A DNA stretch of 64,000 nucleotides from Natrinema hispanicum (GTDB lineage: Archaea; Halobacteriota; Halobacteria; Halobacteriales; Natrialbaceae), in the NCBI RefSeq assembly GCF_900111485.1, contig NZ_FOIC01000009.1:62001-126000 (forward strand). The letters run 5' to 3'. Below are positions 1-64,000 of the stretch, piece after piece. Numbering within the stretch: position 1 is the first letter of the stretch; each line of letters starts with the position of its first letter. Position numbers and translations under genes: made by a program. The notes below the pieces were generated by a model. That model had not been told where the DNA came from. It saw only the letters and a program-made list of their open reading frames with translations, and did no database searches.

Positions 1-32
1 CTGGGCGTCGTAGATAACGGTGAGCGCTTACC

Positions 33-1955
33 ATGACTGAACTCGGCGGATTTCAAGATAAGGTTGCCCGCATCGATCTCTCGGAGGGGGATGTTGCCTA
101 CGAGTCGATCGACGACGAGGACGCAAAGAAGTATATCGGTGCGCGGGGGCTCGGGGTAAAGTACGTCTTCGATCAGGGGCCGGAGGTAGATCCGCTCGGG
201 CCGGATAACCTGCTTGCGTTCATGAACGGGCCGCTGTCGGGGACGCAAGTGACGATGAGTGGCCGGATCGCCGTCTGTACGAAATCGCCGCTGACCGGCA
301 CCGTCACCGACAGCCACCACGGGGGCTGGTCGGGGGCCCGGCTCAAGTGGGCCGGCTTCGACGGCCTTCTCTTTGAAGGCCAGGCCGACGACCCTGTCTA
401 CGCCGTCGTCGAGGACGGTGAGGTCGAACTCCGGGATGCCTCTCACCTCTGGGGGAACGGCGTCCACGAAACCCGTGATACGATCGAAGAGGAAGTTGAC
501 GGCTCCTACGGCAAGAACCTCTCGATCATGGCGATCGGCCCTGGCGGGGAAAACGAGGTCAAGTACGCCTGTATCATCAACGAGGACGACCGTGCCTCCG
601 GCCGGGGTGGGACGGGCTGTGTCATGGGGTCGAAGAATCTCAAGGCCGTTGTCGTCAAGTCCTCGACGAAGATGCCCCGGCCGGCTGACCCAGAGACCTT
701 CCGGGAGGGCCACCAGCAGGCGATGCAGGCGATCCAGGAATCGGAGGTCACCGCGCCCAACGAGGGTGGCCTCTCGATGTACGGGACGAACGTCCTGATG
801 AACATCGGCGAGGAGATGGACGGGCTCCCGACGAAAAACGGGAAGTATACCTCGACTGAAAGTATGCGAGAGGCGGAAGGCGTCGACATCGACGCCGAGC
901 GCGTCTCCGGCGAGAACGTCCGCGAAAACATCCTCGTCGACGAGCCGACCTGTCACTCCTGTCCGGTCGCCTGCAAGAAAGAAGTCGAGGTCCAGACGAT
1001 GCACAAAGGCGAGGAGCTGAACGTCCGGACCGAATCCTACGAGTACGAATCGGCCTACGCGCTCGGCCCGAACTCCGGCCACACCGACCGCGACGCCGTC
1101 GCGGTGATGATCGAGCGCTGTAACGACATGGGCGTCGACACCATCGAGGTGGGCAACATGATGGCGATGGCGATGGAGATGTCCGAGGAGGGCAAACTCG
1201 AGGAAGGTGACCTCGAGTGGGGTGACACCGAGACGATGATCGACATGATCGACCGGATCGGCTACCGTGAGGACGACCTCGCAGACCTGCTGGCCGAAGG
1301 GCCACGCCGGGTCGCCGACCGTAAGGAGGCCCACGACAACTCGCTGGCGGTCAAAGGCCAGACCATCGCGGCCTACGACCCGCGCTGTATGAAGGGCATG
1401 GGCATCGGCTACGCCACCTCGAACCGTGGAGCCTGCCACCTGCGAGGCTACACCCCCGCCGCCGAAATCCTCGGCATCCCTGAGAAGGTCGACCCCTACG
1501 AGTACGAGGGTAAAGGCGAACTCACCGCCCAATTCCAGGACCTCCACGCCATCAGTGACTCCTTCGACATCTGCAAGTTCAACGCCTTCGCCGAAGGCAT
1601 CGAGGAGTACGTCACCCAGTACAACGGGATGACCGGCCGGGACGTCACCGAAGACGAACTCCTCGAGGCCGGTGAACGAGTGTACAACCTCGAACGGTAC
1701 TACAACAACCTCGTTGGCTTCGACGGCAGCGACGACTCGCTGCCCGAGCGCTTCCTCGAAGACGGTATCCGCGGCCAGGGTGCAAGCGAAGGCGAGTACT
1801 GCGAACTCGAGGAGATGAAAGACGAGTACTACGACTACCGCGGCTGGGTCGACGGCGTCGTCCCCGACGAGAAACTCGACGAACTCGGCATTGACATTGG
1901 CCCTGGAACGGGCGTCAGCAGCGAAAGCGGCACGGCGGTCTCGAGCGACGACTGA
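33..1955 (+). CDS. Tungsten-containing aldehyde:ferredoxin oxidoreductase family protein
   Basis: A 640-residue protein of the AOR family, cytosolic enzymes that oxidise aldehydes to carboxylic acids with a tungstopterin and one [4Fe-4S] cluster, passing electrons to ferredoxin. Cluster ligands are visible as C307-x2-C310-x3-C314 (motif CHSCPVAC) and a distant C514 (DICKF). The spacing of about 200 residues before the last cysteine fits the family. The N-terminal half has the glycine-rich pterin region (GGWSGARLKWAG, about residues 96-108). The length is close to the usual 600-640. ATG is preceded by a short AT-poor leader. It stands alone in the window, so the physiological aldehyde cannot be inferred. 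The family call is firm; the substrate is unknown. Confidence 0.93.
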   Translation: MTELGGFQDKVARIDLSEGDVAYESIDDEDAKKYIGARGLGVKYVFDQGPEVDPLGPDNLLAFMNGPLSGTQVTMSGRIAVCTKSPLTGTVTDSHHGGWSGARLKWAGFDGLLFEGQADDPVYAVVEDGEVELRDASHLWGNGVHETRDTIEEEVDGSYGKNLSIMAIGPGGENEVKYACIINEDDRASGRGGTGCVMGSKNLKAVVVKSSTKMPRPADPETFREGHQQAMQAIQESEVTAPNEGGLSMYGTNVLMNIGEEMDGLPTKNGKYTSTESMREAEGVDIDAERVSGENVRENILVDEPTCHSCPVACKKEVEVQTMHKGEELNVRTESYEYESAYALGPNSGHTDRDAVAVMIERCNDMGVDTIEVGNMMAMAMEMSEEGKLEEGDLEWGDTETMIDMIDRIGYREDDLADLLAEGPRRVADRKEAHDNSLAVKGQTIAAYDPRCMKGMGIGYATSNRGACHLRGYTPAAEILGIPEKVDPYEYEGKGELTAQFQDLHAISDSFDICKFNAFAEGIEEYVTQYNGMTGRDVTEDELLEAGERVYNLERYYNNLVGFDGSDDSLPERFLEDGIRGQGASEGEYCELEEMKDEYYDYRGWVDGVVPDEKLDELGIDIGPGTGVSSESGTAVSSDD

Positions 1956-2069
1956 TCGCGGTCGGCGTCGCACATATTTTGTGGTGCTCGGCTCGCGGCC
2001 GTCTGGTTAGTTACGAATACTGTCTTCTTTATCTATATATACATGTAGGATTATTTAGCAGGGTTCGGT

Positions 2070-2666
2070 ATGGGATTTGCAAAACAGTGGAAAGGTGTCA
2101 ACGGCTATATGCTGCGGGACCCGGGGACGTTTTTCGCGGAGTACGACGAAACACATGGCATCGGCTACCCGGTCGCGTTCATGCTGGTGTCGTATTTCGC
2201 CGTCGTGGTGCCACTGGGGCTCCTCATGGTGGTGGTGAATATCACGGATCCGATACAGATTGCGGCTGCAGTGGGGGTCACACTGGGATTTGGCATCGTG
2301 TTTTGGGTTACTGGCATCGTTGAAGCACTCGTCGCTCACGGCCTCGCCTATCTGTTTGGTGCCCGTGGGCTGACAGAGACGCTCGAGGCGTATGCGTTTC
2401 CGGTCGTCGTTCGATACTGTCTGTGGTGGATTCCACTCGTCAACCTCGGTCTCGGACTCTACGGGCTTTACCTCCAGATCAAGGGGCTGGCGGCGTTTCA
2501 CGATCTTTCGACGGGTAAAGCAGCGATCGTCGCGCTCCTCGCGTCGGTCCTGTATCTGCTTCCCGTGTTCGTCGTCCTCGCAGCCGTGATCGGGGCGTTC
2601 GTCCTCGATCTCGGCAGTCAGCCAACCCCCCAACCGGCCATGCTCGTCCTCGAGGTCATCGCGTAG
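2070..2666 (+). CDS. Yip1-domain-like multi-pass membrane protein
   Basis: A 198-residue hydrophobic protein with about five predicted membrane segments (roughly residues 33-60, 68-95, 112-130, 135-150 and 165-190) after a short soluble N-terminus. The pattern, and the polar turn around residues 95-110 (YLFGARGLTETLEAYAF), resemble archaeal Yip1-domain proteins, which are common in haloarchaea and of unknown role. An AT-rich stretch (tatctatatatacatg, about 2031-2046) about 25-35 bases ahead of the ATG is a good TATA region, implying its own promoter. It is monocistronic as far as I can see. The fold family is inferred from the general pattern only. Confidence 0.75.
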   Translation: MGFAKQWKGVNGYMLRDPGTFFAEYDETHGIGYPVAFMLVSYFAVVVPLGLLMVVVNITDPIQIAAAVGVTLGFGIVFWVTGIVEALVAHGLAYLFGARGLTETLEAYAFPVVVRYCLWWIPLVNLGLGLYGLYLQIKGLAAFHDLSTGKAAIVALLASVLYLLPVFVVLAAVIGAFVLDLGSQPTPQPAMLVLEVIA

Positions 2667-2847
2667 CTGCTGGGACGATCGGTCGTCCTCCGCTGTCGTC
2701 ACTACCCTGTCGAAGCACAGTCACGTACAACTGCAGCCACGGCTGCGCAAAACGGATGGAACCGATCGAGAAGCAGAGAAACGTCCGTACGCTTCCGCTA
2801 CGGTATGAGGCGGATCGTGTCCGCAACAGCCTGCTCCGTAGACCTGA

Positions 2848-3231
2848 TCAGTCGTCGGCGACGGCGTAGGAGGCAGCCGAATCGGCTTCGTCCGGCTTCG
2901 TCAGCTCGACTTCGACGCCCCCGTTGGCGACAGAGACCAGTACGTCGTCGAAGTTCTTCCGGTACTCGGTTGCGTGCTTTCCGGTGGTGTTGATCCGGAC
3001 CTGCTCTGTGACTAAGTCGGCCTCGGTCAGCATTTCGACTTTGCGGTAGGCTGTCGACATCGGAATGTCACATTCCTCAGAAAGTTCCGTCGCCGTCAGC
3101 GCGGTTTCGGCTGTCGCCTCGAGAATGGCCCGACAGGCGTCGTCGTCGAGGGCCGCGAGCACGGCCTGCGGATCGACGGAATCATCACGTTGCCAACCTC
3201 GTCGCCGGGTATCTGAGTTCATAGCGGACAT
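2848..3231 (-). CDS. Winged-helix (ArsR-like) transcriptional regulator
   Basis: A small DNA-binding regulator of about 127 residues. It contains a canonical winged helix: an ARRAY-like first helix (VLAALDDDACRAIL), a helix-turn-helix (LTATELSEECDIPMSTAYRKV) and a wing, followed by an acidic tail. The arrangement is typical of haloarchaeal 'helix-turn-helix domain' regulators. An upstream extension is possible, but the Met at 3231 or the one at 3222 fits better with the AT-rich promoter near 3278-3300 on the same strand. It is divergently placed from the HTH_10 regulator at 3384. No ligand-binding cysteines are evident. The target is unknown. Confidence 0.8.
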   Translation of the reverse strand: MSAMNSDTRRRGWQRDDSVDPQAVLAALDDDACRAILEATAETALTATELSEECDIPMSTAYRKVEMLTEADLVTEQVRINTTGKHATEYRKNFDDVLVSVANGGVEVELTKPDEADSAASYAVADD

Positions 3232-3383
3232 CTGTTTCATCCAGTAGTAGCAACCAGACCCCCTCCAAATGAGTCCCAATAAATACAGGGGACTTTATAT
3301 CGGGTGTCGAATCCATCGCTCGGTGGGACGATTCGGGGCTTGCGGACGCAGGCTTTAGGATGTCTGCGTCCCACCAGTGCGTA

Positions 3384-4043
3384 ATGGCAGCGGGGATTCG
3401 CGCGGAGATAAAGATCGACGATCCGGCTGACTGTATCGTCGCACAGGCCGCAGCCGAGACGAGCGGTCGGGCCCACTCCGTCTCGAAGAGTACCAACCCG
3501 TCAGCGCCCGAGCGCGTGACCGTCGAGTTCATGCTCGAGGCAGAGATGGAACCCGACGAGTTCGACGTCGACACCGACCTCTCGTCGATCTTCTCGTATG
3601 GCTCGAGCACTGTCTATCGCTTCGAGCGCGACCTCGACGGCGACTGTCCCTGTGCGTGCATCGAGCAGTTCGACTGCCCGCTCGTCGACGTCCGCGCACA
3701 TGGTTCGGCACTGTACCTGACTTTTCATGCGCCGGATATGGCACAACTGCAGACGGTCATCGGTGCGTTACGCGAGCGGTATGCGACACTCGACGTCCAG
3801 CGCCTGCTCCAGTCCCAGCAAGAACACACCGAGCAAAACCTCGTCTTCGTCGATCGGAACACGCTCACCGATCGACAGGCGGAGGTCCTCGAGACGGCCC
3901 ACCGGATGGGCTACTTCGAACACCCAAAGCGGGCCAACGCTGGCGAGGTCGCTGACGAGCTCGGGATCACCGGAACGACACTGACCGAACACCTCGCCGC
4001 AGCGCAGACCAAGCTCTTGGACGCGATCCTCGATCATGAGTAG
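3384..4043 (+). CDS. HTH_10 (bacterio-opsin activator-type) regulator
   Basis: The C-terminal ~55 residues carry the HTH_10 domain: LTDRQAEVLETAHRMGYFEHP, then a helix-turn-helix ending EHLAAAQTKLLDAIL. This is the DNA-binding domain of haloarchaeal Bat-like regulators. The N-terminal ~150 residues are a probable sensory/BAT half with a CPCACIEQFDC cysteine cluster, possibly metal- or redox-binding (inference). I start at the Met at 3384 (MAAGIRAEIKI), because a TATA-like ctttagga lies about 28 bases upstream and would give a leaderless message. A Met at 3360 is also open. It is divergent from the winged-helix gene. The target genes are unknown. Confidence 0.82.
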   Translation: MAAGIRAEIKIDDPADCIVAQAAAETSGRAHSVSKSTNPSAPERVTVEFMLEAEMEPDEFDVDTDLSSIFSYGSSTVYRFERDLDGDCPCACIEQFDCPLVDVRAHGSALYLTFHAPDMAQLQTVIGALRERYATLDVQRLLQSQQEHTEQNLVFVDRNTLTDRQAEVLETAHRMGYFEHPKRANAGEVADELGITGTTLTEHLAAAQTKLLDAILDHE

Positions 4044-4195
4044 GCGTCTCGCGCAGCCGGCGGCCGATCCACGTCAAGTCGTAAGAACGTGTCGGGTCCT
4101 ACAGATAACCGGCAGCGAACCGCAATGATATATATACCGGACGTGAGCTATAGCGTACACAACACAAGCGAGGGTCTTCCCCGACCCACTCCGCC

Positions 4196-4348
4196 ATGAG
4201 TAGATACGAATTCACGTGCCCCGAGTGTGGGCAGGCGATCGAAGTCAACGAATCGATGCGCGAAGCCACGCTGACACACGGCTGCCCGGTCTGTGCAGCG
4301 TCGGTGACACCATCCGATTTCGTGGCGGAGCAACCGACCGAGAACTGA
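4196..4348 (+). CDS. Small zinc-ribbon protein, 50 aa
   Basis: A complete 50-codon reading frame, ATG to TGA, encoding a two-knuckle zinc ribbon: CPECG at residues 8-12 and CPVCA at residues 30-34, with an acidic tail. Such single-ribbon 'micro-proteins' are abundant in haloarchaea. An AT-rich block (gatatatataccgg, about 4128-4141) lies roughly 60 bases upstream and could be the promoter. The function is unknown; a role in regulation or as a protein-interaction module is inference. Confidence 0.75.
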   Translation: MSRYEFTCPECGQAIEVNESMREATLTHGCPVCAASVTPSDFVAEQPTEN

Positions 4349-4407
4349 GTGCTGAGCACGCGACATCCCTCTCGAGACGCCGCCCTGTGCCGACGGCCAC
4401 TCCCGTT

Positions 4408-4860
4408 CTACGCCTGTCGATCGACTGTGGTCCGGCGGCCGTTTAACGTGGCCGGCTCGAGGCGATAGAGTTCGATAGCGAGCTCTTCTTTCCCGTCTGC
4501 CCAGAGCTCGAACAGCGGTCGCTTTGCCTCGCCATACTGGGCAATTTCCTCGGGTGTGAGTTCCGACGGCTCGATGCTCTCGAGGCTGCCCGTCGCGATG
4601 ATACTGCGATAGGACGAATCCGCCTCGTCGTAGACGACGAGGCGTGCCGCTGGCGAGGACTCGAGGAACTGGCGCTTTTCGCTCTCGGGCGTCGACACCA
4701 GCCGCATATAGAAATCCCGCTTGTCGTCGTCGTAGCCGTACGAGATCGGAATCGCATAGGGCTCGTCCGTGCGCGCAAGTGACAGCACTCCCGTCTCATG
4801 CCGACTGAGGAAATCGTCGATCTCCGCGTCGGTCATCTCGGTCTCCTGTTCGATGGCCAT
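4408..4860 (-). CDS. Pyridoxamine 5'-phosphate oxidase-family (split-barrel flavin) protein
   Basis: A protein of about 150 residues, starting at MAIEQETEM, with the split-barrel FMN-binding pattern of the PPOX/NimA group. Its marks are a helix followed by HETGVLSLA, then DEPYAIPISYGYD, a FYMRLVSTPESEK strand and a SYRSIIATGSLESI strand. Members are stand-alone flavin or F420-binding oxidoreductases of mostly unknown substrate; F420 genes lie elsewhere in this window. An upstream extension of 16 residues is possible but less likely. It is transcribed towards the small zinc-ribbon gene. Confidence 0.85.
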   Translation of the reverse strand: MAIEQETEMTDAEIDDFLSRHETGVLSLARTDEPYAIPISYGYDDDKRDFYMRLVSTPESEKRQFLESSPAARLVVYDEADSSYRSIIATGSLESIEPSELTPEEIAQYGEAKRPLFELWADGKEELAIELYRLEPATLNGRRTTVDRQA

Positions 4861-4989
4861 CGTCTCAGTAGCTTGCCAAAGGTGAAACACTATCTTTATA
4901 GTTGTCATCGACCGCGAGACACGCCGTTGAACTTGCAGTATCGATCGATACCGAGCCTACTGTCGGGCGCTCTCGGCGCGATCGCCGGG

Positions 4990-5355
4990 TCAAGACGTGT
5001 TGGTACCGATCACGACCGGGTCCCGGATCTCGAGTGCTGTCTCGAACTCGGCCTCGCGGTCCGTCCGCCGTCCGATCCGCAACAGCTGTTCTTCGTGTGC
5101 ACGACGGATCGCAGACAGCTCGCGGTCGGTGACGCCGAGACGCGCGCCGAGTCCGTCCCAATGACCCCACTCGACGAGAAAGACCTCGAGGTCGGCGTCA
5201 GCATAGAGCCGTTCGTACTTCCGGCGGTATCGCTCGCGGTCCGATCCGAGCACCGCCTGTGCGCGGTCGATCAGGTCCGGCAGTCGGGTCGGCGCGACGC
5301 TCGCTTTGGCGGCGGTGAGCAGGAGGATCTGTCCCTCGATCGGTTCGCCCGTCAT
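4990..5355 (-). CDS. Conserved hypothetical haloarchaeal protein, 121 aa
   Basis: A soluble, largely helical 121-residue protein rich in Arg and Glu, with no membrane segment and no motif I recognise. Its start codon directly abuts the stop codon of the MoaD-C-like gene upstream (TAA at 5358-5356, ATG at 5355). The two are therefore co-transcribed and probably translationally coupled. I cannot assign a function. The strong coupling suggests a role linked to that upstream protein. Confidence 0.7.
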   Translation of the reverse strand: MTGEPIEGQILLLTAAKASVAPTRLPDLIDRAQAVLGSDRERYRRKYERLYADADLEVFLVEWGHWDGLGARLGVTDRELSAIRRAHEEQLLRIGRRTDREAEFETALEIRDPVVIGTNTS

Positions 5356-5616
5356 TTACCCGCCTGCGCGCATCGCTTTCTGTGCGAACTGTTCGACGAG
5401 GGGCTCGAGCGTGGCTTCTTCGCCCTCGAAGATGACCGTCACCTCGGTGAGCTGCAACGACGGGCCGACGCCGACCGTCTCCGAGGAGAACGTCGCCGTC
5501 CAGTCGTCGCCTGCGACGGTATCGTCGGCGATTCGCTCACCACCCAGGTTCGTCAGATACCGGACCACGAGCCGCTCGGAGATGCCGCGAAAGGACCGCT
5601 CGAGACGCACTGTCAT
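5356..5616 (-). CDS. MoaD C-terminal-domain-like (DUF1952-like) protein
   Basis: An 86-residue protein starting at MTVRLERSFRG. Its pattern of RYLTNLGGE, GPSLQLTEVTV and a QKAMRAGG ending recalls the domain that follows the ubiquitin-like part in MoaD-related proteins. This is a recognition from memory and should be confirmed by a domain search. It fits the presence of a separate MoaD/SAMP-like protein at 7167-7445, with a pterin-dependent AOR at the window start. It forms a two-gene unit with the 121-aa hypothetical immediately downstream. Confidence 0.55.
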   Translation of the reverse strand: MTVRLERSFRGISERLVVRYLTNLGGERIADDTVAGDDWTATFSSETVGVGPSLQLTEVTVIFEGEEATLEPLVEQFAQKAMRAGG

Positions 5617-5687
5617 ACACTCGATTCGGCTGCCGGACGGATATACTGTCGGGCACCGTGCGGTCGTCGACACCGTGATCGTCGCGA

Positions 5688-6008
5688 TCAGCCAAGCGCG
5701 CGAAAGAGGACCACCGCACCGATGCCGCCACACAGCGCCAGCAGGATGTTCTCCGTGCGCCACATGACCAGCACGACGATGCCCGCTGCACCCCACTCTG
5801 CTGGTCCGCCGGCTGCCAGTTCCGGCCCGAGGATCGCGATCACGATCGCGCCCGGCAGGACCGACAGTCCGGCCTCGAGTCGCTCGCTGACCTCGATTCG
5901 GCGCAGCAGCCAGAAGCCACCGACTTTCGTGAGGACCGTCACAACCGTCATCGCGAGGATGACGCCGACGACGAGCGGATCGAGTGCGAGTGTGCCGTCA
6001 CTGATCAT
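5688..6008 (-). CDS. azlD: AzlD-family branched-chain amino acid exporter small subunit
   Basis: A 106-residue membrane protein with about four hydrophobic segments, including LVVGVILAMTVVTVLTKVGG near the start, typical of AzlD. AzlD partners the larger AzlC to export branched-chain amino acids or analogues across the cytoplasmic membrane. It overlaps the 3' end of azlC by 11 bases in the same direction, indicating a translationally coupled pair. Confidence 0.88.
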   Translation of the reverse strand: MISDGTLALDPLVVGVILAMTVVTVLTKVGGFWLLRRIEVSERLEAGLSVLPGAIVIAILGPELAAGGPAEWGAAGIVVLVMWRTENILLALCGGIGAVVLFRALG

Positions 6009-6789
6009 AGCGGATCACCTCCACTGCGGCGGCTGCGAGTCCACCGAGCAGGATATACCACCGACCCGGAACGAACGTCGCGGCGACGATGGCCGTCACG
6101 AGCGCGACGAGCCATGGGACGAGCGTCGACCGTCCGTCCCAGAGTTCGACCGCGAGTGCGATGAAGACCGCCGCGAGGACGAAATCGATGCCGTACCGGG
6201 CCGGATCGCCGATCACGCCACCGGCGGTCGCCCCGATGATCGTCGCGCCGACCCAGCAACACCAGATCGCGATCCCGGATCCCAGCAGGAACGCGCCGCG
6301 GCCACTGCCGGACTTGAGTTCTCGCATGGTCAGTGCCCAGTTTTCGTCGGCCATCACCAGCAGGCTCCCGTAGCTCTGGCGCGGTGAGAGCCGTTCGAAC
6401 CACGGTCCCAACGCCGCCCCCATCAACGAGTAGCGAAGGTTGATTGCCAGCGTCGTGAGGACAATCGCTGCGACCGGCAGTGGGTCCGTCCAGAGTTCCA
6501 TGGCAACGATCTGGGCGGCACCCGCGATGACGGTCGCGCTCATCAGTGTTGCCTCAGCGACGCTTAGGCCTGCCTGGCGGGCGAGCATCCCGAACGCGAT
6601 TCCGTATCCGCCGACGCCGATCGCAACCGGGAGACAGGTGAGCAAGCCGGCGCGGATATCCTCTCGATCGAACGTGAGTGGCTCGCGCTCGACTGCCGTC
6701 GCCTGCGGGTCATCGACCGCCCCCTCTGATGGGGTTTCGAGGGACTCACTGTGGTCGCGATCAGCGTCGCTCCCGTCGAGTTTCGTCAC
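5998..6789 (-). CDS. azlC: AzlC-family branched-chain amino acid exporter large subunit
   Basis: A 263-residue protein: an acidic cytosolic N-terminus of about 45 residues followed by 6-8 membrane segments, with the AzlC signature around AGAAQIVAMELW and LAINLRYSLMGAALG. It is predicted to form an efflux permease with AzlD. The reading frame begins at a GTG (6789), because the next in-frame Met is deep inside the first membrane segments. The long acidic N-terminal extension is a usual haloarchaeal feature. No dedicated regulator is adjacent. Confidence 0.9.
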   Translation of the reverse strand: MTKLDGSDADRDHSESLETPSEGAVDDPQATAVEREPLTFDREDIRAGLLTCLPVAIGVGGYGIAFGMLARQAGLSVAEATLMSATVIAGAAQIVAMELWTDPLPVAAIVLTTLAINLRYSLMGAALGPWFERLSPRQSYGSLLVMADENWALTMRELKSGSGRGAFLLGSGIAIWCCWVGATIIGATAGGVIGDPARYGIDFVLAAVFIALAVELWDGRSTLVPWLVALVTAIVAATFVPGRWYILLGGLAAAAVEVIRYDQ

Positions 6790-6881
6790 GGTTGCTGTGA
6801 GTCGAACGACGCGTAAAGCGTTCTCGAAACCGCCGTCGACTCACCGTGTTTGGACGACTCGGACACTCCCTAACGACTTGT

Positions 6882-7100
6882 TCATACACCTGCAAAGAGC
6901 AGTGCCAGCGCAACGGCTCCCGCAGCGACGCCGTACAACGGGCTACTGACGACGAGGACGACCGCGACAAGAGCGGCGACGACGCCAAGAAAGAGACACA
7001 CCTGCTTGCGCATCGTTCGATCGTCGTTACGGTCAATAAGCCAGTCGAGGCCCAGTTCGAGTCGGAACTCGGCGGCTTCATCGAGCATGCACGATACCAT
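6882..7100 (-). CDS. Small two-TM membrane protein, 72 aa
   Basis: A short soluble N-terminus (EAAEFRLELGLDWLIDRNDDRT) is followed by two closely spaced hydrophobic helices (about residues 36-52 and 56-71) with almost no C-terminal tail. An alternative start is the Met four codons in (7088). It lies upstream of azlC on the same strand with a 92-base gap. I recognise no family and assign no function; the composition and membrane pattern support a real gene. Confidence 0.6.
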   Translation of the reverse strand: MVSCMLDEAAEFRLELGLDWLIDRNDDRTMRKQVCLFLGVVAALVAVVLVVSSPLYGVAAGAVALALLFAGV

Positions 7101-7166
7101 TGTTTGGTTGATACTACAGTCGGGACACGATTCGCTCGGCGGAGTGGCGGAATCGCTGTCCCGACG

Positions 7167-7445
7167 CTAGCCGCCAGCGACCGGCGGGAACACTGACACG
7201 ACGTCACCGGCTTCGAGTGACGTCTCGGCTCCGGCCATATGGACCACGTTGCGGCCGTTTTTCAGCACGCTCAGCTGTGGCCGGATCTGTCCCTCCTCGA
7301 GTAACTGCCCCTCGAGGCCGTCGTACTCGCCCTCGAGAGTGGTGAGCACGTCACCGACGGTCGCGTCGTCTCCGACCGTTCGCGTTTGCTCTTTCTCCCC
7401 GACGGCTTCCCGGAACGTGGCGAAAAACCGGAGATCGATGTCCAT
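7167..7445 (-). CDS. Ubiquitin-like small archaeal modifier / MoaD-family protein (SAMP3-like)
   Basis: A 92-residue beta-grasp protein beginning MDIDLRFFATFRE and ending VFPPVAGG. The exposed C-terminal Gly-Gly is the hallmark of MoaD/ThiS sulphur carriers and of haloarchaeal SAMPs, which are adenylated by an E1-like enzyme and then used either in molybdopterin synthesis or for isopeptide tagging of proteins. Length and N-terminal pattern are closest, from memory, to Haloferax SAMP3. It stands apart from its neighbours, with a 183-base gap upstream. Confidence 0.88.
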   Translation of the reverse strand: MDIDLRFFATFREAVGEKEQTRTVGDDATVGDVLTTLEGEYDGLEGQLLEEGQIRPQLSVLKNGRNVVHMAGAETSLEAGDVVSVFPPVAGG

Positions 7446-7628
7446 ACATGAGGATCGTGGGCTGACGATATAAGTCCGGGCGGTGGTCCCACCGCGATCG
7501 ACTCTCGCGGTGTGTCGTTCGGCCGGGCGGTGACTGCCGCCGGTTCAGACGGTTTGCTGTACCGATGTATCGGCACACCCGTCTGCTGGATCGCGGTTGC
7601 GCCGAACATGACCGACAGCGTTCCGTAT

Positions 7629-7979
7629 TCAGGTCGCCGAGGCCGCCGGCGACGTCGTGTACGCGACCGACGCGACATCGGCGGTCGTGAGCGCGTCGTC
7701 GATCGCGCTCGCACCGCGTTCGGCTGCCTCGCGTTCGTCGTCGGCCTCGGTGGTAACCGTCACGGAGAATTCGAGAGTGATCGTGTACGGATCGAACGGC
7801 GCTGTCGGATGTTCGTAGACGTTGGCGTCAGTAACGTCCCAGTCAGTGATCGTCCCCTCGGCTGCGAGGGTCTCGAGGGTGTCGGCAAGTGTCGACGTCG
7901 CGTCGTCACAGGCGGTCGTATCGGATCCGCCATGAAGCGTCACGAGCGTCGTCCCGGTTCGGGACACAGCGAACTCCAT
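7629..7979 (-). CDS. Conserved hypothetical protein, 116 aa
   Basis: An acidic, threonine-rich soluble protein with alternating strand-like segments (FAVSRTGTTLVTLHGG; PYTITLEFSVTVTTEADD) and an alanine-rich tail. Composition and codon use match haloarchaeal coding sequence. I recognise no domain. The pattern of a helix between two beta stretches could be a small alpha/beta sandwich, but that is speculation. Confidence 0.6.
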   Translation of the reverse strand: MEFAVSRTGTTLVTLHGGSDTTACDDATSTLADTLETLAAEGTITDWDVTDANVYEHPTAPFDPYTITLEFSVTVTTEADDEREAAERGASAIDDALTTADVASVAYTTSPAASAT

Positions 7980-8037
7980 GCCGTCTCTAAGGCGGCCTGG
8001 AGTTTCAATGCTTGGGATGAATTAACACGGGGAGTCA

Positions 8038-8520
8038 TTACTCGATCCAGAACGGAACGCCGTGCTCCGAGAGGATCGATCGCATCCGGTCGACGCCACC
8101 CTGAATATCCCACCCATCCTGTGTGTAGTGTTTGTACGGATGGCGAAGCCACGAATGTTCGCGATGGGCGAACACCTCGACAGCACCCTCGCCTGTCCGA
8201 AACAGCGTGACGTGTAGTTGCCACTTTGCAAGCGGTGATTCACGGCGGACCCAGCTCCCCGCCGAGCGTCGGCCGTCGTCGTGAACCTTCAGCGACGCGA
8301 TCGGCTCCGACTCGAACGCCAGCTCCGCGAGTATCGACCGCACCGCATACAGGGTGCGCTTGATGGTGCCGACGTACTCCGCTGGATGTTGTCTGCAAAT
8401 GGCGTAGCCACCGAGGGGCTCTTTGAGCCGATGGAGCGCCGGCAGGAGTCGACGGCGGACGCGAGTCGTCAGATCGATCGCGTCGGTTCCGTCCAGTGTC
8501 GGTCGGTCAGTCGTCGCCAC
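8038..8520 (-). CDS. Conserved hypothetical protein, ~160 aa
   Basis: A soluble protein with a helical N-terminal half (TTRVRRRLLPALHRLKEPLG) and a C-terminal half containing WQLHVTLFR, HREHSWLRHPYKHY and a VPFWIE terminus. It is rich in His, Trp and Tyr. The family is unknown to me. Two GTG starts (8529 and 8520) are possible. The second gives a normal haloarchaeal N-terminus and sits about 30 bases below a weak AT-rich element, so I chose it. It has no operon partners. Confidence 0.62.
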   Translation of the reverse strand: MATTDRPTLDGTDAIDLTTRVRRRLLPALHRLKEPLGGYAICRQHPAEYVGTIKRTLYAVRSILAELAFESEPIASLKVHDDGRRSAGSWVRRESPLAKWQLHVTLFRTGEGAVEVFAHREHSWLRHPYKHYTQDGWDIQGGVDRMRSILSEHGVPFWIE

Positions 8521-8695
8521 ACGTCTCACTCTCGAGTCCGACTACAAAATCGTTACTATCAGATTCGTTTCGTTTCTGTAATGCTGGCCGAGTAAAGCAA
8601 GGATACAGGCGTACAAAACCGAAAACATGACTATATAGAACAGACTCAAACATGACACGTTCCGAAGAAAATCGCTCGGGCAGTATCGCCACTCG

Positions 8696-9082
8696 TCACA
8701 GATCCTGTAACCGAATGCCGTCTGCCACCAACCGTGCGTTTCGCTCTCGATCGAGGTGGTCCGCGAGGTCCTCGTGTTCGTGGAGCTGTGCGATCACGTC
8801 GGCGTACAGCGTCCGCCACGCGATCGCGTAAATCGGCGACTGCCCCCACGCCCGCAGCTCCGGGACCAGCTCGTCGTAGGTCTCGTATCGCTCCTCGAAG
8901 CGGTCGATCGCTTCGAGCACATGACCCGCGGCCTCGCGCTCGTCGTCGGCGTCCTCGAGCGCCCGGTTGAGCCGACTTTCCCAGCCTGCGACGGCCTTTT
9001 GCATGTCTGCTGCCGCACTCTCGTCGTCGTCGGGCAGTCGCTCGAGGATCGGTTCCGGAACACCAAGCGTGATTTCGTCCAT
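8696..9082 (-). CDS. Conserved hypothetical protein, 128 aa
   Basis: A very acidic, almost entirely helical protein (MDEITLGVPEPILERL at the start). The sequence is heptad-like (QKAVAGWESRLNRALEDADDEREAAGHVLEAIDRFEERY), suggesting a helical bundle or coiled coil. I recognise no catalytic motif. Starting at 9082 rather than at an upstream Met (9109) removes a non-typical basic leader. It follows the GNAT gene on the same strand at 63 bases, so they may be co-transcribed. Confidence 0.62.
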   Translation of the reverse strand: MDEITLGVPEPILERLPDDDESAAADMQKAVAGWESRLNRALEDADDEREAAGHVLEAIDRFEERYETYDELVPELRAWGQSPIYAIAWRTLYADVIAQLHEHEDLADHLDRERNARLVADGIRLQDL

Positions 9083-9145
9083 ACGACGTCCTATGTGGCC
9101 GCCTGGCAAGAAACTGTTTCCTCTCCGGACGCCCCCGACAGGCGG

Positions 9146-10015
9146 CTACTGGGAGTCGAGCCACGTCGCCAGCATCACTTCGTCGACGAGCTCGCCGTCG
9201 AGATAGTACTGGCCCTCGTGTTCGCCGTCTCGCTGCCAGCCGTGCTCTGCCAAGAACTCGAGTGCGACATCGTTGGTCGCAGGCACGTTCTGATAGCATT
9301 TCTGATATCCGGCATCGCTGGCCCACTCGAGGCCGTACTCGAGCAGTGCCGAGCCGATGCCCTGTCGCCGATACTGTGGATCGACCCCGACGGTGAGTTC
9401 AGCCGTGTGACGCAGTGCCGGGAGTGCTGGCGCGTCGATGTGGAGCCAGCCGACGACGTCGCCGTCCGTCGCCGCGGGCTCGGTTCGTTCCTCGGATGAC
9501 TCGGCCTCGGCCTCGTCCTCGTCCGGCTCCGGCGTAAGAATCGCCACGAAGACGATCCGCGACCGCGCCTCGTTAGCCCGGACGAGCGCCGATTCGCGGT
9601 CGAGTTCCATCGCGACGTTCTCGGCGACGACATACGTTCCGTCCTCGGCGACCGTCCGCATCGTTTCGACGACCCCTGCTCGATCTTCCTCGCGTGCCGG
9701 TCGGATGACGATGTCCCCCTCATCACACTCGAGATCGGCCGTCGTCGCCGAGAGCGCGATCCGAAACTTCCCGTCGATGTCGGTCAGGTACCCCTCGGCT
9801 TGCAGCGTCTCGAGACACGTCTGCAACTCGTCCTCGGTGGGTGGCACTGAGTCGGTGTACGCCCTCGATCGAGCCGGTTTCGAGTCCGAGTGACCGCCGT
9901 CGACTGTGATCGACCGCGCTAACTCGGCCGGTGTGACGGCCCCGTTTCGCTCGACGTACTCGTAGATGCGCCGCTGGAGTTCGTTTTCGAACGAGCCGGT
10001 GGGGTACACGCTCAT
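9146..10015 (-). CDS. Winged-helix/GNAT N-acetyltransferase fusion
   Basis: A 289-residue two-domain protein. Residues ~8-90 resemble a winged-helix module (LQRRIYEYVERNGAVTPAELAR, then a second helix pair ending LTDIDGKFRIAL). Residues ~105-289 are a GNAT acetyltransferase with the acetyl-CoA loop RRQGIGSALL after strand VGVDPQY, and the later TNDVALEFLAEHGW segment typical of motif B. The acceptor is unknown. An acidic linker of about 25 residues (DEDEAEAESSEE) interrupts the GNAT core. The fusion suggests an acetyltransferase steered by DNA or protein binding (inference). Confidence 0.82.
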   Translation of the reverse strand: MSVYPTGSFENELQRRIYEYVERNGAVTPAELARSITVDGGHSDSKPARSRAYTDSVPPTEDELQTCLETLQAEGYLTDIDGKFRIALSATTADLECDEGDIVIRPAREEDRAGVVETMRTVAEDGTYVVAENVAMELDRESALVRANEARSRIVFVAILTPEPDEDEAEAESSEERTEPAATDGDVVGWLHIDAPALPALRHTAELTVGVDPQYRRQGIGSALLEYGLEWASDAGYQKCYQNVPATNDVALEFLAEHGWQRDGEHEGQYYLDGELVDEVMLATWLDSQ

Positions 10016-11548
10016 AGCAACGACCGCGCGAACAGACGGTATTAGTATGCGATTCGTATCAGCGCCGGTCTATCCGCCGCCGTAGCGAAGTACGTCATTG
10101 TTCTCGAGATCGAACTGTTTCAAACGGCACCGATGCCTGTCACGTCCGGAAATCAGTCGTTAGCGACGCATCCTCATCACTGCCGGCACCGGGATACACA
10201 GGCGCAGTTGGCATTTACTATCGCGATATATGATTTATTACGCTGGTGATGGGCAACTCACGCCAGTTGCGACGGATCCGACATACGAGCCGTACCAGTC
10301 GATATCGACGACGAATTGGAATCGATCCCGCGGTCGAGTGGCCGATTACCCCGTGGGTTCGAGGACGTCTGCGTTGAAACACGTGACCGGTCATCGATCA
10401 GCGCATGTCAGTTCGGGCTACCACGAGCGGTGTCCGAGCCACATGCTTCCCCCACTCGAGTCCCATTTCGGATCGACCGTCGGATCGACCACTCGAGTAT
10501 GTCGTGACGATCTGTGGCACCGCATTTGGCACCGATCGCAGCGGCTCGATAATCGTAGCCGTGTGGCTGCACCGATTGCATCCCCCTGGCCATCCACCTT
10601 ACTGTCGGCTCGACTGTCTGTGGTTCCCGTTCGGCAGCAATCGTCGGACGTCACAGGTGTCTGTCCTGCTGTGGCGCGGTTTCGCGGTGTGACCCTCACG
10701 TCGCCAGACGTCGCTGCGACGCCAATGGACGAGGGTGGCGTCGCTCGTCTGGTCGTCACGAGCCGAATTCTTCATTCGTCGCCACGGCGTTGCGGTTTCG
10801 AACCCGTGTGATCGTGGCTGCTTTGCAACCACCGAACGGCAGTACATACTTGTTCGCACGATAGTCCTGCATTGGTGTGTCACTCTCGGTACAGACTATC
10901 TCTGGAACTGTCGCCCGGTTCGCGGTATCGCCCCACGTTATCGAGATAATGCACTGTCGCTTCTCGAGTGCAGAAACTCGTTCTGGACAAGTATACACTC
11001 AATAGTGATATATCGAATTGGTACTGCTGGCGACTGGATGTGGCATAGCCCTCGAGAGACGCCTCTCTCTGGAGCGACGGCAGGGATCGGGCTAACTCGA
11101 ATAGAGACGTCTCCTGAACTGTTCGTTGCGTTTTCCCGTCGTCTTGCCTCCGAACCAGATACCAATTTAAAGAATCTACTACTTGAGAAAAACCGTTTGG
11201 AAAAACAGAACTTTCGTCGGCAGGTTTACACTGTCCGCGGACGTTCTGGGTTGTAGTATGGCAGTCACCACTGACTGATACCGGCGTTAGTGCGCACGAC
11301 TCGACGGGTCCAGCACGATTTCGCAGCCGACCCCACTCGAGATGTTGCGGACGGTGCTCGAGGGCGAGTGACCCATCGGTGATAGGGCCCGACGCACAGT
11401 CTCGGTGATGCCAACTGATAGCACAGATATACAATGTACGAACCAGTGCGTGCGCGAGGGAGCAAAGCGGGGCGGGACGGGACAGAGTTGGACAGCGGTA
11501 TAGACAGCGTCGACGTCGCCAGTGCAATTGCAACGGAACACGCAACCG
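10016..11548. other. 1.5-kb gene desert
   Basis: No convincing gene on either strand. The open frames here encode Arg/Ser/Cys/His-rich, non-acidic peptides without family features, unlike every real gene around. Base composition is more even than in the flanks, with AT-rich patches near 10223-10240 (gatatatgatttatta) and 11160-11200. It lacks terminal repeats, a transposase relic or a tRNA that I can see. It most likely holds decayed sequence plus the promoter of the response-regulator pair that begins at 11549. Confidence 0.5.
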
Positions 11549-12013
11549 ATGAGTGAGTCACACTCGTTTCAGGCGGAGCCAGCACAGCTCCTGTTGATCG
11601 AAGACAATCCCGGCGATGTCCGCCTAACCAAGGAGGCATTCGAACAGGGGCAGATCGAAACCGACCTGCATGTCGTTTCCGATGGGAATGAGGCGCTTTC
11701 GTTTCTCTCACGAGACGGTGAGTACACCGACGTCCCACGTCCGGATCTCGTTTTACTGGATCTCAATCTGCCGGGGAAAGACGGCGAAAACGTCCTCGAG
11801 GAACTCAAAGACGATCCCACACTCCGTTCGATCCCGGTAATCGTCCTGACGAGTTCGAGCGCCGACGAAGACATCGCCAGATCCTATGAACGCCACGCCA
11901 ACGCGTATCTGACGAAGCCAGTCGATCCCGACGAGTTCAGCCAGACGGTCCGTGCCTTCGAGGAGTTCTGGTTCTCGGTTGTCCGATTACCACCGGAGGA
12001 AGAGACCTCATGA
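11549..12013 (+). CDS. Single-domain response regulator (Rcp1-like)
   Basis: A 154-residue receiver-only protein. The acidic pocket is IEDNPGD (residues 17-23), the phospho-acceptor is D71 in LVLLDLNLPG, and the conserved Thr/Ser and Lys follow in VIVLTSSS and AYLTKP. Such receivers take phosphate from a partner histidine kinase and act by protein contact. Its last codon overlaps the start of the next gene (ATGA), so the two form a coupled operon. No kinase gene is in the window. I start at the Met at 11549; an in-frame Met 27 bases earlier gives a non-typical leader. Confidence 0.88.
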   Translation: MSESHSFQAEPAQLLLIEDNPGDVRLTKEAFEQGQIETDLHVVSDGNEALSFLSRDGEYTDVPRPDLVLLDLNLPGKDGENVLEELKDDPTLRSIPVIVLTSSSADEDIARSYERHANAYLTKPVDPDEFSQTVRAFEEFWFSVVRLPPEEETS

Positions 12014-13698
12014 GCGAGACGAATACCCAGACCAGCGAGGAGACGAACGCAGCGTCAGACGAGGCGCTTCAGGTCCTTCTGATCGAGGACAATCCTGGTG
12101 ACGCCCGCCTCATTCAGGAGATGCTCCACGAGACCGAAGAACTCGCAAAGCGGGTTCGTCCTGGCGAGGTGTCCGGGCGGACACCCGACATTTCATGCGA
12201 GACGCGCCTCGAGGAAGCCCTCGAGACCCTCGCGGACGAACACATCGACATCGTTCTTCTCGATCTCAATCTCCCCGACAGCGAGGGGCTGTCGACGCTC
12301 GAGACGGTCCACGAAGCATCGGAGACGCCGATCGTCGTCCTGACCGGCGTCAGCGATCAACAGATCGGCGTCAAGGCGATCCAGCGCGGTGCCCAGGACT
12401 TCCTCGTCAAAGACGAGGTGACAAGTGAACTCCTGATTCGGACGATTCATCACGCGATCGAGCGGGCCCGCCAACAGCGAGACCGCCGTCAGCAGCGCGA
12501 GCAACTCGAGGCGCTCAATCGGCTGAACCGAATCGGCCACGATATTACCCACGCAGTGATCACGACCGAAACGCGCGCGGAACTCGAACAACAGGTCTGT
12601 GACCGACTCGCTGAGTCCGATGCCTACCGGTTCGCGTGGATCGGCGAGGTCAATCCAGGTAGCGACCGCGTCTCCCCGACGGCAGCGGCCGGCGTCGAAG
12701 ACGGCTACCTCGACGAGATCGAGGTCACCGTTGACGAAAACAAAAAGAGCGGACAGGGGCCGGCGGGCACGGCGATTCGAACTGAGCAGGTTCAGGTGAT
12801 GAACGACGCTCGAACAGACCCAAAATTCGAGCCGTGGCGAAACCAGGCACACGCCCGTGGCTATCTCTCGACGGCAGCGGTCCCGATCGTTTACGAAGAC
12901 CTCGTCTATGGTGTCTTGTGTATCTACTCCTCGTCATCACGTGCGTTCAGGGAACCCGAAACGGCTGTTCTCGTCCGTATTGGCGACGTCATCGCGCACG
13001 CAATTACCGCCATCGAGCGCCGGGATGCCTTAGTCAGCGACGCCGTCATCGAACTCGAGTTCCGCGTCGAAGCACTCGTCGAACCTCTGGTCGAGCTATC
13101 GGTCTCCGAAGACTGTACGATCACGCTCGAGCAGCTGGTCAGTGGTGACGAGGCGCTTCTGGCGTACGGGTCGGCACGGGACGTCTCCCAGGAGACGTTT
13201 ATCAACGCTGTCGAGCGAACCGACGGCATCAGCGACATCCGGATCCTGACGAGGAGACGCGACGAATTCGAGTTCGAACTCGTTGCACCGACGGCTGTCT
13301 CCCTGTTCGAGACGATTGCGACACATGGCGGCCGCGTCGCTGAAGCGACGATTGACGATGGAGAGTTTCGATTCATTGTCGAACTCCCGCGCGGCCGAGA
13401 CACGCGCCAGATGATCGAACTCATCAAAGACCGGCGTGACGACGTTACCTACCTCGCCCAGCGGACGGTCGAACGGAGCCAACGCGGCGATACTCATTCC
13501 GTGTCCGTTCTCGAGGACGAACTCACTGAGAAACAGCGGGCCGCCCTCGAGACGGCCTACTTCGGGGGCTACTTCGACTGGCCCCGTGAGAGCACTGGCG
13601 AGGAAATCGCCGATCGACTGGGCATCGCGCCGGCGACGTTCAACCAGCATCTCCGGACAGCCGAACGGAAGTTCTTCGAATCGGTGTTCGGCGAGTAG
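12010..13698 (+). CDS. Receiver-GAF-Bat/HTH_10 multidomain regulator
   Basis: A 562-residue regulator. The receiver domain spans residues ~20-150 (IEDNPGD; phospho-Asp D85 in LLDLNLPD). A short coiled coil (RARQQRDRRQQREQLEAL) and a GAF sensor domain (~175-330, with AWIGEVNPGSDRV and GVLCIYSS) follow. A BAT-type regulatory region (~340-490) precedes the C-terminal HTH_10 DNA-binding domain (~505-560: LTEKQRAALETAYFGGYFDWPRES). It is built like haloarchaeal Bat homologues, combining phosphorelay and ligand/redox input. It is co-translated with the receiver-only protein upstream, which may share the same kinase. Regulated genes are unknown. Confidence 0.88.
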   Translation: MSETNTQTSEETNAASDEALQVLLIEDNPGDARLIQEMLHETEELAKRVRPGEVSGRTPDISCETRLEEALETLADEHIDIVLLDLNLPDSEGLSTLETVHEASETPIVVLTGVSDQQIGVKAIQRGAQDFLVKDEVTSELLIRTIHHAIERARQQRDRRQQREQLEALNRLNRIGHDITHAVITTETRAELEQQVCDRLAESDAYRFAWIGEVNPGSDRVSPTAAAGVEDGYLDEIEVTVDENKKSGQGPAGTAIRTEQVQVMNDARTDPKFEPWRNQAHARGYLSTAAVPIVYEDLVYGVLCIYSSSSRAFREPETAVLVRIGDVIAHAITAIERRDALVSDAVIELEFRVEALVEPLVELSVSEDCTITLEQLVSGDEALLAYGSARDVSQETFINAVERTDGISDIRILTRRRDEFEFELVAPTAVSLFETIATHGGRVAEATIDDGEFRFIVELPRGRDTRQMIELIKDRRDDVTYLAQRTVERSQRGDTHSVSVLEDELTEKQRAALETAYFGGYFDWPRESTGEEIADRLGIAPATFNQHLRTAERKFFESVFGE

Positions 13699-13754
13699 TG
13701 GTCGGCGTCACGGTCGCTCGTCTTCACTCGAGCGCGCGTCAAAAACGAGGAGAG

Positions 13755-14357
13755 TTATGCCGCACCGCGAGGTTCAGTTGCGGGCGGGGTCGTGTCTTCG
13801 ACCGGCCGGGACGCCATCGCGACGGAGACCATCGAGAAGCCAGTCACGAGGAGGCTCACGCCCACGAGCAGCCCGATCGCCCAGGCTGCCGTGGCCGGGA
13901 AGCCGACCCAGAGGAGGCCAGCGAGGACCAGCGAGATAACGCCGCTGACGGCGATCGAGAGCCGTCCCGGGGCCGACCCCATCCACAGCGCCATTCCCAG
14001 TTCGACGATGCCGTCGACGAAGAGGTACGCCACGAGCACCAGCGTCAGGGTCACGAGCGCGACGGCGGGCGCTGCGAGGACGGCCAGCCCGGCGAGTACC
14101 GAGACGATCGCAAGCGTGACCTGCCAGAGCGAGCCACGCCACCCGCGTGCCGTGAACGCGTGAACACCGTGGACGACCCCGCCGACGACGAGAAGTGCGC
14201 CGAGCACGATCGATACCGAGAGCCCGGTGACGACCGGGGCGGCAATCGCGAGGAGACCGACCAGCCCGACGATCCCACCCGCGATCGCGAGCGGCCGCCA
14301 GTCGTTCTCGAGGGAGGCCCCCTCGGCGTACGTGGTGTCTGCTGTTTCACTGCTCAT
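13755..14357 (-). CDS. HdeD/DUF308-family membrane protein
   Basis: A 200-residue protein with about six membrane helices in three repeated pairs (LAIAGGIVGLVGLLAIAAPV; LVVGGVVHGVHAF; VLAGLAVLAAPAVALVTL), the pattern of HdeD-like acid-resistance membrane proteins. The function in archaea is not established. The start MSSETADTT lies about 35 bases below a clean TATA element (ttatatac on the coding strand, about 14390-14398), implying a short leader. A much longer frame upstream is not haloarchaeal in composition and was discarded. Confidence 0.82.
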   Translation of the reverse strand: MSSETADTTYAEGASLENDWRPLAIAGGIVGLVGLLAIAAPVVTGLSVSIVLGALLVVGGVVHGVHAFTARGWRGSLWQVTLAIVSVLAGLAVLAAPAVALVTLTLVLVAYLFVDGIVELGMALWMGSAPGRLSIAVSGVISLVLAGLLWVGFPATAAWAIGLLVGVSLLVTGFSMVSVAMASRPVEDTTPPATEPRGAA

Positions 14358-14537
14358 TATATTCACCAATACTAGACACGCTGTGTGTGTATATAACACA
14401 ATTCTACGGTTTGACAGTAGCTCACGGGCACAGACCAGTCCGAAACGTGGACGAACGGCGACAGCGGACTCACAACAATCGAGTTCGGTGGTCGTCGAAC
14501 CACGACGACTATCCTGACGGGCGTGATATCTCGAGCC

Positions 14538-14642
14538 GTGACAGACGATCGCGACGACTATCGTACGTGTGACCTCTGTGGCGAGCGAGTGCCGGCGGCC
14601 GTCTATCACGAGCACCTGCTCAAGTCGTGTCCCGGCCGCTGA
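14538..14642 (+). CDS. Very small zinc-finger protein, ~34 aa
   Basis: A GTG-initiated 35-codon frame ending at TGA (an in-frame GTG at 14523 is an alternative). It encodes a finger-like peptide with CDLCGE near residue 11, then YHEHLLKSC: two Cys, two His and a final Cys. The acidic start (TDDRDDYR) suits haloarchaeal coding. It is read divergently from the HdeD-like gene. The function is unknown, and because of its size it may be spurious. Confidence 0.45.
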   Translation: MTDDRDDYRTCDLCGERVPAAVYHEHLLKSCPGR

Positions 14643-14684
14643 GACTGCAAGCGAGGGCTCGGTGACCGGTCACACTCGAGTCGG

Positions 14685-16436
14685 TTACTGCTCTTCGACG
14701 TGGCGAATCTCGCAGGCGATCCCGCGCGTGCTCTCGGCCATCTCGCGGCCGAACATCTCGGCGCGGCCGACGGCGAAGGCCTTCGGCCCCTCGACGATCA
14801 CCTCGTCGCCGACGCGGATGTCCTCGTCGGCGTCGACGACCCCTGGCGCGAGCACGCTGCCGTGGGGGACGAAGCCGTCGATCTCGACGCGCTTGACCGG
14901 CGCATCGCTTTCGAGCCAGCGCTTCGCTCCCTCGAGTGTAAACGACAGCGTCCCGTACTGAGGCACCATCGTCGCGAGCTGGGTGTCCTCGCTGTCTCGA
15001 ACCTGAATCTTGGGATAGCGGCTCGTGGTCTGGATAGTTGCGAAGAGATCATCGCCAGCGCCGTCACCGAGCAGGTAGTCAGCGATGGCGCGGACGGTGT
15101 TGTGCTCGCGCTCGCGTTTGGAATACTTGAGTTCGCCCGACAGCGCCTCGGAAAGGTTCGCAAGCGACTGGTCGTCAGTCGGGTGCTCGTCGACGGTGTA
15201 CGTGATGTCGAGATCGAGTCGTTTCTCGACACGTTCGACGATGTCGCGGTAGCCCTCGTCGGGGACGTGGGCGATGATCTTCGGGTACTCGTTGCGCTCG
15301 AGATAGCGCTGGAGAACCTCGGCGACGAACGACTTCTCGTCTTCCGACCAGCGACCCGTTACCACGGTGTCGTAGTGTTGGGCGGGGTAGGTCGTCTCGA
15401 GTTCCTGCGGGACGACGCCGATGGGGCTGGTCATCGAGACGAGGTGACCGCGCCACTGGATGACGTCATGGAACTGACGGTGGCTCTGGGACTCGCTGTA
15501 TGGCTTGGTGGCCGAACAGGGTACGAGTACGAGCGGATTCTGGAAGCGGTTGCGATACCGTGTCGTCACCCGGTCGGCAAAGCGCTGGATTTCGACCCGG
15601 CGAAGCGTGTCCTCGGTCGCCGCGTTGATCTGGGCGTCCCGCAGAATCGGCGTCCGTTCCTCGAGATAGCCCCACTGCGAGTCGAGTTCGCGCATGGCCG
15701 CAGTGAGCCACTGGTCGTGGCGGGCCTGCCCCTCGATGTAATCCCGAAGTCGACCGTCCCGGATCCGCCGGCGGACGATCGCTACTTCGGCTTCGAGGGC
15801 GTTTCGGTTGTGTTCGGCGCAGTCCTCGCGGGTGAACTCCTCGCGAGGCTGTTGGCAGGCTGCACACGAGCAGGGCAGTTCGTCGAGATCCTCGAGGAAG
15901 TACGCCTCGTCGGTCGTGAGATACCGGCCTTCAGTGCCCTTGACGACCGCGGCGGTCGCGTCGAAGAGGTCAACGCCGGCGTAGGCCAGCAGCGCGACGT
16001 TTCGCGGCGTCGCGACGCCGGAAAACAGCAGGGCGGTGTCAGCGGGAATCGCCTCGCGAACGTCGACGACGGCCTCGACCAGTGCCGCGCCGTGGCCCAT
16101 TACCGACTGGACGTCAGAGAGGGCATAGGCGTCCGTGCCGTGATCGTCGACGTGCTCGCTCGAGACGACGGCGACGCTCGGGTAGTCGACGTCAGGATAG
16201 TCGACGGCGAATGATTCCTGCACTTCTGTGGCGGTCCCGCCGGGAAACGCCCGGTGGGGAAGGACGGTCAGTGTCGACTCGTCGCCGTCGGGGATCTCGC
16301 GGGACTGACTCCAGAGCGAGCCCCCGTCTTCGAGGACGTCGTCGACGAGTGCAGGCGTCGATCGTGGCGAGGACAAGCGGAGTTCGCCCACGCGCGCGGC
16401 CCCGTCGCGCTCGTGTACTTCGAAATAGTCGGTCAT
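14685..16436 (-). CDS. arcS: Archaeosine synthase subunit ArcS
   Basis: A 583-residue paralogue of archaeal tRNA-guanine transglycosylase that acts after TgtA. It converts preQ0 at position 15 of tRNA towards archaeosine; in characterised systems it adds lysine to the nitrile and RaSEA completes the reaction. Evidence: the ArcS signature PCSATKPYS, a TGT-like N-terminal barrel with a zinc-type CSCAAC...C...H cluster but no catalytic DSGSFQ motif, and a C-terminal PUA RNA-binding domain (~residues 510-583, ending IACEIRHVEEQ). Start at MTDYFEVHERDG. tgtA and raSEA lie 5-7 kb away, separated from arcS by nos genes. Confidence 0.93.
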   Translation of the reverse strand: MTDYFEVHERDGAARVGELRLSSPRSTPALVDDVLEDGGSLWSQSREIPDGDESTLTVLPHRAFPGGTATEVQESFAVDYPDVDYPSVAVVSSEHVDDHGTDAYALSDVQSVMGHGAALVEAVVDVREAIPADTALLFSGVATPRNVALLAYAGVDLFDATAAVVKGTEGRYLTTDEAYFLEDLDELPCSCAACQQPREEFTREDCAEHNRNALEAEVAIVRRRIRDGRLRDYIEGQARHDQWLTAAMRELDSQWGYLEERTPILRDAQINAATEDTLRRVEIQRFADRVTTRYRNRFQNPLVLVPCSATKPYSESQSHRQFHDVIQWRGHLVSMTSPIGVVPQELETTYPAQHYDTVVTGRWSEDEKSFVAEVLQRYLERNEYPKIIAHVPDEGYRDIVERVEKRLDLDITYTVDEHPTDDQSLANLSEALSGELKYSKREREHNTVRAIADYLLGDGAGDDLFATIQTTSRYPKIQVRDSEDTQLATMVPQYGTLSFTLEGAKRWLESDAPVKRVEIDGFVPHGSVLAPGVVDADEDIRVGDEVIVEGPKAFAVGRAEMFGREMAESTRGIACEIRHVEEQ

Positions 16437-16624
16437 ACTCGATATGACCGTGGCGGGCGAAAGAGGTTGTCGATCGCACGTGAGGACTCGAGGCGAAGGA
16501 GTTGGCCGGACGACGATCTCGGAGAACAGCAACACCGGCAGCCAAACGGGACGAAGGTTACTGGGTACTGTTATTTCGGGAATTGGACCACATCTTGTTT
16601 ATTCGCCGCTAGCCAACGTCCCGT

Positions 16625-17239
16625 ATGAACGTCCCAACTGTCGGTGCGGATGACGACCGACGTATCACCCGTCGAACGGTCTTGGGCGGCGTGGGTGCCG
16701 CCTCTCTCGCAACGCTTGCTGGGTGTTTCGGTGGGAGTGGGAACGGTGACGCGTCCGAGTCGGTCCCCGATCCGATCAGTATCGACGAGGGGAAAGAGTG
16801 TGATCAGTGCGGGATGATCATCGGGAACTATCTCGGCCCCGCCGGCCAGTCCCACTACGAGGATCCAACTGCCGTGCTCGAGGAGGACCGTCCGGCACAG
16901 TTCTGTAGCTCACTCTGTACGTACATGTTCACGTTCAATAACGAGTCTGAACCACAAGTGAGCTACCTGACGGACTATTCAGCCGTTGAGTACGAGGTCG
17001 ACACAAGCACTGCTCAAACTACCATTTCCCGCCATCTCGAGGGCGACGCGTTCGGCGACGTGACGGGACTCACGATGGTCGCAAACAGTGATGTCAAGGG
17101 AGCGATGGGAGAGTCTATCGTTCCGTTCAGTGACGCTGACCAGGCTAACGAGTTCCAGTCCGAATACGGTGGCGACATCTACGAGCACAATGAAATCACA
17201 CAGGAGCTCGTCAGTTCGATGATGTCCGGTGGAATGTAA
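16625..17239 (+). CDS. nosL: NosL-family copper-binding lipoprotein
   Basis: A 204-residue exported protein. The N-terminus has a Tat-type signal (RRTVLGGVG) ending in a lipobox (LAGC, C34), so it is predicted to be anchored outside the membrane. The mature part begins with the NosL copper site C59-x2-C62-G-M64 (CDQCGM), followed by AQFCSSLCTYMF. NosL delivers Cu(I) for nitrous oxide reductase maturation. A TATA-like ttgtttattc lies about 30 bases upstream. It converges on the nosD-nosF-nosY operon. No nosZ is present in the window, so whether the target is N2O reductase or another cupro-enzyme is open. Confidence 0.9.
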   Translation: MNVPTVGADDDRRITRRTVLGGVGAASLATLAGCFGGSGNGDASESVPDPISIDEGKECDQCGMIIGNYLGPAGQSHYEDPTAVLEEDRPAQFCSSLCTYMFTFNNESEPQVSYLTDYSAVEYEVDTSTAQTTISRHLEGDAFGDVTGLTMVANSDVKGAMGESIVPFSDADQANEFQSEYGGDIYEHNEITQELVSSMMSGGM

Positions 17240-17330
17240 GCGCGGCCGCTTGCTTCCGATCGCGTTCGATACTAAAACACTGTTCTGTTTTCGAGCCTTC
17301 CAGGAACGCTAATACGTCTCTGACGGCCGC

Positions 17331-18224
17331 CTAGCGGTTCAGGACCCACGTCGCGATCCCCAGCGACGTGGCCGTCCAGACGACGAGGCTCACGAGACTC
17401 GCGATCGGTGATGCGGCTGCCGGCCCGGTCCCTGACGCGACGATGATCGCACTCTCGAAGACGAGCCCTCGGTATGCGCTCAGCGGACTGAGCGCAAGCG
17501 CATACACGAGACTCCCGTCGCCGATCGATCCGGCCGAAAATCCGTAGACGAGCGCCAGATCGAACCCGACAAGCAAGACGACGAGCGCGACGACCGACAG
17601 CGCGATCGCACTCCGTGTCCCACTGACGACGGCCGAAATCGCGATTGCGATGGCGAGGACCGTCAGCGCAAAGAGGATCGTCAGGACGATGAACCGACCA
17701 AACAGGATCGGCGAGTCGACGCCGGAGTGTGACGCATAGAGGGTCCGCCCTTCCTCTTCAGCGACGAAGACGAGTAGCACGGTAACGACGAGCGGAGCCA
17801 CGATCGCAATGAGCAGGCCGATCGCTCGCCCGACGTAGACGCCGGCAACGATCTCGCGACTCGAGACGGGATACGTCTTCAGGACGTCGAGTTCGCCACG
17901 CTCTGCGTCGCCGAGGATCGCGCGATAGCCAAACGCGATAGCGACGACCGGGACGAGCAACTCGAGTGGGGTGAGCAGGTCGACCAGCGTCGGGACGTAT
18001 CCGCCCTGGACGCTCCCGCTGACTGAGCTAATCCCGAGTACGACGGCGGCAAAGGCGAGCGCGAGGATGAAAAACGTCCGCGTCCGCACGATCGTCCGGA
18101 GTTCCCGTCCGATGATCGTCCTGAGAATGTGTTTCGGGCCGGGTGCAGTCGACTGCGAGCGACCGAACTGTCCGGAGGTCCGGTCGCGGGTGGTGTCACT
18201 CGGCGTGTTCACGTCGCCGCTCAT
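17331..18224 (-). CDS. nosY: NosY-like ABC transporter permease
   Basis: A 297-residue membrane protein with about six helices. It has an ABC-2-type permease layout, a cytosolic N-terminus of about 35 residues and the REIVAGVYVGRA coupling segment around residue 125. As the permease of the NosDFY complex it would work with NosF (ATPase) and the extracytoplasmic NosD to supply sulphur or copper for the CuZ centre. The start codon overlaps the nosF stop by 4 bases, so the two are translationally coupled. The nos assignment rests on the neighbours. Confidence 0.85.
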   Translation of the reverse strand: MSGDVNTPSDTTRDRTSGQFGRSQSTAPGPKHILRTIIGRELRTIVRTRTFFILALAFAAVVLGISSVSGSVQGGYVPTLVDLLTPLELLVPVVAIAFGYRAILGDAERGELDVLKTYPVSSREIVAGVYVGRAIGLLIAIVAPLVVTVLLVFVAEEEGRTLYASHSGVDSPILFGRFIVLTILFALTVLAIAIAISAVVSGTRSAIALSVVALVVLLVGFDLALVYGFSAGSIGDGSLVYALALSPLSAYRGLVFESAIIVASGTGPAAASPIASLVSLVVWTATSLGIATWVLNR

Positions 18225-18958
18225 GCGTGATCACCCACGACCTGCACGGTATCGCGGTGGCCGCCAACGGCGTGCTCGTACACTTGTCGTAAGGAGCTGC
18301 CACCCACTCGAGCCTGAACGTCGGCGATCGATCCTTGTTCGGCGACGCGGCCGTCGGCGAGTATCAACAGGTCGTCGGCGACCTGCTCGACGAGCTCTAA
18401 GTCGTGGGAGCTCAACAGGACCGCGATGCCCTCGTCGGCGAGGTCGGCAGCGACATCGAAGACGTGCAGCCCCATGCTCGGATCGAGCCCGCTGCCCGGC
18501 TCGTCCAAGATGACGATCGGTGGGTCGCCGATCGTCGCCTGTGCGATGCCGAGCAACCGGGTCATCCCGCCGGAGAGGGCCTCGACCAGTCGATCGGCTG
18601 CGTTCTCGAGGCCGACCCGCTCGAGCTGTGCCATCGCGTCGGTCTCGTCGCCGCCGACGAGTGACGCGTAGAATTGCAGCGTTTCGAGTGCAGTAAAGCC
18701 GGGCCGAAACGCCGGATGCTGAGGGAGATAGCCGATCTCCCGTGCGGTGTCGGGGCCGTTGTAGGTGATCGTCCCTCCCGTCGGTTCGTGGAGGCCGGCG
18801 AGGTCGCGAATAAGCGTCGACTTGCCGGCACCGTTCGGGCCGATCAGGGCCGTTACCCGGCCGCGTTCGATGGTTATAGAGACGTCTCGGAGTACGGAGA
18901 CCGTCCCGTAGTCGTGGTCGATACCGGTCGCCTCGAGAAGTGGTGTCGTGTCAGTCAT
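18221..18958 (-). CDS. nosF: NosF-like ABC transporter ATPase
   Basis: A 245-residue nucleotide-binding subunit with a complete set of motifs: Walker A GPNGAGKST, the ABC signature LSGGMTRLLG, Walker B PPIVILDEPGSGLD and the switch histidine in LLSSHDLE. It couples ATP hydrolysis to NosY. It overlaps nosD by 8 bases and nosY by 4, giving a three-gene operon read nosD-nosF-nosY. The fused order strongly supports the nos family over a generic drug exporter. Confidence 0.9.
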   Translation of the reverse strand: MTDTTPLLEATGIDHDYGTVSVLRDVSITIERGRVTALIGPNGAGKSTLIRDLAGLHEPTGGTITYNGPDTAREIGYLPQHPAFRPGFTALETLQFYASLVGGDETDAMAQLERVGLENAADRLVEALSGGMTRLLGIAQATIGDPPIVILDEPGSGLDPSMGLHVFDVAADLADEGIAVLLSSHDLELVEQVADDLLILADGRVAEQGSIADVQARVGGSSLRQVYEHAVGGHRDTVQVVGDHA

Positions 18959-20888
18959 TGCTCGTCGTCCGCGTCAGTTCGTAGCAGGTCCAGGCCTCGT
19001 CTTCCCACTCGGTCTGGGAGAGCAGGTCGGGGTTGTTCGGTTCGCAACTCGGTGCTCGGTCGACGATGCTTCCGGTTCGCATGCCAGGGACCGATCCCTC
19101 GAGTCCGGCGAGGGCTTTGAGTGCGGGTGCCCGGGCGAGCGTCGGTGTCCCGTCGGTGCGGTGGAGTTGGCTGTCGGTGGGATCAGTCGGTGAGTACGAC
19201 ATGTCGGACTGGTCGCCGTTCGCGATGCCGGCGGCTCCCTGCCAGTAGTTACCATCGCCGCCGTGGGTCCAGATGCGGAGCGGACCGGACATCGCGGTAG
19301 CGTGGACGTCGTTGCCGACGAAGTCGTTGTTGACGACGCGGTTCGTCGGTAACATGGCGCTTGCCTCCGCGCCAACGTCGTTGCCGGCGATGACGTTGTG
19401 TTCGTAGATCGACGACGTCGAGGCGATGCGGAGTCCGAGGTCGTTTCCTTCGGCGATGTTGTTCGCGACGTAGTTCGCGCTGCCGCCCGGACTGAGGGCG
19501 TCTGCCGCGTCACGGACCGTGTTTCCGACGACGGCATTGCGCTCCGGTCCGGTCATGATGACGATGCCCGTGTCTTCCTGTCCGCGGAGGTCGTTGTCCG
19601 CGATGAGGCTATCGCCGGTATACATCAGATGGGTACCGAGGAAATTACCCTCGATCGTGTTCGAGCGGACGATCGTCTCCGGCGAGCGATAGAGATAGAT
19701 ACCGTTTCGTCCGCCCGTGAACGTCGAGTCTTCGATGACGGTCGGCGACTGGAACAACAGGACGCCGGCGAGACCAGACATGGGGTCGTCCGGACCCGAT
19801 ACCGTCACGTTTCTGATGACGGCGTCGTCACTCTCATAGACGATGATGCCGCTTGCCGGTGTGTCGATACTGACGTTCTCGACCCGGAGGTCGGTGGCGT
19901 TGTATGCCGAGATTCCGGCGTCAGTTCCGGCGTAGTACTGCAGGAAGGAGGCATCCCATGCCCCTTCGTTGATGTCGACGGGGAGGTCGCCGCCCTCTCG
20001 TGTCACGTTTCCGACACCGGTGATGTCGACCCCGCGAACCGCAACTCGCTCGCTGGTGACGGTGACGACAGAGCCGTTTCCGTCACCGCGAAGCGTCACG
20101 TTCCCCTCGCCAGCGAGCGTGATCGGTTGATCGATTTCGATTTTCTCCTCGTACGTTCCCTCGGGAACGACGACTGTCGTGTTCGCCGGTGCCTGATCGA
20201 TCGCGTTCTGAACGGAGTCTGTGTCTTCGCCGACGACGATCGAGGTCGGCCGATCGAGGTGTGCGGACGTGTTGTCGATCCGTGCGTCCGCCTGTTGCTG
20301 CCGGTCGGCCACGCGATCACGGGCGACTTCCGCATCGTCACGATCGAACGATTGTTCGAGGACCGACTCCCAGTCGTGGACGGTGCCGCCGTACTCGTCG
20401 GCAAACGCCTGTGCGTCCTCACGATCATCGAAGGGGACGACGGTGTCACCGGCTGGCGTTTGTGCCTCACTACCAATGACGAATGATGCCCTCTCGGCGT
20501 CGGTCCACCCGGGCGACGACTCGGTGACCGGGTAGCCGTTCTCGTTGAGTTCGACACCGGTCTCGCTGTAGTCGGAAACGTAGACCGTCAGCGGATAGCC
20601 AAACCGCTGTTCGTGTGCGGGCTGGCGCTGCTGGTCGACGAACGTCTCGACGCCGTAGTAGCCAACGACGTACTGGTACTGCGAATAGAAGACCTGTGCG
20701 CGCGGGAGGTCGACCTCGTCGGAGAGTGCGTACTCGGACTCGAGGGTGAGTCCGACGGTAACCGTATCGTCGAAGGCGACGGGATCCGGTGAGGTCGATC
20801 CCACGTCGACGACGAATAGCCCGACAGCACCGAGCGCAACGACGAGGAGAAGACCCAGAAAGACGGTGCTAAGAGAGCGGTCGATCAC
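18951..20888 (-). CDS. nosD: NosD-family beta-helix protein with N-terminal NosL-like region
   Basis: A 645-residue exported protein with an N-terminal signal anchor (VFLGLLLVVALGAVGLFVV). Residues ~60-190 resemble the C-terminal half of NosL: both have a YVSDYS/YLTDYS segment and then VPFDDREDAQAFADEYGG/VPFSDADQANEFQSEYGG. The CDQCGM copper motif is absent here. From ~220 onwards there is a right-handed parallel beta-helix of NosD/CASH repeats (VQNAIDQAPANTTVVVPEGTY; GRNGIYLYRSPETIVRSNTI). The reading frame opens with GTG about 25 bases below an AT-rich TATA (about 20911-20918). It is the first gene of the nosDFY operon. Confidence 0.87.
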   Translation of the reverse strand: MIDRSLSTVFLGLLLVVALGAVGLFVVDVGSTSPDPVAFDDTVTVGLTLESEYALSDEVDLPRAQVFYSQYQYVVGYYGVETFVDQQRQPAHEQRFGYPLTVYVSDYSETGVELNENGYPVTESSPGWTDAERASFVIGSEAQTPAGDTVVPFDDREDAQAFADEYGGTVHDWESVLEQSFDRDDAEVARDRVADRQQQADARIDNTSAHLDRPTSIVVGEDTDSVQNAIDQAPANTTVVVPEGTYEEKIEIDQPITLAGEGNVTLRGDGNGSVVTVTSERVAVRGVDITGVGNVTREGGDLPVDINEGAWDASFLQYYAGTDAGISAYNATDLRVENVSIDTPASGIIVYESDDAVIRNVTVSGPDDPMSGLAGVLLFQSPTVIEDSTFTGGRNGIYLYRSPETIVRSNTIEGNFLGTHLMYTGDSLIADNDLRGQEDTGIVIMTGPERNAVVGNTVRDAADALSPGGSANYVANNIAEGNDLGLRIASTSSIYEHNVIAGNDVGAEASAMLPTNRVVNNDFVGNDVHATAMSGPLRIWTHGGDGNYWQGAAGIANGDQSDMSYSPTDPTDSQLHRTDGTPTLARAPALKALAGLEGSVPGMRTGSIVDRAPSCEPNNPDLLSQTEWEDEAWTCYELTRTTSND

Positions 20889-20965
20889 GGTCGCCCGTTC
20901 GCTTCCACGGAAAATATATGGTCTGGTTTATTCCTCGAACCGACTGTCAACGGTGCCGACAGTCG

Positions 20966-21328
20966 CTACGCCGACTCGAGATAGGTTGCCGTCGCGGACG
21001 TATGCCCACGATTGAACGAGAGGATCTTGATCCGGATTACGTCCGTCACCGCACAACTGTCCGGGACATCCTCGACAAAGACGACGAAGCCTTCGATCTT
21101 GCCGACCGCCCGGCGCTCGCCGGAGTGGTGATCTGTAAACTCACGGATCGCGACCGTCTCGACGTCGCCGATGTCGACCGGTGGCTCGCGTTGTTGAGCT
21201 TCCTGGTGACGTTTCCGGGACTGTCGCTCGCCCGCGGAGCCACCGCGGACGCGGGTGAACAGCCACGAGCCAATCAGGAGGGCGACGAACGCACCAACAG
21301 CAAGCGTTTCGGGGCCGGGACCGAGCAT
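20966..21328 (-). CDS. TRAM-domain protein with N-terminal membrane anchor
   Basis: A 120-residue protein. Residues ~7-27 form one membrane helix (ETLAVGAFVALLIGSWLFT). A basic/polar linker and a TRAM domain (~50-118: PVDIGDVETVAI, GKIEGFVVFVEDVPD, VIRIKILSFNRGHTSATA) follow. TRAM is a small beta-barrel that binds RNA, usually attached to tRNA-modifying enzymes. Its place beside tgtA, 57 bases downstream on the same strand, suggests a role with the archaeosine enzymes or tRNA handling (inference). Confidence 0.85.
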   Translation of the reverse strand: MLGPGPETLAVGAFVALLIGSWLFTRVRGGSAGERQSRKRHQEAQQREPPVDIGDVETVAIREFTDHHSGERRAVGKIEGFVVFVEDVPDSCAVTDVIRIKILSFNRGHTSATATYLESA

Positions 21329-21385
21329 ATCTCAATCGGTCGACGCCTCGCTATTCGGTTTTCCGATCCGGGATTGCGGTTCGCA

Positions 21386-22861
21386 CTACGCCGCAGTGAG
21401 ATCGACCAGCGCAACGTCGTTGGGGACGCGCTCGAGGACAGCCGCGGGCCACCCGTCGTGAGCGAGCGTGATGTCGACATCCGGATTCACCTCGACGAGT
21501 CGGGCAACGCCATCGGCCGCGGCCGCGAGAGCGGCGCGATCCGTCCGATCTGGAACTTCGGCAGTCAGTGGGTAGCTCTTCGAGAGTGCCCGCGGGAAGG
21601 GACCGAACGGCGGCTCGACCCGCCAGGAATCGTCGTACTCGTCGCTCCGCGGCGCGCTGCCTTCGGTCAACAGCAGGAAGTTGGGGACCGACAGCCGCTC
21701 GAGGCGCTCGTGGTGGCGCAGGACTTCCGGTCGGCGCGCGCTCTCGTGGGAGGTGTAGAAAAACGAGCCCTTCGAGACGGGGTCCGATTGCTCGAGTTGG
21801 GCGGCGTGATCGAGCAGGGTCCGATAGCCGTCGAGCATCGTCGGGTGTGCGCGAGCACGCTGTTCGACGAGCTCAAGGAGGTTGCCGGCGCGGATCGCCT
21901 GTTTGATCCGGCGGATCTCGGCGAAGGTGACGTGGAGGTTGTGGGCGGCCAGTTCCGACTCGCGTTCGGCGTCTGGGAGCGCGCGGAGCTCGTCGGGCGA
22001 GTGGTCGGTACAGACGGCACACGAACACGGGAGGTAGTCGATCTCCTCGAGCGCTCGGGTGCCCCGAACCGTCAGATACCGGTCGTCGCGGGCATAGAGC
22101 GCGTAGGCCGCCGAGTCGAACAGGTCACAGCCCATCGCGACCGCGAGCGCGAACATCATGGGGTGGCCGGCACCGAAGAGGTGGACCGGCGCGTCGGCCC
22201 CCAGTCCACGTTTGGAAGCGGCGACGACGTCGACGACGTCGTCGTAGCGGTAGTCGTTCATCAGTGGGACGACCGCGCCGACCGGGAAGACGTCGAGGTC
22301 GGTGTCCTCAGCGTGGCGGCCCGCTCGCTCGCGGAGGTCGGGATACGTCGAGCCCTGGACGGGCGCACTGACGAGCATCTCACCCGTGTCGACGTCTTCG
22401 GCGATCTCGAGTCGCTCCTGTGTGGTCTCGAGTTCCCGTTCTGCCTGCTCGCGGGGAACGTCAGGTGGGGTTGGGATGTCGACCGGCGTCGCGATGTCGG
22501 AGCCGATCTCGTGCTGGAATTCGAGAATTTCCTCGGTCGTCACGGTGATCTCGCCGTACTCGGAGAGTTGGAAGGAGCCCGAGTCGGTCATGATCGCGCC
22601 GGGGAAATCCAGCATGTCGTGGAGGCCGTCCGCGAGGGCGCGTTCGCGGAGGTCGTCATCGCCGTGGATAATGTAGGAGTTCGTAATGAGGATCTCGGCA
22701 CCGAACTCGTCGGCGAGCCGGCGGGGGCTGATCGTGTCCAGATTCGGGTTGATTACCGGCAGCAGCGCCGGGGTTTCGACGGTGACGTCGGCACGGGGGA
22801 CGGAGAGTTCGCCGATCCGCCCGCCGGCGTCGGTGTCCCGGAGTTCGAAGCACTCACGCAT
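21386..22861 (-). CDS. tgtA: tRNA-guanine(15) transglycosylase
   Basis: A 491-residue enzyme that exchanges guanine-15 in the D-loop of archaeal tRNAs for preQ0, the first dedicated step of archaeosine formation. The catalytic Asp sits in TDSGSFQ (D93), the pocket in [10 protein letters not shown]-like strands, and a zinc site in [11 protein letters not shown]. It lacks a PUA domain, which here resides in ArcS, as is usual in haloarchaea. Start at [14 protein letters not shown]; a 29-residue upstream extension is unlikely. It is divergent from raSEA, with a 145-base shared upstream region. Confidence 0.95.
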
Positions 22862-23006
22862 TGACTTGCCGTTAGACGGTTGGACGTAAGACGTGACGGT
22901 TTTCGACCCGCCGGACTCGAGCCGCCAGAGAGCCACGTCCCAGCCCAAGCCATCGACACGCAGGGAGACGAAGGCGCTTTAGGCACTGGCCCGCTTCCGT
23001 CTTCTA

Positions 23007-24107
23007 ATGAGCAAACCCACGCCCGACGTCTACGAGCAGGGCAAGGGCATGGACGCCCACAATCAGGTCATGCGCGAGATCCGCTCGCGCAAGGAGGCCA
23101 GCTACGATCCCCACGAGCCCACCCGCGTCTGGCTCGACGAGGACAATACCCCCGACGGCGTCAAGACGAGTCTCACGATCATTCTCAACACCGGCGGCTG
23201 CCGGTGGGCCCGCGCCGGCGGCTGTACGATGTGTGGCTACGTCGCGGAAAGCGTCGACGGCGGCAGCGTCTCTCACGAGGCGCTGATGAACCAGATCGAC
23301 GTCTGTCTCGAGCACGAAAAAGAAAACGGCGACGAGCCCGCCGAGCTTATCAAGATCTACACCTCTGGCTCCTTCCTCGACGAGCGCGAGGTCGGCGCGG
23401 AGAGCCGCCGGGCGATCGCCGACACCTTCGCCGACCGCGACCGCATGGTCGTCGAATCGCTGCCTGACTTCGTCGACCGCGAGAAGATCGCCGACTTCAC
23501 CCAACACGGGCTCGATACCGACGTCGCGATCGGCCTCGAGACGGCCACCGACCGGGTGCGCCACGACTGCGTGAACAAGTACTTCGACTTCGCGGACTTC
23601 GAGGACGCCTGTGCGGAGGCCGCAGCCGCCGACGACGCGGCAGGAAGCGACACCGAGGCGGGGATCAAGGCCTACCTGCTGATGAAGCCGCCGTTCCTCA
23701 CCGAATCCGAAGCTGTCGACGACATGATCTCGTCGATCGAGCGCTGTGCCGACGTCTCCGGCTGTCATACCGTCTCGATGAACCCGTGTAACGTCCAGCG
23801 CTACACCATGGTCGACGAGCTCTACTTCAACGACGGCTACCGACCGCCGTGGCTCTGGTCGGTCGCCCACGTACTCGAGGAAACGGCGGACGTCGACGCC
23901 ATCGTCGTCTCGGACCCGGTCGGCCACGGCTCCGATCGAGGCCCGCACAACTGCGGGGAATGTGACGATCTCGTCCAGAAAGCGATCAAGGACTTCGACC
24001 TGCGACAGGACCCGTCGGTCTTCGAGCAGGTCTCCTGTGAGTGTGAACTGACTTGGGAGACGGTCATAGAGCGCGAGCGGAGTTTCAACCAGCCGCTGAC
24101 TCGCTAA
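23007..24107 (+). CDS. raSEA: Radical SAM enzyme for archaeosine formation (RaSEA)
   Basis: A 366-residue radical SAM protein that completes archaeosine at tRNA position 15 together with ArcS. The cluster cysteines are C65, C73 and C76 (GGCRWARAGGCTMCGY). This C-x7-C-x2-C spacing differs from the common Cx3Cx2C and marks this family. SAM-contact strands follow (IKIYTSGSFLDEREV). The C-terminal part carries further cysteines (HNCGECDD, QVSCECE). It is transcribed divergently from tgtA, so both may answer to the same intergenic control region. Confidence 0.93.
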   Translation: MSKPTPDVYEQGKGMDAHNQVMREIRSRKEASYDPHEPTRVWLDEDNTPDGVKTSLTIILNTGGCRWARAGGCTMCGYVAESVDGGSVSHEALMNQIDVCLEHEKENGDEPAELIKIYTSGSFLDEREVGAESRRAIADTFADRDRMVVESLPDFVDREKIADFTQHGLDTDVAIGLETATDRVRHDCVNKYFDFADFEDACAEAAAADDAAGSDTEAGIKAYLLMKPPFLTESEAVDDMISSIERCADVSGCHTVSMNPCNVQRYTMVDELYFNDGYRPPWLWSVAHVLEETADVDAIVVSDPVGHGSDRGPHNCGECDDLVQKAIKDFDLRQDPSVFEQVSCECELTWETVIERERSFNQPLTR

Positions 24108-24172
24108 CTCGCTACCGGCACACGGCAGTCGACGGGCCCACGTACTTCCTGCCCGGTCGATTACTGGGAGCC

Positions 24173-24337
24173 ATGGAACGCCCGTCGCTGTGGAACTACG
24201 TCGACGAACTTGAGCCCACGCTGTTGATCCTCGTCGGATTCGTCCTGTTCGTCTTCCCTGAGCCCGCGACCTCCGCGTTCGGCGCGGGGCTCATCCTCCT
24301 CGGTGCGAGCTGGTGGTTCTACGAGTGGGGTCGGTAG
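24173..24337 (+). CDS. Small membrane protein, 54 aa
   Basis: A short protein from MERPSLWNYVDELEPT with two hydrophobic stretches (LLILVGFVLFVFPEP; GAGLILLGASWWFYEW), probably a helical hairpin. It lies 65 bases after raSEA on the same strand and may share its transcript. I recognise no family and infer nothing about function. The start at 24173 is chosen because the preceding in-frame sequence is not haloarchaeal in character. Confidence 0.6.
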   Translation: MERPSLWNYVDELEPTLLILVGFVLFVFPEPATSAFGAGLILLGASWWFYEWGR

Positions 24338-24412
24338 CGTCGCTGCGAGCCGAATCGTCGACAGTCATCTCGAGCCGTCACAAAAGAGCCGCTACAGTGG
24401 TCAACTGTCTTG

Positions 24413-25093
24413 TTACGCCGACTCGAAGCCGCGGAGAACACCCTGGCCGTCGGTCGAGCCGACGTCGGGAAGGGTCACGCGTTCGGGGTGGGGCATCAAC
24501 ACGGCGACGGTGTCGCGGTCGCCGAGGATGCCGGCGATATCGTGTTTCGAGCCGTTCGGGTTCGCCTCGGGGCCCGTCTCGCCGTTTTCGTCACAGTAGC
24601 GAAAGAGCACGCGGTCTTCGTCCTCGAGTTCGGCCAGCCGATCGTCGTCGATCTCGTAGCGCCCCTCGCCGTGGGCGATCGGAACCTCGATGACCTCGCC
24701 TTCGTCGTAGGCAGCTGTCCAGGGTGTATCGTCGCGTTCGACACGCAGATAGACGTGCTCACACTGGAAGCGCGCGCTCTCGTTGGTCGTAAACGCGCCC
24801 TCGGTGAGGTCGGACTCGCAGCCGACCTGAGCACCGTTGCAGACGCCGAGGACGGGCACGCCGTCGGCCGCGGCCTCGCGGACCTCAGCCATGATCGGCG
24901 AGCGAGCCGCCATTGCCCCGCCGCGGAGGTAGTCGCCGTAGGAGAACCCGCCGGGAAGCACGATGCCCGTCGTGTCCTCTGGGAGGCCGTCCTCGTGCCA
25001 GACGATCTCGGCGTCGATGTCGAGGTGTTCGAGGGCGCGTTCGGCGTCGCGGTCGCAGTTCGAGCCGCCAAAGCGAATAATTGCGACGGTCAT
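24413..25093 (-). CDS. purQ: Phosphoribosylformylglycinamidine synthase subunit PurQ
   Basis: A 226-residue class-I glutamine amidotransferase that supplies ammonia to the FGAM synthase complex (PurS-PurQ-PurL), the fourth step of purine synthesis. The nucleophile is C85 in LGVCNGAQVG, with the His/Glu pair in MPHPERV near the C-terminus. The N-terminus AIIRFGGSNCDRD is characteristic. Its ATG immediately follows the purS stop codon, so the pair is translationally coupled. purL is not in the window. Confidence 0.95.
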   Translation of the reverse strand: MTVAIIRFGGSNCDRDAERALEHLDIDAEIVWHEDGLPEDTTGIVLPGGFSYGDYLRGGAMAARSPIMAEVREAAADGVPVLGVCNGAQVGCESDLTEGAFTTNESARFQCEHVYLRVERDDTPWTAAYDEGEVIEVPIAHGEGRYEIDDDRLAELEDEDRVLFRYCDENGETGPEANPNGSKHDIAGILGDRDTVAVLMPHPERVTLPDVGSTDGQGVLRGFESA

Positions 25094-25345
25094 CTACCGT
25101 TCGGCGACCTCCACGTCGTAGTCGTGAATGGTCGGGTTCGCCAGCAGCCGTTCGGCCATCTCGTCGGCGCGCTCGCGCGCGTCGTCCGCGGAGTCAGCCT
25201 CGAGGTCGACCTCGAAGCGGTCGGCCGATCGCAGCGCCTCGAGTTCGAAGTCGAGCCGCTCTAAGGCTCGCTTCGTCGTCTCGGCCTCGGGGTCCAGCAC
25301 GCCATGTTTGAGTCGAACCGTCACCGTCGCGGTGTAGGCGGTCAT
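25094..25345 (-). CDS. purS: Phosphoribosylformylglycinamidine synthase subunit PurS
   Basis: An 83-residue small subunit (TAYTATVTVRLKHGVLDPEAE) that bridges PurQ and PurL in the FGAM synthase complex. The VRLKHGVLDPEAETTKRALE motif and the short alpha/beta length are diagnostic. Start at the Met at 25345. The longer upstream frame is Arg/Ser-rich and not coding. It is first gene of the purS-purQ operon. About 300 bases separate it from the divergent purU, and I see no other gene there. Confidence 0.93.
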   Translation of the reverse strand: MTAYTATVTVRLKHGVLDPEAETTKRALERLDFELEALRSADRFEVDLEADSADDARERADEMAERLLANPTIHDYDVEVAER

Positions 25346-25638
25346 TACCTGATACCCCGTAACCGTGCTCAAAAACGCTTTCGCCTTGGCTCCGTAATGC
25401 ACGTTCGTGGATACTGCTGCTCGAGCACCGGTGGAAGGCCTGTCGCTGTCTCGTGATCCAATCGGCGGTCGGCCACCGGATCGCGCCGATCGTCGATGCC
25501 TGCGCAACGGTGTTCGGCCTCGAGCTGACCGCCGAAAGGATGTCTCGGTGCCTCGATTCGGGTCGTAATCGATCAGCTGACGTGAGAATGCGGGCGTTTC
25601 TCACTCGTCTCGACGGAAAGCAGGACTTTTAGCCGTTC

Positions 25639-26643
25639 GTGGACTTGATCCGTCGTGATGACCCGAGATTCGCTCGAGCGGAGGTGGCAGCGTTGACGAC
25701 CGACGTAACCGAAATCACGGTGATCGGAGACGACGACACCGGACTCATCGCCCGAGTCACGAGCCTCCTGTTCGAGCGCGGGGTCAATATCGAAGACCTC
25801 GATCAGGCGGTTCGCGACGGCGTCTTCCGGATGTATCTGGCCGTCGATACCTCGGAGATGGTCTGTACCGAAGGGACGCTTCGGTCGGACCTCCACGACC
25901 TCGGTGACGACCTCGGACTCGACGTCCAGGTCCGATTCCCCGCCGACCGCGAGCACCAGCAGATCGCCGTCCTCGTGACGAAAGAGAGCCACTGTCTCGA
26001 GGCGCTGTTCGAGGCCTGGGCCAACGACAACCTCGGTGCGGACATCGGCGTGGTCATCGGCAACCACGACGACCTCCAGCCGCTTGCTGAACACTACGAC
26101 GTGCCGTTCCACGACATCGGCAACGAAAACGGCCAACAAAACGAGGACGAACTCCTCGCGCTCCTCGAGGAGTACAACGTCGACCTGATTGTCCTCGCAC
26201 GGTACATGCGCATTCTCAGCCCCAATGTGGTCTTTCGCTACGAGGATCGCATCATCAACGTCCATCCCTCCCTGCTGCCGGCGTTCCCCGGCGCGGAGGC
26301 CTATCGACAGGCAATCGAGGAAGGCGTTCGAGTCGCCGGCGTCACTGCCCACTACGTCACGACCGACTTGGATCAGGGGCCGATCATCACCCAGCGTGCG
26401 TTCGACGTCCCCGACGATGCCGACGTCGACGAGATGAAACGCCGCGGCCAGCCGCTGGAGGCCGACGCCTTGCTCGAGGCCGTCCAGCTTCACTTAAACG
26501 GCGACGTGTCGGTCCACCGCGGCCGAACCTCGGTTCGAGAGAACGGCACCGAGTACCAGCTCGGTCTCCCCGACGAACTCGAGGAGTTTACGCCTGACCG
26601 GCCGATCGACGGGATCGGCAGCGCGGTTGCTGAAGACCACTGA
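25639..26643 (+). CDS. purU: Formyltetrahydrofolate deformylase
   Basis: This enzyme hydrolyses 10-formyl-THF to formate and THF, balancing one-carbon units for purine synthesis. It has an N-terminal ACT regulatory domain (ITVIGDDDTGLIARVTSLL, about residues 26-100) and a C-terminal formyl-hydrolase fold (IINVHPSLLPAF, VAGVTAHYV, DLDQGPII). The C-terminal ~50 residues after the canonical fold are an extra acidic tail. Three non-ATG starts are in frame: GTG at 25639 and 25684, and TTG at 25693. The last gives the shortest leader and a typical N-terminus (TTDVTEITV), so the true start may be there. Confidence 0.9.
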   Translation: MDLIRRDDPRFARAEVAALTTDVTEITVIGDDDTGLIARVTSLLFERGVNIEDLDQAVRDGVFRMYLAVDTSEMVCTEGTLRSDLHDLGDDLGLDVQVRFPADREHQQIAVLVTKESHCLEALFEAWANDNLGADIGVVIGNHDDLQPLAEHYDVPFHDIGNENGQQNEDELLALLEEYNVDLIVLARYMRILSPNVVFRYEDRIINVHPSLLPAFPGAEAYRQAIEEGVRVAGVTAHYVTTDLDQGPIITQRAFDVPDDADVDEMKRRGQPLEADALLEAVQLHLNGDVSVHRGRTSVRENGTEYQLGLPDELEEFTPDRPIDGIGSAVAEDH

Positions 26644-26702
26644 TTGCTGTACCACGTTTTGTTGTTCGGTTTGCTGCGATAGCGCAGTGACAGCAACCGG
26701 TC

Positions 26703-26873
26703 TCAGTCCGACGCCGGTGGTTCCCAGCGCTCGAGACACTCCGTGCTACAGAAGTGGCGGTGAACGGCGGTTCCGTCTTCGACGGTCGTCACGACGCGCC
26801 GTTCGGATGCCGGTTCCACCGACCACCCACACTGTCGACACTCGGGTGGCTCCTCGTCGAGCGAGTCGATCAT
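26703..26873 (-). CDS. Small zinc-finger protein, 56 aa
   Basis: A complete 57-codon frame, MIDSLDEEPPE to TGA. It has two zinc knuckles, CRQCG near residue 12 and HFCSTECLERW near residue 42, with an ERRVVTTVEDG strand between them. The second half (FCSTECLERW) recalls TRASH-like or DUF7576-type haloarchaeal zinc fingers. It faces purU's 3' end. Its role is unknown. The acidic composition supports a real gene. Confidence 0.72.
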   Translation of the reverse strand: MIDSLDEEPPECRQCGWSVEPASERRVVTTVEDGTAVHRHFCSTECLERWEPPASD

Positions 26874-27004
26874 TGGCTGACAGATGGCGTGACCCTCACT
26901 TGAACGACCCTATTTTGTCGGCCACCCGGTCGTGACAGTCCAGTCGCGACTCGAGGGGTGTGGGCAGCAGTCTTATCGCCGTCAGTGTCGAACTATGGGT
27001 TGGT

Positions 27005-28312
27005 ATGTCACAACAAGAGGTTCAACAGGAACTATCCGTCGACCAGTACACGCTCGGCCTCGTCGGGCCGGATCAGGAGTGGGCAGGGACCGTCGCGGAT
27101 GGCGGGACGATCGAGACGTATACGCCACCGGGTTGCTGGGGGCCGATGATCACCCCCGAGTTTCACGGGGGCCACGAAGTCACTCGTCCGGTGCGCGTTG
27201 AGGGGGCATCGGTCGGTGACGCCGTCGCGATTCACATCCGGGACATGACGGTCACGAGCATGGCCACGAGTACGGGGTCGATGGCCGAACGCGAAGATGC
27301 TTTTGGCGACGATCCGTTCGTCGACCACCGCTGTCCAGAGTGTGGCACCGAGTGGCCTGACTCGATCGTTGAAGGCACCGGAGAGGACGCGATCAAGTGC
27401 GCCGAATGTGGTGCGAACGCCTCTTCGTTCGGTTTCGAGTACGGCTATACCGTCGCCTTCGACGACGACCACACCGTCGGGATCACACTCGACGAGGACG
27501 GTGCCCACGAACTCGCCAACGACGCCGCCGAAGTGATGGACATCCCCGAGAACTCCCGTCAGCACCCAATCCTGCTGTACGAACCCGGCGAGATGCCTGG
27601 CACGCTGGGACGGCTGCGCCCCTTTATCGGAAACATCGGGACGACGCCACCCATTACGATGCCCGACTCGCACAACGCCGGCGACTTCGGCCAGTTCCTC
27701 ATCGGAGCCGACCACGACTACGGCCTCGAGAGCGAAGAAGAACTCGAGGCACGCACCGACGGTCACATGGACATCCCGCAGGTCCGGCCGGGCGCGACGC
27801 TCATCTGTCCTGTCAAGGTCGACGGCGCGGGGATCTACGTCGGCGACCTCCACGCCAACCAGGGTGACGGCGAACTCTCCCTGCACACGACCGACGTCAG
27901 TGGCACCGTGCGGATGGATGTGGAGATCATCGACGGACTCGAGCTCGATGGGCCGATCCTCCTGCCTCCCGAGGAGGACCTGCCCTTTATCAGCAAACCC
28001 TACAGCGATGAAGAGCGCGAGACGGGCCGCCATCTCGGCGCAGAACACGGTGTCGACGTCGAGGAAGACATGGGACCGATTCAGGTGATCGGCTCCGGCG
28101 CGACGGTCAACGACGCCACACAGAACGCCTTCGATCGTGCGACAGACCTGCTGGACATGAGCGAAGGCGAGGTCCGCTCGCGGTGTACGTTCACCGGCGG
28201 CGTCCAGATCGGCCGGCTCCCCGGCGTCGTACAACTCGACATGCTCGCGCCGCTGGCCGTGCTCGAGGAACGCGGCATCGACCATCTGGTCCGCGAGCAG
28301 TACGGGCTGTAG
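27005..28312 (+). CDS. Acetamidase/formamidase family protein with zinc-ribbon insert
   Basis: A 435-residue member of the FmdA/AmdA family, which hydrolyses formamide or short amides to ammonia and the acid. Family marks include PPGCWGPMITPEFHGG, HANQGDGELSLHTTDVS and the GGVQIGRLPGVVQLD end. Residues ~107-137 contain a compact CPECG...CAECG pair (C110, C113, C132, C135) that looks like a zinc ribbon inserted in the fold. Start at MSQQEVQQEL. It is monocistronic, and its substrate is unproven. Confidence 0.88.
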   Translation: MSQQEVQQELSVDQYTLGLVGPDQEWAGTVADGGTIETYTPPGCWGPMITPEFHGGHEVTRPVRVEGASVGDAVAIHIRDMTVTSMATSTGSMAEREDAFGDDPFVDHRCPECGTEWPDSIVEGTGEDAIKCAECGANASSFGFEYGYTVAFDDDHTVGITLDEDGAHELANDAAEVMDIPENSRQHPILLYEPGEMPGTLGRLRPFIGNIGTTPPITMPDSHNAGDFGQFLIGADHDYGLESEEELEARTDGHMDIPQVRPGATLICPVKVDGAGIYVGDLHANQGDGELSLHTTDVSGTVRMDVEIIDGLELDGPILLPPEEDLPFISKPYSDEERETGRHLGAEHGVDVEEDMGPIQVIGSGATVNDATQNAFDRATDLLDMSEGEVRSRCTFTGGVQIGRLPGVVQLDMLAPLAVLEERGIDHLVREQYGL

Positions 28313-28329
28313 TCGTCGCTTGTCCGGAT

Positions 28330-28602
28330 TTATTCTCGCGAGCCACCCTGCACCGCAGGCACCACCGTCAGCGACGCGTCCTCGGGTACCCGCGTTACGA
28401 GGTCGATGCGCTCGCCATCGATCGAGACCCTGACACTCGGTCGGAGTTGGTCGCCGTCGTAGAGGTACTGCTCAGCGCGCGGATACGCGTCGGCGAACGC
28501 CGCGACGGCGTCGGCGGCCGTCCCGCCGGCCCACTCGAGTGTGACCGTCTTCGCACCGGTCGCGCTGCGCAGGGGACCGTATACAGTGACTGTGGTCTCC
28601 AT
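28330..28602 (-). CDS. Ubiquitin-like (MoaD/ThiS fold) protein with masked Gly-Gly
   Basis: A 90-residue beta-grasp protein (ETTVTVYGPLRSATGAKTVTLEW) with a ubiquitin-like end. Unlike the protein at 7167, the diglycine is followed by three residues (VQGGSRE). It would therefore need trimming before activation by an E1-like enzyme, or may not be conjugated at all. It converges on the formamidase gene with a 17-base gap. It is a candidate SAMP or molybdopterin-synthase small subunit relative; function is not proven. Confidence 0.8.
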   Translation of the reverse strand: METTVTVYGPLRSATGAKTVTLEWAGGTAADAVAAFADAYPRAEQYLYDGDQLRPSVRVSIDGERIDLVTRVPEDASLTVVPAVQGGSRE

Positions 28603-28677
28603 GAGTGAGAGTGACCGTGGATGGACAAGAGCGTGTCCACGCCCTCATCGGCGACGCCCGACGAGTGGTGGCCACCT

Positions 28678-28914
28678 CTATTCGTCGCCCGATGCAGTGT
28701 CAGCGTCAGCGGCTGACGCCATGTCCGACCGACCGACCCACGTCGACGAGAACGCCGACATGGCGGCGAACGCGATCATCGCGAGGACGGACAGCACCAC
28801 CATGGTGCCAGCGGCAGTGGCAATCCCGGTGGTGAGACTGAACGAGACGATACTCGCAGCGACTCCACTAGCGGGTATCATCTGTGCTCGGACGACTATT
28901 CTCGAGCCTGCCAT
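28678..28914 (-). CDS. Small membrane protein, 78 aa
   Basis: A short protein from MAGSRIVVRAQ with two hydrophobic segments (GVAASIVSFSLTTGIATAA; MVVLSVLAMIAFAAMSAF) and an acidic tail (DADTASGDE). It is probably an integral membrane hairpin. I recognise no family. It lies upstream of the ubiquitin-like gene on the same strand with a 75-base gap; a shared transcript is possible but not shown. Confidence 0.55.
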   Translation of the reverse strand: MAGSRIVVRAQMIPASGVAASIVSFSLTTGIATAAGTMVVLSVLAMIAFAAMSAFSSTWVGRSDMASAADADTASGDE

Positions 28915-29007
28915 ATGTGGCTTGCTGTCCTTTGCCGTATGAGAAAACGAGACACGCCCGAATCGGCTCGCAGTCACGGTTGCCCGTGGCGGCGATCGGG
29001 ATGCGGT

Positions 29008-30027
29008 CTAGAGGCGCTGGACCGCCCCGATCGCACTCGAGAGTGGCGGCGCGTCGAAGAACTCTTGACCGGTGTAGGCGTTCGCGCCTGCACAGTACAT
29101 GTCGCGGGCGGTCTCGAGGACCTCCTCTGCGAGCGGGTCGGGATCCTCCTCGCAGAGCGACTTCCAGTCGGCGATGTCCTCCTGTTTGGCCTCGGCTTTC
29201 GCGGCGTCGACGGCTTCGACCCAGTCGGGCTGGGTGCGCTTGTGGTACTGGCGCAGCACCTCTTTCGAGAGTTGGGTGCCCTCGTAGCTAAAGCGGTTCT
29301 CGTCGAACGTGCCGACGACGTCGGCGACGCGGATCTCGCCCTGATAATAGAGGCACTCGATCTTGCCGTCCTCATGGACCAGGCCTGCCGATTCGGCCTG
29401 CTCGGTGATGATCCGGTTGACCTCGCGAGCGATTGCCTCGAGCTCGTCGATGTCGGCCACACCGGCGATGGCGTCGGCCTCCGCATGGTCGAGATAGCGG
29501 TCGCCCTCCTCGTATTTCGTGGAGAATTCGACGATCGGCTCATCGAGGTCGACGGCTTCGTCGGGCCAGCTTTCGAACTCGAGGTCGTGGTCTGCGGGAT
29601 CGGTCCGACGGCGCAGACTCGAGCCGACGGGGACCCGGTTGCGGAAGACGATCTCGAGCGGAACGAGGTAGTTCTCGCCGGCTGCCTCGTGGTAGTGGTC
29701 GTAGTCATACTCACGGCCCTCGTGGGGCAGATCCGGCACCTGCGTGAGATCGATGGCCATCTCCCAGGGCGGATGGGACGCCTCCTCGAGCGGGACGACG
29801 TCGCCGTTCTCGACGACGCCACGGTAGTGGGTCGGGACGCCCTCGCTCTCGAGCAGTTCGAAGTTGAACGCGCCCATCGTACAGAGGGTCGCGCCCTTCT
29901 GTGGGATTTGGTCGGGCATCTTCCCCCAGTCGAACACCGAGTAGTCGTCGGTGAAGACGAACGAACCTCGACCGAGGTCGTCCTCGGTCGCGTCCTCCTC
30001 GATGCGGAACTCTTTGACGCTCGTCAT
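29008..30027 (-). CDS. purC: Phosphoribosylaminoimidazole-succinocarboxamide (SAICAR) synthase
   Basis: PurC joins CAIR and aspartate with ATP to give SAICAR in purine synthesis. Key features are the N-terminal [19 protein letters not shown] region (substrate-binding DxxSxFD pattern), the RNRVPVGSS strand and the [12 protein letters not shown]-terminal helix. At 339 residues it is longer than bacterial PurC (~240), as is usual in haloarchaea. I start at the ATG at 30027 ([12 protein letters not shown]); a GTG three codons earlier is possible. It is not contiguous with purS-purQ but clusters within 5 kb. Confidence 0.94.
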
Positions 30028-30211
30028 TCGAGACACCCCAGCACGTGTCCGTCGCCGCAGTTCATATCCAAGTTGGGGTGGCCGGACGGTAAGAAGGTTT
30101 CAGTATCGTGTTGCCCACCGGCGCTGCTATCGTCGGAAACCGATGCGAGGACGCCCGCGAACAGGCGCACTACCGGATCCATCACCCTTTTCTCGCTGTG
30201 CAGGCATTGCT

Positions 30212-31597
30212 ATGCCGATGGAGCGACCGGTGACCGAGGCCGATCTCGAGTTCGAACACGTTCCCGAAACTGACCAGTCATTCGAGAACGCACTGGCGAG
30301 GGCACGCGACGGCGACCGACTCACAGTTGACGACGCCATCGAATTGCTCACGACGGGAACCGACAGCGAGGGGATCGACCGTCGGCGCAAGGAACGCGTC
30401 CTCGAGGCAGCCGACCGCCGACGCGCTGAGGTCGTCGGCGAGGAGGTCACCTTCATCGCGAACCTGAACAACAACGTCACGACGGCCTGTAACGTGGGCT
30501 GTCTGTTCTGTAACTTCAAAGACGCCGCCCACACCTTCGAACGCGAGACCGAGATCGAAACAGCAGGCTTTACGAAAACGCCAGCGGAGTCACGTGAAAT
30601 CGTCGCCGATGCCGTCGAGCGCGGCATCTACGAGGTCACGTCGGTATCGGGTCTCCACCCCGCGTTCGCGCTCGACGACGACCACCGGGAAATCCTCGAG
30701 GCCCATCCGAACCCGAAGGAAATCAACTACAAGCCACCCGAAGCATACGAGACCAGCCCTGGAACCTATACGAACCAGATCGCGGCGATGAGCGTCGACG
30801 ACGTCCACGTTCACTCGATGACTCCCGAGGAGGCCTATCACGCCCGGCGGGGCACCGACTGGGATTACGAGGAGGTCTACAGCCGGCTGCAGGCGGCGGG
30901 ACTCGATACGGTTCCCGGCACCGCCGCGGAAATCCTCGTCGAGGAAGTCCGCGAGGTGATCTGCCCCGGCAAGATCAGCACCGACGGCTGGCTCGAGGCT
31001 ATGGAAGCCGCTGCCAGCGTCGGGTTCGACATGACGGCGACGATCATGTACGGCCACGTCGAGAACGAGGCCCACCGCGCGATGCACCTGCAACGCGTCC
31101 GCGAACTGCAGGATCGGACCGGCGCGATCACAGAATTCGTCCCGCTGTCCTTTATCCACCAGAACACACCGCTTTACGAACACGACGTGGTCGCAGGCGG
31201 CGCGAGCACCGACGAGGACGAACTGATTATCGCCGTCTCGAGGCTCTTTTTGGACAACATCGAGCACATTCAGTCTTCGTGGGTCAAGTATGGCGACGAG
31301 CACGGGCTGAAGCTGCTCAACTGCGGTGCCGACGACTACATGGGGACGATCCTCTCCGAGGAGATCACCAAACGCGCCGGCGGCGGCTACGGTGAGTTTC
31401 GGTCCTTTTCTGATTACGTCGAGATGATCACCTCGATCGGCCGGGTTCCCGTCGAGCGTTCGACCGACTACGAGACGCGACGGGTCATCGATCCGGACGA
31501 GCCGCCCTTTGGGCCACGTCTCGGGCCGAACGCGGATGGAACGCCGTTGCTAACTCGCGAGGAACGCGAAACGCGGGCGACCCGGTCTGCCAAGTGA
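30212..31597 (+). CDS. cofH: FO synthase subunit 2 (CofH)
   Basis: A 461-residue radical SAM enzyme. It joins a tyrosine-derived radical to 5-amino-6-ribitylaminouracil in making the F420 chromophore (FO), together with CofG. Cluster cysteines are C93-x3-C97-x2-C100 (TTACNVGCLFCNF). Other family motifs are HPNPKEINYKPPE and FVPLSFIHQNTPLY. Start at MPMERPVTEAD; a second Met two codons later is also usable. cofG and cofC lie about 4-7 kb downstream on the opposite strand. Confidence 0.94.
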   Translation: MPMERPVTEADLEFEHVPETDQSFENALARARDGDRLTVDDAIELLTTGTDSEGIDRRRKERVLEAADRRRAEVVGEEVTFIANLNNNVTTACNVGCLFCNFKDAAHTFERETEIETAGFTKTPAESREIVADAVERGIYEVTSVSGLHPAFALDDDHREILEAHPNPKEINYKPPEAYETSPGTYTNQIAAMSVDDVHVHSMTPEEAYHARRGTDWDYEEVYSRLQAAGLDTVPGTAAEILVEEVREVICPGKISTDGWLEAMEAAASVGFDMTATIMYGHVENEAHRAMHLQRVRELQDRTGAITEFVPLSFIHQNTPLYEHDVVAGGASTDEDELIIAVSRLFLDNIEHIQSSWVKYGDEHGLKLLNCGADDYMGTILSEEITKRAGGGYGEFRSFSDYVEMITSIGRVPVERSTDYETRRVIDPDEPPFGPRLGPNADGTPLLTREERETRATRSAK

Positions 31598-31662
31598 GAT
31601 CCGCGGAGGCGCTGTGACGAGTCGGTGACGGCCGCAACGATACGAAAGAGACCGACGGCAGG

Positions 31663-32439
31663 TTAGATGCCGCGGTAGCCGCTATCGACGGTTAACGGCT
31701 CCCCGTTTGTAAAGGAGGCAGCGTCGGAACAGAGCCAGACGACAGCCGCCGCGATCTCTTCCGGTTCGCCGAGTCGGTTCTGTGAGTGTCGGCCCGCGAT
31801 CTCCTGGCGGAGTTGCTCGTCCGACGTGATGCCGCCCTCTTCCAACATATTCGTTTCAATGAATCCGGGACAGACGGCGTTGACGCGGATATCGTCGTCG
31901 GCATACTCCCACGCTGCCGTCTTTGTCAGGCCGAGGACCCCGTGTTTAGCTGCCACGTATGCCGACGCATTCTGGAAGCCGACGTGTCCGAGGACGGACG
32001 CCATGTTCACGATCACGCCGCCGTCTTGGCCGACCATGTGATCGACCTCGGCACTGAGCGATCGCCAGACGCCGTTGAGATTGATGTCGACGATGCGCTC
32101 CCAGTCGGCTTCGTCGAGGTCGCCGGTCGGTTCCTGTGCGCCGCCGACCCCAGCGTTGTTGACCGCATAGTCAAGACTGCCGAACTCGTCGACGGCGGTT
32201 TCGACCATCCGCTCGACATCACTCATTTCGGTCACGTCGGTGTGGACCGCGACCGCCTCACCGCCGCCGTCCGCGATCAAGTCGACGGTTTCCGCCGCGC
32301 CGTTGTCGTCTACGTCTGCCACGACCACGGACGCACCGTGGCGAGCGAACTCGAGCGCCGTTTGTCGTCCGATTCCGGACGCTGCTCCCGTTACAACGGC
32401 GGTTGTCCCGTCGAAATCGTACTGTACCATAGCAGTCAT
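31663..32439 (-). CDS. Short-chain dehydrogenase/reductase (SDR)
   Basis: A ~258-residue classical SDR: cofactor loop TGAASGIGRQ, VNNAGVGG, and the catalytic Ser/Tyr/Lys in NMASVLGHVGFQNASAYVAAKHG. Acidic DVDDNG after beta-2 suggests NAD(H) preference. The C-terminal NGEPLTVDSGYRGI is typical of the family. Substrate is unknown. Start is the Met at 32439 or, three codons on, at 32430 (MVQYDFDG). It is transcribed away from cofH's 3' end, with no visible operon partners. Confidence 0.87.
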   Translation of the reverse strand: MTAMVQYDFDGTTAVVTGAASGIGRQTALEFARHGASVVVADVDDNGAAETVDLIADGGGEAVAVHTDVTEMSDVERMVETAVDEFGSLDYAVNNAGVGGAQEPTGDLDEADWERIVDINLNGVWRSLSAEVDHMVGQDGGVIVNMASVLGHVGFQNASAYVAAKHGVLGLTKTAAWEYADDDIRVNAVCPGFIETNMLEEGGITSDEQLRQEIAGRHSQNRLGEPEEIAAAVVWLCSDAASFTNGEPLTVDSGYRGI

Positions 32440-32570
32440 TTCATCTTCTTGAACGAAGTTAGCCCGACCGCTTGCGGAGATCGGTGCTGGAAGTCGGGTC
32501 CCGGCACGTCTCGTCACTGGGGAGCATGATCTCGAGGGGACGCTCCCGGTCAAGCGACCGAACGGCTGCT

Positions 32571-32786
32571 ATGCTCACCGACGAATCGTCCGTTCGATGG
32601 ACGATCGACCGCGCCGAATCGGCTATCGAACGCGGCACCACGCCGTCTAACTCGCTGCTCGTCGTCGACGACACGGTCGTTCGGATGGTCGAGAACACGA
32701 GATTGATCGACGTTCCACGCAGAACCCACCCGCCGTTTGGACGGCGGTCTACGGCCAGTGGTATCATCATCCGACAAAGCGATTAG
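32571..32786 (+). pseudogene. Truncated nucleoside-deaminase fragment (partial duplicate of the gene at 34994)
   Basis: The first ~50 codons (MLTDESSVRWTIDRAESAIE... LLVVDDTVV... VENTRLID) match the N-terminus of the complete deaminase at 34994 (MASDESYVRRTIGLAESAVE... LLVVEDEIV... AENTTLTD). The similarity is clear at both protein and DNA level. After about 32715 it stops, and the remaining frame is unrelated. The zinc/proton-shuttle motifs (HPE, PCPMC) are missing, so it cannot be an active enzyme. It sits directly upstream of sppA, while the intact copy lies just beyond the next gene. Confidence 0.75.
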
Positions 32787-32821
32787 AAATAGAATATGTT
32801 ATATAATGTAATTTGAAAAGT

Positions 32822-33802
32822 ATGTGGCGTTGTGATATAAATCCAACACTTGCGTCCCTGCGAAACCTGCTGGGGACCGTCGCGAAGTCATACGTGACGG
32901 TCGTCGTCGTTGCCCTCCTCGTCAGTGCCAGTCTGGCACCGATCGTCTGGGGGACGACGAGCAATCCCGACGGAACAGTTGCCGTAGTCGAAGTCGATTC
33001 GACACTCACCGAATCGTCCGCCGAGCGAATCACGGACGACCTCCAAGAGGCACGACAGAACGACTCGATCAGTGCGGTCGTGCTGGATGTCGACAGCCCC
33101 GGTGGTGGTGTCAGTGTGAGCGAGGGGTTATACCTCGCTGTCGAACGCACCGCTGAAGAGATGCCCGTCGTTACGAGCGTCGACTCGACGGCCGCCTCGG
33201 GCGGGTATTACATGATTGCGCCGAGTGACGAAATCTACGTCAAGCCGGGCTCGATCGTCGGTAGCATCGGCGTTCGGGCGACGTACTTCGACGTGCCGCC
33301 GACGGACGAGCAAATCACGACTGGGCCCGACAAGAACACCGGCGGCACCGAAGCCGAGTACAAGGCACAGGTTGAGATGATGCGTCAGGCGTTTGTCGGC
33401 ACCGTCATCGAGCACCGTGGCGACGAGTTGACTCTTTCAGAGACGGAACTGGCGTACGCGAAGGTCTACACCGGCACCAAAAGCGTCGAGAACGGACTCG
33501 CAGATGATATCGGTGATACCGAAGTCGCAATCGGGACGGCTGCGGACATGGCCGGCCTCAAAGACTACGATACCGTCGAAATGGAGAGCGAACCGCGCTC
33601 CGGCATTTCGTTGATCCTCGGCAGTGAGAACGGTGACCGCCCGGAGGCGTCCGCCGTTCATCCGCAGACCTTCGGCCGGTACGGTGCCGTCAATACACCG
33701 ACGTTCCTCGCGCTATGGGGATCGGTCGACAACGAACGGGTCATCGCCGCGACCGAACTCGAGCGCCCCGTGGCCAACGAGACTGGGGGTGATCGCCCAT
33801 GA
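32822..33802 (+). CDS. sppA: Signal peptide peptidase SppA (S49 family)
   Basis: A 326-residue membrane-anchored serine protease that degrades cleaved signal peptides or membrane proteins. An N-terminal hydrophobic segment (~24-44) precedes the S49 domain. It has DSPGGGVS, the nucleophile region STAASGGYY (S126) and KPGSIVGSIGV, with a candidate general-base Lys171 in TTGPDKNTGG. A very AT-rich tract (tagaaatagaatatgttatataatg, 32784-32808) upstream gives a near-leaderless promoter; a TTG at 32813 is an alternative start. Its stop overlaps the next gene (ATGA), so the two are co-translated. Confidence 0.88.
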   Translation: MWRCDINPTLASLRNLLGTVAKSYVTVVVVALLVSASLAPIVWGTTSNPDGTVAVVEVDSTLTESSAERITDDLQEARQNDSISAVVLDVDSPGGGVSVSEGLYLAVERTAEEMPVVTSVDSTAASGGYYMIAPSDEIYVKPGSIVGSIGVRATYFDVPPTDEQITTGPDKNTGGTEAEYKAQVEMMRQAFVGTVIEHRGDELTLSETELAYAKVYTGTKSVENGLADDIGDTEVAIGTAADMAGLKDYDTVEMESEPRSGISLILGSENGDRPEASAVHPQTFGRYGAVNTPTFLALWGSVDNERVIAATELERPVANETGGDRP

Positions 33803-34824
33803 ACGTCCGCTCTCGGCTCGTCGTCTTCGTTACCGTCGTGTTCGTCACCGTCGCCAGCGTGGGTGCGGCCGGACTCGTTACCAACCATGGGATGACAGCA
33901 CAACCGACGGTCGATCAACAACAGTTCCAGCCGAGCGCGATCGACGCGCCGACAGTCGACCGCAACGGGACGATCTCCTACGATGACAACGGCGAGTCAA
34001 AGACCATCGTGATCGACGTCGCCCACTCGAACGACGTCTCCGAGGAAACCCTCGAGCCAGTCGTCTCCGCGCTAACCGCGGGTGGTCACACCGTGCAGTA
34101 TCACGAAGCGTCGGACGAGTTCGACAGTGATCCTGCCGCAGACTTGAACAAAACGCTCCGTGGTGCCGACGCGCTGATCGTCGTCGAACCCGAAACGCGC
34201 TACACCGCCGAAGAAGCAGCTGGCGTGAGCGCGTTCGCCGATGCCGGCGGCCGCGTCCTGTTCGCTGCCGGTCCTGACTCGAGTGGCCTCGGTGGACTGC
34301 TCGGACTGCTCGGCGGCACCCAGCCGACCGGCGACGAGTTCGCTGCCGTCACCTCGCCTGTGGGCATCGCCTACGACACTGGCTACCTCTACAACATGGA
34401 GGAGTATGCGAACAACTTCCAGACGATCTACGCAACCCCGTCGACCGACTCCGAGCTGACCGACGGCGTTAACCGCGTCGTCTTCGACGGCCCAACGCCG
34501 GTCGTCGCAGACGGGCAGACCCTCCTCACGACGCTCGAGGGAACGGAACACTCCGAAACCCGAGAGACGGGAGCGTACAGCGTCTTTGCACGGAGCGGGA
34601 ACGCGATCGCAGTCGGCGATCCCGGCTTCATGTCCAGTACGAACTACAACCGTGCTGACAACGACGTCCTGATCAGCAACATCCTCGAGTTCCTCGTGAG
34701 CGGTGAGAAAGTGTCCGGCGCTCCCGAGGAGGCGAATGCTGAGCGTGACACTGGCATGAAGGTGGAATCCAGTGACACTGGCATGAAGGCGGGATCCAGT
34801 CCACCGCAAATGCCGAGCACGTAG
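33799..34824 (+). CDS. Exported DUF4350-like protein
   Basis: A 341-residue protein with an N-terminal signal/anchor helix (LVVFVTVVFVTVASVGAAGLV) and an extracytoplasmic alpha/beta domain. That domain resembles DUF4350/ThuA-like folds: IVIDVAHSNDVSEETLEP, ADALIVVEPETRY, a GGRVLFAAGPDSSG loop and the late GNAIAVGDPGFM. The far C-terminus carries two copies of DTGMK-x2-SS from a tandem 27-bp DNA repeat. Translational coupling to sppA suggests they act together at the membrane (inference). Family call is moderate. Confidence 0.7.
   Translation: MNVRSRLVVFVTVVFVTVASVGAAGLVTNHGMTAQPTVDQQQFQPSAIDAPTVDRNGTISYDDNGESKTIVIDVAHSNDVSEETLEPVVSALTAGGHTVQYHEASDEFDSDPAADLNKTLRGADALIVVEPETRYTAEEAAGVSAFADAGGRVLFAAGPDSSGLGGLLGLLGGTQPTGDEFAAVTSPVGIAYDTGYLYNMEEYANNFQTIYATPSTDSELTDGVNRVVFDGPTPVVADGQTLLTTLEGTEHSETRETGAYSVFARSGNAIAVGDPGFMSSTNYNRADNDVLISNILEFLVSGEKVSGAPEEANAERDTGMKVESSDTGMKAGSSPPQMPST
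34747..34800 (+). repeat. Tandem 27-bp repeat (2 copies) in the DUF4350-like gene
   Basis: Two head-to-tail 27-base units beginning gacactggcatgaagg. They differ at two positions (t/c and a/g) and encode two in-frame copies of DTGMK-x2-SS near the C-terminus. Likely a recent in-frame duplication. Confidence 0.85.
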
Positions 34825-34845
34825 CCGAGACCACTCCGTTGCCGC

Positions 34846-34851
34846 TTTTTT
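34846..34851 (+). terminator. Probable T-tract terminator after the sppA operon
   Basis: A run of six T (gccgcttttttgacg) about 20 bases beyond the stop codon of the DUF4350-like gene, preceded by GC-rich sequence. Archaeal termination commonly uses such T-tracts. No hairpin is needed and none is obvious. Confidence 0.45.
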
Positions 34852-34993
34852 GACGACTCGAGTGAGCGAAGCGGTCTCGATCGCTGCCGGTCCGTGCGAT
34901 CGTACGCGCATGAGAGTCGGTGGTTCCGACAGCAGAAACGGCGCGGTCGATAGTACAGCAAGCCGTATCAGTGGCGGCAGCCGACGAACTGGC

Positions 34994-35446
34994 ATGGCAA
35001 GCGACGAGTCGTACGTGCGGCGGACGATCGGCCTCGCGGAATCGGCAGTCGAAAGCGGCAACACACCCTTCGGATCCCTGCTCGTCGTCGAGGACGAGAT
35101 CGTCAGAACGGCCGAGAACACGACGCTGACCGACGACGACATCGCCGCCCACCCGGAGTTCAAACTAGCCAGCTGGGCCGCGACGGAACTCGAGCCACGC
35201 GAGCGTGCGGCGTGTACGATGTATACCAGCACGGAGCCGTGCCCGATGTGTGCGAGCGCGATCGTCTACGCGGGGCTCGACCGGGTCGTTTACAGCGTGT
35301 CCGTCGACTCGCTTGCGGACGTGCGATCCGACGACGTGATCGAGATTCCCTGCGCAGAAGTCGTCGACCGAAGTGACAGTGAGACGACCGTCGAGGGGCC
35401 GGTGCTCGAGGACGAGGGACTCGCAGTCCACGAGGCCTATTTTTAA
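34994..35446 (+). CDS. CMP/dCMP-type nucleoside deaminase
   Basis: A 150-residue zinc deaminase of the guanine/cytosine/tRNA-adenosine deaminase superfamily. The zinc His and proton-shuttle Glu are H53 and E55 (AAHPEFKLAS, HPE in place of the commoner HAE), and the zinc cysteines are C83 and C86 (EPCPMCASA). The substrate is not evident; guanine deaminase-like is plausible. It converges with cofG, the two 3' ends overlapping by 4 bases. A truncated N-terminal duplicate lies 2.4 kb upstream. Confidence 0.85.
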   Translation: MASDESYVRRTIGLAESAVESGNTPFGSLLVVEDEIVRTAENTTLTDDDIAAHPEFKLASWAATELEPRERAACTMYTSTEPCPMCASAIVYAGLDRVVYSVSVDSLADVRSDDVIEIPCAEVVDRSDSETTVEGPVLEDEGLAVHEAYF

Positions 35447-36609
35447 TCCGAACGCGCTGTCGTCTCGTCGCGAAGCACCGCACGATAGCGCTCGCCTGCC
35501 GGGTCGTCGGCTGTGAGCGCGTCCCGAATCGGTGGCGATAGCCACACCCGATCGTCGCCATCTGCACCCTCGGCGGCGGTACCATCGCACCCGTCCGGCC
35601 GCAGGTCAGCTGGCAGAAACCGCTCGTAGACGGGCAATCGCTCGCCGAGCGGGACGTCTGCGTGCGCGGCGATCTCCTCGAGTTCGCGCAGCGCGGGCCA
35701 TGCGTACTCTGGATTGATGTGATCGTCGGTGACCGGCGAGACACCACCTAAATCGTCGACGCCACAGTCGATCAGGTCTTTCGCGGGGGCGAGGTTCGGC
35801 GGCACCTGCACCGAGATTTCGTCGGGCAAGGCTGCGCGGGCCATCGCCGTCACGCGACGCATCGTCTCGAGGTCGGGCGAACCGTCAGCCCAGCGCTCGT
35901 TGTCCACGACCGGCTGGACGATCACCTCCTGAATGTGATCGTAGCGCTCGTGCAACTTGCAGATTGCGAGCAGGCTCTCGGCGCGGTCGCGCCAGGTCTC
36001 GCCGATCCCCACCAGAATCCCGGTCGTAAACGCGACATCGAGTTCGCCCGCGTTCCGGATGGTCCGTAGTCGCTGTCCTGGTTCCTTCTGGCGCGGGCCG
36101 GCATGCGCATCGACATCGGCAGTCGTCTCGAGCATCACGCCCATGCTGGCGTTGACGTCCGCGACAGTTTCCATCTGTGTGCGCGTCTGATCGCCCGGAT
36201 TGGCATGGGGGAGCAGCCCCTCTTGGAGGGCGACTTCACAGGCCGCACGGAGGTAGTCGTGGATCGAGTCGTAGCCCCACGCGTCGAGTTGGGCGTGAAT
36301 CTCGGTGTAGCGGTCGTCGGGATCGTCGCCAAATGTAAACAGCGCCTCGGTACAGCCCGCGTCCGCGCCACGCCGACAGATCTCGCGGACGTCCTCGAGC
36401 GAAAGCAGGGAAGCCTGTCCCGGCGGGTCGAAGTACGTACAGTAGGTGCAGGTGTAGCGACAGGCCGTCGTCAGCGGCACGAAGACGTTCCGTGCGAAGG
36501 TCAGTTCCGACGGCGCGTCGACGTCGGTCGGACTGACCGCACGCAGATCCTCGACGGCCTGCTCGTCGATCGTGAGTTCGACGCCGTACTCGCTTGCCCC
36601 GGGGATCAT
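35443..36609 (-). CDS. cofG: FO synthase subunit 1 (CofG)
   Basis: A 388-residue radical SAM enzyme that, with CofH, forms 7,8-didemethyl-8-hydroxy-5-deazariboflavin (FO), the F420 chromophore. Cluster cysteines are C50-x3-C54-x2-C57 (TTACRYTCTYCTYF), followed by EALFTFGDDPDDRY and the QVPPNLAP and DLGGVSPVTDDHINPEYAWP family motifs. It lies 61 bases downstream of cofC on the same strand, so cofC-cofG probably form an operon. Confidence 0.94.
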   Translation of the reverse strand: MIPGASEYGVELTIDEQAVEDLRAVSPTDVDAPSELTFARNVFVPLTTACRYTCTYCTYFDPPGQASLLSLEDVREICRRGADAGCTEALFTFGDDPDDRYTEIHAQLDAWGYDSIHDYLRAACEVALQEGLLPHANPGDQTRTQMETVADVNASMGVMLETTADVDAHAGPRQKEPGQRLRTIRNAGELDVAFTTGILVGIGETWRDRAESLLAICKLHERYDHIQEVIVQPVVDNERWADGSPDLETMRRVTAMARAALPDEISVQVPPNLAPAKDLIDCGVDDLGGVSPVTDDHINPEYAWPALRELEEIAAHADVPLGERLPVYERFLPADLRPDGCDGTAAEGADGDDRVWLSPPIRDALTADDPAGERYRAVLRDETTARSD

Positions 36610-36670
36610 TACCTCCCTGTGTCGTCGCTCGGCGTATAAGGGCTTGGCTTCGCGGTGTATGGGCCGCTGG

Positions 36671-37363
36671 CTATCGCGTTTCCGTCATCGATTGCTCGTC
36701 GCGTCTGACGCCGACTCGACCGTCACGATCGTCGAGTTCGAACCCCACCTTCCGAAGATAGGCGAGTGCACGATCGGTTTCACGCCCGTGGACGAGCACT
36801 TCGACGAGATCCTCGGGTTCGTCGATATCCGTTCCCAGCCGGAACGAGTCGATCGTCTCGATGGTGGCTCCGACCTCACGAGCGATCGCACAGTGGTCGA
36901 GATACGAAGCCCCATGATAGTCGACGGTAAACGCGGGGTCGCGAACGACGAGTGCGTTCGTCCCGCCTGCGCGTCCTGGTGCGATCGCGACATCGGCCGT
37001 GCCGGTCAGGAGTCGCTCGAGTGCATCGGGGGTCGCCAGCGCAAGGTCGGCCATGACGACGGCGACGGCGTCTGCAGTCGTCGCATCGCCGTCCGGCAAT
37101 CGCGCGTTGACCGCGTCCGTCAGCGGTCGCTCGTCGACCGAGACCGACACTGCTGTGGCGACGTCGTCCGGGAGCTCGAGGCCGGGCGCGGCGAGCTCAA
37201 GCGGGGCAGTCGCGAGGATCGTCGGCTCGTGGCCCGTCTCGACGATCGCCCGCAGGACGTCCGCGAGCATGGCGCGAGCGAAGGCCACCCGCTCGGCCGG
37301 GGACAGCACGGACTCGAGGCGAGTCTTCGGCGTCTCGGCGGCGAACGGGACCAGAACGCGCAT
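36671..37363 (-). CDS. cofC: 2-phospho-L-lactate guanylyltransferase (CofC)
   Basis: A 230-residue nucleotidyltransferase that activates 2-phospholactate (or phosphoenolpyruvate) with GTP for F420 side-chain assembly. The N-terminal MRVLVPFAAETPKTRLES is the nucleotide-binding loop of the CofC/MobA-like fold. VVMADLALATPDALERLL and APGRAGGTNALVVRDP match the family, as does a C-terminal DIDEPEDLVE. It is the first gene of the cofC-cofG unit, with 136 bases separating it from cetZ upstream. Confidence 0.92.
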   Translation of the reverse strand: MRVLVPFAAETPKTRLESVLSPAERVAFARAMLADVLRAIVETGHEPTILATAPLELAAPGLELPDDVATAVSVSVDERPLTDAVNARLPDGDATTADAVAVVMADLALATPDALERLLTGTADVAIAPGRAGGTNALVVRDPAFTVDYHGASYLDHCAIAREVGATIETIDSFRLGTDIDEPEDLVEVLVHGRETDRALAYLRKVGFELDDRDGRVGVRRDEQSMTETR

Positions 37364-37499
37364 CTGAATGTGGGTGCCGTACTCCGGGCGCGCTCAAAAG
37401 CACGTCGGAGTTCGCTATGGATTCTGAGCGGCTCGAGCCTCGTGCCCCCCGACACGAGTGCGGCCGCTCGGGCCGTCGACCGCAAAACGGAATGGTGGT

Positions 37500-38678
37500 C
37501 TAGAACAGCGGTTCGAGTTCGTCCTCGTCGTCCTCGACGAGTTCCTCTAAGTTCTCCTCGCTCTCTTGCTGGATGTCCTCGATGTTGTCCTGGGCCTCGA
37601 TCGCGACCTGCTGGAGGCGCTTGATCCGCGGGACGTTCGTCACGCCCGAAAGCAGGATCGCCGCGGAAACTTCGGGTTCCTCTCGTGGGAAGTCGCCACC
37701 GCGAACTTCCATGCTGCCGGTTTCCTCCTCGAGCCATTTGCGCCCGCGTTCGATGCCTTTCCGGTTGAGATACTCCGACGGACCGGAAAGCACGAGCAGG
37801 GCGCGCTCGGTGCCTTCGATCTCACAGGGAAGTGTGAGTCGGCCGAGCGCGGCCTTGCGGACGAGGCTCGTGATGCGGTTCGTGGTGTTGGCGGCGTCCA
37901 ATCCGTCGTCGCCGCCATCGTCGCCGGTAAACCGCGAGAGGAGCCCACCACTGGTGTTGAGTTCGACCTCCTCGCTTGCGTAGCCGACGGTCGACACCCC
38001 GCCGCCCGAGAGCGTGTTGATGATCTCGGAGGAGTCGACGACGCTCTCGGCGACGTCTTCGCCATCGCCGACTTCGCCGGCACCGAAGAGGATGCCAAAG
38101 CGACGGACGATTTCCTCGTTGATCTGGTCGTAGCCGCCCTCCATGGATTCGCCGGTCTGTCGCCAGGAGTCGTTGTCGAAGACGAGCAGGTTGTCGACCT
38201 CGCGGACGAACGTCTGGAACGAACGGGCCGCGTTGAGCGTGTAGATGCCACCCTCATCCGTGCCCGGCAGGACGCCGAGCCCGTAGACAGGGATGGTGTA
38301 GATTCGTTTGAGGTGTTTGGCGAGGACAGGTGCGCCACCCGAACCGGTGCCGCCACCCATGCCGGCGACGATCAGGAACGCGTCGACCTCGTGGGTCGGG
38401 ATCTGGTCGATGGCGTTTTGAACCTCGTCGATGTCCTCCTCGGCGACTTCCGCGCCGAGTTCGTTGTCAGCACCCACGCCATGGCCCTTTACACGGGCCT
38501 GGCCGATGAGTACGCGATTCTCCTGTGGAATATTGTCGAGACCGATGAGGTCCGCCTTCGCGGAGTTGACGGCAATCGCCGCGCGGACGATTCCGCTGTT
38601 CGTCCGATCGTCGTACTCGAGGAATCGATCGACGATCTTGCCACCGGCCTGTCCGAATCCGATCATCGCCAGCTTCAT
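37500..38678 (-). CDS. cetZ: Tubulin-like protein CetZ (CetZ1-type)
   Basis: A 392-residue archaeal tubulin/FtsZ-superfamily GTPase. Its N-terminus (MKLAMIGFGQAGGKIVDRF) and the SAKADLIGL, HGVGADNELGAE and VREVDNLLVFDND segments match CetZ rather than FtsZ. The GTP-binding tubulin signature GGGTGSGG is at residues 108-115. CetZ1 controls cell shape and motility in Haloferax. The acidic tail (EDDEDELEPLF) resembles that of CetZ1. A strong TATA (tttatatcct on the minus strand) lies about 45 bases upstream. Confidence 0.95.
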   Translation of the reverse strand: MKLAMIGFGQAGGKIVDRFLEYDDRTNSGIVRAAIAVNSAKADLIGLDNIPQENRVLIGQARVKGHGVGADNELGAEVAEEDIDEVQNAIDQIPTHEVDAFLIVAGMGGGTGSGGAPVLAKHLKRIYTIPVYGLGVLPGTDEGGIYTLNAARSFQTFVREVDNLLVFDNDSWRQTGESMEGGYDQINEEIVRRFGILFGAGEVGDGEDVAESVVDSSEIINTLSGGGVSTVGYASEEVELNTSGGLLSRFTGDDGGDDGLDAANTTNRITSLVRKAALGRLTLPCEIEGTERALLVLSGPSEYLNRKGIERGRKWLEEETGSMEVRGGDFPREEPEVSAAILLSGVTNVPRIKRLQQVAIEAQDNIEDIQQESEENLEELVEDDEDELEPLF

Positions 38679-38720
38679 TGTTTGTCAGGGGGCTCCGTTG
38701 GATTGGTACCAGTGCAATGG

Positions 38721-38730
38721 AGGATATAAA
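38721..38730 (-). promoter_or_regulatory. TATA element for cetZ
   Basis: The minus strand reads tttatatcct, preceded by a BRE-like gcgcaagg, about 43-52 bases ahead of the cetZ ATG. This predicts a transcription start near 38697 and a leader of about 20 bases. Confidence 0.55.
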
Positions 38731-38876
38731 CCTTGCGCTAAGCTGACTTTCTCGAATACATCACTATCACGCTAAATAGAACGAACGGACCGGATCTACC
38801 CGCGAAATGCGGTTCTACCTACCACTGGTTATGTATATCAGTTGATGGGTGTTTATTACTGCTGCCGGCGTCGCAA

Positions 38877-39797
38877 TCAGGCCGTGCCGGCCGGTTTCGC
38901 CCCTCGTGGTGCCCGCTCGAGGCCGAGATACGAACCCAGCGTCGTCAGCGCCGACGGATCGCGGCCGAAGGCGGTCACGTCGTTGTCGGAAACCGTGTTG
39001 TCGAACGCGAGCGAGCGGGCCTGATCTGGGCCGAAGGGCACGAACGGCAGTGGACCGGCCGCCGAGAGCCCGACTCTGGCGAGCCCCATCGGGATCGGGA
39101 CGATCGTGACGTCTTTTCCCTCGGCTTCGTAGGCCAATTCCGTCACATCTGCGAGCGTGAGGACCTGTGGGCCGCCGATCTCGTAGGTCTCGCCGACGTG
39201 GGTATCGGCGTCGAGCGCGTCGGCCAGTATCGGCACGAGGTCGCCGACCCAGATGGGTTGGAACCGGGTTTTCCCGCCGCCGGGCAACCCCGTCACGTAC
39301 GGCGTCGTCAGGGTCTTGGTGAAGTCGACGAACTCGCCGCCGTCACCGAAGACGACAGACGGGCGGACGATCGTCCACGCGAGACTCGAGTCTCGGACGA
39401 CCTGCTCTGCTTGTCCCTTGGTTCGGATGTAGGCGGTGTCGCCGTTCGGATCGGCACCGAGTGCACTCATCTGGAGGAATCGGTCGATATCGCCGTCTTC
39501 GGCAGCGCGAACGAGGTTCTCGGTGCCGCCGAGGTTGACTTCCTCGTGGCTCGTCCCGCTGGGAGGCTCGAACAGCGGCGACAGCGAGACGAGATTGACG
39601 ACGGCATCGTAGTCTGCGACGGTCGGGGCGATCGAGTCGTAGGCGCTGACGTCGCCGATCGCCGTCTCGACGCTGTCTGGCAGGCCGCTACTGTCGGGCG
39701 ATCGCGACAGTGCCGTTACCTCGTGGCCGCGCTCGGCCAGTTCCGCACACAGGTTCGTGCCGATAAAGCCGGTGCCGCCGGCGACGAGGATCTCCAT
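38877..39797 (-). CDS. NAD(P)-binding epimerase (complex I NDUFA9-like)
   Basis: A 306-residue extended SDR with an N-terminal Rossmann fold (MEILVAGGTGFIGTNL), a RFLQMSALGADPNGDTAYIRTKGQAE segment in which Tyr/Lys replace the classical pair, and WTIVRPSVVFG. This is the pattern of NDUFA9-like or isoflavone-reductase-like proteins found in many haloarchaea. The substrate is unknown. A TATA-like tatttat about 25-30 bases upstream gives a leaderless message. It is divergent from the R2lox/ACP operon, sharing a 137-base promoter region. Confidence 0.85.
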   Translation of the reverse strand: MEILVAGGTGFIGTNLCAELAERGHEVTALSRSPDSSGLPDSVETAIGDVSAYDSIAPTVADYDAVVNLVSLSPLFEPPSGTSHEEVNLGGTENLVRAAEDGDIDRFLQMSALGADPNGDTAYIRTKGQAEQVVRDSSLAWTIVRPSVVFGDGGEFVDFTKTLTTPYVTGLPGGGKTRFQPIWVGDLVPILADALDADTHVGETYEIGGPQVLTLADVTELAYEAEGKDVTIVPIPMGLARVGLSAAGPLPFVPFGPDQARSLAFDNTVSDNDVTAFGRDPSALTTLGSYLGLERAPRGAKPAGTA

Positions 39798-39934
39798 ACG
39801 CAAGAGATGATCCTGCACAGATAAATAGATGGACGGCTACCTATGCAGCCAGCGGCGATTTGGACCAGTCGCTGCGCCACGACCGCCGGCCGGGATGGGC
39901 AGTCTTATTTTTGGGTTGATCAAACAGGGCTGAC
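39798..39934. promoter_or_regulatory. Divergent promoter region: epimerase / R2lox-ACP operon
   Basis: Two outward-facing TATA-like elements: tatttatc on the minus strand (about 39821-39829) about 25 bases from the epimerase ATG, and cttattttt on the plus strand (39904-39912) about 26 bases before the R2lox ATG at 39935. Both spacings predict leaderless transcripts. No clear operator palindrome is visible between them. Confidence 0.6.
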
Positions 39935-40783
39935 ATGTCGCCGGAAGCGCGGGAGACGACGGAGCGATACTTCAGGCAGGCAGTCGAGCGCCACTGGGAC
40001 CCGTACGCGATCGACCTGACGGCTGACCGGGAAACACTCACCGACCTCAGCCGGAGCGCGTTTACGCAGTTGCGCGCGACGCTCGCTATGTTCGGCGCTG
40101 GCGAGGAACACGTCACCGAGGATCTGGTGCCGGTTGCCGCGGTCGTCGACGACGACAGCGATCAGCGATTCGTCGCGAGCCACCTCTATGACGAGGCCAA
40201 ACACGCTGCCTTCTTCGAGCGATACTGGAACGACGCTGTCAGGCCCGCAGCGGAGGCTCGAGGCCTCGAGCCGACCGCACCGACGGCCGACCGCTGGTTC
40301 ACCGACTCCTACGAGGACGTCTTCGACCGAACCGAAACGGCGATGAACCGCCTGCTCGAGGCTGACACGCCTGCAAACCGGGCTCGAGCGTACTGTCACT
40401 ACCACCTGACGGTCGAGGGTGTCTTCGGCCAGACCGGCTTTCACGCCGTCGAGTCGACGTTCGGCCCGGAGACAGAGGGTCCGTCGCTTCCCGGGCTGGT
40501 CGAGGGGTTTGGCGGCATCCGACGAGACGAGGGCCGCCACGTTGGCTACGGGATGGACCGACTTGCGGCCCTCCTCGAGAACGGCGCGGTCGAACGCTCG
40601 CTCGTCGAGGAGACGGTCATGGGCCTTGCAGAGCTGGTCGACGCCGTCGTCGAACGGATGGGGTGGCATCGCCTGCCTGGCCCCGACAGCGACGACCTCG
40701 TCGCGTTCGTCGCCCAGCAGCGTCGCAACCGCCTCCAGCAACTGCCTGGCGGAGCCGCCGTCGACCCGGCGGCCGAGGACTGA
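39935..40783 (+). CDS. R2-like ligand-binding oxidase (R2lox)
   Basis: A 282-residue ferritin-like dimetal protein. The ligands are in R2lox spacing: E57, E87/H90 (DEAKH), E161 and E199/H202 (DEGRH). Val60, three residues after the first Glu, and Tyr156, five before E161, match the pair that forms the Val-Tyr ether cross-link unique to R2lox. Ribonucleotide reductase R2 usually has Asp as first ligand and lacks this pair. R2lox proteins hold a Mn/Fe centre and co-purify with a long-chain fatty acid; their substrate is unknown. It is the first gene of the ACP operon, 2 bases before the reductase. The motif match is seen in the sequence; the role is inference. Confidence 0.85.
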   Translation: MSPEARETTERYFRQAVERHWDPYAIDLTADRETLTDLSRSAFTQLRATLAMFGAGEEHVTEDLVPVAAVVDDDSDQRFVASHLYDEAKHAAFFERYWNDAVRPAAEARGLEPTAPTADRWFTDSYEDVFDRTETAMNRLLEADTPANRARAYCHYHLTVEGVFGQTGFHAVESTFGPETEGPSLPGLVEGFGGIRRDEGRHVGYGMDRLAALLENGAVERSLVEETVMGLAELVDAVVERMGWHRLPGPDSDDLVAFVAQQRRNRLQQLPGGAAVDPAAED

Positions 40784-40785
40784 CC

Positions 40786-41757
40786 ATGCGAGCCGTCGAA
40801 GTCCCGGAATACGGCGACAGCGACGTGCTGACGGTCACCGACCGGGACGCGCCCACGCCGAGCGACGACGAGGTCGCAATTGACGTCGCAGCCGCCGGCG
40901 TCAACTTCGCCGATATCGAGCAACGCCGTGGGGCCTACCCGGACAGTCCATCGCCGCCGTTCGTCCCAGGGCTGGCCGTCGCCGGTACCGTCACGGCCGC
41001 GCCAGCGACGAGCGACCTCGCGGTCGGCGACCGGGTCGCCGCGCTGTCGTCTACCGGCGGGTATGCGACGGTCGCGACGGCACCCGTCGACCGTACGTTC
41101 CGGATGCCAAACTCGATCCCGTGGGCCGACGCGACGGCCCTGCCGGTCCAAGGGCTGACCGCCCACAACGTCCTCCACGAGTGGGGCGAGCTGTCGGCCG
41201 GCGATCGGGTGCTGATCCACGCCGGGGCCGGCGGTGTCGGCTCGCTCGCCGTCCAGTTGGCCGCTGCGGCCGGGGCGACCGTCTTCGCAACTGCAAGCAC
41301 CGCGGCGAAACGCGACCTGGCTCGAGAGCTTGGGGCCGACCACACCATCGATTACACGGACACCGACGTTGCGGACGCCATCCACGAACGGACGGGCGGC
41401 TATGGTGTCGACCTCGTCATTGATGGGGTCGGCGGCGACGCCTTCGCTGCCAGCGTGGACGCGCTCGCGCCGGTCGGCCGCATCGTCTCGTTCGGGATGG
41501 CAAGCGGGTCGGTGCCGACCGTCGCGACCCCGCGGCTGTTCTTCGCGAATCAATCCGTTCGTGGCTATCACCTCGAGCACGCGCTCGAACACGTTCCCGA
41601 GCGCGTCCTCGGCGCGGTGCCGTCGCTGGTTGACCAGGTTGCCACCGGGCAGGTCGACGTCGTCGTCGACCGGACACTTGCGCTGGCGGACGCCGAGCAG
41701 GCTCACGACGCGCTTGCCGACCGCGAGACCGTCGGCACGGTCGTCCTCGAGCCATAA
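40786..41757 (+). CDS. Zinc-free MDR reductase (quinone oxidoreductase / enoyl-reductase type)
   Basis: A 323-residue medium-chain reductase. Its N-terminal GroES-like half has AAAGVNFADIEQRRGAY, and a Rossmann half carries AGAGGVG at residues 146-152, expected to bind NADPH. It lacks the GHE catalytic-zinc motif, placing it with quinone oxidoreductases. The same branch supplies enoyl reductases in fatty-acid and polyketide synthases. With ACP and ketosynthase immediately downstream, an enoyl-ACP (or oxidised product) reductase is a reasonable inference. It starts 2 bases after the R2lox stop and ends 27 bases before the ACP start. Confidence 0.85.
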   Translation: MRAVEVPEYGDSDVLTVTDRDAPTPSDDEVAIDVAAAGVNFADIEQRRGAYPDSPSPPFVPGLAVAGTVTAAPATSDLAVGDRVAALSSTGGYATVATAPVDRTFRMPNSIPWADATALPVQGLTAHNVLHEWGELSAGDRVLIHAGAGGVGSLAVQLAAAAGATVFATASTAAKRDLARELGADHTIDYTDTDVADAIHERTGGYGVDLVIDGVGGDAFAASVDALAPVGRIVSFGMASGSVPTVATPRLFFANQSVRGYHLEHALEHVPERVLGAVPSLVDQVATGQVDVVVDRTLALADAEQAHDALADRETVGTVVLEP

Positions 41758-41784
41758 GGGCTGACGAGAACCGGGACGGTTTTG

Positions 41785-42054
41785 ATGACGGTCGCTGAAC
41801 GACAGCACATGACAGCTACGGAGGGTGTACCCGATCGTGTTGAAGGGATCGTTGCCGACCGACTGCGCGTCGACTCGGACGCGTTCGACGACGGAACGCC
41901 GTTCGACGGGGAGACGCTTGATGCCGATTCGCTCGATCTGGTCGAAATCGCGGAAGCCATCGAGGCGGCGGTCGGCGTCCACATTCCTGATGCAGATCTC
42001 GAGGACCTCGAGACGGTCGGCGACCTGACGGCGTACGTCGACGAACGCGCCTGA
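41785..42054 (+). CDS. acpP: Acyl carrier protein
   Basis: An 89-residue acidic helical carrier (a later start at 41809 gives 81). The phosphopantetheine serine sits in DADSLDLVE (Ser49 from the longer start), the classical D-S-L motif. Helices II-III follow (IAEAIEAAVGVHIPDADLEDLETVGDLTAYV). This is a bacterial-type type II ACP. Archaea generally lack ACP, so its presence is unusual, and it would be modified by the AcpS encoded two genes downstream. One base separates its stop from the ketosynthase ATG. Confidence 0.9.
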   Translation: MTVAERQHMTATEGVPDRVEGIVADRLRVDSDAFDDGTPFDGETLDADSLDLVEIAEAIEAAVGVHIPDADLEDLETVGDLTAYVDERA

Positions 42055-42055
42055 G

Positions 42056-43276
42056 ATGAGCCGCGAGGTGGTCGTGACCGGTCTCGGACTAGTGACACCA
42101 CTCGGCGAGAGCGTCGAGCGTACGTGGACGGGGCTGCTCGAGGGCACGAGCGGCGCAGGTCCGATAACGCACTTTGACCCCGACGAGACCAGCCTGCGGG
42201 CCTCGATCGCCTGTGAAGTGGGGACGGAACCGGCAGCCGTCGCGCCCGACGACCGTGTCGACGACCGGACGATGGGCCGGTACGCCCAGTTCGCCGTCGC
42301 CGCAACCGCCGAGGCACTCGAAGACGCCGGCTTCGATGCCGCAAGCCCCGACTGGAACGCCGAGCGAGTCGGGACCAGCATCGGCTCCGGACTGGCCGGC
42401 CTGTCCGAAATCGAAGCCGCGGCAGGCGCGCGTCCCTCGCCGTCGTTTCTCGTGAGCGCGTTGACGAACCTCGCAGCCGGCCACGTCAGCATGACGATCG
42501 ATGCGAAGGGCCCGAACCGCGCGCCGGGCACAGCGTGTTCGGCGGGTACCCACGCCATCGCAGCCGCGGCCGACGACATCCGGCGCGGAAGGGCCGACGT
42601 CGTCGTCGCCGGCGGGACCGACGCTGCCATCTCGCCGCTGGGCGTCGGCAGCTTCGACGCGATGCGGGCGCTCAGCACCACTGCCGACCCCACCGCGGCG
42701 AGTCGTCCCTTCGATAGCGATCGGGACGGGCTCGTGCTCTCGGAGGGGTGTGGCATCGTCGTCCTCGAGTCACGCGAGCACGCTCGCGAGCGCAACGCGA
42801 CCCCGTACGCCGCGATCACCGGGGCCGGTCGGACCGCCGACGCACATCACCCTACGCGGCCGGCCGAATCGGGCGACGGGCTTCGGCGCTGTCTCGAGCA
42901 GGCACTGTCCGATGCCGACAGAGAGTCGGCCGCCGTCGATCACGTCAACGCCCACGCGACGAGTACGCCGGTCGGCGACGCCCGTGAAGCCGACGCGCTC
43001 GCGGCGGCGTTCGACGAGACCGGCGTCCCGCCGACGACGAGTATCAAGGGCCATCTCGGGCACGCGCTCGGCGCTGCCGGTGCGATCGAGGCCGCCGTCG
43101 TCGCGCGGACCATCGCAGAGGGCACGATCCCGCCGACGCTGAACTACGAGACGCCCGATCCGGCCTGTGACCTGCCGGTCGTCACCGAGCCACGCGAGAC
43201 GGCCGTCGACGTCGCCGTGAGTACGTCGGCCGGTTTCGGTGGGACGAACGGCGCGCTCGTGTTCGAGCGCCCGTAA
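42056..43276 (+). CDS. fabF: Beta-ketoacyl-ACP synthase, FabF type
   Basis: A 406-residue elongating ketosynthase: decarboxylative condensation of malonyl-ACP with an acyl thioester. The thiolase-fold catalytic triad is complete: Cys161 in GTACSAG, His300 in NAHATST and His333 in KGHLGH, spaced as in bacterial FabF. The C-terminal TSAGFGGTNGALVF gate loop is also present. Because Cys-His-His is kept, it is neither a thiolase (Cys-His-Cys) nor a decarboxylase-only chain-length factor. No second ketosynthase or KAS III is in the operon, so priming is unexplained. Confidence 0.93.
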   Translation: MSREVVVTGLGLVTPLGESVERTWTGLLEGTSGAGPITHFDPDETSLRASIACEVGTEPAAVAPDDRVDDRTMGRYAQFAVAATAEALEDAGFDAASPDWNAERVGTSIGSGLAGLSEIEAAAGARPSPSFLVSALTNLAAGHVSMTIDAKGPNRAPGTACSAGTHAIAAAADDIRRGRADVVVAGGTDAAISPLGVGSFDAMRALSTTADPTAASRPFDSDRDGLVLSEGCGIVVLESREHARERNATPYAAITGAGRTADAHHPTRPAESGDGLRRCLEQALSDADRESAAVDHVNAHATSTPVGDAREADALAAAFDETGVPPTTSIKGHLGHALGAAGAIEAAVVARTIAEGTIPPTLNYETPDPACDLPVVTEPRETAVDVAVSTSAGFGGTNGALVFERP

Positions 43277-43278
43277 CG

Positions 43279-43731
43279 ATGGCTGACGACGCAGCTGTCC
43301 CCGGCTCTGATCCCATCGTCACGCATGGCGTCGATATCGTCGCCATCGCGCGTATCGCGGACTTGCTCGCGGAGTTCGGTGACTCGTTTCGCGACCGCGT
43401 GTTCACGCCGGCCGAACAGGCCTACTGCGAGACGCAGGCTGACCCACCACAGCATTACGCCGCTCGCTGGGCAGCCAAGGAGGCATTTCTAAAGACGCTC
43501 GCTGGCGCGTCCCCCAGCGTGCCGACCGCCGCCATCGAAATCGACCGTCAGGATGATGGTCCGCATCTCTCGCTGGCTCCCGTCGCAGCCGACGCCCTCG
43601 CTGCGACGCTCGAGGAACGCGGTAGCTCGCTCGCAACGGCCGACATCGACGTCAGCCTGAGCCACGATCAGATAGCAGGGTATGCCGTCGGCTCGGTCAC
43701 CGTCGTGGGGACGACGACCCGACACCACTAA
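43279..43731 (+). CDS. acpS: Holo-ACP synthase (phosphopantetheinyl transferase)
   Basis: A 150-residue AcpS-type transferase that moves 4'-phosphopantetheine from CoA onto the ACP serine. The Mg-binding residues are in family positions: D19 in THGVDIV, and E68 and K72 in WAAKEAFLK (49 and 4 residues apart, as in E. coli). The strand VSLSHDQIAGYAVG follows. The length is slightly above the ~125 usual, by an N-terminal acidic extension. It lies 2 bases after the ketosynthase, and a 27-base gap precedes the acyltransferase. Confidence 0.92.
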   Translation: MADDAAVPGSDPIVTHGVDIVAIARIADLLAEFGDSFRDRVFTPAEQAYCETQADPPQHYAARWAAKEAFLKTLAGASPSVPTAAIEIDRQDDGPHLSLAPVAADALAATLEERGSSLATADIDVSLSHDQIAGYAVGSVTVVGTTTRHH

Positions 43732-43758
43732 GCGGGTCGTCTGACTCACAGCACTGAT

Positions 43759-44706
43759 ATGACGACTGACGAGTCCACCACGACCCTCGATGGGACGGCG
43801 TTTCTCTTCCCCGGCCAGGGGAGCCAGACCGTCGGGATGGGTCGGGCGTTCTACGACGACTGGCCCGAGACGCGCGCGGTGTTCGATCGGCTTGACGACG
43901 CCCTCGAGCTCAATCTCTCGGGGTTGTGCTTCGACGGGACCGCCGAGGCAATCCAGCAGCCGAGCAACACCCAGCCGCTACTGCTGGCGACGGGAATCGC
44001 AGTCTACGAGGGCGTGACGGCTCGCTTCGATGTCGAGCCGGCAGCCGTCGCCGGCCACAGTCTTGGTCACTTCACCGCGCTGGCGGCCGCCGGCGCGATC
44101 GAGCCCGAAACCACGGCCGAACTCACCCACAAGCGGGGACAGTGCATGGAACGGGCAGCAGCCGCCGACGGCCCGGGGACGATGGTCGCGGTCTTGCTGG
44201 CCGACCCGGACGTGGTGACCGAAGCGTGTGCCGGCCGCGAGGACGTCGGCGTTGCCCTGTACAACGCGCCGAAACAGACCGTCATCAGCGGCACGACCGA
44301 GGGCGTGGCGGCGGTCCGGGAACGGCTCGAGGAGCGGACGACCGCCCGGTTTCGTGAACTCGAGGTCGGCGCGGCGTTTCATTCGCCAGTGATGGAAGCG
44401 GCCGTCGACTGTGTCGAAACGGCGATGGCCGATGTGACGCTTCGAGAGGCCGAAATTCCCGCTGTCTCCGACGTGACCGGCGACCTCTATACCGATCCGG
44501 CCGTCGCACGGCGGGATCTGACCGCACAAATCACGTCGCCGGTCGACTGGGTGGCTGTCATCGAAACGCTTCGCGCGCAGGGGATCGACCGGTTCGTCGC
44601 GTTCCCGCCGGCCGACGTGTTGGCGGGGCTTGTCGAGCGCATCGCGCCTGAGGCCGAGTGCTGGACGCTCGAGACGCCAGCGGATGCCCGGGAGGTGTTC
44701 GCGTGA
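43759..44706 (+). CDS. fabD: Malonyl-CoA:ACP acyltransferase, FabD type
   Basis: A 315-residue acyltransferase that loads malonyl (or a related unit) onto ACP. The N-terminal FLFPGQGSQTVGMG is the family oxyanion loop. The nucleophile is Ser101 in GHSLGH and the partner is His208 in AFHSPVM, as in E. coli FabD. The residue two after the nucleophile and the FHSPVM motif (HAFH/YASH-like region in modular synthases) do not decide between malonyl and methylmalonyl. The stop codon overlaps the GTG of the ketoreductase (gtga), so the two are co-translated. Confidence 0.92.
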   Translation: MTTDESTTTLDGTAFLFPGQGSQTVGMGRAFYDDWPETRAVFDRLDDALELNLSGLCFDGTAEAIQQPSNTQPLLLATGIAVYEGVTARFDVEPAAVAGHSLGHFTALAAAGAIEPETTAELTHKRGQCMERAAAADGPGTMVAVLLADPDVVTEACAGREDVGVALYNAPKQTVISGTTEGVAAVRERLEERTTARFRELEVGAAFHSPVMEAAVDCVETAMADVTLREAEIPAVSDVTGDLYTDPAVARRDLTAQITSPVDWVAVIETLRAQGIDRFVAFPPADVLAGLVERIAPEAECWTLETPADAREVFA

Positions 44707-45452
44707 TCGACTTCGACGGCGAAGTCGCGGTCGTCACCGGCGGAACGCGTGGCATCGGTCGTGCGGTGGCGACGCGACTGGCCGAGCGGGGAGCGACCGT
44801 CGTCGCAACCTATCACGAGGACGACGCGGCCGCAGACGAGACGGCGGCCACGCTGGCGTCGTTCCCTACTGAGACGACCGTCGAGCGGTTCGATGTCGCC
44901 GACTACGAGACGGTGGCGGCGACGTTCGAGACCGTCGCCGACCGGTATGGCCCTCCGACAGTGCTGGTGAACAACGCCGGAACGGTGGCCGACGGCTTGC
45001 TGGTTCGGATGTCTCCCGAGCAGTGGCAACGGGTTATCGACGTTAACCTCACGGGCACGTTCTACTGCACGCGGGAAGCGGCCAGACGAATGCTACGACG
45101 TGACGACCGAGGTGGCCGAATCGTCAACGTCGCAAGCGTCGCCGCTCAGCACGGTGGGGCCGGGCAGGCCAACTACGCCGCGAGCAAGGCCGGCGTCCTC
45201 GGCCTCACGCGTGCGGCGGCCCGCGAGCTTGGGGGCAAGGGCATCCGCGTCAACGCCGTCGCACCCGGCTACACCGACACCGACCTGCTCGCGGATTCAC
45301 GCGGCTACGAGTCGGCCGTCGAGACGAACACCGCGAGCGGCCGCACCGCGACGCCCGAAGAAGTCGCCGACGTGATCACCTTCCTTGCCAGCGACGCCGC
45401 CTCGTACATCAACGGCGAGGTCGTACGCGTCGACGACGGCCTCGCGCTGTGA
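44703..45452 (+). CDS. fabG: 3-oxoacyl-ACP reductase, FabG type
   Basis: A 249-residue SDR that reduces 3-oxoacyl thioesters with NADPH. The cofactor loop is GGTRGIG (residues 13-19), then NNAG, N115, and the catalytic S145, Y158 and K162 with exactly the E. coli FabG spacing. The C-terminal ASYINGEVVRVDDG is typical. It opens with GTG overlapping the fabD stop. It is the last gene of the operon; its stop codon coincides with the first base of a palindromic repeat that may act as the 3' boundary. Confidence 0.92.
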   Translation: MIDFDGEVAVVTGGTRGIGRAVATRLAERGATVVATYHEDDAAADETAATLASFPTETTVERFDVADYETVAATFETVADRYGPPTVLVNNAGTVADGLLVRMSPEQWQRVIDVNLTGTFYCTREAARRMLRRDDRGGRIVNVASVAAQHGGAGQANYAASKAGVLGLTRAAARELGGKGIRVNAVAPGYTDTDLLADSRGYESAVETNTASGRTATPEEVADVITFLASDAASYINGEVVRVDDGLAL

Positions 45453-45530
45453 GACGGTCTGCTGTGCCGACTTCCCGGTGCAATCGCAGGCGATGGCGGT
45501 CCCACGGCACTGACTGATAGGAGTCCGTCT
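45452..45530 (+). repeat. Palindromic interspersed element, copy A
   Basis: A 79-base imperfect inverted repeat, beginning agacggtctgctgt and ending ggagtccgtct, with cactgactgatag near the right end. It aligns with copy B (52059-52140, opposite orientation) over most of its length and with copy C (56382-56458) at the arms. Its first base is the last base of the fabG stop codon. Confidence 0.8.
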
Positions 45531-45588
45531 GAGGCGATCGGCTCGAGACAACGACGGATTGTAATAGGTGTCACGACGAGACACGAGC

Positions 45589-46191
45589 ATGCTCGTCACG
45601 CTCGAGGGATTAGACGGTAGCGGCAAGACGACGGTCTGGGAGGCCTTACACGAGCGCTATCCTGACGCCGTATTCACGCGCGAGCCGACGAACTCCTGGT
45701 ACGGCGACGCCGTCTACCGATCGATCGAAGACGACGACGCTGATCCGCTGGCGGAACTGTTTCTCTACACCGCCGACCACGCCGATCATCTCTCGCGGGT
45801 GATCGAGCCCGCCCTCGAGCGTGGCGATCTCGTGATCTCGGATCGCTACTCCGATTCGCGCTTTGCCTACCAAGGCGCGACCCTCGAGGCAGCCGACGGC
45901 CACGGCCTCGCGGACCCCCTCGAGTACGTCGTCGACGTTCATCGCCCCTTCTCGATCGAGCCGGATCTGACGATCTACCTCGATCTCGACCCCGAAACCG
46001 CTGCGGCCCGTGCGGGGACGACGAACAAATTCGAACGCGCCGAGTATCTCGCGTCGGTTCGGGACAACTACGAACGACTCCTCGAGCGCGACCCCGACCG
46101 GTTCGTCCGCGTCGACGCGACCCAATCGCCCGAGGAAGTCCTCGAAGCGACGACCGACGTGCTGGCCGAGGCTGTCGGCGAGTCACGCTGA
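45589..46191 (+). CDS. tmk: Thymidylate kinase
   Basis: A 200-residue kinase that phosphorylates dTMP. P-loop GLDGSGKTT is at the N-terminus, the DR(Y) motif is in [15 protein letters not shown], and the substrate arginine is in [11 protein letters not shown]. The lid region ([14 protein letters not shown]) is shorter than in some bacterial enzymes. Start at [10 protein letters not shown] (45589). It follows the palindromic element after the fabG gene; a separate promoter is likely but not obvious. Confidence 0.93.
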
Positions 46192-46272
46192 GCACAGCGC
46201 ACACCGTCGCCGTCGTTTGCGATCGGGGCTCGGGCAAAAGTTTTAGTCATGATATAGCGTATCACACTGGCG

Positions 46273-46503
46273 ATGGTCCATGCGTTCATCATGGTGAAGA
46301 CCGCTGCCGGGAAATCCGAGGACCTGCTCGCGAAGATCGGCGACCTCGAGTCGGTCACCGACGCCCACATCGTTGCAGGCAACTACGACATCATCGCAGA
46401 GATCGATGCTCCCGAGGTCTACGACGTGCTTCAGGCAGCGTCGTCGCAAATGCAGCAACTCAACGGCGTCACCGAGACGAAGACCTACATCGGGATGGGG
46501 TGA
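46273..46503 (+). CDS. Stand-alone Lrp/AsnC ligand-binding (RAM) domain protein
   Basis: A 76-residue alpha/beta protein (VHAFIMVKTAAGKSEDLLAKIG ... DAHIVAGNYDIIAEI ... TKTYIGMG) matching the RAM domain of Lrp/AsnC regulators without the DNA-binding helix-turn-helix. Such proteins usually bind amino acids and oligomerise, and may act by partnering a full regulator. A similar protein follows the TrkA gene (47388), so the three form a sandwich. It has an AT-rich promoter patch at about 46238-46260. Confidence 0.87.
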   Translation: MVHAFIMVKTAAGKSEDLLAKIGDLESVTDAHIVAGNYDIIAEIDAPEVYDVLQAASSQMQQLNGVTETKTYIGMG

Positions 46504-46642
46504 CGGTTCGACCGCCGTCGTGGCGGCATCGTCGTGTCGGCGTCGACGAGTGCTTTCCTTCTTACAATTACAGTTATCGTTTGACCACCGACCGTGCTAG
46601 TCGGGGGCAAACTTATTCACAGGGGCGAGCGTACGCCTGTCT

Positions 46643-47383
46643 ATGCAGTTCGTCATTATCGGGGCCGGACGGGTCGGGCTGCGGACGGCACGCGTCCTGC
46701 GAGACGAAGGCCACGAAATAACGCTGGTCGAACGCGACGAACAACGGATCAAACGCGCCCAGAATCAGGACTTTCCCGTCATCGAGGGCGACGGCTCCCG
46801 CGAACCCGTTCTCGAGGAAGCCGGCGTGATGGACGCCGACGCCGTCGGCGCACTGACCAGTGACCTCAACGTCAACTTCACCGCCTGCATGATCGGGAAC
46901 CATTACGGCTGTCGAACCGTCATGCGGATCGACGAGGCCTACCGCGAGGGGATCTATCGCAAGTACGCCGATCAGGTCGACGAGATCATCCACCCCGAGC
47001 GGCTGGGCGCGATCGGCGCGAAAAACGCCCTGCTGGGCGGGACGATCCGCGCGATCGCTGACATTGCACCGTCCCTACAGGTCGTCGAACTCACAGTCAC
47101 TAACGGCGCTCCCGTCAACGGATACACGCTCAACGAACTGCAGTTGCCCGCCGACGCGACCGTCCTCGCGTTCGGCAAGAACAACAGCCCCCTCGAGATT
47201 CCGACCGAAGATAGCTCGCTCGAGGACGGCGACCGACTCGTCGTCCTCGCGGATTTCGACGTCTTAAGCGAGGTTCGCCAGCTGCTTGTCGGTGAGACCC
47301 CGATGCAGGCGGCCGCGAACGCCGGCTCGGGCTCGAGTTCGGTCTCGACGGAGCACGATGCGGACAGCGACACGGAGGTGTGA
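46643..47383 (+). CDS. trkA: TrkA-like NAD-binding potassium-channel regulatory protein
   Basis: A 246-residue cytosolic regulator with an N-terminal RCK/TrkA-N Rossmann domain (FVIIGAGRVGLRTARVLRDEGHEI, GxGxxG) and a C-terminal TrkA-C domain (~155-225: VVELTVTNGAPVNGYTLNEL ... LEDGDRLVVLADF). It would bind NAD(H) and gate a Trk/Ktr potassium transporter; no transporter gene is adjacent. The serine-rich tail is acidic. A TATA-like caaacttattc lies about 30 bases before the ATG. Confidence 0.88.
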   Translation: MQFVIIGAGRVGLRTARVLRDEGHEITLVERDEQRIKRAQNQDFPVIEGDGSREPVLEEAGVMDADAVGALTSDLNVNFTACMIGNHYGCRTVMRIDEAYREGIYRKYADQVDEIIHPERLGAIGAKNALLGGTIRAIADIAPSLQVVELTVTNGAPVNGYTLNELQLPADATVLAFGKNNSPLEIPTEDSSLEDGDRLVVLADFDVLSEVRQLLVGETPMQAAANAGSGSSSVSTEHDADSDTEV

Positions 47384-47387
47384 ACTA

Positions 47388-47618
47388 ATGGTTACTGCAT
47401 TCGTCATGATCAAGGCGAACACGGGCGAGGCGGATCGACTCAGAGACAGTATCGAATCCATCGAGGGCGTGCAATCGGCACACATCGTCGCCGGCGATGT
47501 CGACCTCATCGCGAAAGCGAAGGTCGAGACACCGGCCGAAGTCAAGGAGATCGCCGCGACCCACATCCAGGGCATCGAGGGGATCGAGGATACGCAGACG
47601 TACATCGCGATGGACTAA
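47388..47618 (+). CDS. Second stand-alone RAM (Lrp/AsnC C-terminal) protein
   Basis: A 76-residue relative of the protein at 46273 (MVTAFVMIKANTGEADRLRDSIES; SAHIVAGDVDLIAKAKV; TQTYIAMD). It starts 4 bases after the trkA stop, so it is co-transcribed with trkA. The pair of RAM proteins around TrkA suggests amino-acid-linked control of potassium uptake (inference). Starting at 47388 is preferred over an upstream in-frame Met that overlaps trkA with basic sequence. Confidence 0.87.
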   Translation: MVTAFVMIKANTGEADRLRDSIESIEGVQSAHIVAGDVDLIAKAKVETPAEVKEIAATHIQGIEGIEDTQTYIAMD

Positions 47619-47898
47619 GACCCAGCTTTTACTCTACGGTCTGCCGCGCTGGTGGCGTTGCCACACAGCGCGGCGTCCCTCGGTAAAAGCTGGATCAAAA
47701 GCACTCCTCCTTCCCCGCCAGCCGCGCAAAGCGCGGCTTCTGGGTCAGTCGTCGGCCCGCTCGCTCACCCTTCGGTTCGCTCGCGGTCAGTAACAGGGAG
47801 AGTGCCTGCCCTTCCCCGGGTCGCATGGCTCTCGCATCTGCTCGAGCCACGCTCCCGGCCATAGCTGTGAGCCTTACCCAGAAACAGCCGCCAGCGTG
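47619..47898. repeat. Palindrome-rich noncoding element
   Basis: A 280-base gap directly after the second RAM gene, without a plausible gene. It holds nested inverted repeats: ccagcttttac (47622-47632) with gtaaaagctgg (47683-47693), and inside it gccgcgctg (47643-47651) with cagcgcggc (47666-47674). A second hairpin, agccgcgc-aaa-gcgcggct, lies at 47720-47738. Further on there is a ctcgctcac/ggttcgctcgc purine-skewed stretch. The layout looks like a folding RNA or mobile intergenic element; I recall similar sequences between haloarchaeal genes but cannot verify that here. Confidence 0.55.
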
Positions 47899-48429
47899 TT
47901 ATAGGGGCATGCCGCCGCTGCTCCCATCGTCGTCTGCGGCCTGCTGACCCTGTTGCTGGGCGTTCTCGAGCAGCGTCGCTGCCGGCCCGCGGTAGTCGTA
48001 GCCGGGGATGATTCCCTGTGCGTAGGTGCCTTCAACGAACTCGATGAGTGCCTTGGCGTCTTCGACGCCTTCAGCGGCGTCCCAGGCGGTGTATTCGAGG
48101 TGGACCCGGACCTCCTCGCCGTCGCGTTCGACGACTGGCTCGTCGTGTGTGCTCGTGTGGGCGACGCCGAAGACGTCCCCCAAGCGGCGCTCGAGTGTTT
48201 CGAACCAGCCGTCTTCGACGACGTCGGCGACGTGCTCGCCGGCGACGGCAGCGTCGAGCGTTGGGAGGAAGACGGTGATCCGAAAGCGGCCATCACGCTT
48301 GCCGTCGGCGTCGTCGGCCGTGACGGTCGTCTCGAAAACGGTCGTCGTGAGGTCGTAGCCGTCGTCGGTTCGGGCGAACGCGTCGTGGGCCTCGAGTGCG
48401 CGGTCGACGGGAGCCGGAAGATCGGTCAT
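47899..48429 (-). CDS. DUF5813-like haloarchaeal protein
   Basis: A 176-residue acidic soluble protein (DLPAPVDRALEAHDAFARTDDGYD at the start). It has a beta-rich core (FRITVFLPTLDAAV; EVRVHLEYTAWDAAEGV) and a Gln/Asp-rich disordered tail. It resembles the haloarchaea-specific DUF5813 family from memory. The function is unknown. Its 3' end abuts the palindromic noncoding element. Confidence 0.7.
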   Translation of the reverse strand: MTDLPAPVDRALEAHDAFARTDDGYDLTTTVFETTVTADDADGKRDGRFRITVFLPTLDAAVAGEHVADVVEDGWFETLERRLGDVFGVAHTSTHDEPVVERDGEEVRVHLEYTAWDAAEGVEDAKALIEFVEGTYAQGIIPGYDYRGPAATLLENAQQQGQQAADDDGSSGGMPL

Positions 48430-48606
48430 CGGTCGTCCAGAGGGGTGTGGCGGAAAAGGATGTTTTGGGTCGCTGGCCCGCCGCGCCGGCGACGGCAGAC
48501 CGCCCGGCGGTCGGCTGCCGATCCCGGACCGTTTCAGCGAGAAACCCCGCGTTGTGCTCGAAACGAACCGACGGTACTACCCGGCGCTTCGGCATCGCTC
48601 GACGGC

Positions 48607-48804
48607 ATGACCCTCGATCGGAAAACTGCGGACCGTCGTCGATTCGCTCGCCTTCTCGGAACCGACGGCGACCGCGGCTCCGGCTTGCCCGTCGGGACCG
48701 ACAGCAAAAGCGAGGGGACCGACCGGGACGAAACGACGCGACAAGCGGACGACGACCGTGACGGCGACGGTGAGGCCGATGGCGCATCGACCCGTGCCCG
48801 CTGA
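48607..48804 (+). CDS. Short hydrophilic protein, 65 aa (possible)
   Basis: A short ATG-initiated frame encoding TLDRKTADRRRFARLLGTDGDRGS followed by an Asp/Glu/Arg-rich, apparently disordered tail. The highly charged content is compatible with haloarchaeal small proteins. However, it is also the continuation of a long antisense-shadow frame, so I regard it as only possibly real. It converges on metY with 3 bases between them. Confidence 0.4.
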   Translation: MTLDRKTADRRRFARLLGTDGDRGSGLPVGTDSKSEGTDRDETTRQADDDRDGDGEADGASTRAR

Positions 48805-48807
48805 CGT

Positions 48808-50100
48808 CTACGCCTGTTCGATGGCCTGATCCAGATCCGCGATCACGTCGTCGACGTCCTCGATGCCGACCGAGAGGCGCACGAGGTCGTCGGTGACGCC
48901 GCCGGCCAACTTCTCCTCCTTGGTGAGTTGCTGGTGAGTCGTACTCGCGGGGTGGATGATCAGCGTCTTCGCGTCGCCGACGTTCGCCAGCAGGCTCGTC
49001 AGGTCGACCTCGTTACAGACCGTTTCGGCGGCGTCGTAGCCACCCTCGAGTCCGAAGGTAATCATGCCACCGTAGCCGCCCTCGAGGTACTTCGCGGCGT
49101 TCTCGTGGGTCTCGTGGCTCTCGAGCCCGGGGTAGTTGACCCACGCCACGTCGGGGTGGTCCTCCAAGTGCTCCGCGACGGCCATCGCGTTCTCGCAGTG
49201 TTTTTCCATGCGCAGCGGCAGCGACTCGAGTTTCTGGAGCGTGACCCAGGCGTCGAACGGCGACTGCTGGTTGCCCAGGTCTCGCAGGCCGCGGGTCCGA
49301 GCGGCAAACGCGAAGGCCGCGTCGCCGAACGTCTCGCGGAAGTTGACGCCGTGGTAGGCCGGGTTCGGCTCGGTGAGTTCGGGGTAGTCGCCGTCCTCCC
49401 AGGGGAACGAGCCGCCGTCAACGAGGATCCCGCCGACGGTCGAACCTGCGCCGTGGATCCACTTTGTCGTCGAGTTCCAGACGAGGTCCGCGCCGTGCTC
49501 TAAGGGCCGGCACAGGTACGGCGTCGCGAACGTGTTGTCGACGAACAGCGGCACATTGTGGTCGTGGGCGATGTCGGCGATGCGCTCGATGTCGGGTGTG
49601 ACGAGCGCGGGATTGCCGATCGTCTCGAGGTGGACGAAGGCGGTGTCGTCGTCGATGGCGTCGGCGTAGGCCTCGTAATCGAGGGTGTCGACGAATTTCG
49701 TCTCGACACCGCGTTTCGAGACGGTATGGGTAAGGTAGGTGTAGGTCCCGCCGTAGAGCGACGACGAGGAGACGATGTTGTCGCCGACATCGGCGAGGAT
49801 GAACGTCGCGAGGTCGAACGCGGCCATCCCGGAGGCGGTCGCGAGCGCGCCGACGCCGCCTTCCAGCGTCGCGATGCGTTCCTCGAGCATCGCGTTCGTC
49901 GGGTTCATGATCCGCGAGTAGATGTTGCCCAGTTCCTCGAGACCGAACAGCGCGGCGGCGTGGTCGGTGTCCTCGAACTCGTAGGACGTGGTCTGGTACA
50001 GCGGTGGCGCGCGGGCACCCGTCGTCGGGTCCGGTTCCTGACCAGCGTGGATACTGTTCGTCGCGAAGTGGTGTCCGTCCGAATCGGAATCGTCACTCAT
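48808..50100 (-). CDS. metY: O-acetylhomoserine aminocarboxypropyltransferase (MetY)
   Basis: A 430-residue PLP enzyme of the Cys/Met-metabolism family. It makes homocysteine from O-acetylhomoserine and sulphide. Marks are SIHAGQEPDPTTGARAPPLYQTTS, the PLP lysine in WNSTTKWIHGAGSTVGG and the late VRLSVGIEDVDD. At 430 residues it is a MetY/OAH-sulphhydrylase type, longer than cystathionine gamma-synthase (~390). metX is not within the window. Confidence 0.93.
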   Translation of the reverse strand: MSDDSDSDGHHFATNSIHAGQEPDPTTGARAPPLYQTTSYEFEDTDHAAALFGLEELGNIYSRIMNPTNAMLEERIATLEGGVGALATASGMAAFDLATFILADVGDNIVSSSSLYGGTYTYLTHTVSKRGVETKFVDTLDYEAYADAIDDDTAFVHLETIGNPALVTPDIERIADIAHDHNVPLFVDNTFATPYLCRPLEHGADLVWNSTTKWIHGAGSTVGGILVDGGSFPWEDGDYPELTEPNPAYHGVNFRETFGDAAFAFAARTRGLRDLGNQQSPFDAWVTLQKLESLPLRMEKHCENAMAVAEHLEDHPDVAWVNYPGLESHETHENAAKYLEGGYGGMITFGLEGGYDAAETVCNEVDLTSLLANVGDAKTLIIHPASTTHQQLTKEEKLAGGVTDDLVRLSVGIEDVDDVIADLDQAIEQA

Positions 50101-50203
50101 ACCAGCGTCCTTGCAGCCACGTCACGTAAAACCCCTAGCCTTTCCCCTCGAGCCGGAATACGACCGAGATACGGGCAGATATTACCTCGGACGGTGTACG
50201 GAT

Positions 50204-51217
50204 TCACAGTTCCAGTACGCTGACGACGTGGAGACTCTCCAAGAGCAGCCAGCAGAGAAAGGCACCGTACAGCCCCAACAGCAGCCATGCTTCGTGTCTC
50301 GAGAGGCGCATTTCAGTCCGAGAGATGCTAAAGAAGACGATCGTCGCGAGGACGAGAAAACTCATCATCGGAACGATGTGGGCGAAATTCACCGTCAGCG
50401 AGCCCGCGACGAGGACGCCGGCCGGCACGGCGACCAACAAGTCGAACGTGTTGCTCCCGAGGACGTTCGCCAGCGTTACCGTCGGCCGATCCGCCCGTGC
50501 GGCCGCGAGGCTGACGAACGTATCGGGCAGGCTCGAGCCGGCGGCGACGACGGTCATCCCCCAGAGAAACGTGGGGGTTCCGAACGCGTCGCCGAGGCCG
50601 ATCGCCGACCGGACGAGGGCCTCGACGCCGGCGACGATCGTGACCAGTCCGACCGCGAACTGAATCCAGGCGGAAGCCACGTTCGCCGTCGTGTCCGTCG
50701 TTGCCCCTTCGTCAGCGGCATCGAGATACTGGGTGAAGATGTAGAGCCCGTACAGCGCGACTGGAAACAGTGCGAGCGGGCGTGAAACGTCTCCCCGAAT
50801 GGGACCGTCGGGGCCGGCGACCGGGTTGTAGATGACCGCCAGCGAGAACGTCAACAATAGCGACGCCACCGCGAGCATGTAGAACAGTGACTCCTTGTAG
50901 ACCAGCTCGCGCGACGTATCGATACCGCCGCCGACTACCACGGCGAGGCCGGGAATCGCCAGCAGATTGAACACTGCCGACCCGACGATCGAGCCGACGC
51001 CGAGTTCGAACTCACCGTGAAGCAGCGTCGCGAGCAACACGCTCACCAGTTCGGGCATACTCGAGCCGACAGCGGCAATGACGGCTCCCTGAACGACCGC
51101 CGGCAGCCCATACGCGGCTGCGAGGTCGTTGGCTGCCTCCTCGAGTTTGGTGCTGCCGTACCAGAGCACGCCCGTTCCGCCGGCAGCGAGGGCAAGCAGG
51201 ACCGCGATTTCGATCAT
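50204..51217 (-). CDS. Sodium/calcium exchanger-family membrane protein
   Basis: A 337-residue CaCA-family antiporter with about ten helices. It has the two alpha-repeats, seen as GAVIAAVGSSMPELVSVLLA (~residues 46-65) and GMTVVAAGSSLPDTFVSLAAARADRP in the second half, each with the conserved GSSxPE/D cation site. A second GSIVGSAVFN/LGSNTFDLL pair supports it. It exchanges Ca2+ (or another divalent ion) for Na+ or K+. The start at MIEIAVLLALAAGG is supported by the signal-anchor-like opening. A short frame upstream overlaps its ATG (see findings). Confidence 0.9.
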   Translation of the reverse strand: MIEIAVLLALAAGGTGVLWYGSTKLEEAANDLAAAYGLPAVVQGAVIAAVGSSMPELVSVLLATLLHGEFELGVGSIVGSAVFNLLAIPGLAVVVGGGIDTSRELVYKESLFYMLAVASLLLTFSLAVIYNPVAGPDGPIRGDVSRPLALFPVALYGLYIFTQYLDAADEGATTDTTANVASAWIQFAVGLVTIVAGVEALVRSAIGLGDAFGTPTFLWGMTVVAAGSSLPDTFVSLAAARADRPTVTLANVLGSNTFDLLVAVPAGVLVAGSLTVNFAHIVPMMSFLVLATIVFFSISRTEMRLSRHEAWLLLGLYGAFLCWLLLESLHVVSVLEL

Positions 51218-51607
51218 GACCAGGTTGCTGGTCGGCGACCGACTATCGATCCGTGCCGACACGTTCGGTTGCGCGCGCCTCGTTGGACGGTTGGCTTCCG
51301 CGTCTTCGGTTCCTCTGTGGCTTCCGAGTCCATGTCTCGCCCTTATCGCGCAGACGTGTAAAGATAGCAGAACCTCGCGGCAATGGCGGTCCGATCGCCC
51401 ACGGCGCGATGCTCGAGCGGCCGTCGAGCCGAGCGCTGTTTCGATGCAGCGCGACAGCAAGGGAGCACTCTATATCGCTCGTGAGCGTTTCGTGAGCGTT
51501 GGTACTACTACTAGCAACGCTCATACGCACGGCACCCGGCACTTGGTCTACGACGGTACGTGCGACGGACCTCCGTCCGAACCGCTGCCGAGTGACGTCG
51601 ACCACCC
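51218..51607. other. Divergent intergenic region with a putative operator
   Basis: Between the exchanger and the gene at 51608. A minus-strand TATA-like tatctttac (about 51357-51366) faces the exchanger. Facing right, tctatatcg lies at about 51469-51477. Just downstream of it are repeated gtgagcgtt half-sites and a palindrome (separate entry). No tRNA and no further convincing gene. Confidence 0.5.
51481..51523 (+). promoter_or_regulatory. Putative operator: three gagcgtt half-sites
   Basis: Two direct copies of gtgagcgtt (51481-51489 and 51492-51500, period 11) are followed by its exact inverse. tgagcgttg (51493-51501) and caacgctca (51515-51523) form a 9-bp perfect palindrome around a 13-base spacer. 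The array overlaps the predicted start of transcription about 26 bases below the tctatatcg element, a usual place for a repressor. Confidence 0.5.
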
Positions 51608-52036
51608 ATGTCCGAATCAACGCCGCAGTCACCGAGCCACGACGCCGAATCGGTCTACAAAGAGTACATCCTGGACGTCCGTCTTCTCGAGGTCACGCCG
51701 CCGGACGCCGAGACACCGCAGTACCGGTTCGAGGCCCCCCAGCACACGCCGATGACGTTCGACGATCCGGAGACAGCGACGCTGTACGCCGACGTCTACT
51801 TCGACACGAATGGCTTTCAGGAGGCGGGAACCGGCGACCGGGGCGTTCCACCGGAGGTCATTCAGGCGGGCCGAGATACGCTTGCGGCATATTTCCTCAC
51901 GATGCCCGGCACGGACGTAAACTGGGTGGCGTCGTTTTACGGGAAGACGCCGCCGAAGATCGAACGGTACATTGCGTCCGTCCGCCAGCGCGCCCAGGAG
52001 ATTCGGGCGAACGCGGCCGAACAGGGACTCGAGTAG
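51608..52036 (+). CDS. Conserved haloarchaeal protein (DUF5820-like), 142 aa
   Basis: A 142-residue soluble protein (ESTPQSPSHDAESVYKEYILDVRLL). It has strand-rich regions (TPQYRFEAPQHTPMTFDDPETATLYADVYFD) and a C-terminal helical part (PPKIERYIASVRQRAQEIRANA). It resembles a haloarchaeal domain of unknown function (DUF5820, from memory). A palindromic operator-like site lies about 85-125 bases upstream, so it may be regulated. Confidence 0.68.
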   Translation: MSESTPQSPSHDAESVYKEYILDVRLLEVTPPDAETPQYRFEAPQHTPMTFDDPETATLYADVYFDTNGFQEAGTGDRGVPPEVIQAGRDTLAAYFLTMPGTDVNWVASFYGKTPPKIERYIASVRQRAQEIRANAAEQGLE

Positions 52037-52058
52037 CTGATAGCCGATCCCCTCGCTG

Positions 52059-52140
52059 AGACGGACTCCTGTCAGTCAGTGCCGGTGGGCCCGCAATCCA
52101 CACTGTGGTCCCACTGGGAAATCGGGACAGCAGACCGTCT
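52059..52140 (-). repeat. Palindromic interspersed element, copy B
   Basis: An 82-base element; its reverse complement begins agacggtctgctgt and ends ggagtccgtct, matching copy A at both arms and in the cactgactgayag segment. Middle portions differ. It lies 23 bases after the stop of the 51608 gene, i.e. in the same post-gene position as copy A. Confidence 0.8.
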
Positions 52141-52296
52141 GAGAAGGGTAATCGAGACGTTCTTTTCGACCGAATCACACCGTGGGCAATCGAGACGTTG
52201 CTGGCGTCAAGTCGACGATGACTGGATCGGCAGTCGAACGGAGAGCTACATAGAATTGCGTACGCTTCGTTTAGGAATTGATGAATAAATATTAGA

Positions 52297-52305
52297 AATA
52301 TAAAA
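52297..52305 (+). promoter_or_regulatory. TATA element for phoX
   Basis: aatataaaa within the AT-rich tract 52281-52313 lies about 33-41 bases before the phoX ATG, placing the transcript start near 52328 and giving a leader of about 10 bases. Phosphate-responsive control is expected for PhoX but no known Pho box is recognised. Confidence 0.5.
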
Positions 52306-52337
52306 CTCCTATAATACGCTGGCCCGTTACGGAACTG

Positions 52338-54509
52338 ATGGTTGACTTAACTCGACGCAACCTGATGGAAGCCTCAGTCGCCGCAGCGCTCGGTGCGAGC
52401 GTCACTGGCGTCGCGAGCGCTGCCCCTGACGACCCCGATACGCCGCTGGCACCGCACGTCGACGGAGAGTTAAAGCGGTTCTCCTCGACCGCACTCGGCG
52501 CGGAAGTCACCGGGCCGTTCGTGTTCGAGAACGGGGCGCTGCTCTACAGCCTCCAGCACCCGAGCCGCGACAATCCCGCACCGTACGACGAAGCCGGCAT
52601 CGGCTACTTCAGCGGCTTCCAGTTCGAGTTCGACGGCAGCAACGACGACTTCGACGAGCTGTCGACGCCCCAGACGAACGCGGAACAACAGACGGTCCGC
52701 GGCGCTGACGGCGAGTTCACGTTCCTTGCACAGGCCCACGAGGCGGTCAACGGGGGCACCGAAGAACTCGGCGTCGTCCAGACGCCCGACGGCGAGAATA
52801 TCACGACCGACGCGTTTGCCGGCACGCAGTACGGCGACGCCGCGTACAACCCCGACTGTAACCAGTTCGTCCCCACGACCGACGACGGCACCGAGGGCTA
52901 TCTCTTTACGAACTGGGAGAACAGCCCTGGCAACGTCTCCCGAATTCCGATCAGCCGAACCGAGGACGGCGAGTGGGAGGCCGACCTCGAGAACGCCATC
53001 AACATCGCGAACACCGAGCCGATGCGCGACCTTGGCGGGACGCGCATCAACTGTTACGGTGACCTGAGCCCGTGGAATACGATGATCTCCTCCGAGGAGA
53101 ACTACGCACACCCGCGGGTTTCGCTGGCCGCAACGGTCGGCGACATCTTCGAGGCAGGAACGGGCAAGGGACGCCGCGGCGCTCACGAGTTCTGGAACCG
53201 GCCGAACCCGTCGGCTATTCAGAGCGCCGTCGATGACTACTACGGCGACGACGCCTGGGGCATCCAGGGCTACTGGGCGATGACCGGCGTCGAGTTCCTC
53301 GCGTACTACCTCGGCGCGGACCCCGTCGATCAAGATGCTGACGAAAACACGACCCAGCCGATCGGCGATGTCTACCCCAACCCGTACCGCTACGGCTATC
53401 ACGTCGACATCCGCGAGCCGGCAGCCGACACGCCACAGCCGGTCAAATACTACGTGATGGGACGGGCCGCCTGGGAGTCCCCAGATATCCAGTCCGACCG
53501 GAAGACGGTTTATGGCTGTTCGGACGGCGACAGCAAGGGGATCTACAAGTTCGTCGCCGACGAGCCGATCGACAGCTACGATGACCCGATGGACATCGCC
53601 GGCACCCTCTACGCTCCGAAGGTGACCAACGCGGAAGCCGCCCGCGAACTTCCGCCGGCGGAAGTCGACCTCGAGCTCGAGTGGCTCGAGCTGGGCCACG
53701 CCACGAACCGCGAGGTCGAGGCGTGGATCGCTGTGTACGACGATATTACCCAGACTGACTATCTCGAGACCCACGCTGAAACCGACTGGGAAGAAGACCT
53801 CGAGGCTGCGCTCGAGGAGGCCGATCGCGAGGTCGTCGACAACGGAAATCAGGACTACATCACCGACGAGGAAATCGCGCTGTGGGCCGAGCAGTGGGCA
53901 GACGAGGGTCCCGACGGCGTCTCGCCGGATCTCCGGCGCGTACCGTTCCTCGAGACCCGTGCGGCCGCCAAGGAGATCGGCGCGACCATCGAGTTCAACA
54001 AAGCCGAAGGCGTCGACAGCGTCGACGGTGCCGAGCCGGGCGACTACGTCTACTTCGCCATCTCCGAACTCAACGACGACCTGTCCAACGAGGAGGGCTA
54101 CGAGGACGTCGGCGACGTCCAGCTCGAGCGGGTCGACGGCGGTGTCGTCTACCGGGCGGCACTCGAGGCGGATTTCAACGTCTCGACGCTCGAGCCGGCT
54201 ATCGTCGGCCCGGACGCGAGCGATCCGGCGGCCGTCGCGGACGACGCGCTCATCAACGTCGACAACGTGCTCGTGATGGACGACGGCCGCGTGCTCTGCT
54301 GTGAGGACGCCGACCAGTTCGGCCGCTCCTACAGCAACGATTGTCTCTACGTGTACGAACCGCCGGAAAACGACTTCCCCGGGCGTCCGACCGAGCATCC
54401 GGGGCGCGGCCGCGGCGGAACCGGTGACGAAGACGACGCCCCGGGTCGTCCCGCCGAACATCCAGGACGTGGCCGCGGACGAAACGGTGACGACGAAGCT
54501 GACAACTGA
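52338..54509 (+). CDS. PhoX-family (DUF839) secreted phosphatase
   Basis: A 723-residue exported protein with a Tat signal (TRRNLMEASVAAALGASVTGVASA, cleaved around residue 28). The mature part matches the PhoX/DUF839 beta-propeller family of Ca/Fe alkaline phosphatases: CNQFVPTTDDGTEGYLFTNWEN, then GDLSPWNTMISSEENYAHP and GCSDGDSKGIYKFVADEP, with DNVLVMDDGRVLCCEDAD late. Two near-identical PGRPxEHPGRGRG units end the protein, separated by an acidic TGDEDDA stretch. The activity is presumed from the family; metal ligands were not traced. A poly-T tract follows at about 54600. Confidence 0.85.
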   Translation: MVDLTRRNLMEASVAAALGASVTGVASAAPDDPDTPLAPHVDGELKRFSSTALGAEVTGPFVFENGALLYSLQHPSRDNPAPYDEAGIGYFSGFQFEFDGSNDDFDELSTPQTNAEQQTVRGADGEFTFLAQAHEAVNGGTEELGVVQTPDGENITTDAFAGTQYGDAAYNPDCNQFVPTTDDGTEGYLFTNWENSPGNVSRIPISRTEDGEWEADLENAINIANTEPMRDLGGTRINCYGDLSPWNTMISSEENYAHPRVSLAATVGDIFEAGTGKGRRGAHEFWNRPNPSAIQSAVDDYYGDDAWGIQGYWAMTGVEFLAYYLGADPVDQDADENTTQPIGDVYPNPYRYGYHVDIREPAADTPQPVKYYVMGRAAWESPDIQSDRKTVYGCSDGDSKGIYKFVADEPIDSYDDPMDIAGTLYAPKVTNAEAARELPPAEVDLELEWLELGHATNREVEAWIAVYDDITQTDYLETHAETDWEEDLEAALEEADREVVDNGNQDYITDEEIALWAEQWADEGPDGVSPDLRRVPFLETRAAAKEIGATIEFNKAEGVDSVDGAEPGDYVYFAISELNDDLSNEEGYEDVGDVQLERVDGGVVYRAALEADFNVSTLEPAIVGPDASDPAAVADDALINVDNVLVMDDGRVLCCEDADQFGRSYSNDCLYVYEPPENDFPGRPTEHPGRGRGGTGDEDDAPGRPAEHPGRGRGRNGDDEADN

Positions 54510-54679
54510 CAGAGCGCCGCCTGTCGGGCGAGCACTGTCGGTATCGATTCGATAACGAACTAGCGGGCGGTGACGATTGTGCCACCCCGTCCGTTTCGAT
54601 CTTTTTGTCGTGCCCGTCGAACGCGTACCGTATCAGCTGCGAGTCGGCGCGACAGCAACTCGAGAGAGCGACGACGTGT

Positions 54680-56200
54680 TCACTCGAGCAGCGACTCGCC
54701 GGTCATCTCGGGTGGCTGGTCGAGGTCGATGGCCTCGAGCATCGTCGGCGCGATATCTGCGAGCGTGCCACCCTCGCGGACGGTTCGACCGCCGTCAGTA
54801 CCGTCGGGTGCGAGATAGACCAACGGTACCTCGTTGTACGTGTGTGCCGTGTGGGGATCGGCTTCGGTTCCCATGTCGTCGGCGTTGCCGTGATCGGCGG
54901 TGACGAGGACGTGTGCGCCGGCGTCCTCGAGCCGTTCGACGAGTCGCCCGAACTGTTCGTCGACAGCTTCGACGGCCTCGATCGCGGCCTCGTAGTCGCC
55001 GGTGTGACCGACCATGTCCGGGTTGGCGTAGTTGAGCACGAGGACGTCCGGATCGTCGGCGTCGATAGTGTCGATCGCGGTGTCGGTCACTTCGGGCGCG
55101 CTCATCTCGGGTTGCTGGTCGTAGGTCGGCACGTCGGGACTCTCGACGATCTTCCGGATTTCGCCGTCGAACTCGACCTCGCGGCCGCCATTTAAGAAGT
55201 AGGTCACGTGGGCATACTTCTCGGATTCGGCGATCCGCAGCTGCGTCTTTCCAGCGTCGGCCAGCACTTCACCCAACACCTGTTCGGGCTGGTTCGGCGG
55301 ATACGCCACGGGGAGGTCGAAGGTCTTGTCGTACTGGGTCATCATCACGACCTCGGCGTCCGGTGGACTGGTTGCGAACTCGTCGGCCCAGTCGTCGGGG
55401 CGGATGTCCGCGAGCATCCGCGTGAGCTGTCGTGCCCGGTCGGAGCGGAAGTTGAACCAAACGACAGCGTCCCCGTCCTCGAGTGCCGGCTGATCCGCAA
55501 TGAGCGTCGGCTCAACGAACTCGTCAGTCTCGCCGCGGTCGTACGATTCTTCGACCGCGTCGACGGCCGAGTCGGCGGTCCACTCAGCATCGCGGTTGAC
55601 GATCGCGTCGTAGGCCCGCTTTGTCCGCTCCCAGTTCTGGTCGCGGTCCATTGCGTAGTAGCGGCCCGAGACCGTCGCCACGTCCCCGGTACCGTGCTCG
55701 GCGATCACGTCCTCGAGCGTGTCGAGATAGTCCCGACCGCCGGTTGGCGAAGTGTCTCGCCCGTCGGTGATCGCGTGGGTGACGGCCTCGACGTCGCGGT
55801 CGGCCGCCAGCTCGATCAGCGCGTGGAGGTGTTCCTGATCGGAGTGGACCCCGCCGTCGCTGACGAGCCCGACGAAGTGAACGCGTCCGTCGTTTTCACG
55901 CGCCCGATCGAACGCCTCGTTGATCGCGTCGTTCTCCCGGAAGGAGCCGTCCGCGATGGAGTCGGAAATGCGGGTGTACTCCTGATAGACGACGCGGCCA
56001 GCACCGATGTTCAGGTGGCCGACCTCGCTGTTGCCCATCTGTCCCTCGGGGAGGCCGACGCGTCGACCGGCGACCTCGAGCCGACCGTACGCGCCCGACT
56101 CCGCGAGTCGGTCGAAGACCGGCGTTTCGGCCGCGTCGACCGCGTCCCTGCCGCCGTCACCGAGTCCCCAGCCGTCGAGAACGATCAGCGCAGCTTCCAT
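54680..56200 (-). CDS. gpmI: 2,3-bisphosphoglycerate-independent phosphoglycerate mutase
   Basis: A 506-residue alkaline-phosphatase-superfamily enzyme that interconverts 3- and 2-phosphoglycerate in glycolysis. The first metal Asp is in VLDGWGLGD and the phospho-serine is S58 in GQMGNSEVGH. The late sites YANPDMVGHTGDY and TADHGNADDM complete the metal centre. The full length matches bacterial-type GpmI rather than the ~400-residue archaeal ApgM. It is monocistronic, and converges on phoX. Confidence 0.95.
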   Translation of the reverse strand: MEAALIVLDGWGLGDGGRDAVDAAETPVFDRLAESGAYGRLEVAGRRVGLPEGQMGNSEVGHLNIGAGRVVYQEYTRISDSIADGSFRENDAINEAFDRARENDGRVHFVGLVSDGGVHSDQEHLHALIELAADRDVEAVTHAITDGRDTSPTGGRDYLDTLEDVIAEHGTGDVATVSGRYYAMDRDQNWERTKRAYDAIVNRDAEWTADSAVDAVEESYDRGETDEFVEPTLIADQPALEDGDAVVWFNFRSDRARQLTRMLADIRPDDWADEFATSPPDAEVVMMTQYDKTFDLPVAYPPNQPEQVLGEVLADAGKTQLRIAESEKYAHVTYFLNGGREVEFDGEIRKIVESPDVPTYDQQPEMSAPEVTDTAIDTIDADDPDVLVLNYANPDMVGHTGDYEAAIEAVEAVDEQFGRLVERLEDAGAHVLVTADHGNADDMGTEADPHTAHTYNEVPLVYLAPDGTDGGRTVREGGTLADIAPTMLEAIDLDQPPEMTGESLLE

Positions 56201-56381
56201 ACCAGATCGGAAATCAGCATGTCCTAACTACCTGTCGTTGTCGTCGTCAGCGGCGGCCGGCTGCAGGTACCGCTCGTCCCCAACGTATCAGTACTGAGGG
56301 ACCTCTGTCGTTCGGCTCGAGCAGTCGGACCCAGCCCGATCGTGTCGCGTGGACTCGAGTCGGCCAGTGTCGCGCGGTCGA

Positions 56382-56458
56382 ACGGTCTGCTGTTACTGGG
56401 TCCTATGACATCCCAAGGCAGGTCGCGGGTACGCCAGGACTGACTGACAGCAGACCGT
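56382..56458 (+). repeat. Palindromic interspersed element, copy C
   Basis: A 77-base element bounded by the perfect 12-bp inverted repeat acggtctgctgt / acagcagaccgt, with ggactgactgac near the right end as in copies A and B. It lies between the gpmI start and the 3' end of the small zinc-ribbon gene. Confidence 0.8.
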
Positions 56459-56459
56459 A

Positions 56460-56723
56460 TCAGTCGTTTTGTGGGTGATCGAATGTCGTCCCACAATCGC
56501 CACAGACGGTCGCGTTGCCGGGCGTACTCCGCTGTGCGAAGACAGCCCCGCACTCGTCACAGATCATAAAGAGACGGTGTTCCGGCGGGACGCCGGCCTC
56601 GAAGTCGGCCCGAATCCAGGCGTCGGGATTCCCCGCTTCGTAGATGGTGATCCCGGACCCGTTCTGTCGCCAGTTGATCGCACGCTCGTCGGAGGTAACG
56701 GTCGACGATTCTCGCTCGGACAT
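56460..56723 (-). CDS. Zinc-ribbon protein, ~87 aa
   Basis: A small acidic protein (SERESSTVTSDERAINWRQNGSG) with a C-terminal zinc ribbon: CDEC near residue 55 and CGDC near residue 73, preceded by a WIRADFEAG strand. This is a common haloarchaeal layout of unknown function. An upstream Met at 56756 would add 11 residues. The gene ends 2 bases after palindromic element C, and divergently faces nurA, sharing a ~125-base upstream region. Confidence 0.75.
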   Translation of the reverse strand: MSERESSTVTSDERAINWRQNGSGITIYEAGNPDAWIRADFEAGVPPEHRLFMICDECGAVFAQRSTPGNATVCGDCGTTFDHPQND

Positions 56724-56849
56724 CCAGATATTACCAGCCTCGAGCCGTCCATACATACGCTTTCTGATAGTAATTTACACGGACCTGAGTCAACATCGTC
56801 GTCGTTCACGACCACTGGCTTTTTGCGGGTCGGGCGGGAGCACCTTCTC

Positions 56850-58127
56850 ATGACGCTCGATCCGGTCCACTTCGACGGTATCGCGCAGCTCGCGAGGCGG
56901 ATCGACCCCGGGACCGACGAGCGCGACCGTCGCGCCTTCGCCGAGACCGTCTGGGAGGAGTTCCTCGATCCCTTGCTTGCTGATGGCCGGCGGGTTCTCG
57001 AGCCGGTCGACGAACAGGCGCGGCGGCTGGTCGACTGTGAGGCGGTCGCGTTGCGCGACCGTGAGTTTCCGACCGAACACGGCCTCGACGCGGGGACGAT
57101 CAACCCGACGACGTTCAAAAACGGGCTCGTCATCGACATCGCACAGGCGGCGATGAGTACGACGCCGAGCGATCTCGACCTTCACCGGTCGCGGACGACC
57201 GTGATGACGGTTCACTCGAACGACGAGACGATGACCGTCGACGAGACGTGGGGCAAGTTCGACGAAGGCTACAGCCGGAGCCGCGCGGTCAAGATTCCGC
57301 CGCTGCCCCGGTTTGCCGAAGGTGTCGTCCACGCGCTGGCGCTGTACCTCGCCGAGAGCACTCACGCCCGTGATCACGCGGAAGACGTTTCCGATCTACT
57401 CGTCCTCGATGGCCCGCTGTATCCCCGTGGCCTGCTTCGCTGGGCCGATCAGCACCCCGATCTGGCCGATTTCCTGCTCGACGATCCCCGACCCACGACG
57501 GTCCTTGAGAACTACGTTCGACTGGTCGAGGCGTTCGTCGACCGGGACGTGCCACTCGTCGGCTTCGTGAAAAACCCCGCGACACGCGTGATTACGCGGA
57601 CGTTAAAGAACAATCGAGAGATCGACGTTAGCGTCCCGTGGGCGAACGATTCGGCGCTGTTTACCCGGCTGCTCGAGCGCGGCGAGTACGTCGACGACGT
57701 CGATGGCGAGCGCTGGGAACGTGATACCTCAGCACTCACCTATACGAATTGGTTCCGCTCGCGCGGTGGCGTCGACCGACCGCTGTCGGCCGAGGGTGAT
57801 GCACTCGGGGTCGACCGACGGCTCAAGCGTCAGGCTTACGAGGTCACGTTTTTCGTCGTCTACGATCCGCGCGACGACCTACTGTATCGGATCGAGGCCC
57901 CCTACGCGTTCACGAAGGACCCGGCGACGCGCGAGCGACTGACGATGCAACTGCTACAGGACGTCGCCGTCGCGCATGGGCCGCCGACGATCGTCGAAAA
58001 AGCCGACGAACTCGCTCGGATCAGCAACGCGGAGAAGGCCTCGCTTCGCGAGACGCTCGAGGCACAGTTCGACACCGTCCAGGACCGGACCTACGACGAC
58101 CATCGCTGGGACGAACAGCCGTACTGA
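56850..58127 (+). CDS. nurA: NurA-domain 5'-3' nuclease
   Basis: A 425-residue NurA-family nuclease, which with the HerA ATPase resects DNA ends for recombination. Features: VIDIAQAAMSTTPSDLDLHRSRTTVMTVHSND near residue 90, LDGPLYPRGLLRW (first catalytic Asp region), VGFVKNPATRVITRTL and the C-terminal YAFTKDPATRERL. herA lies 2.3 kb downstream on the same strand with three unrelated genes between them, rather than adjacent as in many archaea. Start at MTLDPVHFDG (56850). Confidence 0.9.
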   Translation: MTLDPVHFDGIAQLARRIDPGTDERDRRAFAETVWEEFLDPLLADGRRVLEPVDEQARRLVDCEAVALRDREFPTEHGLDAGTINPTTFKNGLVIDIAQAAMSTTPSDLDLHRSRTTVMTVHSNDETMTVDETWGKFDEGYSRSRAVKIPPLPRFAEGVVHALALYLAESTHARDHAEDVSDLLVLDGPLYPRGLLRWADQHPDLADFLLDDPRPTTVLENYVRLVEAFVDRDVPLVGFVKNPATRVITRTLKNNREIDVSVPWANDSALFTRLLERGEYVDDVDGERWERDTSALTYTNWFRSRGGVDRPLSAEGDALGVDRRLKRQAYEVTFFVVYDPRDDLLYRIEAPYAFTKDPATRERLTMQLLQDVAVAHGPPTIVEKADELARISNAEKASLRETLEAQFDTVQDRTYDDHRWDEQPY

Positions 58128-58146
58128 CTGGGTCGCGTCGACCCGG

Positions 58147-58482
58147 TCACTCGGCGTCGTTTTTCTCGATCTCGAGATCGACGTCTTCGGGGTCGACCCC
58201 GATACGGGCAAACTGGGTTCGGACGTGTTCTTTCGCACCCTCGAGGGCCTGTTCGCGGGTATCGAACCCACGCGGCATCGGCGACTCGAAGGCGAGATTG
58301 ACCTCGCGGCCGTCGACGAGTTGGGTCGTCCCTCCGCTATCGACCTCGTAGAACTCATCACAAACCCAGACGTACGCGGCGTCTTCGTCCGGTGCGCCGC
58401 GGAACGAGGGGGCTCGTTCACCTCGCTCGTACAGTGTGCCGGTGAGTTCCGTCCCGCCAGCACGACCGCGTACCTGAAGCAT
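58147..58482 (-). CDS. Conserved haloarchaeal protein (DUF7113-like), 111 aa
   Basis: A 111-residue protein (LQVRGRAGGTELTGTLYERGERAPSF) with beta-rich N-terminal half and a helical C-terminal half (REQALEGAKEHVRTQFARIGVDPEDVDLEIEKND). The family is a haloarchaeal one of unknown role. Start at 58482, about 28 bases below a TATA-like gtatttttg (about 58508-58516 on the complementary strand), giving a leaderless message. It converges on nurA. Confidence 0.72.
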   Translation of the reverse strand: MLQVRGRAGGTELTGTLYERGERAPSFRGAPDEDAAYVWVCDEFYEVDSGGTTQLVDGREVNLAFESPMPRGFDTREQALEGAKEHVRTQFARIGVDPEDVDLEIEKNDAE

Positions 58483-58839
58483 GGATGATGATACGCCTCG
58501 CGGACGCAAAAATACAGCGCTCATTCCGTCCAGACGCGCCGTTCGGTCAGTGCGAGACGGTGCGACCAGTCGTACCGACAACCGCCATCTCTCATCTCGG
58601 TTACAGCATGACTCCGCTGACCCGTGTCTACTCGCGCTAACGGATTCGCGCGGAACTACCATCGTGTTGTCTCGCGCAATCGTAAACCGACTATTTCCCT
58701 TCTATCGGAAATTACCAATAGTTGGTGTTTCCGAGGGGCTCAGCATGTTATGCATCGGATACCGGAGTAATGGCGCAATTCACGCACCCAAATTCTTTTG
58801 GAACTGGTCTTATGCCCCTTGCATGGGTTGCTAGGGACA
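58483..58839. other. Intergenic region with a hyphenated palindrome
   Basis: A 357-base gap between two genes reading outward. The left-facing TATA (58508-58516) serves the DUF7113-like gene. The right half holds an imperfect palindrome at 58706-58733: cggaaattaccaa, tag, ttggtgtttccg. It ends about 107 bases before the next start. Closer in, cttatgcccc and aaattctttt are weak promoter candidates. No coding sequence seen. Confidence 0.5.
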
Positions 58840-59469
58840 ATGACTTCGGACGCTCACATCGGCGACGACATCACCCCCGGGCCGCTCGTTAACGTCCCGG
58901 CGGAGTGTTACGAAATCCTTCGTCATCCGCGCCGGCTTCGCGTTCTCGAGATTCTCGGCAGCCGGCAAACACGACTGTCCCTGTCGGACCTGACGACGGC
59001 ACTGATCGACCGGATGGACTCAGATATTCCGACCGGACAGGCACGACACGACGTGCGGATCAGTCTCGTTCACAACCACCTACCACGACTCGAGGACGCC
59101 GGAATCATCGACTGGGCCGACACCGGCATCGCACTCGTCGACGAACCGCCGGTACGTCCCACGGACCTCTCGATCTTTCTCGAGGCCTGTGAGGACGAAA
59201 ACGCCGAAAAACTGCTCGAAACACTCGTCGATCCAGTCCGGATGCGTATTCTCTCCGTGCTCGAAGCGAACGACCGCCCCCTCTCGCTCGAGCAACTCGC
59301 GACGCAGCTCAGCGCATGCACTGGCGGGCCGTTTTGCGACGGCGACCGCGCGGCGATCGCACTGCATCACTCCCATCTTCCCGCGATGGCCGATGTCGGC
59401 GTTATTAGCTACGATCACGACTCGAAGCTGATAACGCGGTACGACGACAGCGTCTCGATCGTCCAGTAG
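58840..59469 (+). CDS. Tandem winged-helix regulator (DUF7344-like)
   Basis: A 209-residue protein with two similar winged-helix halves. The first (VPAECYEILRHPRRLRVLEILGSRQTRLSLSDLTTAL) and the second (LVDPVRMRILSVLEANDRPLSLEQLATQL) each have an R-H/R-x-R-x-L-x(L/I)L motif and a winged ending (HNHLPRLEDAGIIDW; HSHLPAMADVGVISY). They align with each other, so this is an internal duplication. Haloarchaeal DUF7344 proteins are predicted regulators. A hyphenated palindrome lies upstream. Targets are unknown. Confidence 0.8.
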   Translation: MTSDAHIGDDITPGPLVNVPAECYEILRHPRRLRVLEILGSRQTRLSLSDLTTALIDRMDSDIPTGQARHDVRISLVHNHLPRLEDAGIIDWADTGIALVDEPPVRPTDLSIFLEACEDENAEKLLETLVDPVRMRILSVLEANDRPLSLEQLATQLSACTGGPFCDGDRAAIALHHSHLPAMADVGVISYDHDSKLITRYDDSVSIVQ

Positions 59470-59640
59470 TCGCCGACAGCGTCCCAGCTGTTCCCGTTTT
59501 CGCGTCGATTGCGCGGTCGTCTGTCCCATCGGTTGTCGCCTGTGGGTCGCCGTGCCGAAAACGACAAGCGTGTTCGCGGTGAGCGTCGTACGCACGAGAC
59601 AGGAATGACGGTGCCACGCGCAGACGCCGGCCGTGATGGC

Positions 59641-60384
59641 ATGGCAAGCGACGGTCGCAGAGCTGTCGTCGTCATTGGAGTCGCAGTTTTGCTCGCGCTT
59701 TCGATAGCCGGTGTCGCGGGAACGGCCGTCGCGATCGATCAGGTCGCGATCCTCTCTCCGGAGCCAATGACAGTCAACGCCACACCCGGCGAGACGATCA
59801 CGATCGATCTCTCCCTCTGGAGTCAGGGCGGTCACGGCGGCGAAGGCGTCAGCGCAGTGACCGTGGTCGCACAGTATCACCCGGACTACCTCGAGGTGAC
59901 CGACATCGAACGAGGCCCGTGGCTCGAGAGCGACGATACCGATATCCGGACGGCGACGGCGATCGCCAACGAGCAGGGGACGACGGTCATCAAACAGCGC
60001 CGCGAGCCGGTTGCCGGGGGGACAGCCGGGAGTGGAACAATCGCGACACTGACAGTCAACGTTACTGCGGACGCACCTGCTGGCACGACGACGATTTCGT
60101 TTGCCGAGAGTACGGTCGACCTCACCGGTGACTATATGAGCGCGCTCGTCGACGAGTCCGCGACGATTACCATCGCCGGCGGCAACGAGTCCCTCGAGTC
60201 GTACAATCACACCGATCCCGACGATCTGTCGCTCGAGTTCGATGAGACGGATGACGCGAGCGACGACGGAACGGCAGGAAGCGGCGGTGGCCTGTCGATT
60301 CCAGGCTTCAGCGCTGGGCTCGCGCTGGTGGCCGTGTCTGTCGTTGCGGGGGTGCTATGGTTCAGTCGGGAGCGTCGGCACTGA
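59641..60384 (+). CDS. Cohesin-domain-like surface protein with PGF-type C-terminal anchor
   Basis: A ~247-residue exported protein. An N-terminal signal helix (AVVVIGVAVLLALSIAGVAG) is followed by a cohesin-like beta sandwich (ATPGETITIDLSLWSQGG, VTVVAQYHPDYLEVTDI, NVTADAPAGTTTISFAESTVDL). An acidic spacer and a C-terminal PGF motif (SIPGFSAG) then lead into a membrane helix and RERRH. The PGF motif is the recognition sequence of archaeosortase A, so C-terminal lipid anchoring is expected. A Met 36 bases upstream (59605) is an alternative start. Confidence 0.75.
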   Translation: MASDGRRAVVVIGVAVLLALSIAGVAGTAVAIDQVAILSPEPMTVNATPGETITIDLSLWSQGGHGGEGVSAVTVVAQYHPDYLEVTDIERGPWLESDDTDIRTATAIANEQGTTVIKQRREPVAGGTAGSGTIATLTVNVTADAPAGTTTISFAESTVDLTGDYMSALVDESATITIAGGNESLESYNHTDPDDLSLEFDETDDASDDGTAGSGGGLSIPGFSAGLALVAVSVVAGVLWFSRERRH

Positions 60385-60443
60385 GAGAGAGTCCGTCCGA
60401 CTGGAGGGAAACGCGTTTTAGGGATGGGACGGATGAACCCCAT

Positions 60444-62348
60444 ATGACTGATCTGGGAGACTTCGGCGATTTCGACGCCGACGCCGATGCTGACGAGGGA
60501 TCGGCGGCCAATGCACCCGACTCGTCGACGGCATCGGCAGGAACTGACGAGCCGTCGACTGCGAGTTCGACGACCGACGGCTCGAGCGACGCGTTCGAGT
60601 CGACGCCGGTCGAGCCCAGTGGCGACGACGTCGGCATCGGTGCGCTCTGTGTCTCCCAGGGACTGCGTATCGCCGAAGACGGCGACGATACGACCCTGCA
60701 GGCCTACATCACCCGCGGCAATCGATCATCGATCCGCATCGGGAGCTACCTGCTTGCGCCCTATCCCGACGGTGAGACGCTGTTCTGTCGGATTACGGGA
60801 CTCGAGTACGCTCAGCAGTACCACGCCGACGACGCGACGGAGATTCACGCCCGGCGGGCGATGCGCTCCGATGGCATCGACGAATCCGACTACAAGTTCG
60901 TCGCGACCCTCGAGCCCGTCGCCGTCCTCTACGAGGATCGCGCGGAACCACGTTCCGCGGACGACTCGAGCGGGCGGAGCCCGCAAGAGGGAGGCGAATT
61001 GAAACGCCGGATGACCGATCGCGTGCCGAAACCCCAGACCGTGATCCGGCAGGCCGACGACACCGAGGCGATCAAGACCGGACTGAAAATGCCCGACGAC
61101 GGTGTCTTTCTGGGCCATCTCTCGGTCGGTGGTGAAAAGGTCCGGACGGCAGCGTCCCCGCCGACGATCGATTACCGGCTGAAAGACGACTACGAGGCGG
61201 GTGATCCGCTCGTCTTCCGACACACGCTGATCGCCGGCGGGACGGGCTCGGGGAAGACCCACGGGGCAAAGAACATCTTACGGCAATATCTCGCCGACGA
61301 GCGCACGTATCCGATGGCCGACGGTCGCACGGTGCAACCCGCCGTCGTCCAGTTCGACCCACAGGACGAGTACGCCCAGATGCACGACGACAACCCCGAC
61401 CTGGACAGCGACTTCGCGCGCCGCCTCGAGCGCGAAGGGATCGCCTACGGCGGCCACGACGAGACGACGGCGTTTGTCCCGAAAGTCGGCTCGGCGTCGT
61501 ACGCGGCGGGCCATCACCGCGCAAAGCAGGTCGAATTCACGATTCCCTTCTCGATGGTCCACGACAACCCGTGGCTGGTCGCGGGCAGCGGGCTGAACGA
61601 CAACCAGTATGGCGCGCTCGTCAGCGTGCTCCTACCGCGATTCCGGAACCAGTACGGTGAGGATGGCACCTACGAGGAGTTCACCACGTTCCTCGACGAT
61701 CCCGCACTGCGCGAGGAACTCGACGAGTCCGGCCGCGTCCACGAGGCGACGTTCGACGCCGTGCGCCGGCGCGTCCTCGGCTTCGGCCACGTCTTCGACC
61801 AGGATGCCCGGCCAATTACGGAGTTGGTCCACGAGTTCGTCCGGCCCGGCGGCCTCACCGTCGTCCCGACCTACCACATCAACGATACGCGGGCGACGGA
61901 AGCGATCGTCCTCGCGGTCTCGTCGCTGTTGATCGATCAGAAACTCTCGAACGATCCGACCTACGACCGGATCAAGGAAACGCCGCTTGTACTGGGGATG
62001 GACGAGGCGCACAACTTCCTGACCGACGCCGACAGCGTCCAGGCGGGGAAAGTTATCAATAAATTTACCGAGGCCGCCAAACAGGGCCGCAAGGAGCGAC
62101 TTGGCCTCTTTCTCATTACACAGGATCCCCAGGACATCCACGACGCCGTCTTCAAACAGATTAACACGACCATCGTGTTGAATCTCGGTGACGAAGACGC
62201 CATCAAGAGCGTGAACATTCCGAGCAACCTCGAGTCGAAGGTCCCCTACATGGAAAAGGGTCAGATGGTCGTCTACTCACCCGACAATTCGGAGCCGGTC
62301 GAGCTGATCGGCCTCCCGAAGTGTCTGACGCGACACGGGCGGGACTGA
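60444..62348 (+). CDS. herA: HerA-type DNA translocase ATPase
   Basis: A 634-residue FtsK-HerA superfamily ATPase that pumps DNA and works with NurA in end resection. A disordered acidic N-terminus (~70 residues) is followed by a HAS-barrel-like region. The ATPase core has Walker A GGTGSGKTH (~residue 265), Walker B VLGMDEAHN (~residue 515) and a late ITQDPQDIHDAVFKQINT sensor. The long Asp/Ser-rich N-terminal tail is a haloarchaeal addition. The family is certain; the pairing with the NurA at 56850 is inferred. Confidence 0.9.
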   Translation: MTDLGDFGDFDADADADEGSAANAPDSSTASAGTDEPSTASSTTDGSSDAFESTPVEPSGDDVGIGALCVSQGLRIAEDGDDTTLQAYITRGNRSSIRIGSYLLAPYPDGETLFCRITGLEYAQQYHADDATEIHARRAMRSDGIDESDYKFVATLEPVAVLYEDRAEPRSADDSSGRSPQEGGELKRRMTDRVPKPQTVIRQADDTEAIKTGLKMPDDGVFLGHLSVGGEKVRTAASPPTIDYRLKDDYEAGDPLVFRHTLIAGGTGSGKTHGAKNILRQYLADERTYPMADGRTVQPAVVQFDPQDEYAQMHDDNPDLDSDFARRLEREGIAYGGHDETTAFVPKVGSASYAAGHHRAKQVEFTIPFSMVHDNPWLVAGSGLNDNQYGALVSVLLPRFRNQYGEDGTYEEFTTFLDDPALREELDESGRVHEATFDAVRRRVLGFGHVFDQDARPITELVHEFVRPGGLTVVPTYHINDTRATEAIVLAVSSLLIDQKLSNDPTYDRIKETPLVLGMDEAHNFLTDADSVQAGKVINKFTEAAKQGRKERLGLFLITQDPQDIHDAVFKQINTTIVLNLGDEDAIKSVNIPSNLESKVPYMEKGQMVVYSPDNSEPVELIGLPKCLTRHGRD

Positions 62349-62570
62349 CCCGGCGACGGCGGATTGAAACGAGGGGCAGTTCCGGCGTGCTCGAGCGCGC
62401 TCGTCGATCTCACAGCCGATCGGTCGTCGTGACGTGCCGTCGGCTCGCGGTCGCTATGACTCGAGGGAGTCGAGAGGAGAAGAAATCGTCAGGAACGGCT
62501 CCGGTGGACCGCGACGTCGTCGCGACCGCATTCGGTGGCCGTCCACGCCGTCAGAGGGTGCTTGCGTGCG

Positions 62571-64000
62571 TTATCCCTGCCCGACCATCGACTCTTCTTC
62601 GTCCCACTCCTGTTCCTGCAGCTCGTATTTCTGGATCTTGCCCGTCGCCGTCTTCGGGAGGGAGTTGACGAACTCGACGCGGTGGACGACCTTGTAGCCG
62701 GCGAGTCGCTCGCGCGTGAACTCCGTCAGCTCGTCCTCGGAGACCGGCGGATCCTGTGGGTCGTCGTTCGACGGCACGACGAACGCCTTCGGCGTCTCGC
62801 CCCACTTCTCGCTGGGCGAGGGGATCACGGCCACGTCGGCGACTGCCTCGTGGTCGAACAGCGTGTCCTCGAGTTCGATGCTCGAGATGTTCTCCCCACC
62901 GGAGATGATGATGTCTTTCTCGCGGTCCTGGATCGAGAGCATGCCCTTCTCGTTGACGACGGCGAGGTCACCAGTGTGGAACCAGCCCTCACGCTTGTCG
63001 TTGAACGCTTCGTCGGTCTCTTCGGGTTTCTCCCAGTAGCCTTCCATGATCTGGTTGCCGCGGACGAGGATCTCGCCGATGGACTCGTCGTCCCACGGGA
63101 CCTCGTTGCCGTCGTCGTCGACGACTTCGATCTCGGTGGCCAGCGGGGCAATGCCCTGGCGCTTTTTGAGGCCGAAGCGCTCTTCGCTGTCCTCGTCGAT
63201 CAGGCGACGGGTCGCGGAGGTACCGATGAGCGGGCCGGTCTCGGTCGCACCGTAGAGTTGGCGGAAGTGCCAGTCGAACGTCTCTTCGACGGTTCGGATG
63301 ACGCTTTCTGGCGGCGCGGCACCGGCGGCGGTGACGCGCATCGGGTTGTCGCCCTCGGTGGAGACGTCGTTTTCCTCGTAGTACTCGTCGAGCATGCTGA
63401 GCACCGTCGGCGCACAGCAGAGGAACGAGACGTCTTCGTTGTTGATCTGCTGGAAGATTTCCTCGGCGTCGACGCCGCGGGTACAGACGTGTTTCGCGCC
63501 GATGCCCGTGATGGCGTAGATGTGGCCCCAGCCGTTGACGTGGAACATCGGCAGGGTCCAGAGGTAGACGTCGTCGTCGGTGATTTCGTGGTGGATCGTC
63601 ACGAGCTGGGCGTGCAGCGACTCGGTGCGGTGGGTCCGCATGACACCTTTCGGGTCGCCGGTCGTCCCGGAGGTGTAGTTGATCGTGATGACGTCGTCTT
63701 CGCTCATCTCGGGGCGCTCGTAGTCGGGCTCGACGTCCGCGATGAGGTCGTCGAAGTCCTCCCAGTCGCCCTCGACGGCGTCGGCGTCGTTCGTGATGAA
63801 GATATCCGTCGGAACCTCGTCACGGATCTCCTCGATCTTGTCAGCGTACTCGTAGTCGGCGATGATCGCTTTCGTGCCGGAGTCGTTGAGCAGGTACTCG
63901 TAGTCCTCGGGGGTCAGTCGGTAGTTCAGCGGCGTGTGAACGGCACCAAGCTGCATGATCCCGTAGGCAGACTCGAGCTGGTAGTGCGTGTTGGGGTCGA
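62571..64000 (-). CDS. AMP-forming acyl-CoA synthetase (3' part, runs off the window)
   Basis: At least 475 residues of an adenylate-forming enzyme; the 5' end lies beyond the window. The ATP-binding motif TINYTSGTTGDPKG, the GATETGPL motif, YWEKPEETDEAFNDKREGWFHTGDLA and the C-terminal lysine in LPKTATGKIQKYEL are all present, so it should activate an organic acid to its CoA thioester. The exact acyl chain length cannot be read from sequence. The frame continues through 64000 with normal coding character (DPNTHYQLESAYGIMQLG), so it is a cut-off gene, not a broken one. Confidence 0.9.
   Translation of the reverse strand, partial: DPNTHYQLESAYGIMQLGAVHTPLNYRLTPEDYEYLLNDSGTKAIIADYEYADKIEEIRDEVPTDIFITNDADAVEGDWEDFDDLIADVEPDYERPEMSEDDVITINYTSGTTGDPKGVMRTHRTESLHAQLVTIHHEITDDDVYLWTLPMFHVNGWGHIYAITGIGAKHVCTRGVDAEEIFQQINNEDVSFLCCAPTVLSMLDEYYEENDVSTEGDNPMRVTAAGAAPPESVIRTVEETFDWHFRQLYGATETGPLIGTSATRRLIDEDSEERFGLKKRQGIAPLATEIEVVDDDGNEVPWDDESIGEILVRGNQIMEGYWEKPEETDEAFNDKREGWFHTGDLAVVNEKGMLSIQDREKDIIISGGENISSIELEDTLFDHEAVADVAVIPSPSEKWGETPKAFVVPSNDDPQDPPVSEDELTEFTRERLAGYKVVHRVEFVNSLPKTATGKIQKYELQEQEWDEEESMVGQG

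Follow-up and report, generated by a model that had tools for sequence, protein, structure and literature searches.

Solved R2lox structures include GkR2loxI (4HR0), Mt Rv0233 (3EE4), SaR2loxI/II and the S. erythraea protein (7QBP). They bind a free fatty acid with the carboxylate bridging the metals (PMC6399176, PMC6060897). In the numbering of the G. kaustophilus protein (Gk), A171 lines the fatty-acid tunnel and is Ala in the R2lox of the literature (PMC6399176), and Y175 hydrogen-bonds the Mn1-bound water (PMC6060897). Since R2lox was discovered, one claim about its physiological reaction has been made, and support for it is weak. In 2024, alkane monooxygenase activity was claimed for GkR2loxI: C10-C22 alkanes were consumed by crude lysate, the gene surroundings are those of alkane metabolism and beta-oxidation, and a haloarchaeal R2lox was reported up on hexadecane (PMC10867098). 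However, the alkane remaining with a ligand double mutant differed by only 11-21% from wild type, that is, little activity was lost (PMC10867098). A first-pass annotation of the DNA studied here had called the reaction unknown. The 2024 claim dates this statement and weakens its premise, but does not remove it.

The second system of interest is type II fatty acid synthesis (FAS), with FabD, FabF, FabG, acyl carrier protein (ACP) and AcpS in bacteria and a MECR-type reductase in mitochondria. ACP-dependent lipid synthesis also employs enzymes built as a dimetal carboxylate helical bundle: plant stearoyl-ACP desaturase and mycobacterial DesA. According to a 2012 review, only a few unrelated archaea have an ACP, gained by transfer (PMC3533463).

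Here we analyse a cassette that joins R2lox to type II FAS genes in a haloarchaeon. The window, the whole stretch of DNA that was analysed, comprises 64,000 nucleotides from Natrinema hispanicum. Like known R2lox, the cassette protein has the fold, the ligands and the Val/Tyr pair, and lacks the tunnel-blocking Phe. It differs from them in being only about 25% identical, and in carrying Gly for Ala171 and Phe for Tyr175. Known R2lox sit beside beta-oxidation or alcohol dehydrogenase genes, whereas the setting here is anabolic and includes an ACP. With type II FAS the cassette shares ACP, AcpS, FabD, FabF and FabG; its MDR reductase also matches the enoyl reductase domains of PKS/FAS, with quinone oxidoreductases scoring higher. 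In contrast to type II FAS, the host is archaeal, FabA/Z is absent, no FabH scores above the cut-off, the cassette holds no thioesterase, and R2lox is added. The superfamily and fold are common to class I RNR R2 (Z up to 28), yet the ligand and cross-link pattern and the small tunnel residue are those of R2lox, and no R1 gene lies nearby. Acyl-ACP desaturases are alike by analogy only. They are absent among the best structural and sequence matches listed, although a distant relation is still possible; unlike them, R2lox has the Val/Tyr pair, and an acyl-ACP activity of it would be hypothetical.

R2lox and type II FAS enzymes are known kinds, and it is their joint archaeal cassette for which we found no description. 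A search of the open library returned no literature on a haloarchaeal ACP cassette, or on R2lox within one, and such absence is not proof. For these haloarchaea at least, the cassette runs counter to the frequent assertion that ACP is missing from archaea.

The cassette and its R2lox

The features of the cassette are as follows.

39892..39912, + strand: promoter-like element GGGATGGGCAGTCTTATTTTT, a TATA-like box 23-31 nt before the R2lox ATG
39935..40783, + strand: R2lox-type oxidase, 282 aa, ATG start (ORF, profile, alignment, model and fold matches)
40112-40114 and 40400-40402, + strand: codons of R2lox Val60 and Tyr156; the same protein has Gly165 at the Gk A171 position and Phe169 at the Gk Y175 position
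40786..41757, + strand: MDR-superfamily NADPH reductase, PIG3/quinone oxidoreductase-like, probable enoyl reductase (profile matches)
41768..41785, + strand: second conserved promoter-like element GAACCGGGACGGTTTTGA before ACP, of putative function
41809..42054, + strand: acyl carrier protein, 81 aa, with DSL phosphopantetheine serine (PF00550; start picked by comparing relatives)
42056..43276, + strand: FabF-type beta-ketoacyl-ACP synthase (KS), Cys-His-His motifs present
43279..43731, + strand: holo-ACP synthase, AcpS (profile matches)
43759..44706, + strand: malonyl-CoA:ACP transacylase, FabD (profile matches)
44703..45452, + strand: beta-ketoacyl-ACP reductase, FabG, overlapping FabD by 4 nt; last cassette gene

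All seven genes lie on one strand in the order R2lox, MDR reductase, ACP, FabF-type ketosynthase, AcpS, FabD, FabG. The intergenic gaps down the cassette are 2, 51, 1, 2, 27 and -4 nt, followed by 115 nt to a dTMP kinase gene. FabG is the end of the cassette in relatives too; beyond it the flanks vary, and no constant flanking gene was found among the carriers. Only Natrinema-type relatives retain the dTMP kinase and the genes upstream, so we take the unit to be the seven genes.

The protein encoded at 39935-40783 is an R2lox by fold, ligands and cross-link pair. In the first-pass annotation E57, E87, H90, E161, E199 and H202 had been named as metal ligands and Val60 and Tyr156 as the cross-link pair, and both assignments hold: phmmer places the six ligands in register with those of G. 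kaustophilus R2lox (E57 at Gk E69, E161 at Gk E167), V60 at Gk V72 and Y156 at Gk Y162, and all eight residues are without variation across 78 aligned R2lox. The modelling that the annotation had suggested points the same way. An AlphaFold model, built with ten relatives (mean pLDDT 88.6), is nearest to solved R2lox (7qbp, Z 32.6; 3ee4, Z 32.2; 4hr0, Z 31.8). Its best 27 structural matches are all R2lox (Z 29.7-32.6), whereas RNR R2 reaches at most Z 28.0; Foldseek agrees. Superposition on R2lox structures covers about 250-262 residues at about 2-2.5 A rmsd, and about 258-262 residues at 2.1-2.5 A for the closest known R2lox. Sequence gives the same answer: every one of the best matches among solved structures is an R2lox, from G. 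kaustophilus, S. erythraea, S. acidocaldarius or M. tuberculosis. The score against Pfam PF00268 is just under the curated cut-off (31.7 against 33.6 bits), and the scores against the five NCBIfam R2lox models (NF006198-NF006202) all stay below theirs (best 110.7 bits against 194). Hence this is a divergent R2lox outside the named sub-families of NCBIfam. It presumably carries Mn/Fe and forms the Val60-Tyr156 ether cross-link. Many R2lox of haloarchaea appear in RefSeq as 'ribonucleotide-diphosphate reductase subunit beta' or under a like name, which is likely a misannotation (plasmid matches).

The assembly holds one R2lox, one ACP (PF00550), one FabD and one match to the cassette ketosynthase, and all of these lie together in the cassette. 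The type II FAS parts present with their catalytic motifs are ACP, AcpS, malonyl transacylase, ketosynthase and ketoreductase. FabA/FabZ (PF07977) has no match anywhere in the genome, and FabH has weak matches alone (at most 27 bits against a cut-off of 292). Nine MaoC-type matches occur in the genome, none of them inside the cassette. Genes for an electron donor, a dehydratase or a thioesterase are absent from within the cassette, no dehydratase was found beside it, and no alcohol/aldehyde dehydrogenase or acyl-CoA ligase gene adjoins its R2lox. The MDR reductase scores highest against quinone oxidoreductases and next against PKS/FAS enoyl reductase domains. In other haloarchaea the MDR gene adjoins ACP operons without R2lox and also R2lox genes without ACP.

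The spacing of the TATA-like box before R2lox would match a leaderless haloarchaeal transcript. Its position and CTTAT core are kept in N. limicola, N. hispanicum, Haloterrigena sp. H1, Haloarcula amylovorans, Haloferax mediterranei and the genome G291; Haloarcula pellucida and Halomicroarcula rubra have a T-run at this position. The element before ACP is kept in one further locus (L137) and, with one change, in another (L141). Two promoter-like elements make two transcripts possible, R2lox-MDR and ACP-FabG, an arrangement that could fit the rearranged cassette forms described below. The single transcript that had been read from the gene spacing is plausible, with the second conserved element as a caveat.

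Distribution and decay

The same seven-gene order occurs in at least 10 species of seven haloarchaeal genera. Carriers were named from a scan of a genome collection and from a plasmid collection. Intact order is found in N. limicola, N. hispanicum, Haloterrigena sp. H1, Haloarcula pellucida, Halomicroarcula rubra, Natronorubrum bangense, Natronolimnohabitans sp. A-GB9, Haloarcula amylovorans and Haloferax mediterranei (plasmid pHME505), and likewise in the window genome and G291. Thus R2lox and ACP genes do co-occur outside the window genome, the point on which the first-pass annotation had staked its proposal. The order stays fixed at R2lox identities down to 63%, and R2lox comes first in every intact case. 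Several cassettes are plasmid-borne, and the cassette probably spread horizontally among haloarchaea.

R2lox-like genes occur in 144 of 391 haloarchaeal genomes and FabD in 15. R2lox of the cassette clade occurs in 10 of the 391, and nine genomes have both this R2lox and FabD (hypergeometric P 9e-14); at the genus level the co-occurrence is 4/5 (P 5e-4). These P values overstate the case, because carriers would not count as independent genomes if the unit is passed on in one piece. The cassette-linked proteins tested in a tree of 71 haloarchaeal R2lox all group in a single clade, apart from the 61 others, and no ACP neighbours were found in the other clades of this tree. R2lox distances track those of MDR (r 0.96), FabG (0.97), FabD (0.88) and KS (0.87). 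With a pN/pS of 0.16, as low as for its cassette neighbours, R2lox is under purifying selection.

The cassette clade also differs in residues close to the metal site and the tunnel. In R2lox of intact cassettes Gk Y175 is replaced by Phe and Gk A171 mostly by Gly, whereas the other 61 haloarchaeal and two bacterial R2lox have Tyr and Ala there. At the Gk A171 position the window protein has Gly165; N. bangense, Natronolimnohabitans and the divergent members have Ala, and Phe never occurs. A small residue in place of the Phe of R2 would leave the ligand tunnel open; Ala itself is not strictly conserved. The two substitutions suggest a changed pocket and a changed substrate. Arg40 is present in 15/15 clade members, and in other haloarchaeal R2lox this residue is usually Glu or Asp.

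Several genomes have altered or decayed forms. Halostella pelagica (G053) has an intact R2lox followed by an MDR-FabG fusion, and ACP is absent. In this fusion (L051:8121-9326; loci L140/L051) MDR is in frame with the C-terminal part of FabG at the shared motif QANYAASKAG; it is either a relic of a cassette from which ACP through half of FabG was deleted, or an assembly join. In G301, R2lox overlaps or runs into FabD and the remaining cassette genes are gone. The layout on H. turkmenica pHTUR01 and in strain KLK7 is R2lox, MDR, a relic ACP, a relic KS and FabG, divergent from ACP-KS-AcpS-FabD. In Natrinema sp. SYSU A 869 the R2lox ahead of MDR, ACP and KS is split, and G029 carries R2lox-MDR at a distance from its ACP operon. 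The forms in Halostella, G301 and H. turkmenica point to an old linkage of R2lox with the cassette. G243, nested among cassettes that have R2lox, holds an otherwise complete cassette without it. The synthase therefore seems able to persist alone, and R2lox looks like an accessory, tailoring enzyme.

Some further features of the loci were seen in passing. Relative to N. limicola, dS is 0.17 for R2lox and 0.18 for ACP, lower than the 0.39-0.66 of KS, AcpS and FabD, perhaps reflecting recombination within the cassette. N. bangense carries the cassette within an 18.8 kb stretch whose chromosomal and plasmid copies (L143, L145) are identical, either a recent transfer or an assembly duplicate. On H. 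mediterranei pHME505, genes for a class III PHA synthase (phaC) and pantetheine-phosphate adenylyltransferase lie 2-5 kb upstream of the cassette (L167:4089-7003). Other haloarchaea also have more distant ACP-KS-AcpS-FabD-FabG operons without adjacent R2lox (L058, L060-L065), some beside an MDR gene.

Possible roles of R2lox in the cassette

We propose that R2lox is a tailoring oxidase of ACP-dependent acyl synthesis that acts on the acyl chain of the cassette, a reading in which we place about as much belief as doubt. AcpS would prime ACP and FabD would load malonate. The FabF-type enzyme would then extend the chain, FabG would reduce it, and the MDR enzyme would probably reduce the enoyl stage. 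Dehydration would fall to a MaoC-type hydratase encoded elsewhere, or the step would be skipped. The R2lox centre, probably Mn/Fe, would spend O2 and two electrons on one oxidation, most likely a hydroxylation. Its substrate would be the acyl chain made by the cassette, either as released acid or held on ACP.

Reaction and substrate are what we infer. On a Rhodococcus plasmid the neighbours of R2lox are a ferredoxin, an NAD(P)/FAD-dependent oxidoreductase and an alcohol dehydrogenase; on a Mycobacterium plasmid they are a fatty-acid-CoA ligase and an alcohol dehydrogenase. By analogy, these surroundings look as they would for a hydroxylase. No ACP neighbours of bacterial R2lox were found among plasmid records, to which this comparison is confined. 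Near other haloarchaeal R2lox, acyl-CoA dehydrogenase and enoyl-CoA hydratase genes recur. These neighbourhoods point to acyl or alkyl chains, and a tie to ACP is seen only in the cassette clade. AibH1H2, a Mn/Fe centre of unrelated fold, is proven to hydroxylate aliphatic C-H bonds (PMC10401708). Together with the acyl and alkyl neighbours, this precedent favours a two-electron oxidation, most likely hydroxylation. Adjacency is no proof of shared chemistry, and the carriers may not be independent if the cassette spread as a unit. The R2lox and MDR of Halostella without ACP, and the separation in G029, count against a tailoring role, and so does the absence of electron-donor, dehydratase and thioesterase genes from the cassette and of FabA/Z from the genome.

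More narrowly, the clade R2lox might be an O2-dependent hydroxylase or desaturase of acyl-ACP, or of the cassette product, in an archaeal ACP-dependent fatty-acid or polyketide pathway. This is a tentative possibility. If true, it would provide a natural R2lox substrate and a so far undescribed ACP-based product of archaea. Narrower still is a true acyl-ACP desaturase or hydroxylase that oxidises the ACP-bound acyl chain tail first, by analogy with the plant and mycobacterial enzymes. R2lox adjoins the only ACP of the genome, the smaller tunnel residue Gly165 would suit this role, and the invariant Arg40 could be an ACP-docking charge. Yet the known ligand sits head-first, with its free carboxylate at the metals. 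A thioester cannot copy this mode, which argues against acyl-ACP in that orientation; tail-first binding is possible. R2lox also persists in Halostella without ACP, and we consider this form of our explanation doubtful. The first-pass annotation had offered acyl-ACP or the released acyl product as substrate. An acyl product of the cassette is still the best guess, given the conserved linkage, but acyl-ACP itself is unproven: the carboxylate at the metals, Halostella without ACP, G243 without R2lox and the second promoter-like element all weigh against it.

R2lox might instead be a general hydroxylase of alkanes or free fatty acids that stands beside synthase genes only because an accessory block travels. 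The alkane consumption and gene setting of GkR2loxI and the response to hexadecane (PMC10867098) agree with this, as do the R2lox and MDR retained in Halostella, the catabolic genes around bacterial R2lox, and the plasmid-borne cassettes. A travelling block does not, however, sit well with an order fixed down to 63% R2lox identity with R2lox always first when intact, with flanks that vary outside a constant interior, or with metal-site and tunnel residues unlike those of other haloarchaeal R2lox. Furthermore, genes for alcohol/aldehyde dehydrogenase and acyl-CoA ligase do not adjoin it, and the double mutant is only 11-21% off wild type (PMC10867098). We regard this alternative as unlikely. 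Very improbable is a supply of octanoyl or pimeloyl groups for lipoate or biotin, in which R2lox would cleave the chain oxidatively as the P450 BioI does. An ACP-dependent cassette with one O2-using enzyme would suit this task, and BioB is in the genome, but BioB is just as frequent where the cassette is missing, and none of the 30 genomes tested has LipB. Chance neighbours, or a mixed locus lacking functional meaning, are hardly credible. That the block may hitch-hike together is the only point in their favour, and as to adjacency they are refuted by the fixed order, the overlaps and the co-occurrence at both genome and genus level.

The tailoring reading matters since a fixed-order, one-clade tie to a nearly complete carrier-protein synthesis set means that the neighbours themselves can make the candidate substrate. 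The R2lox substrate question is thus testable by deleting or expressing neighbouring genes. H. mediterranei, a laboratory strain among the carriers, is genetically tractable; in ATCC 33500 its R2lox is E6P09_RS15840, its ACP RS15850 and its KS RS15855.

Two other roles were rejected. R2lox as electron-transfer partner of MDR was set aside because MDR reductases are flavin-free and because MDR remains beside ACP operons even where R2lox is missing. R2lox as the missing dehydratase was dropped because dehydration needs neither O2 nor a redox metal.

Outside the cassette clade, one haloarchaeal R2lox clade (L112, L115, L118, L123, L125, L131 and others) adjoins enoyl-CoA hydratase and in some cases acyl-CoA dehydrogenase. 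In a different clade (L068, L081, L083, L084, L096) R2lox is followed by luciferase-like monooxygenase and MDR genes; this MDR is about 50% identical to that of the cassette, and a gene for an RPE65-like carotenoid oxygenase lies on the opposite strand.
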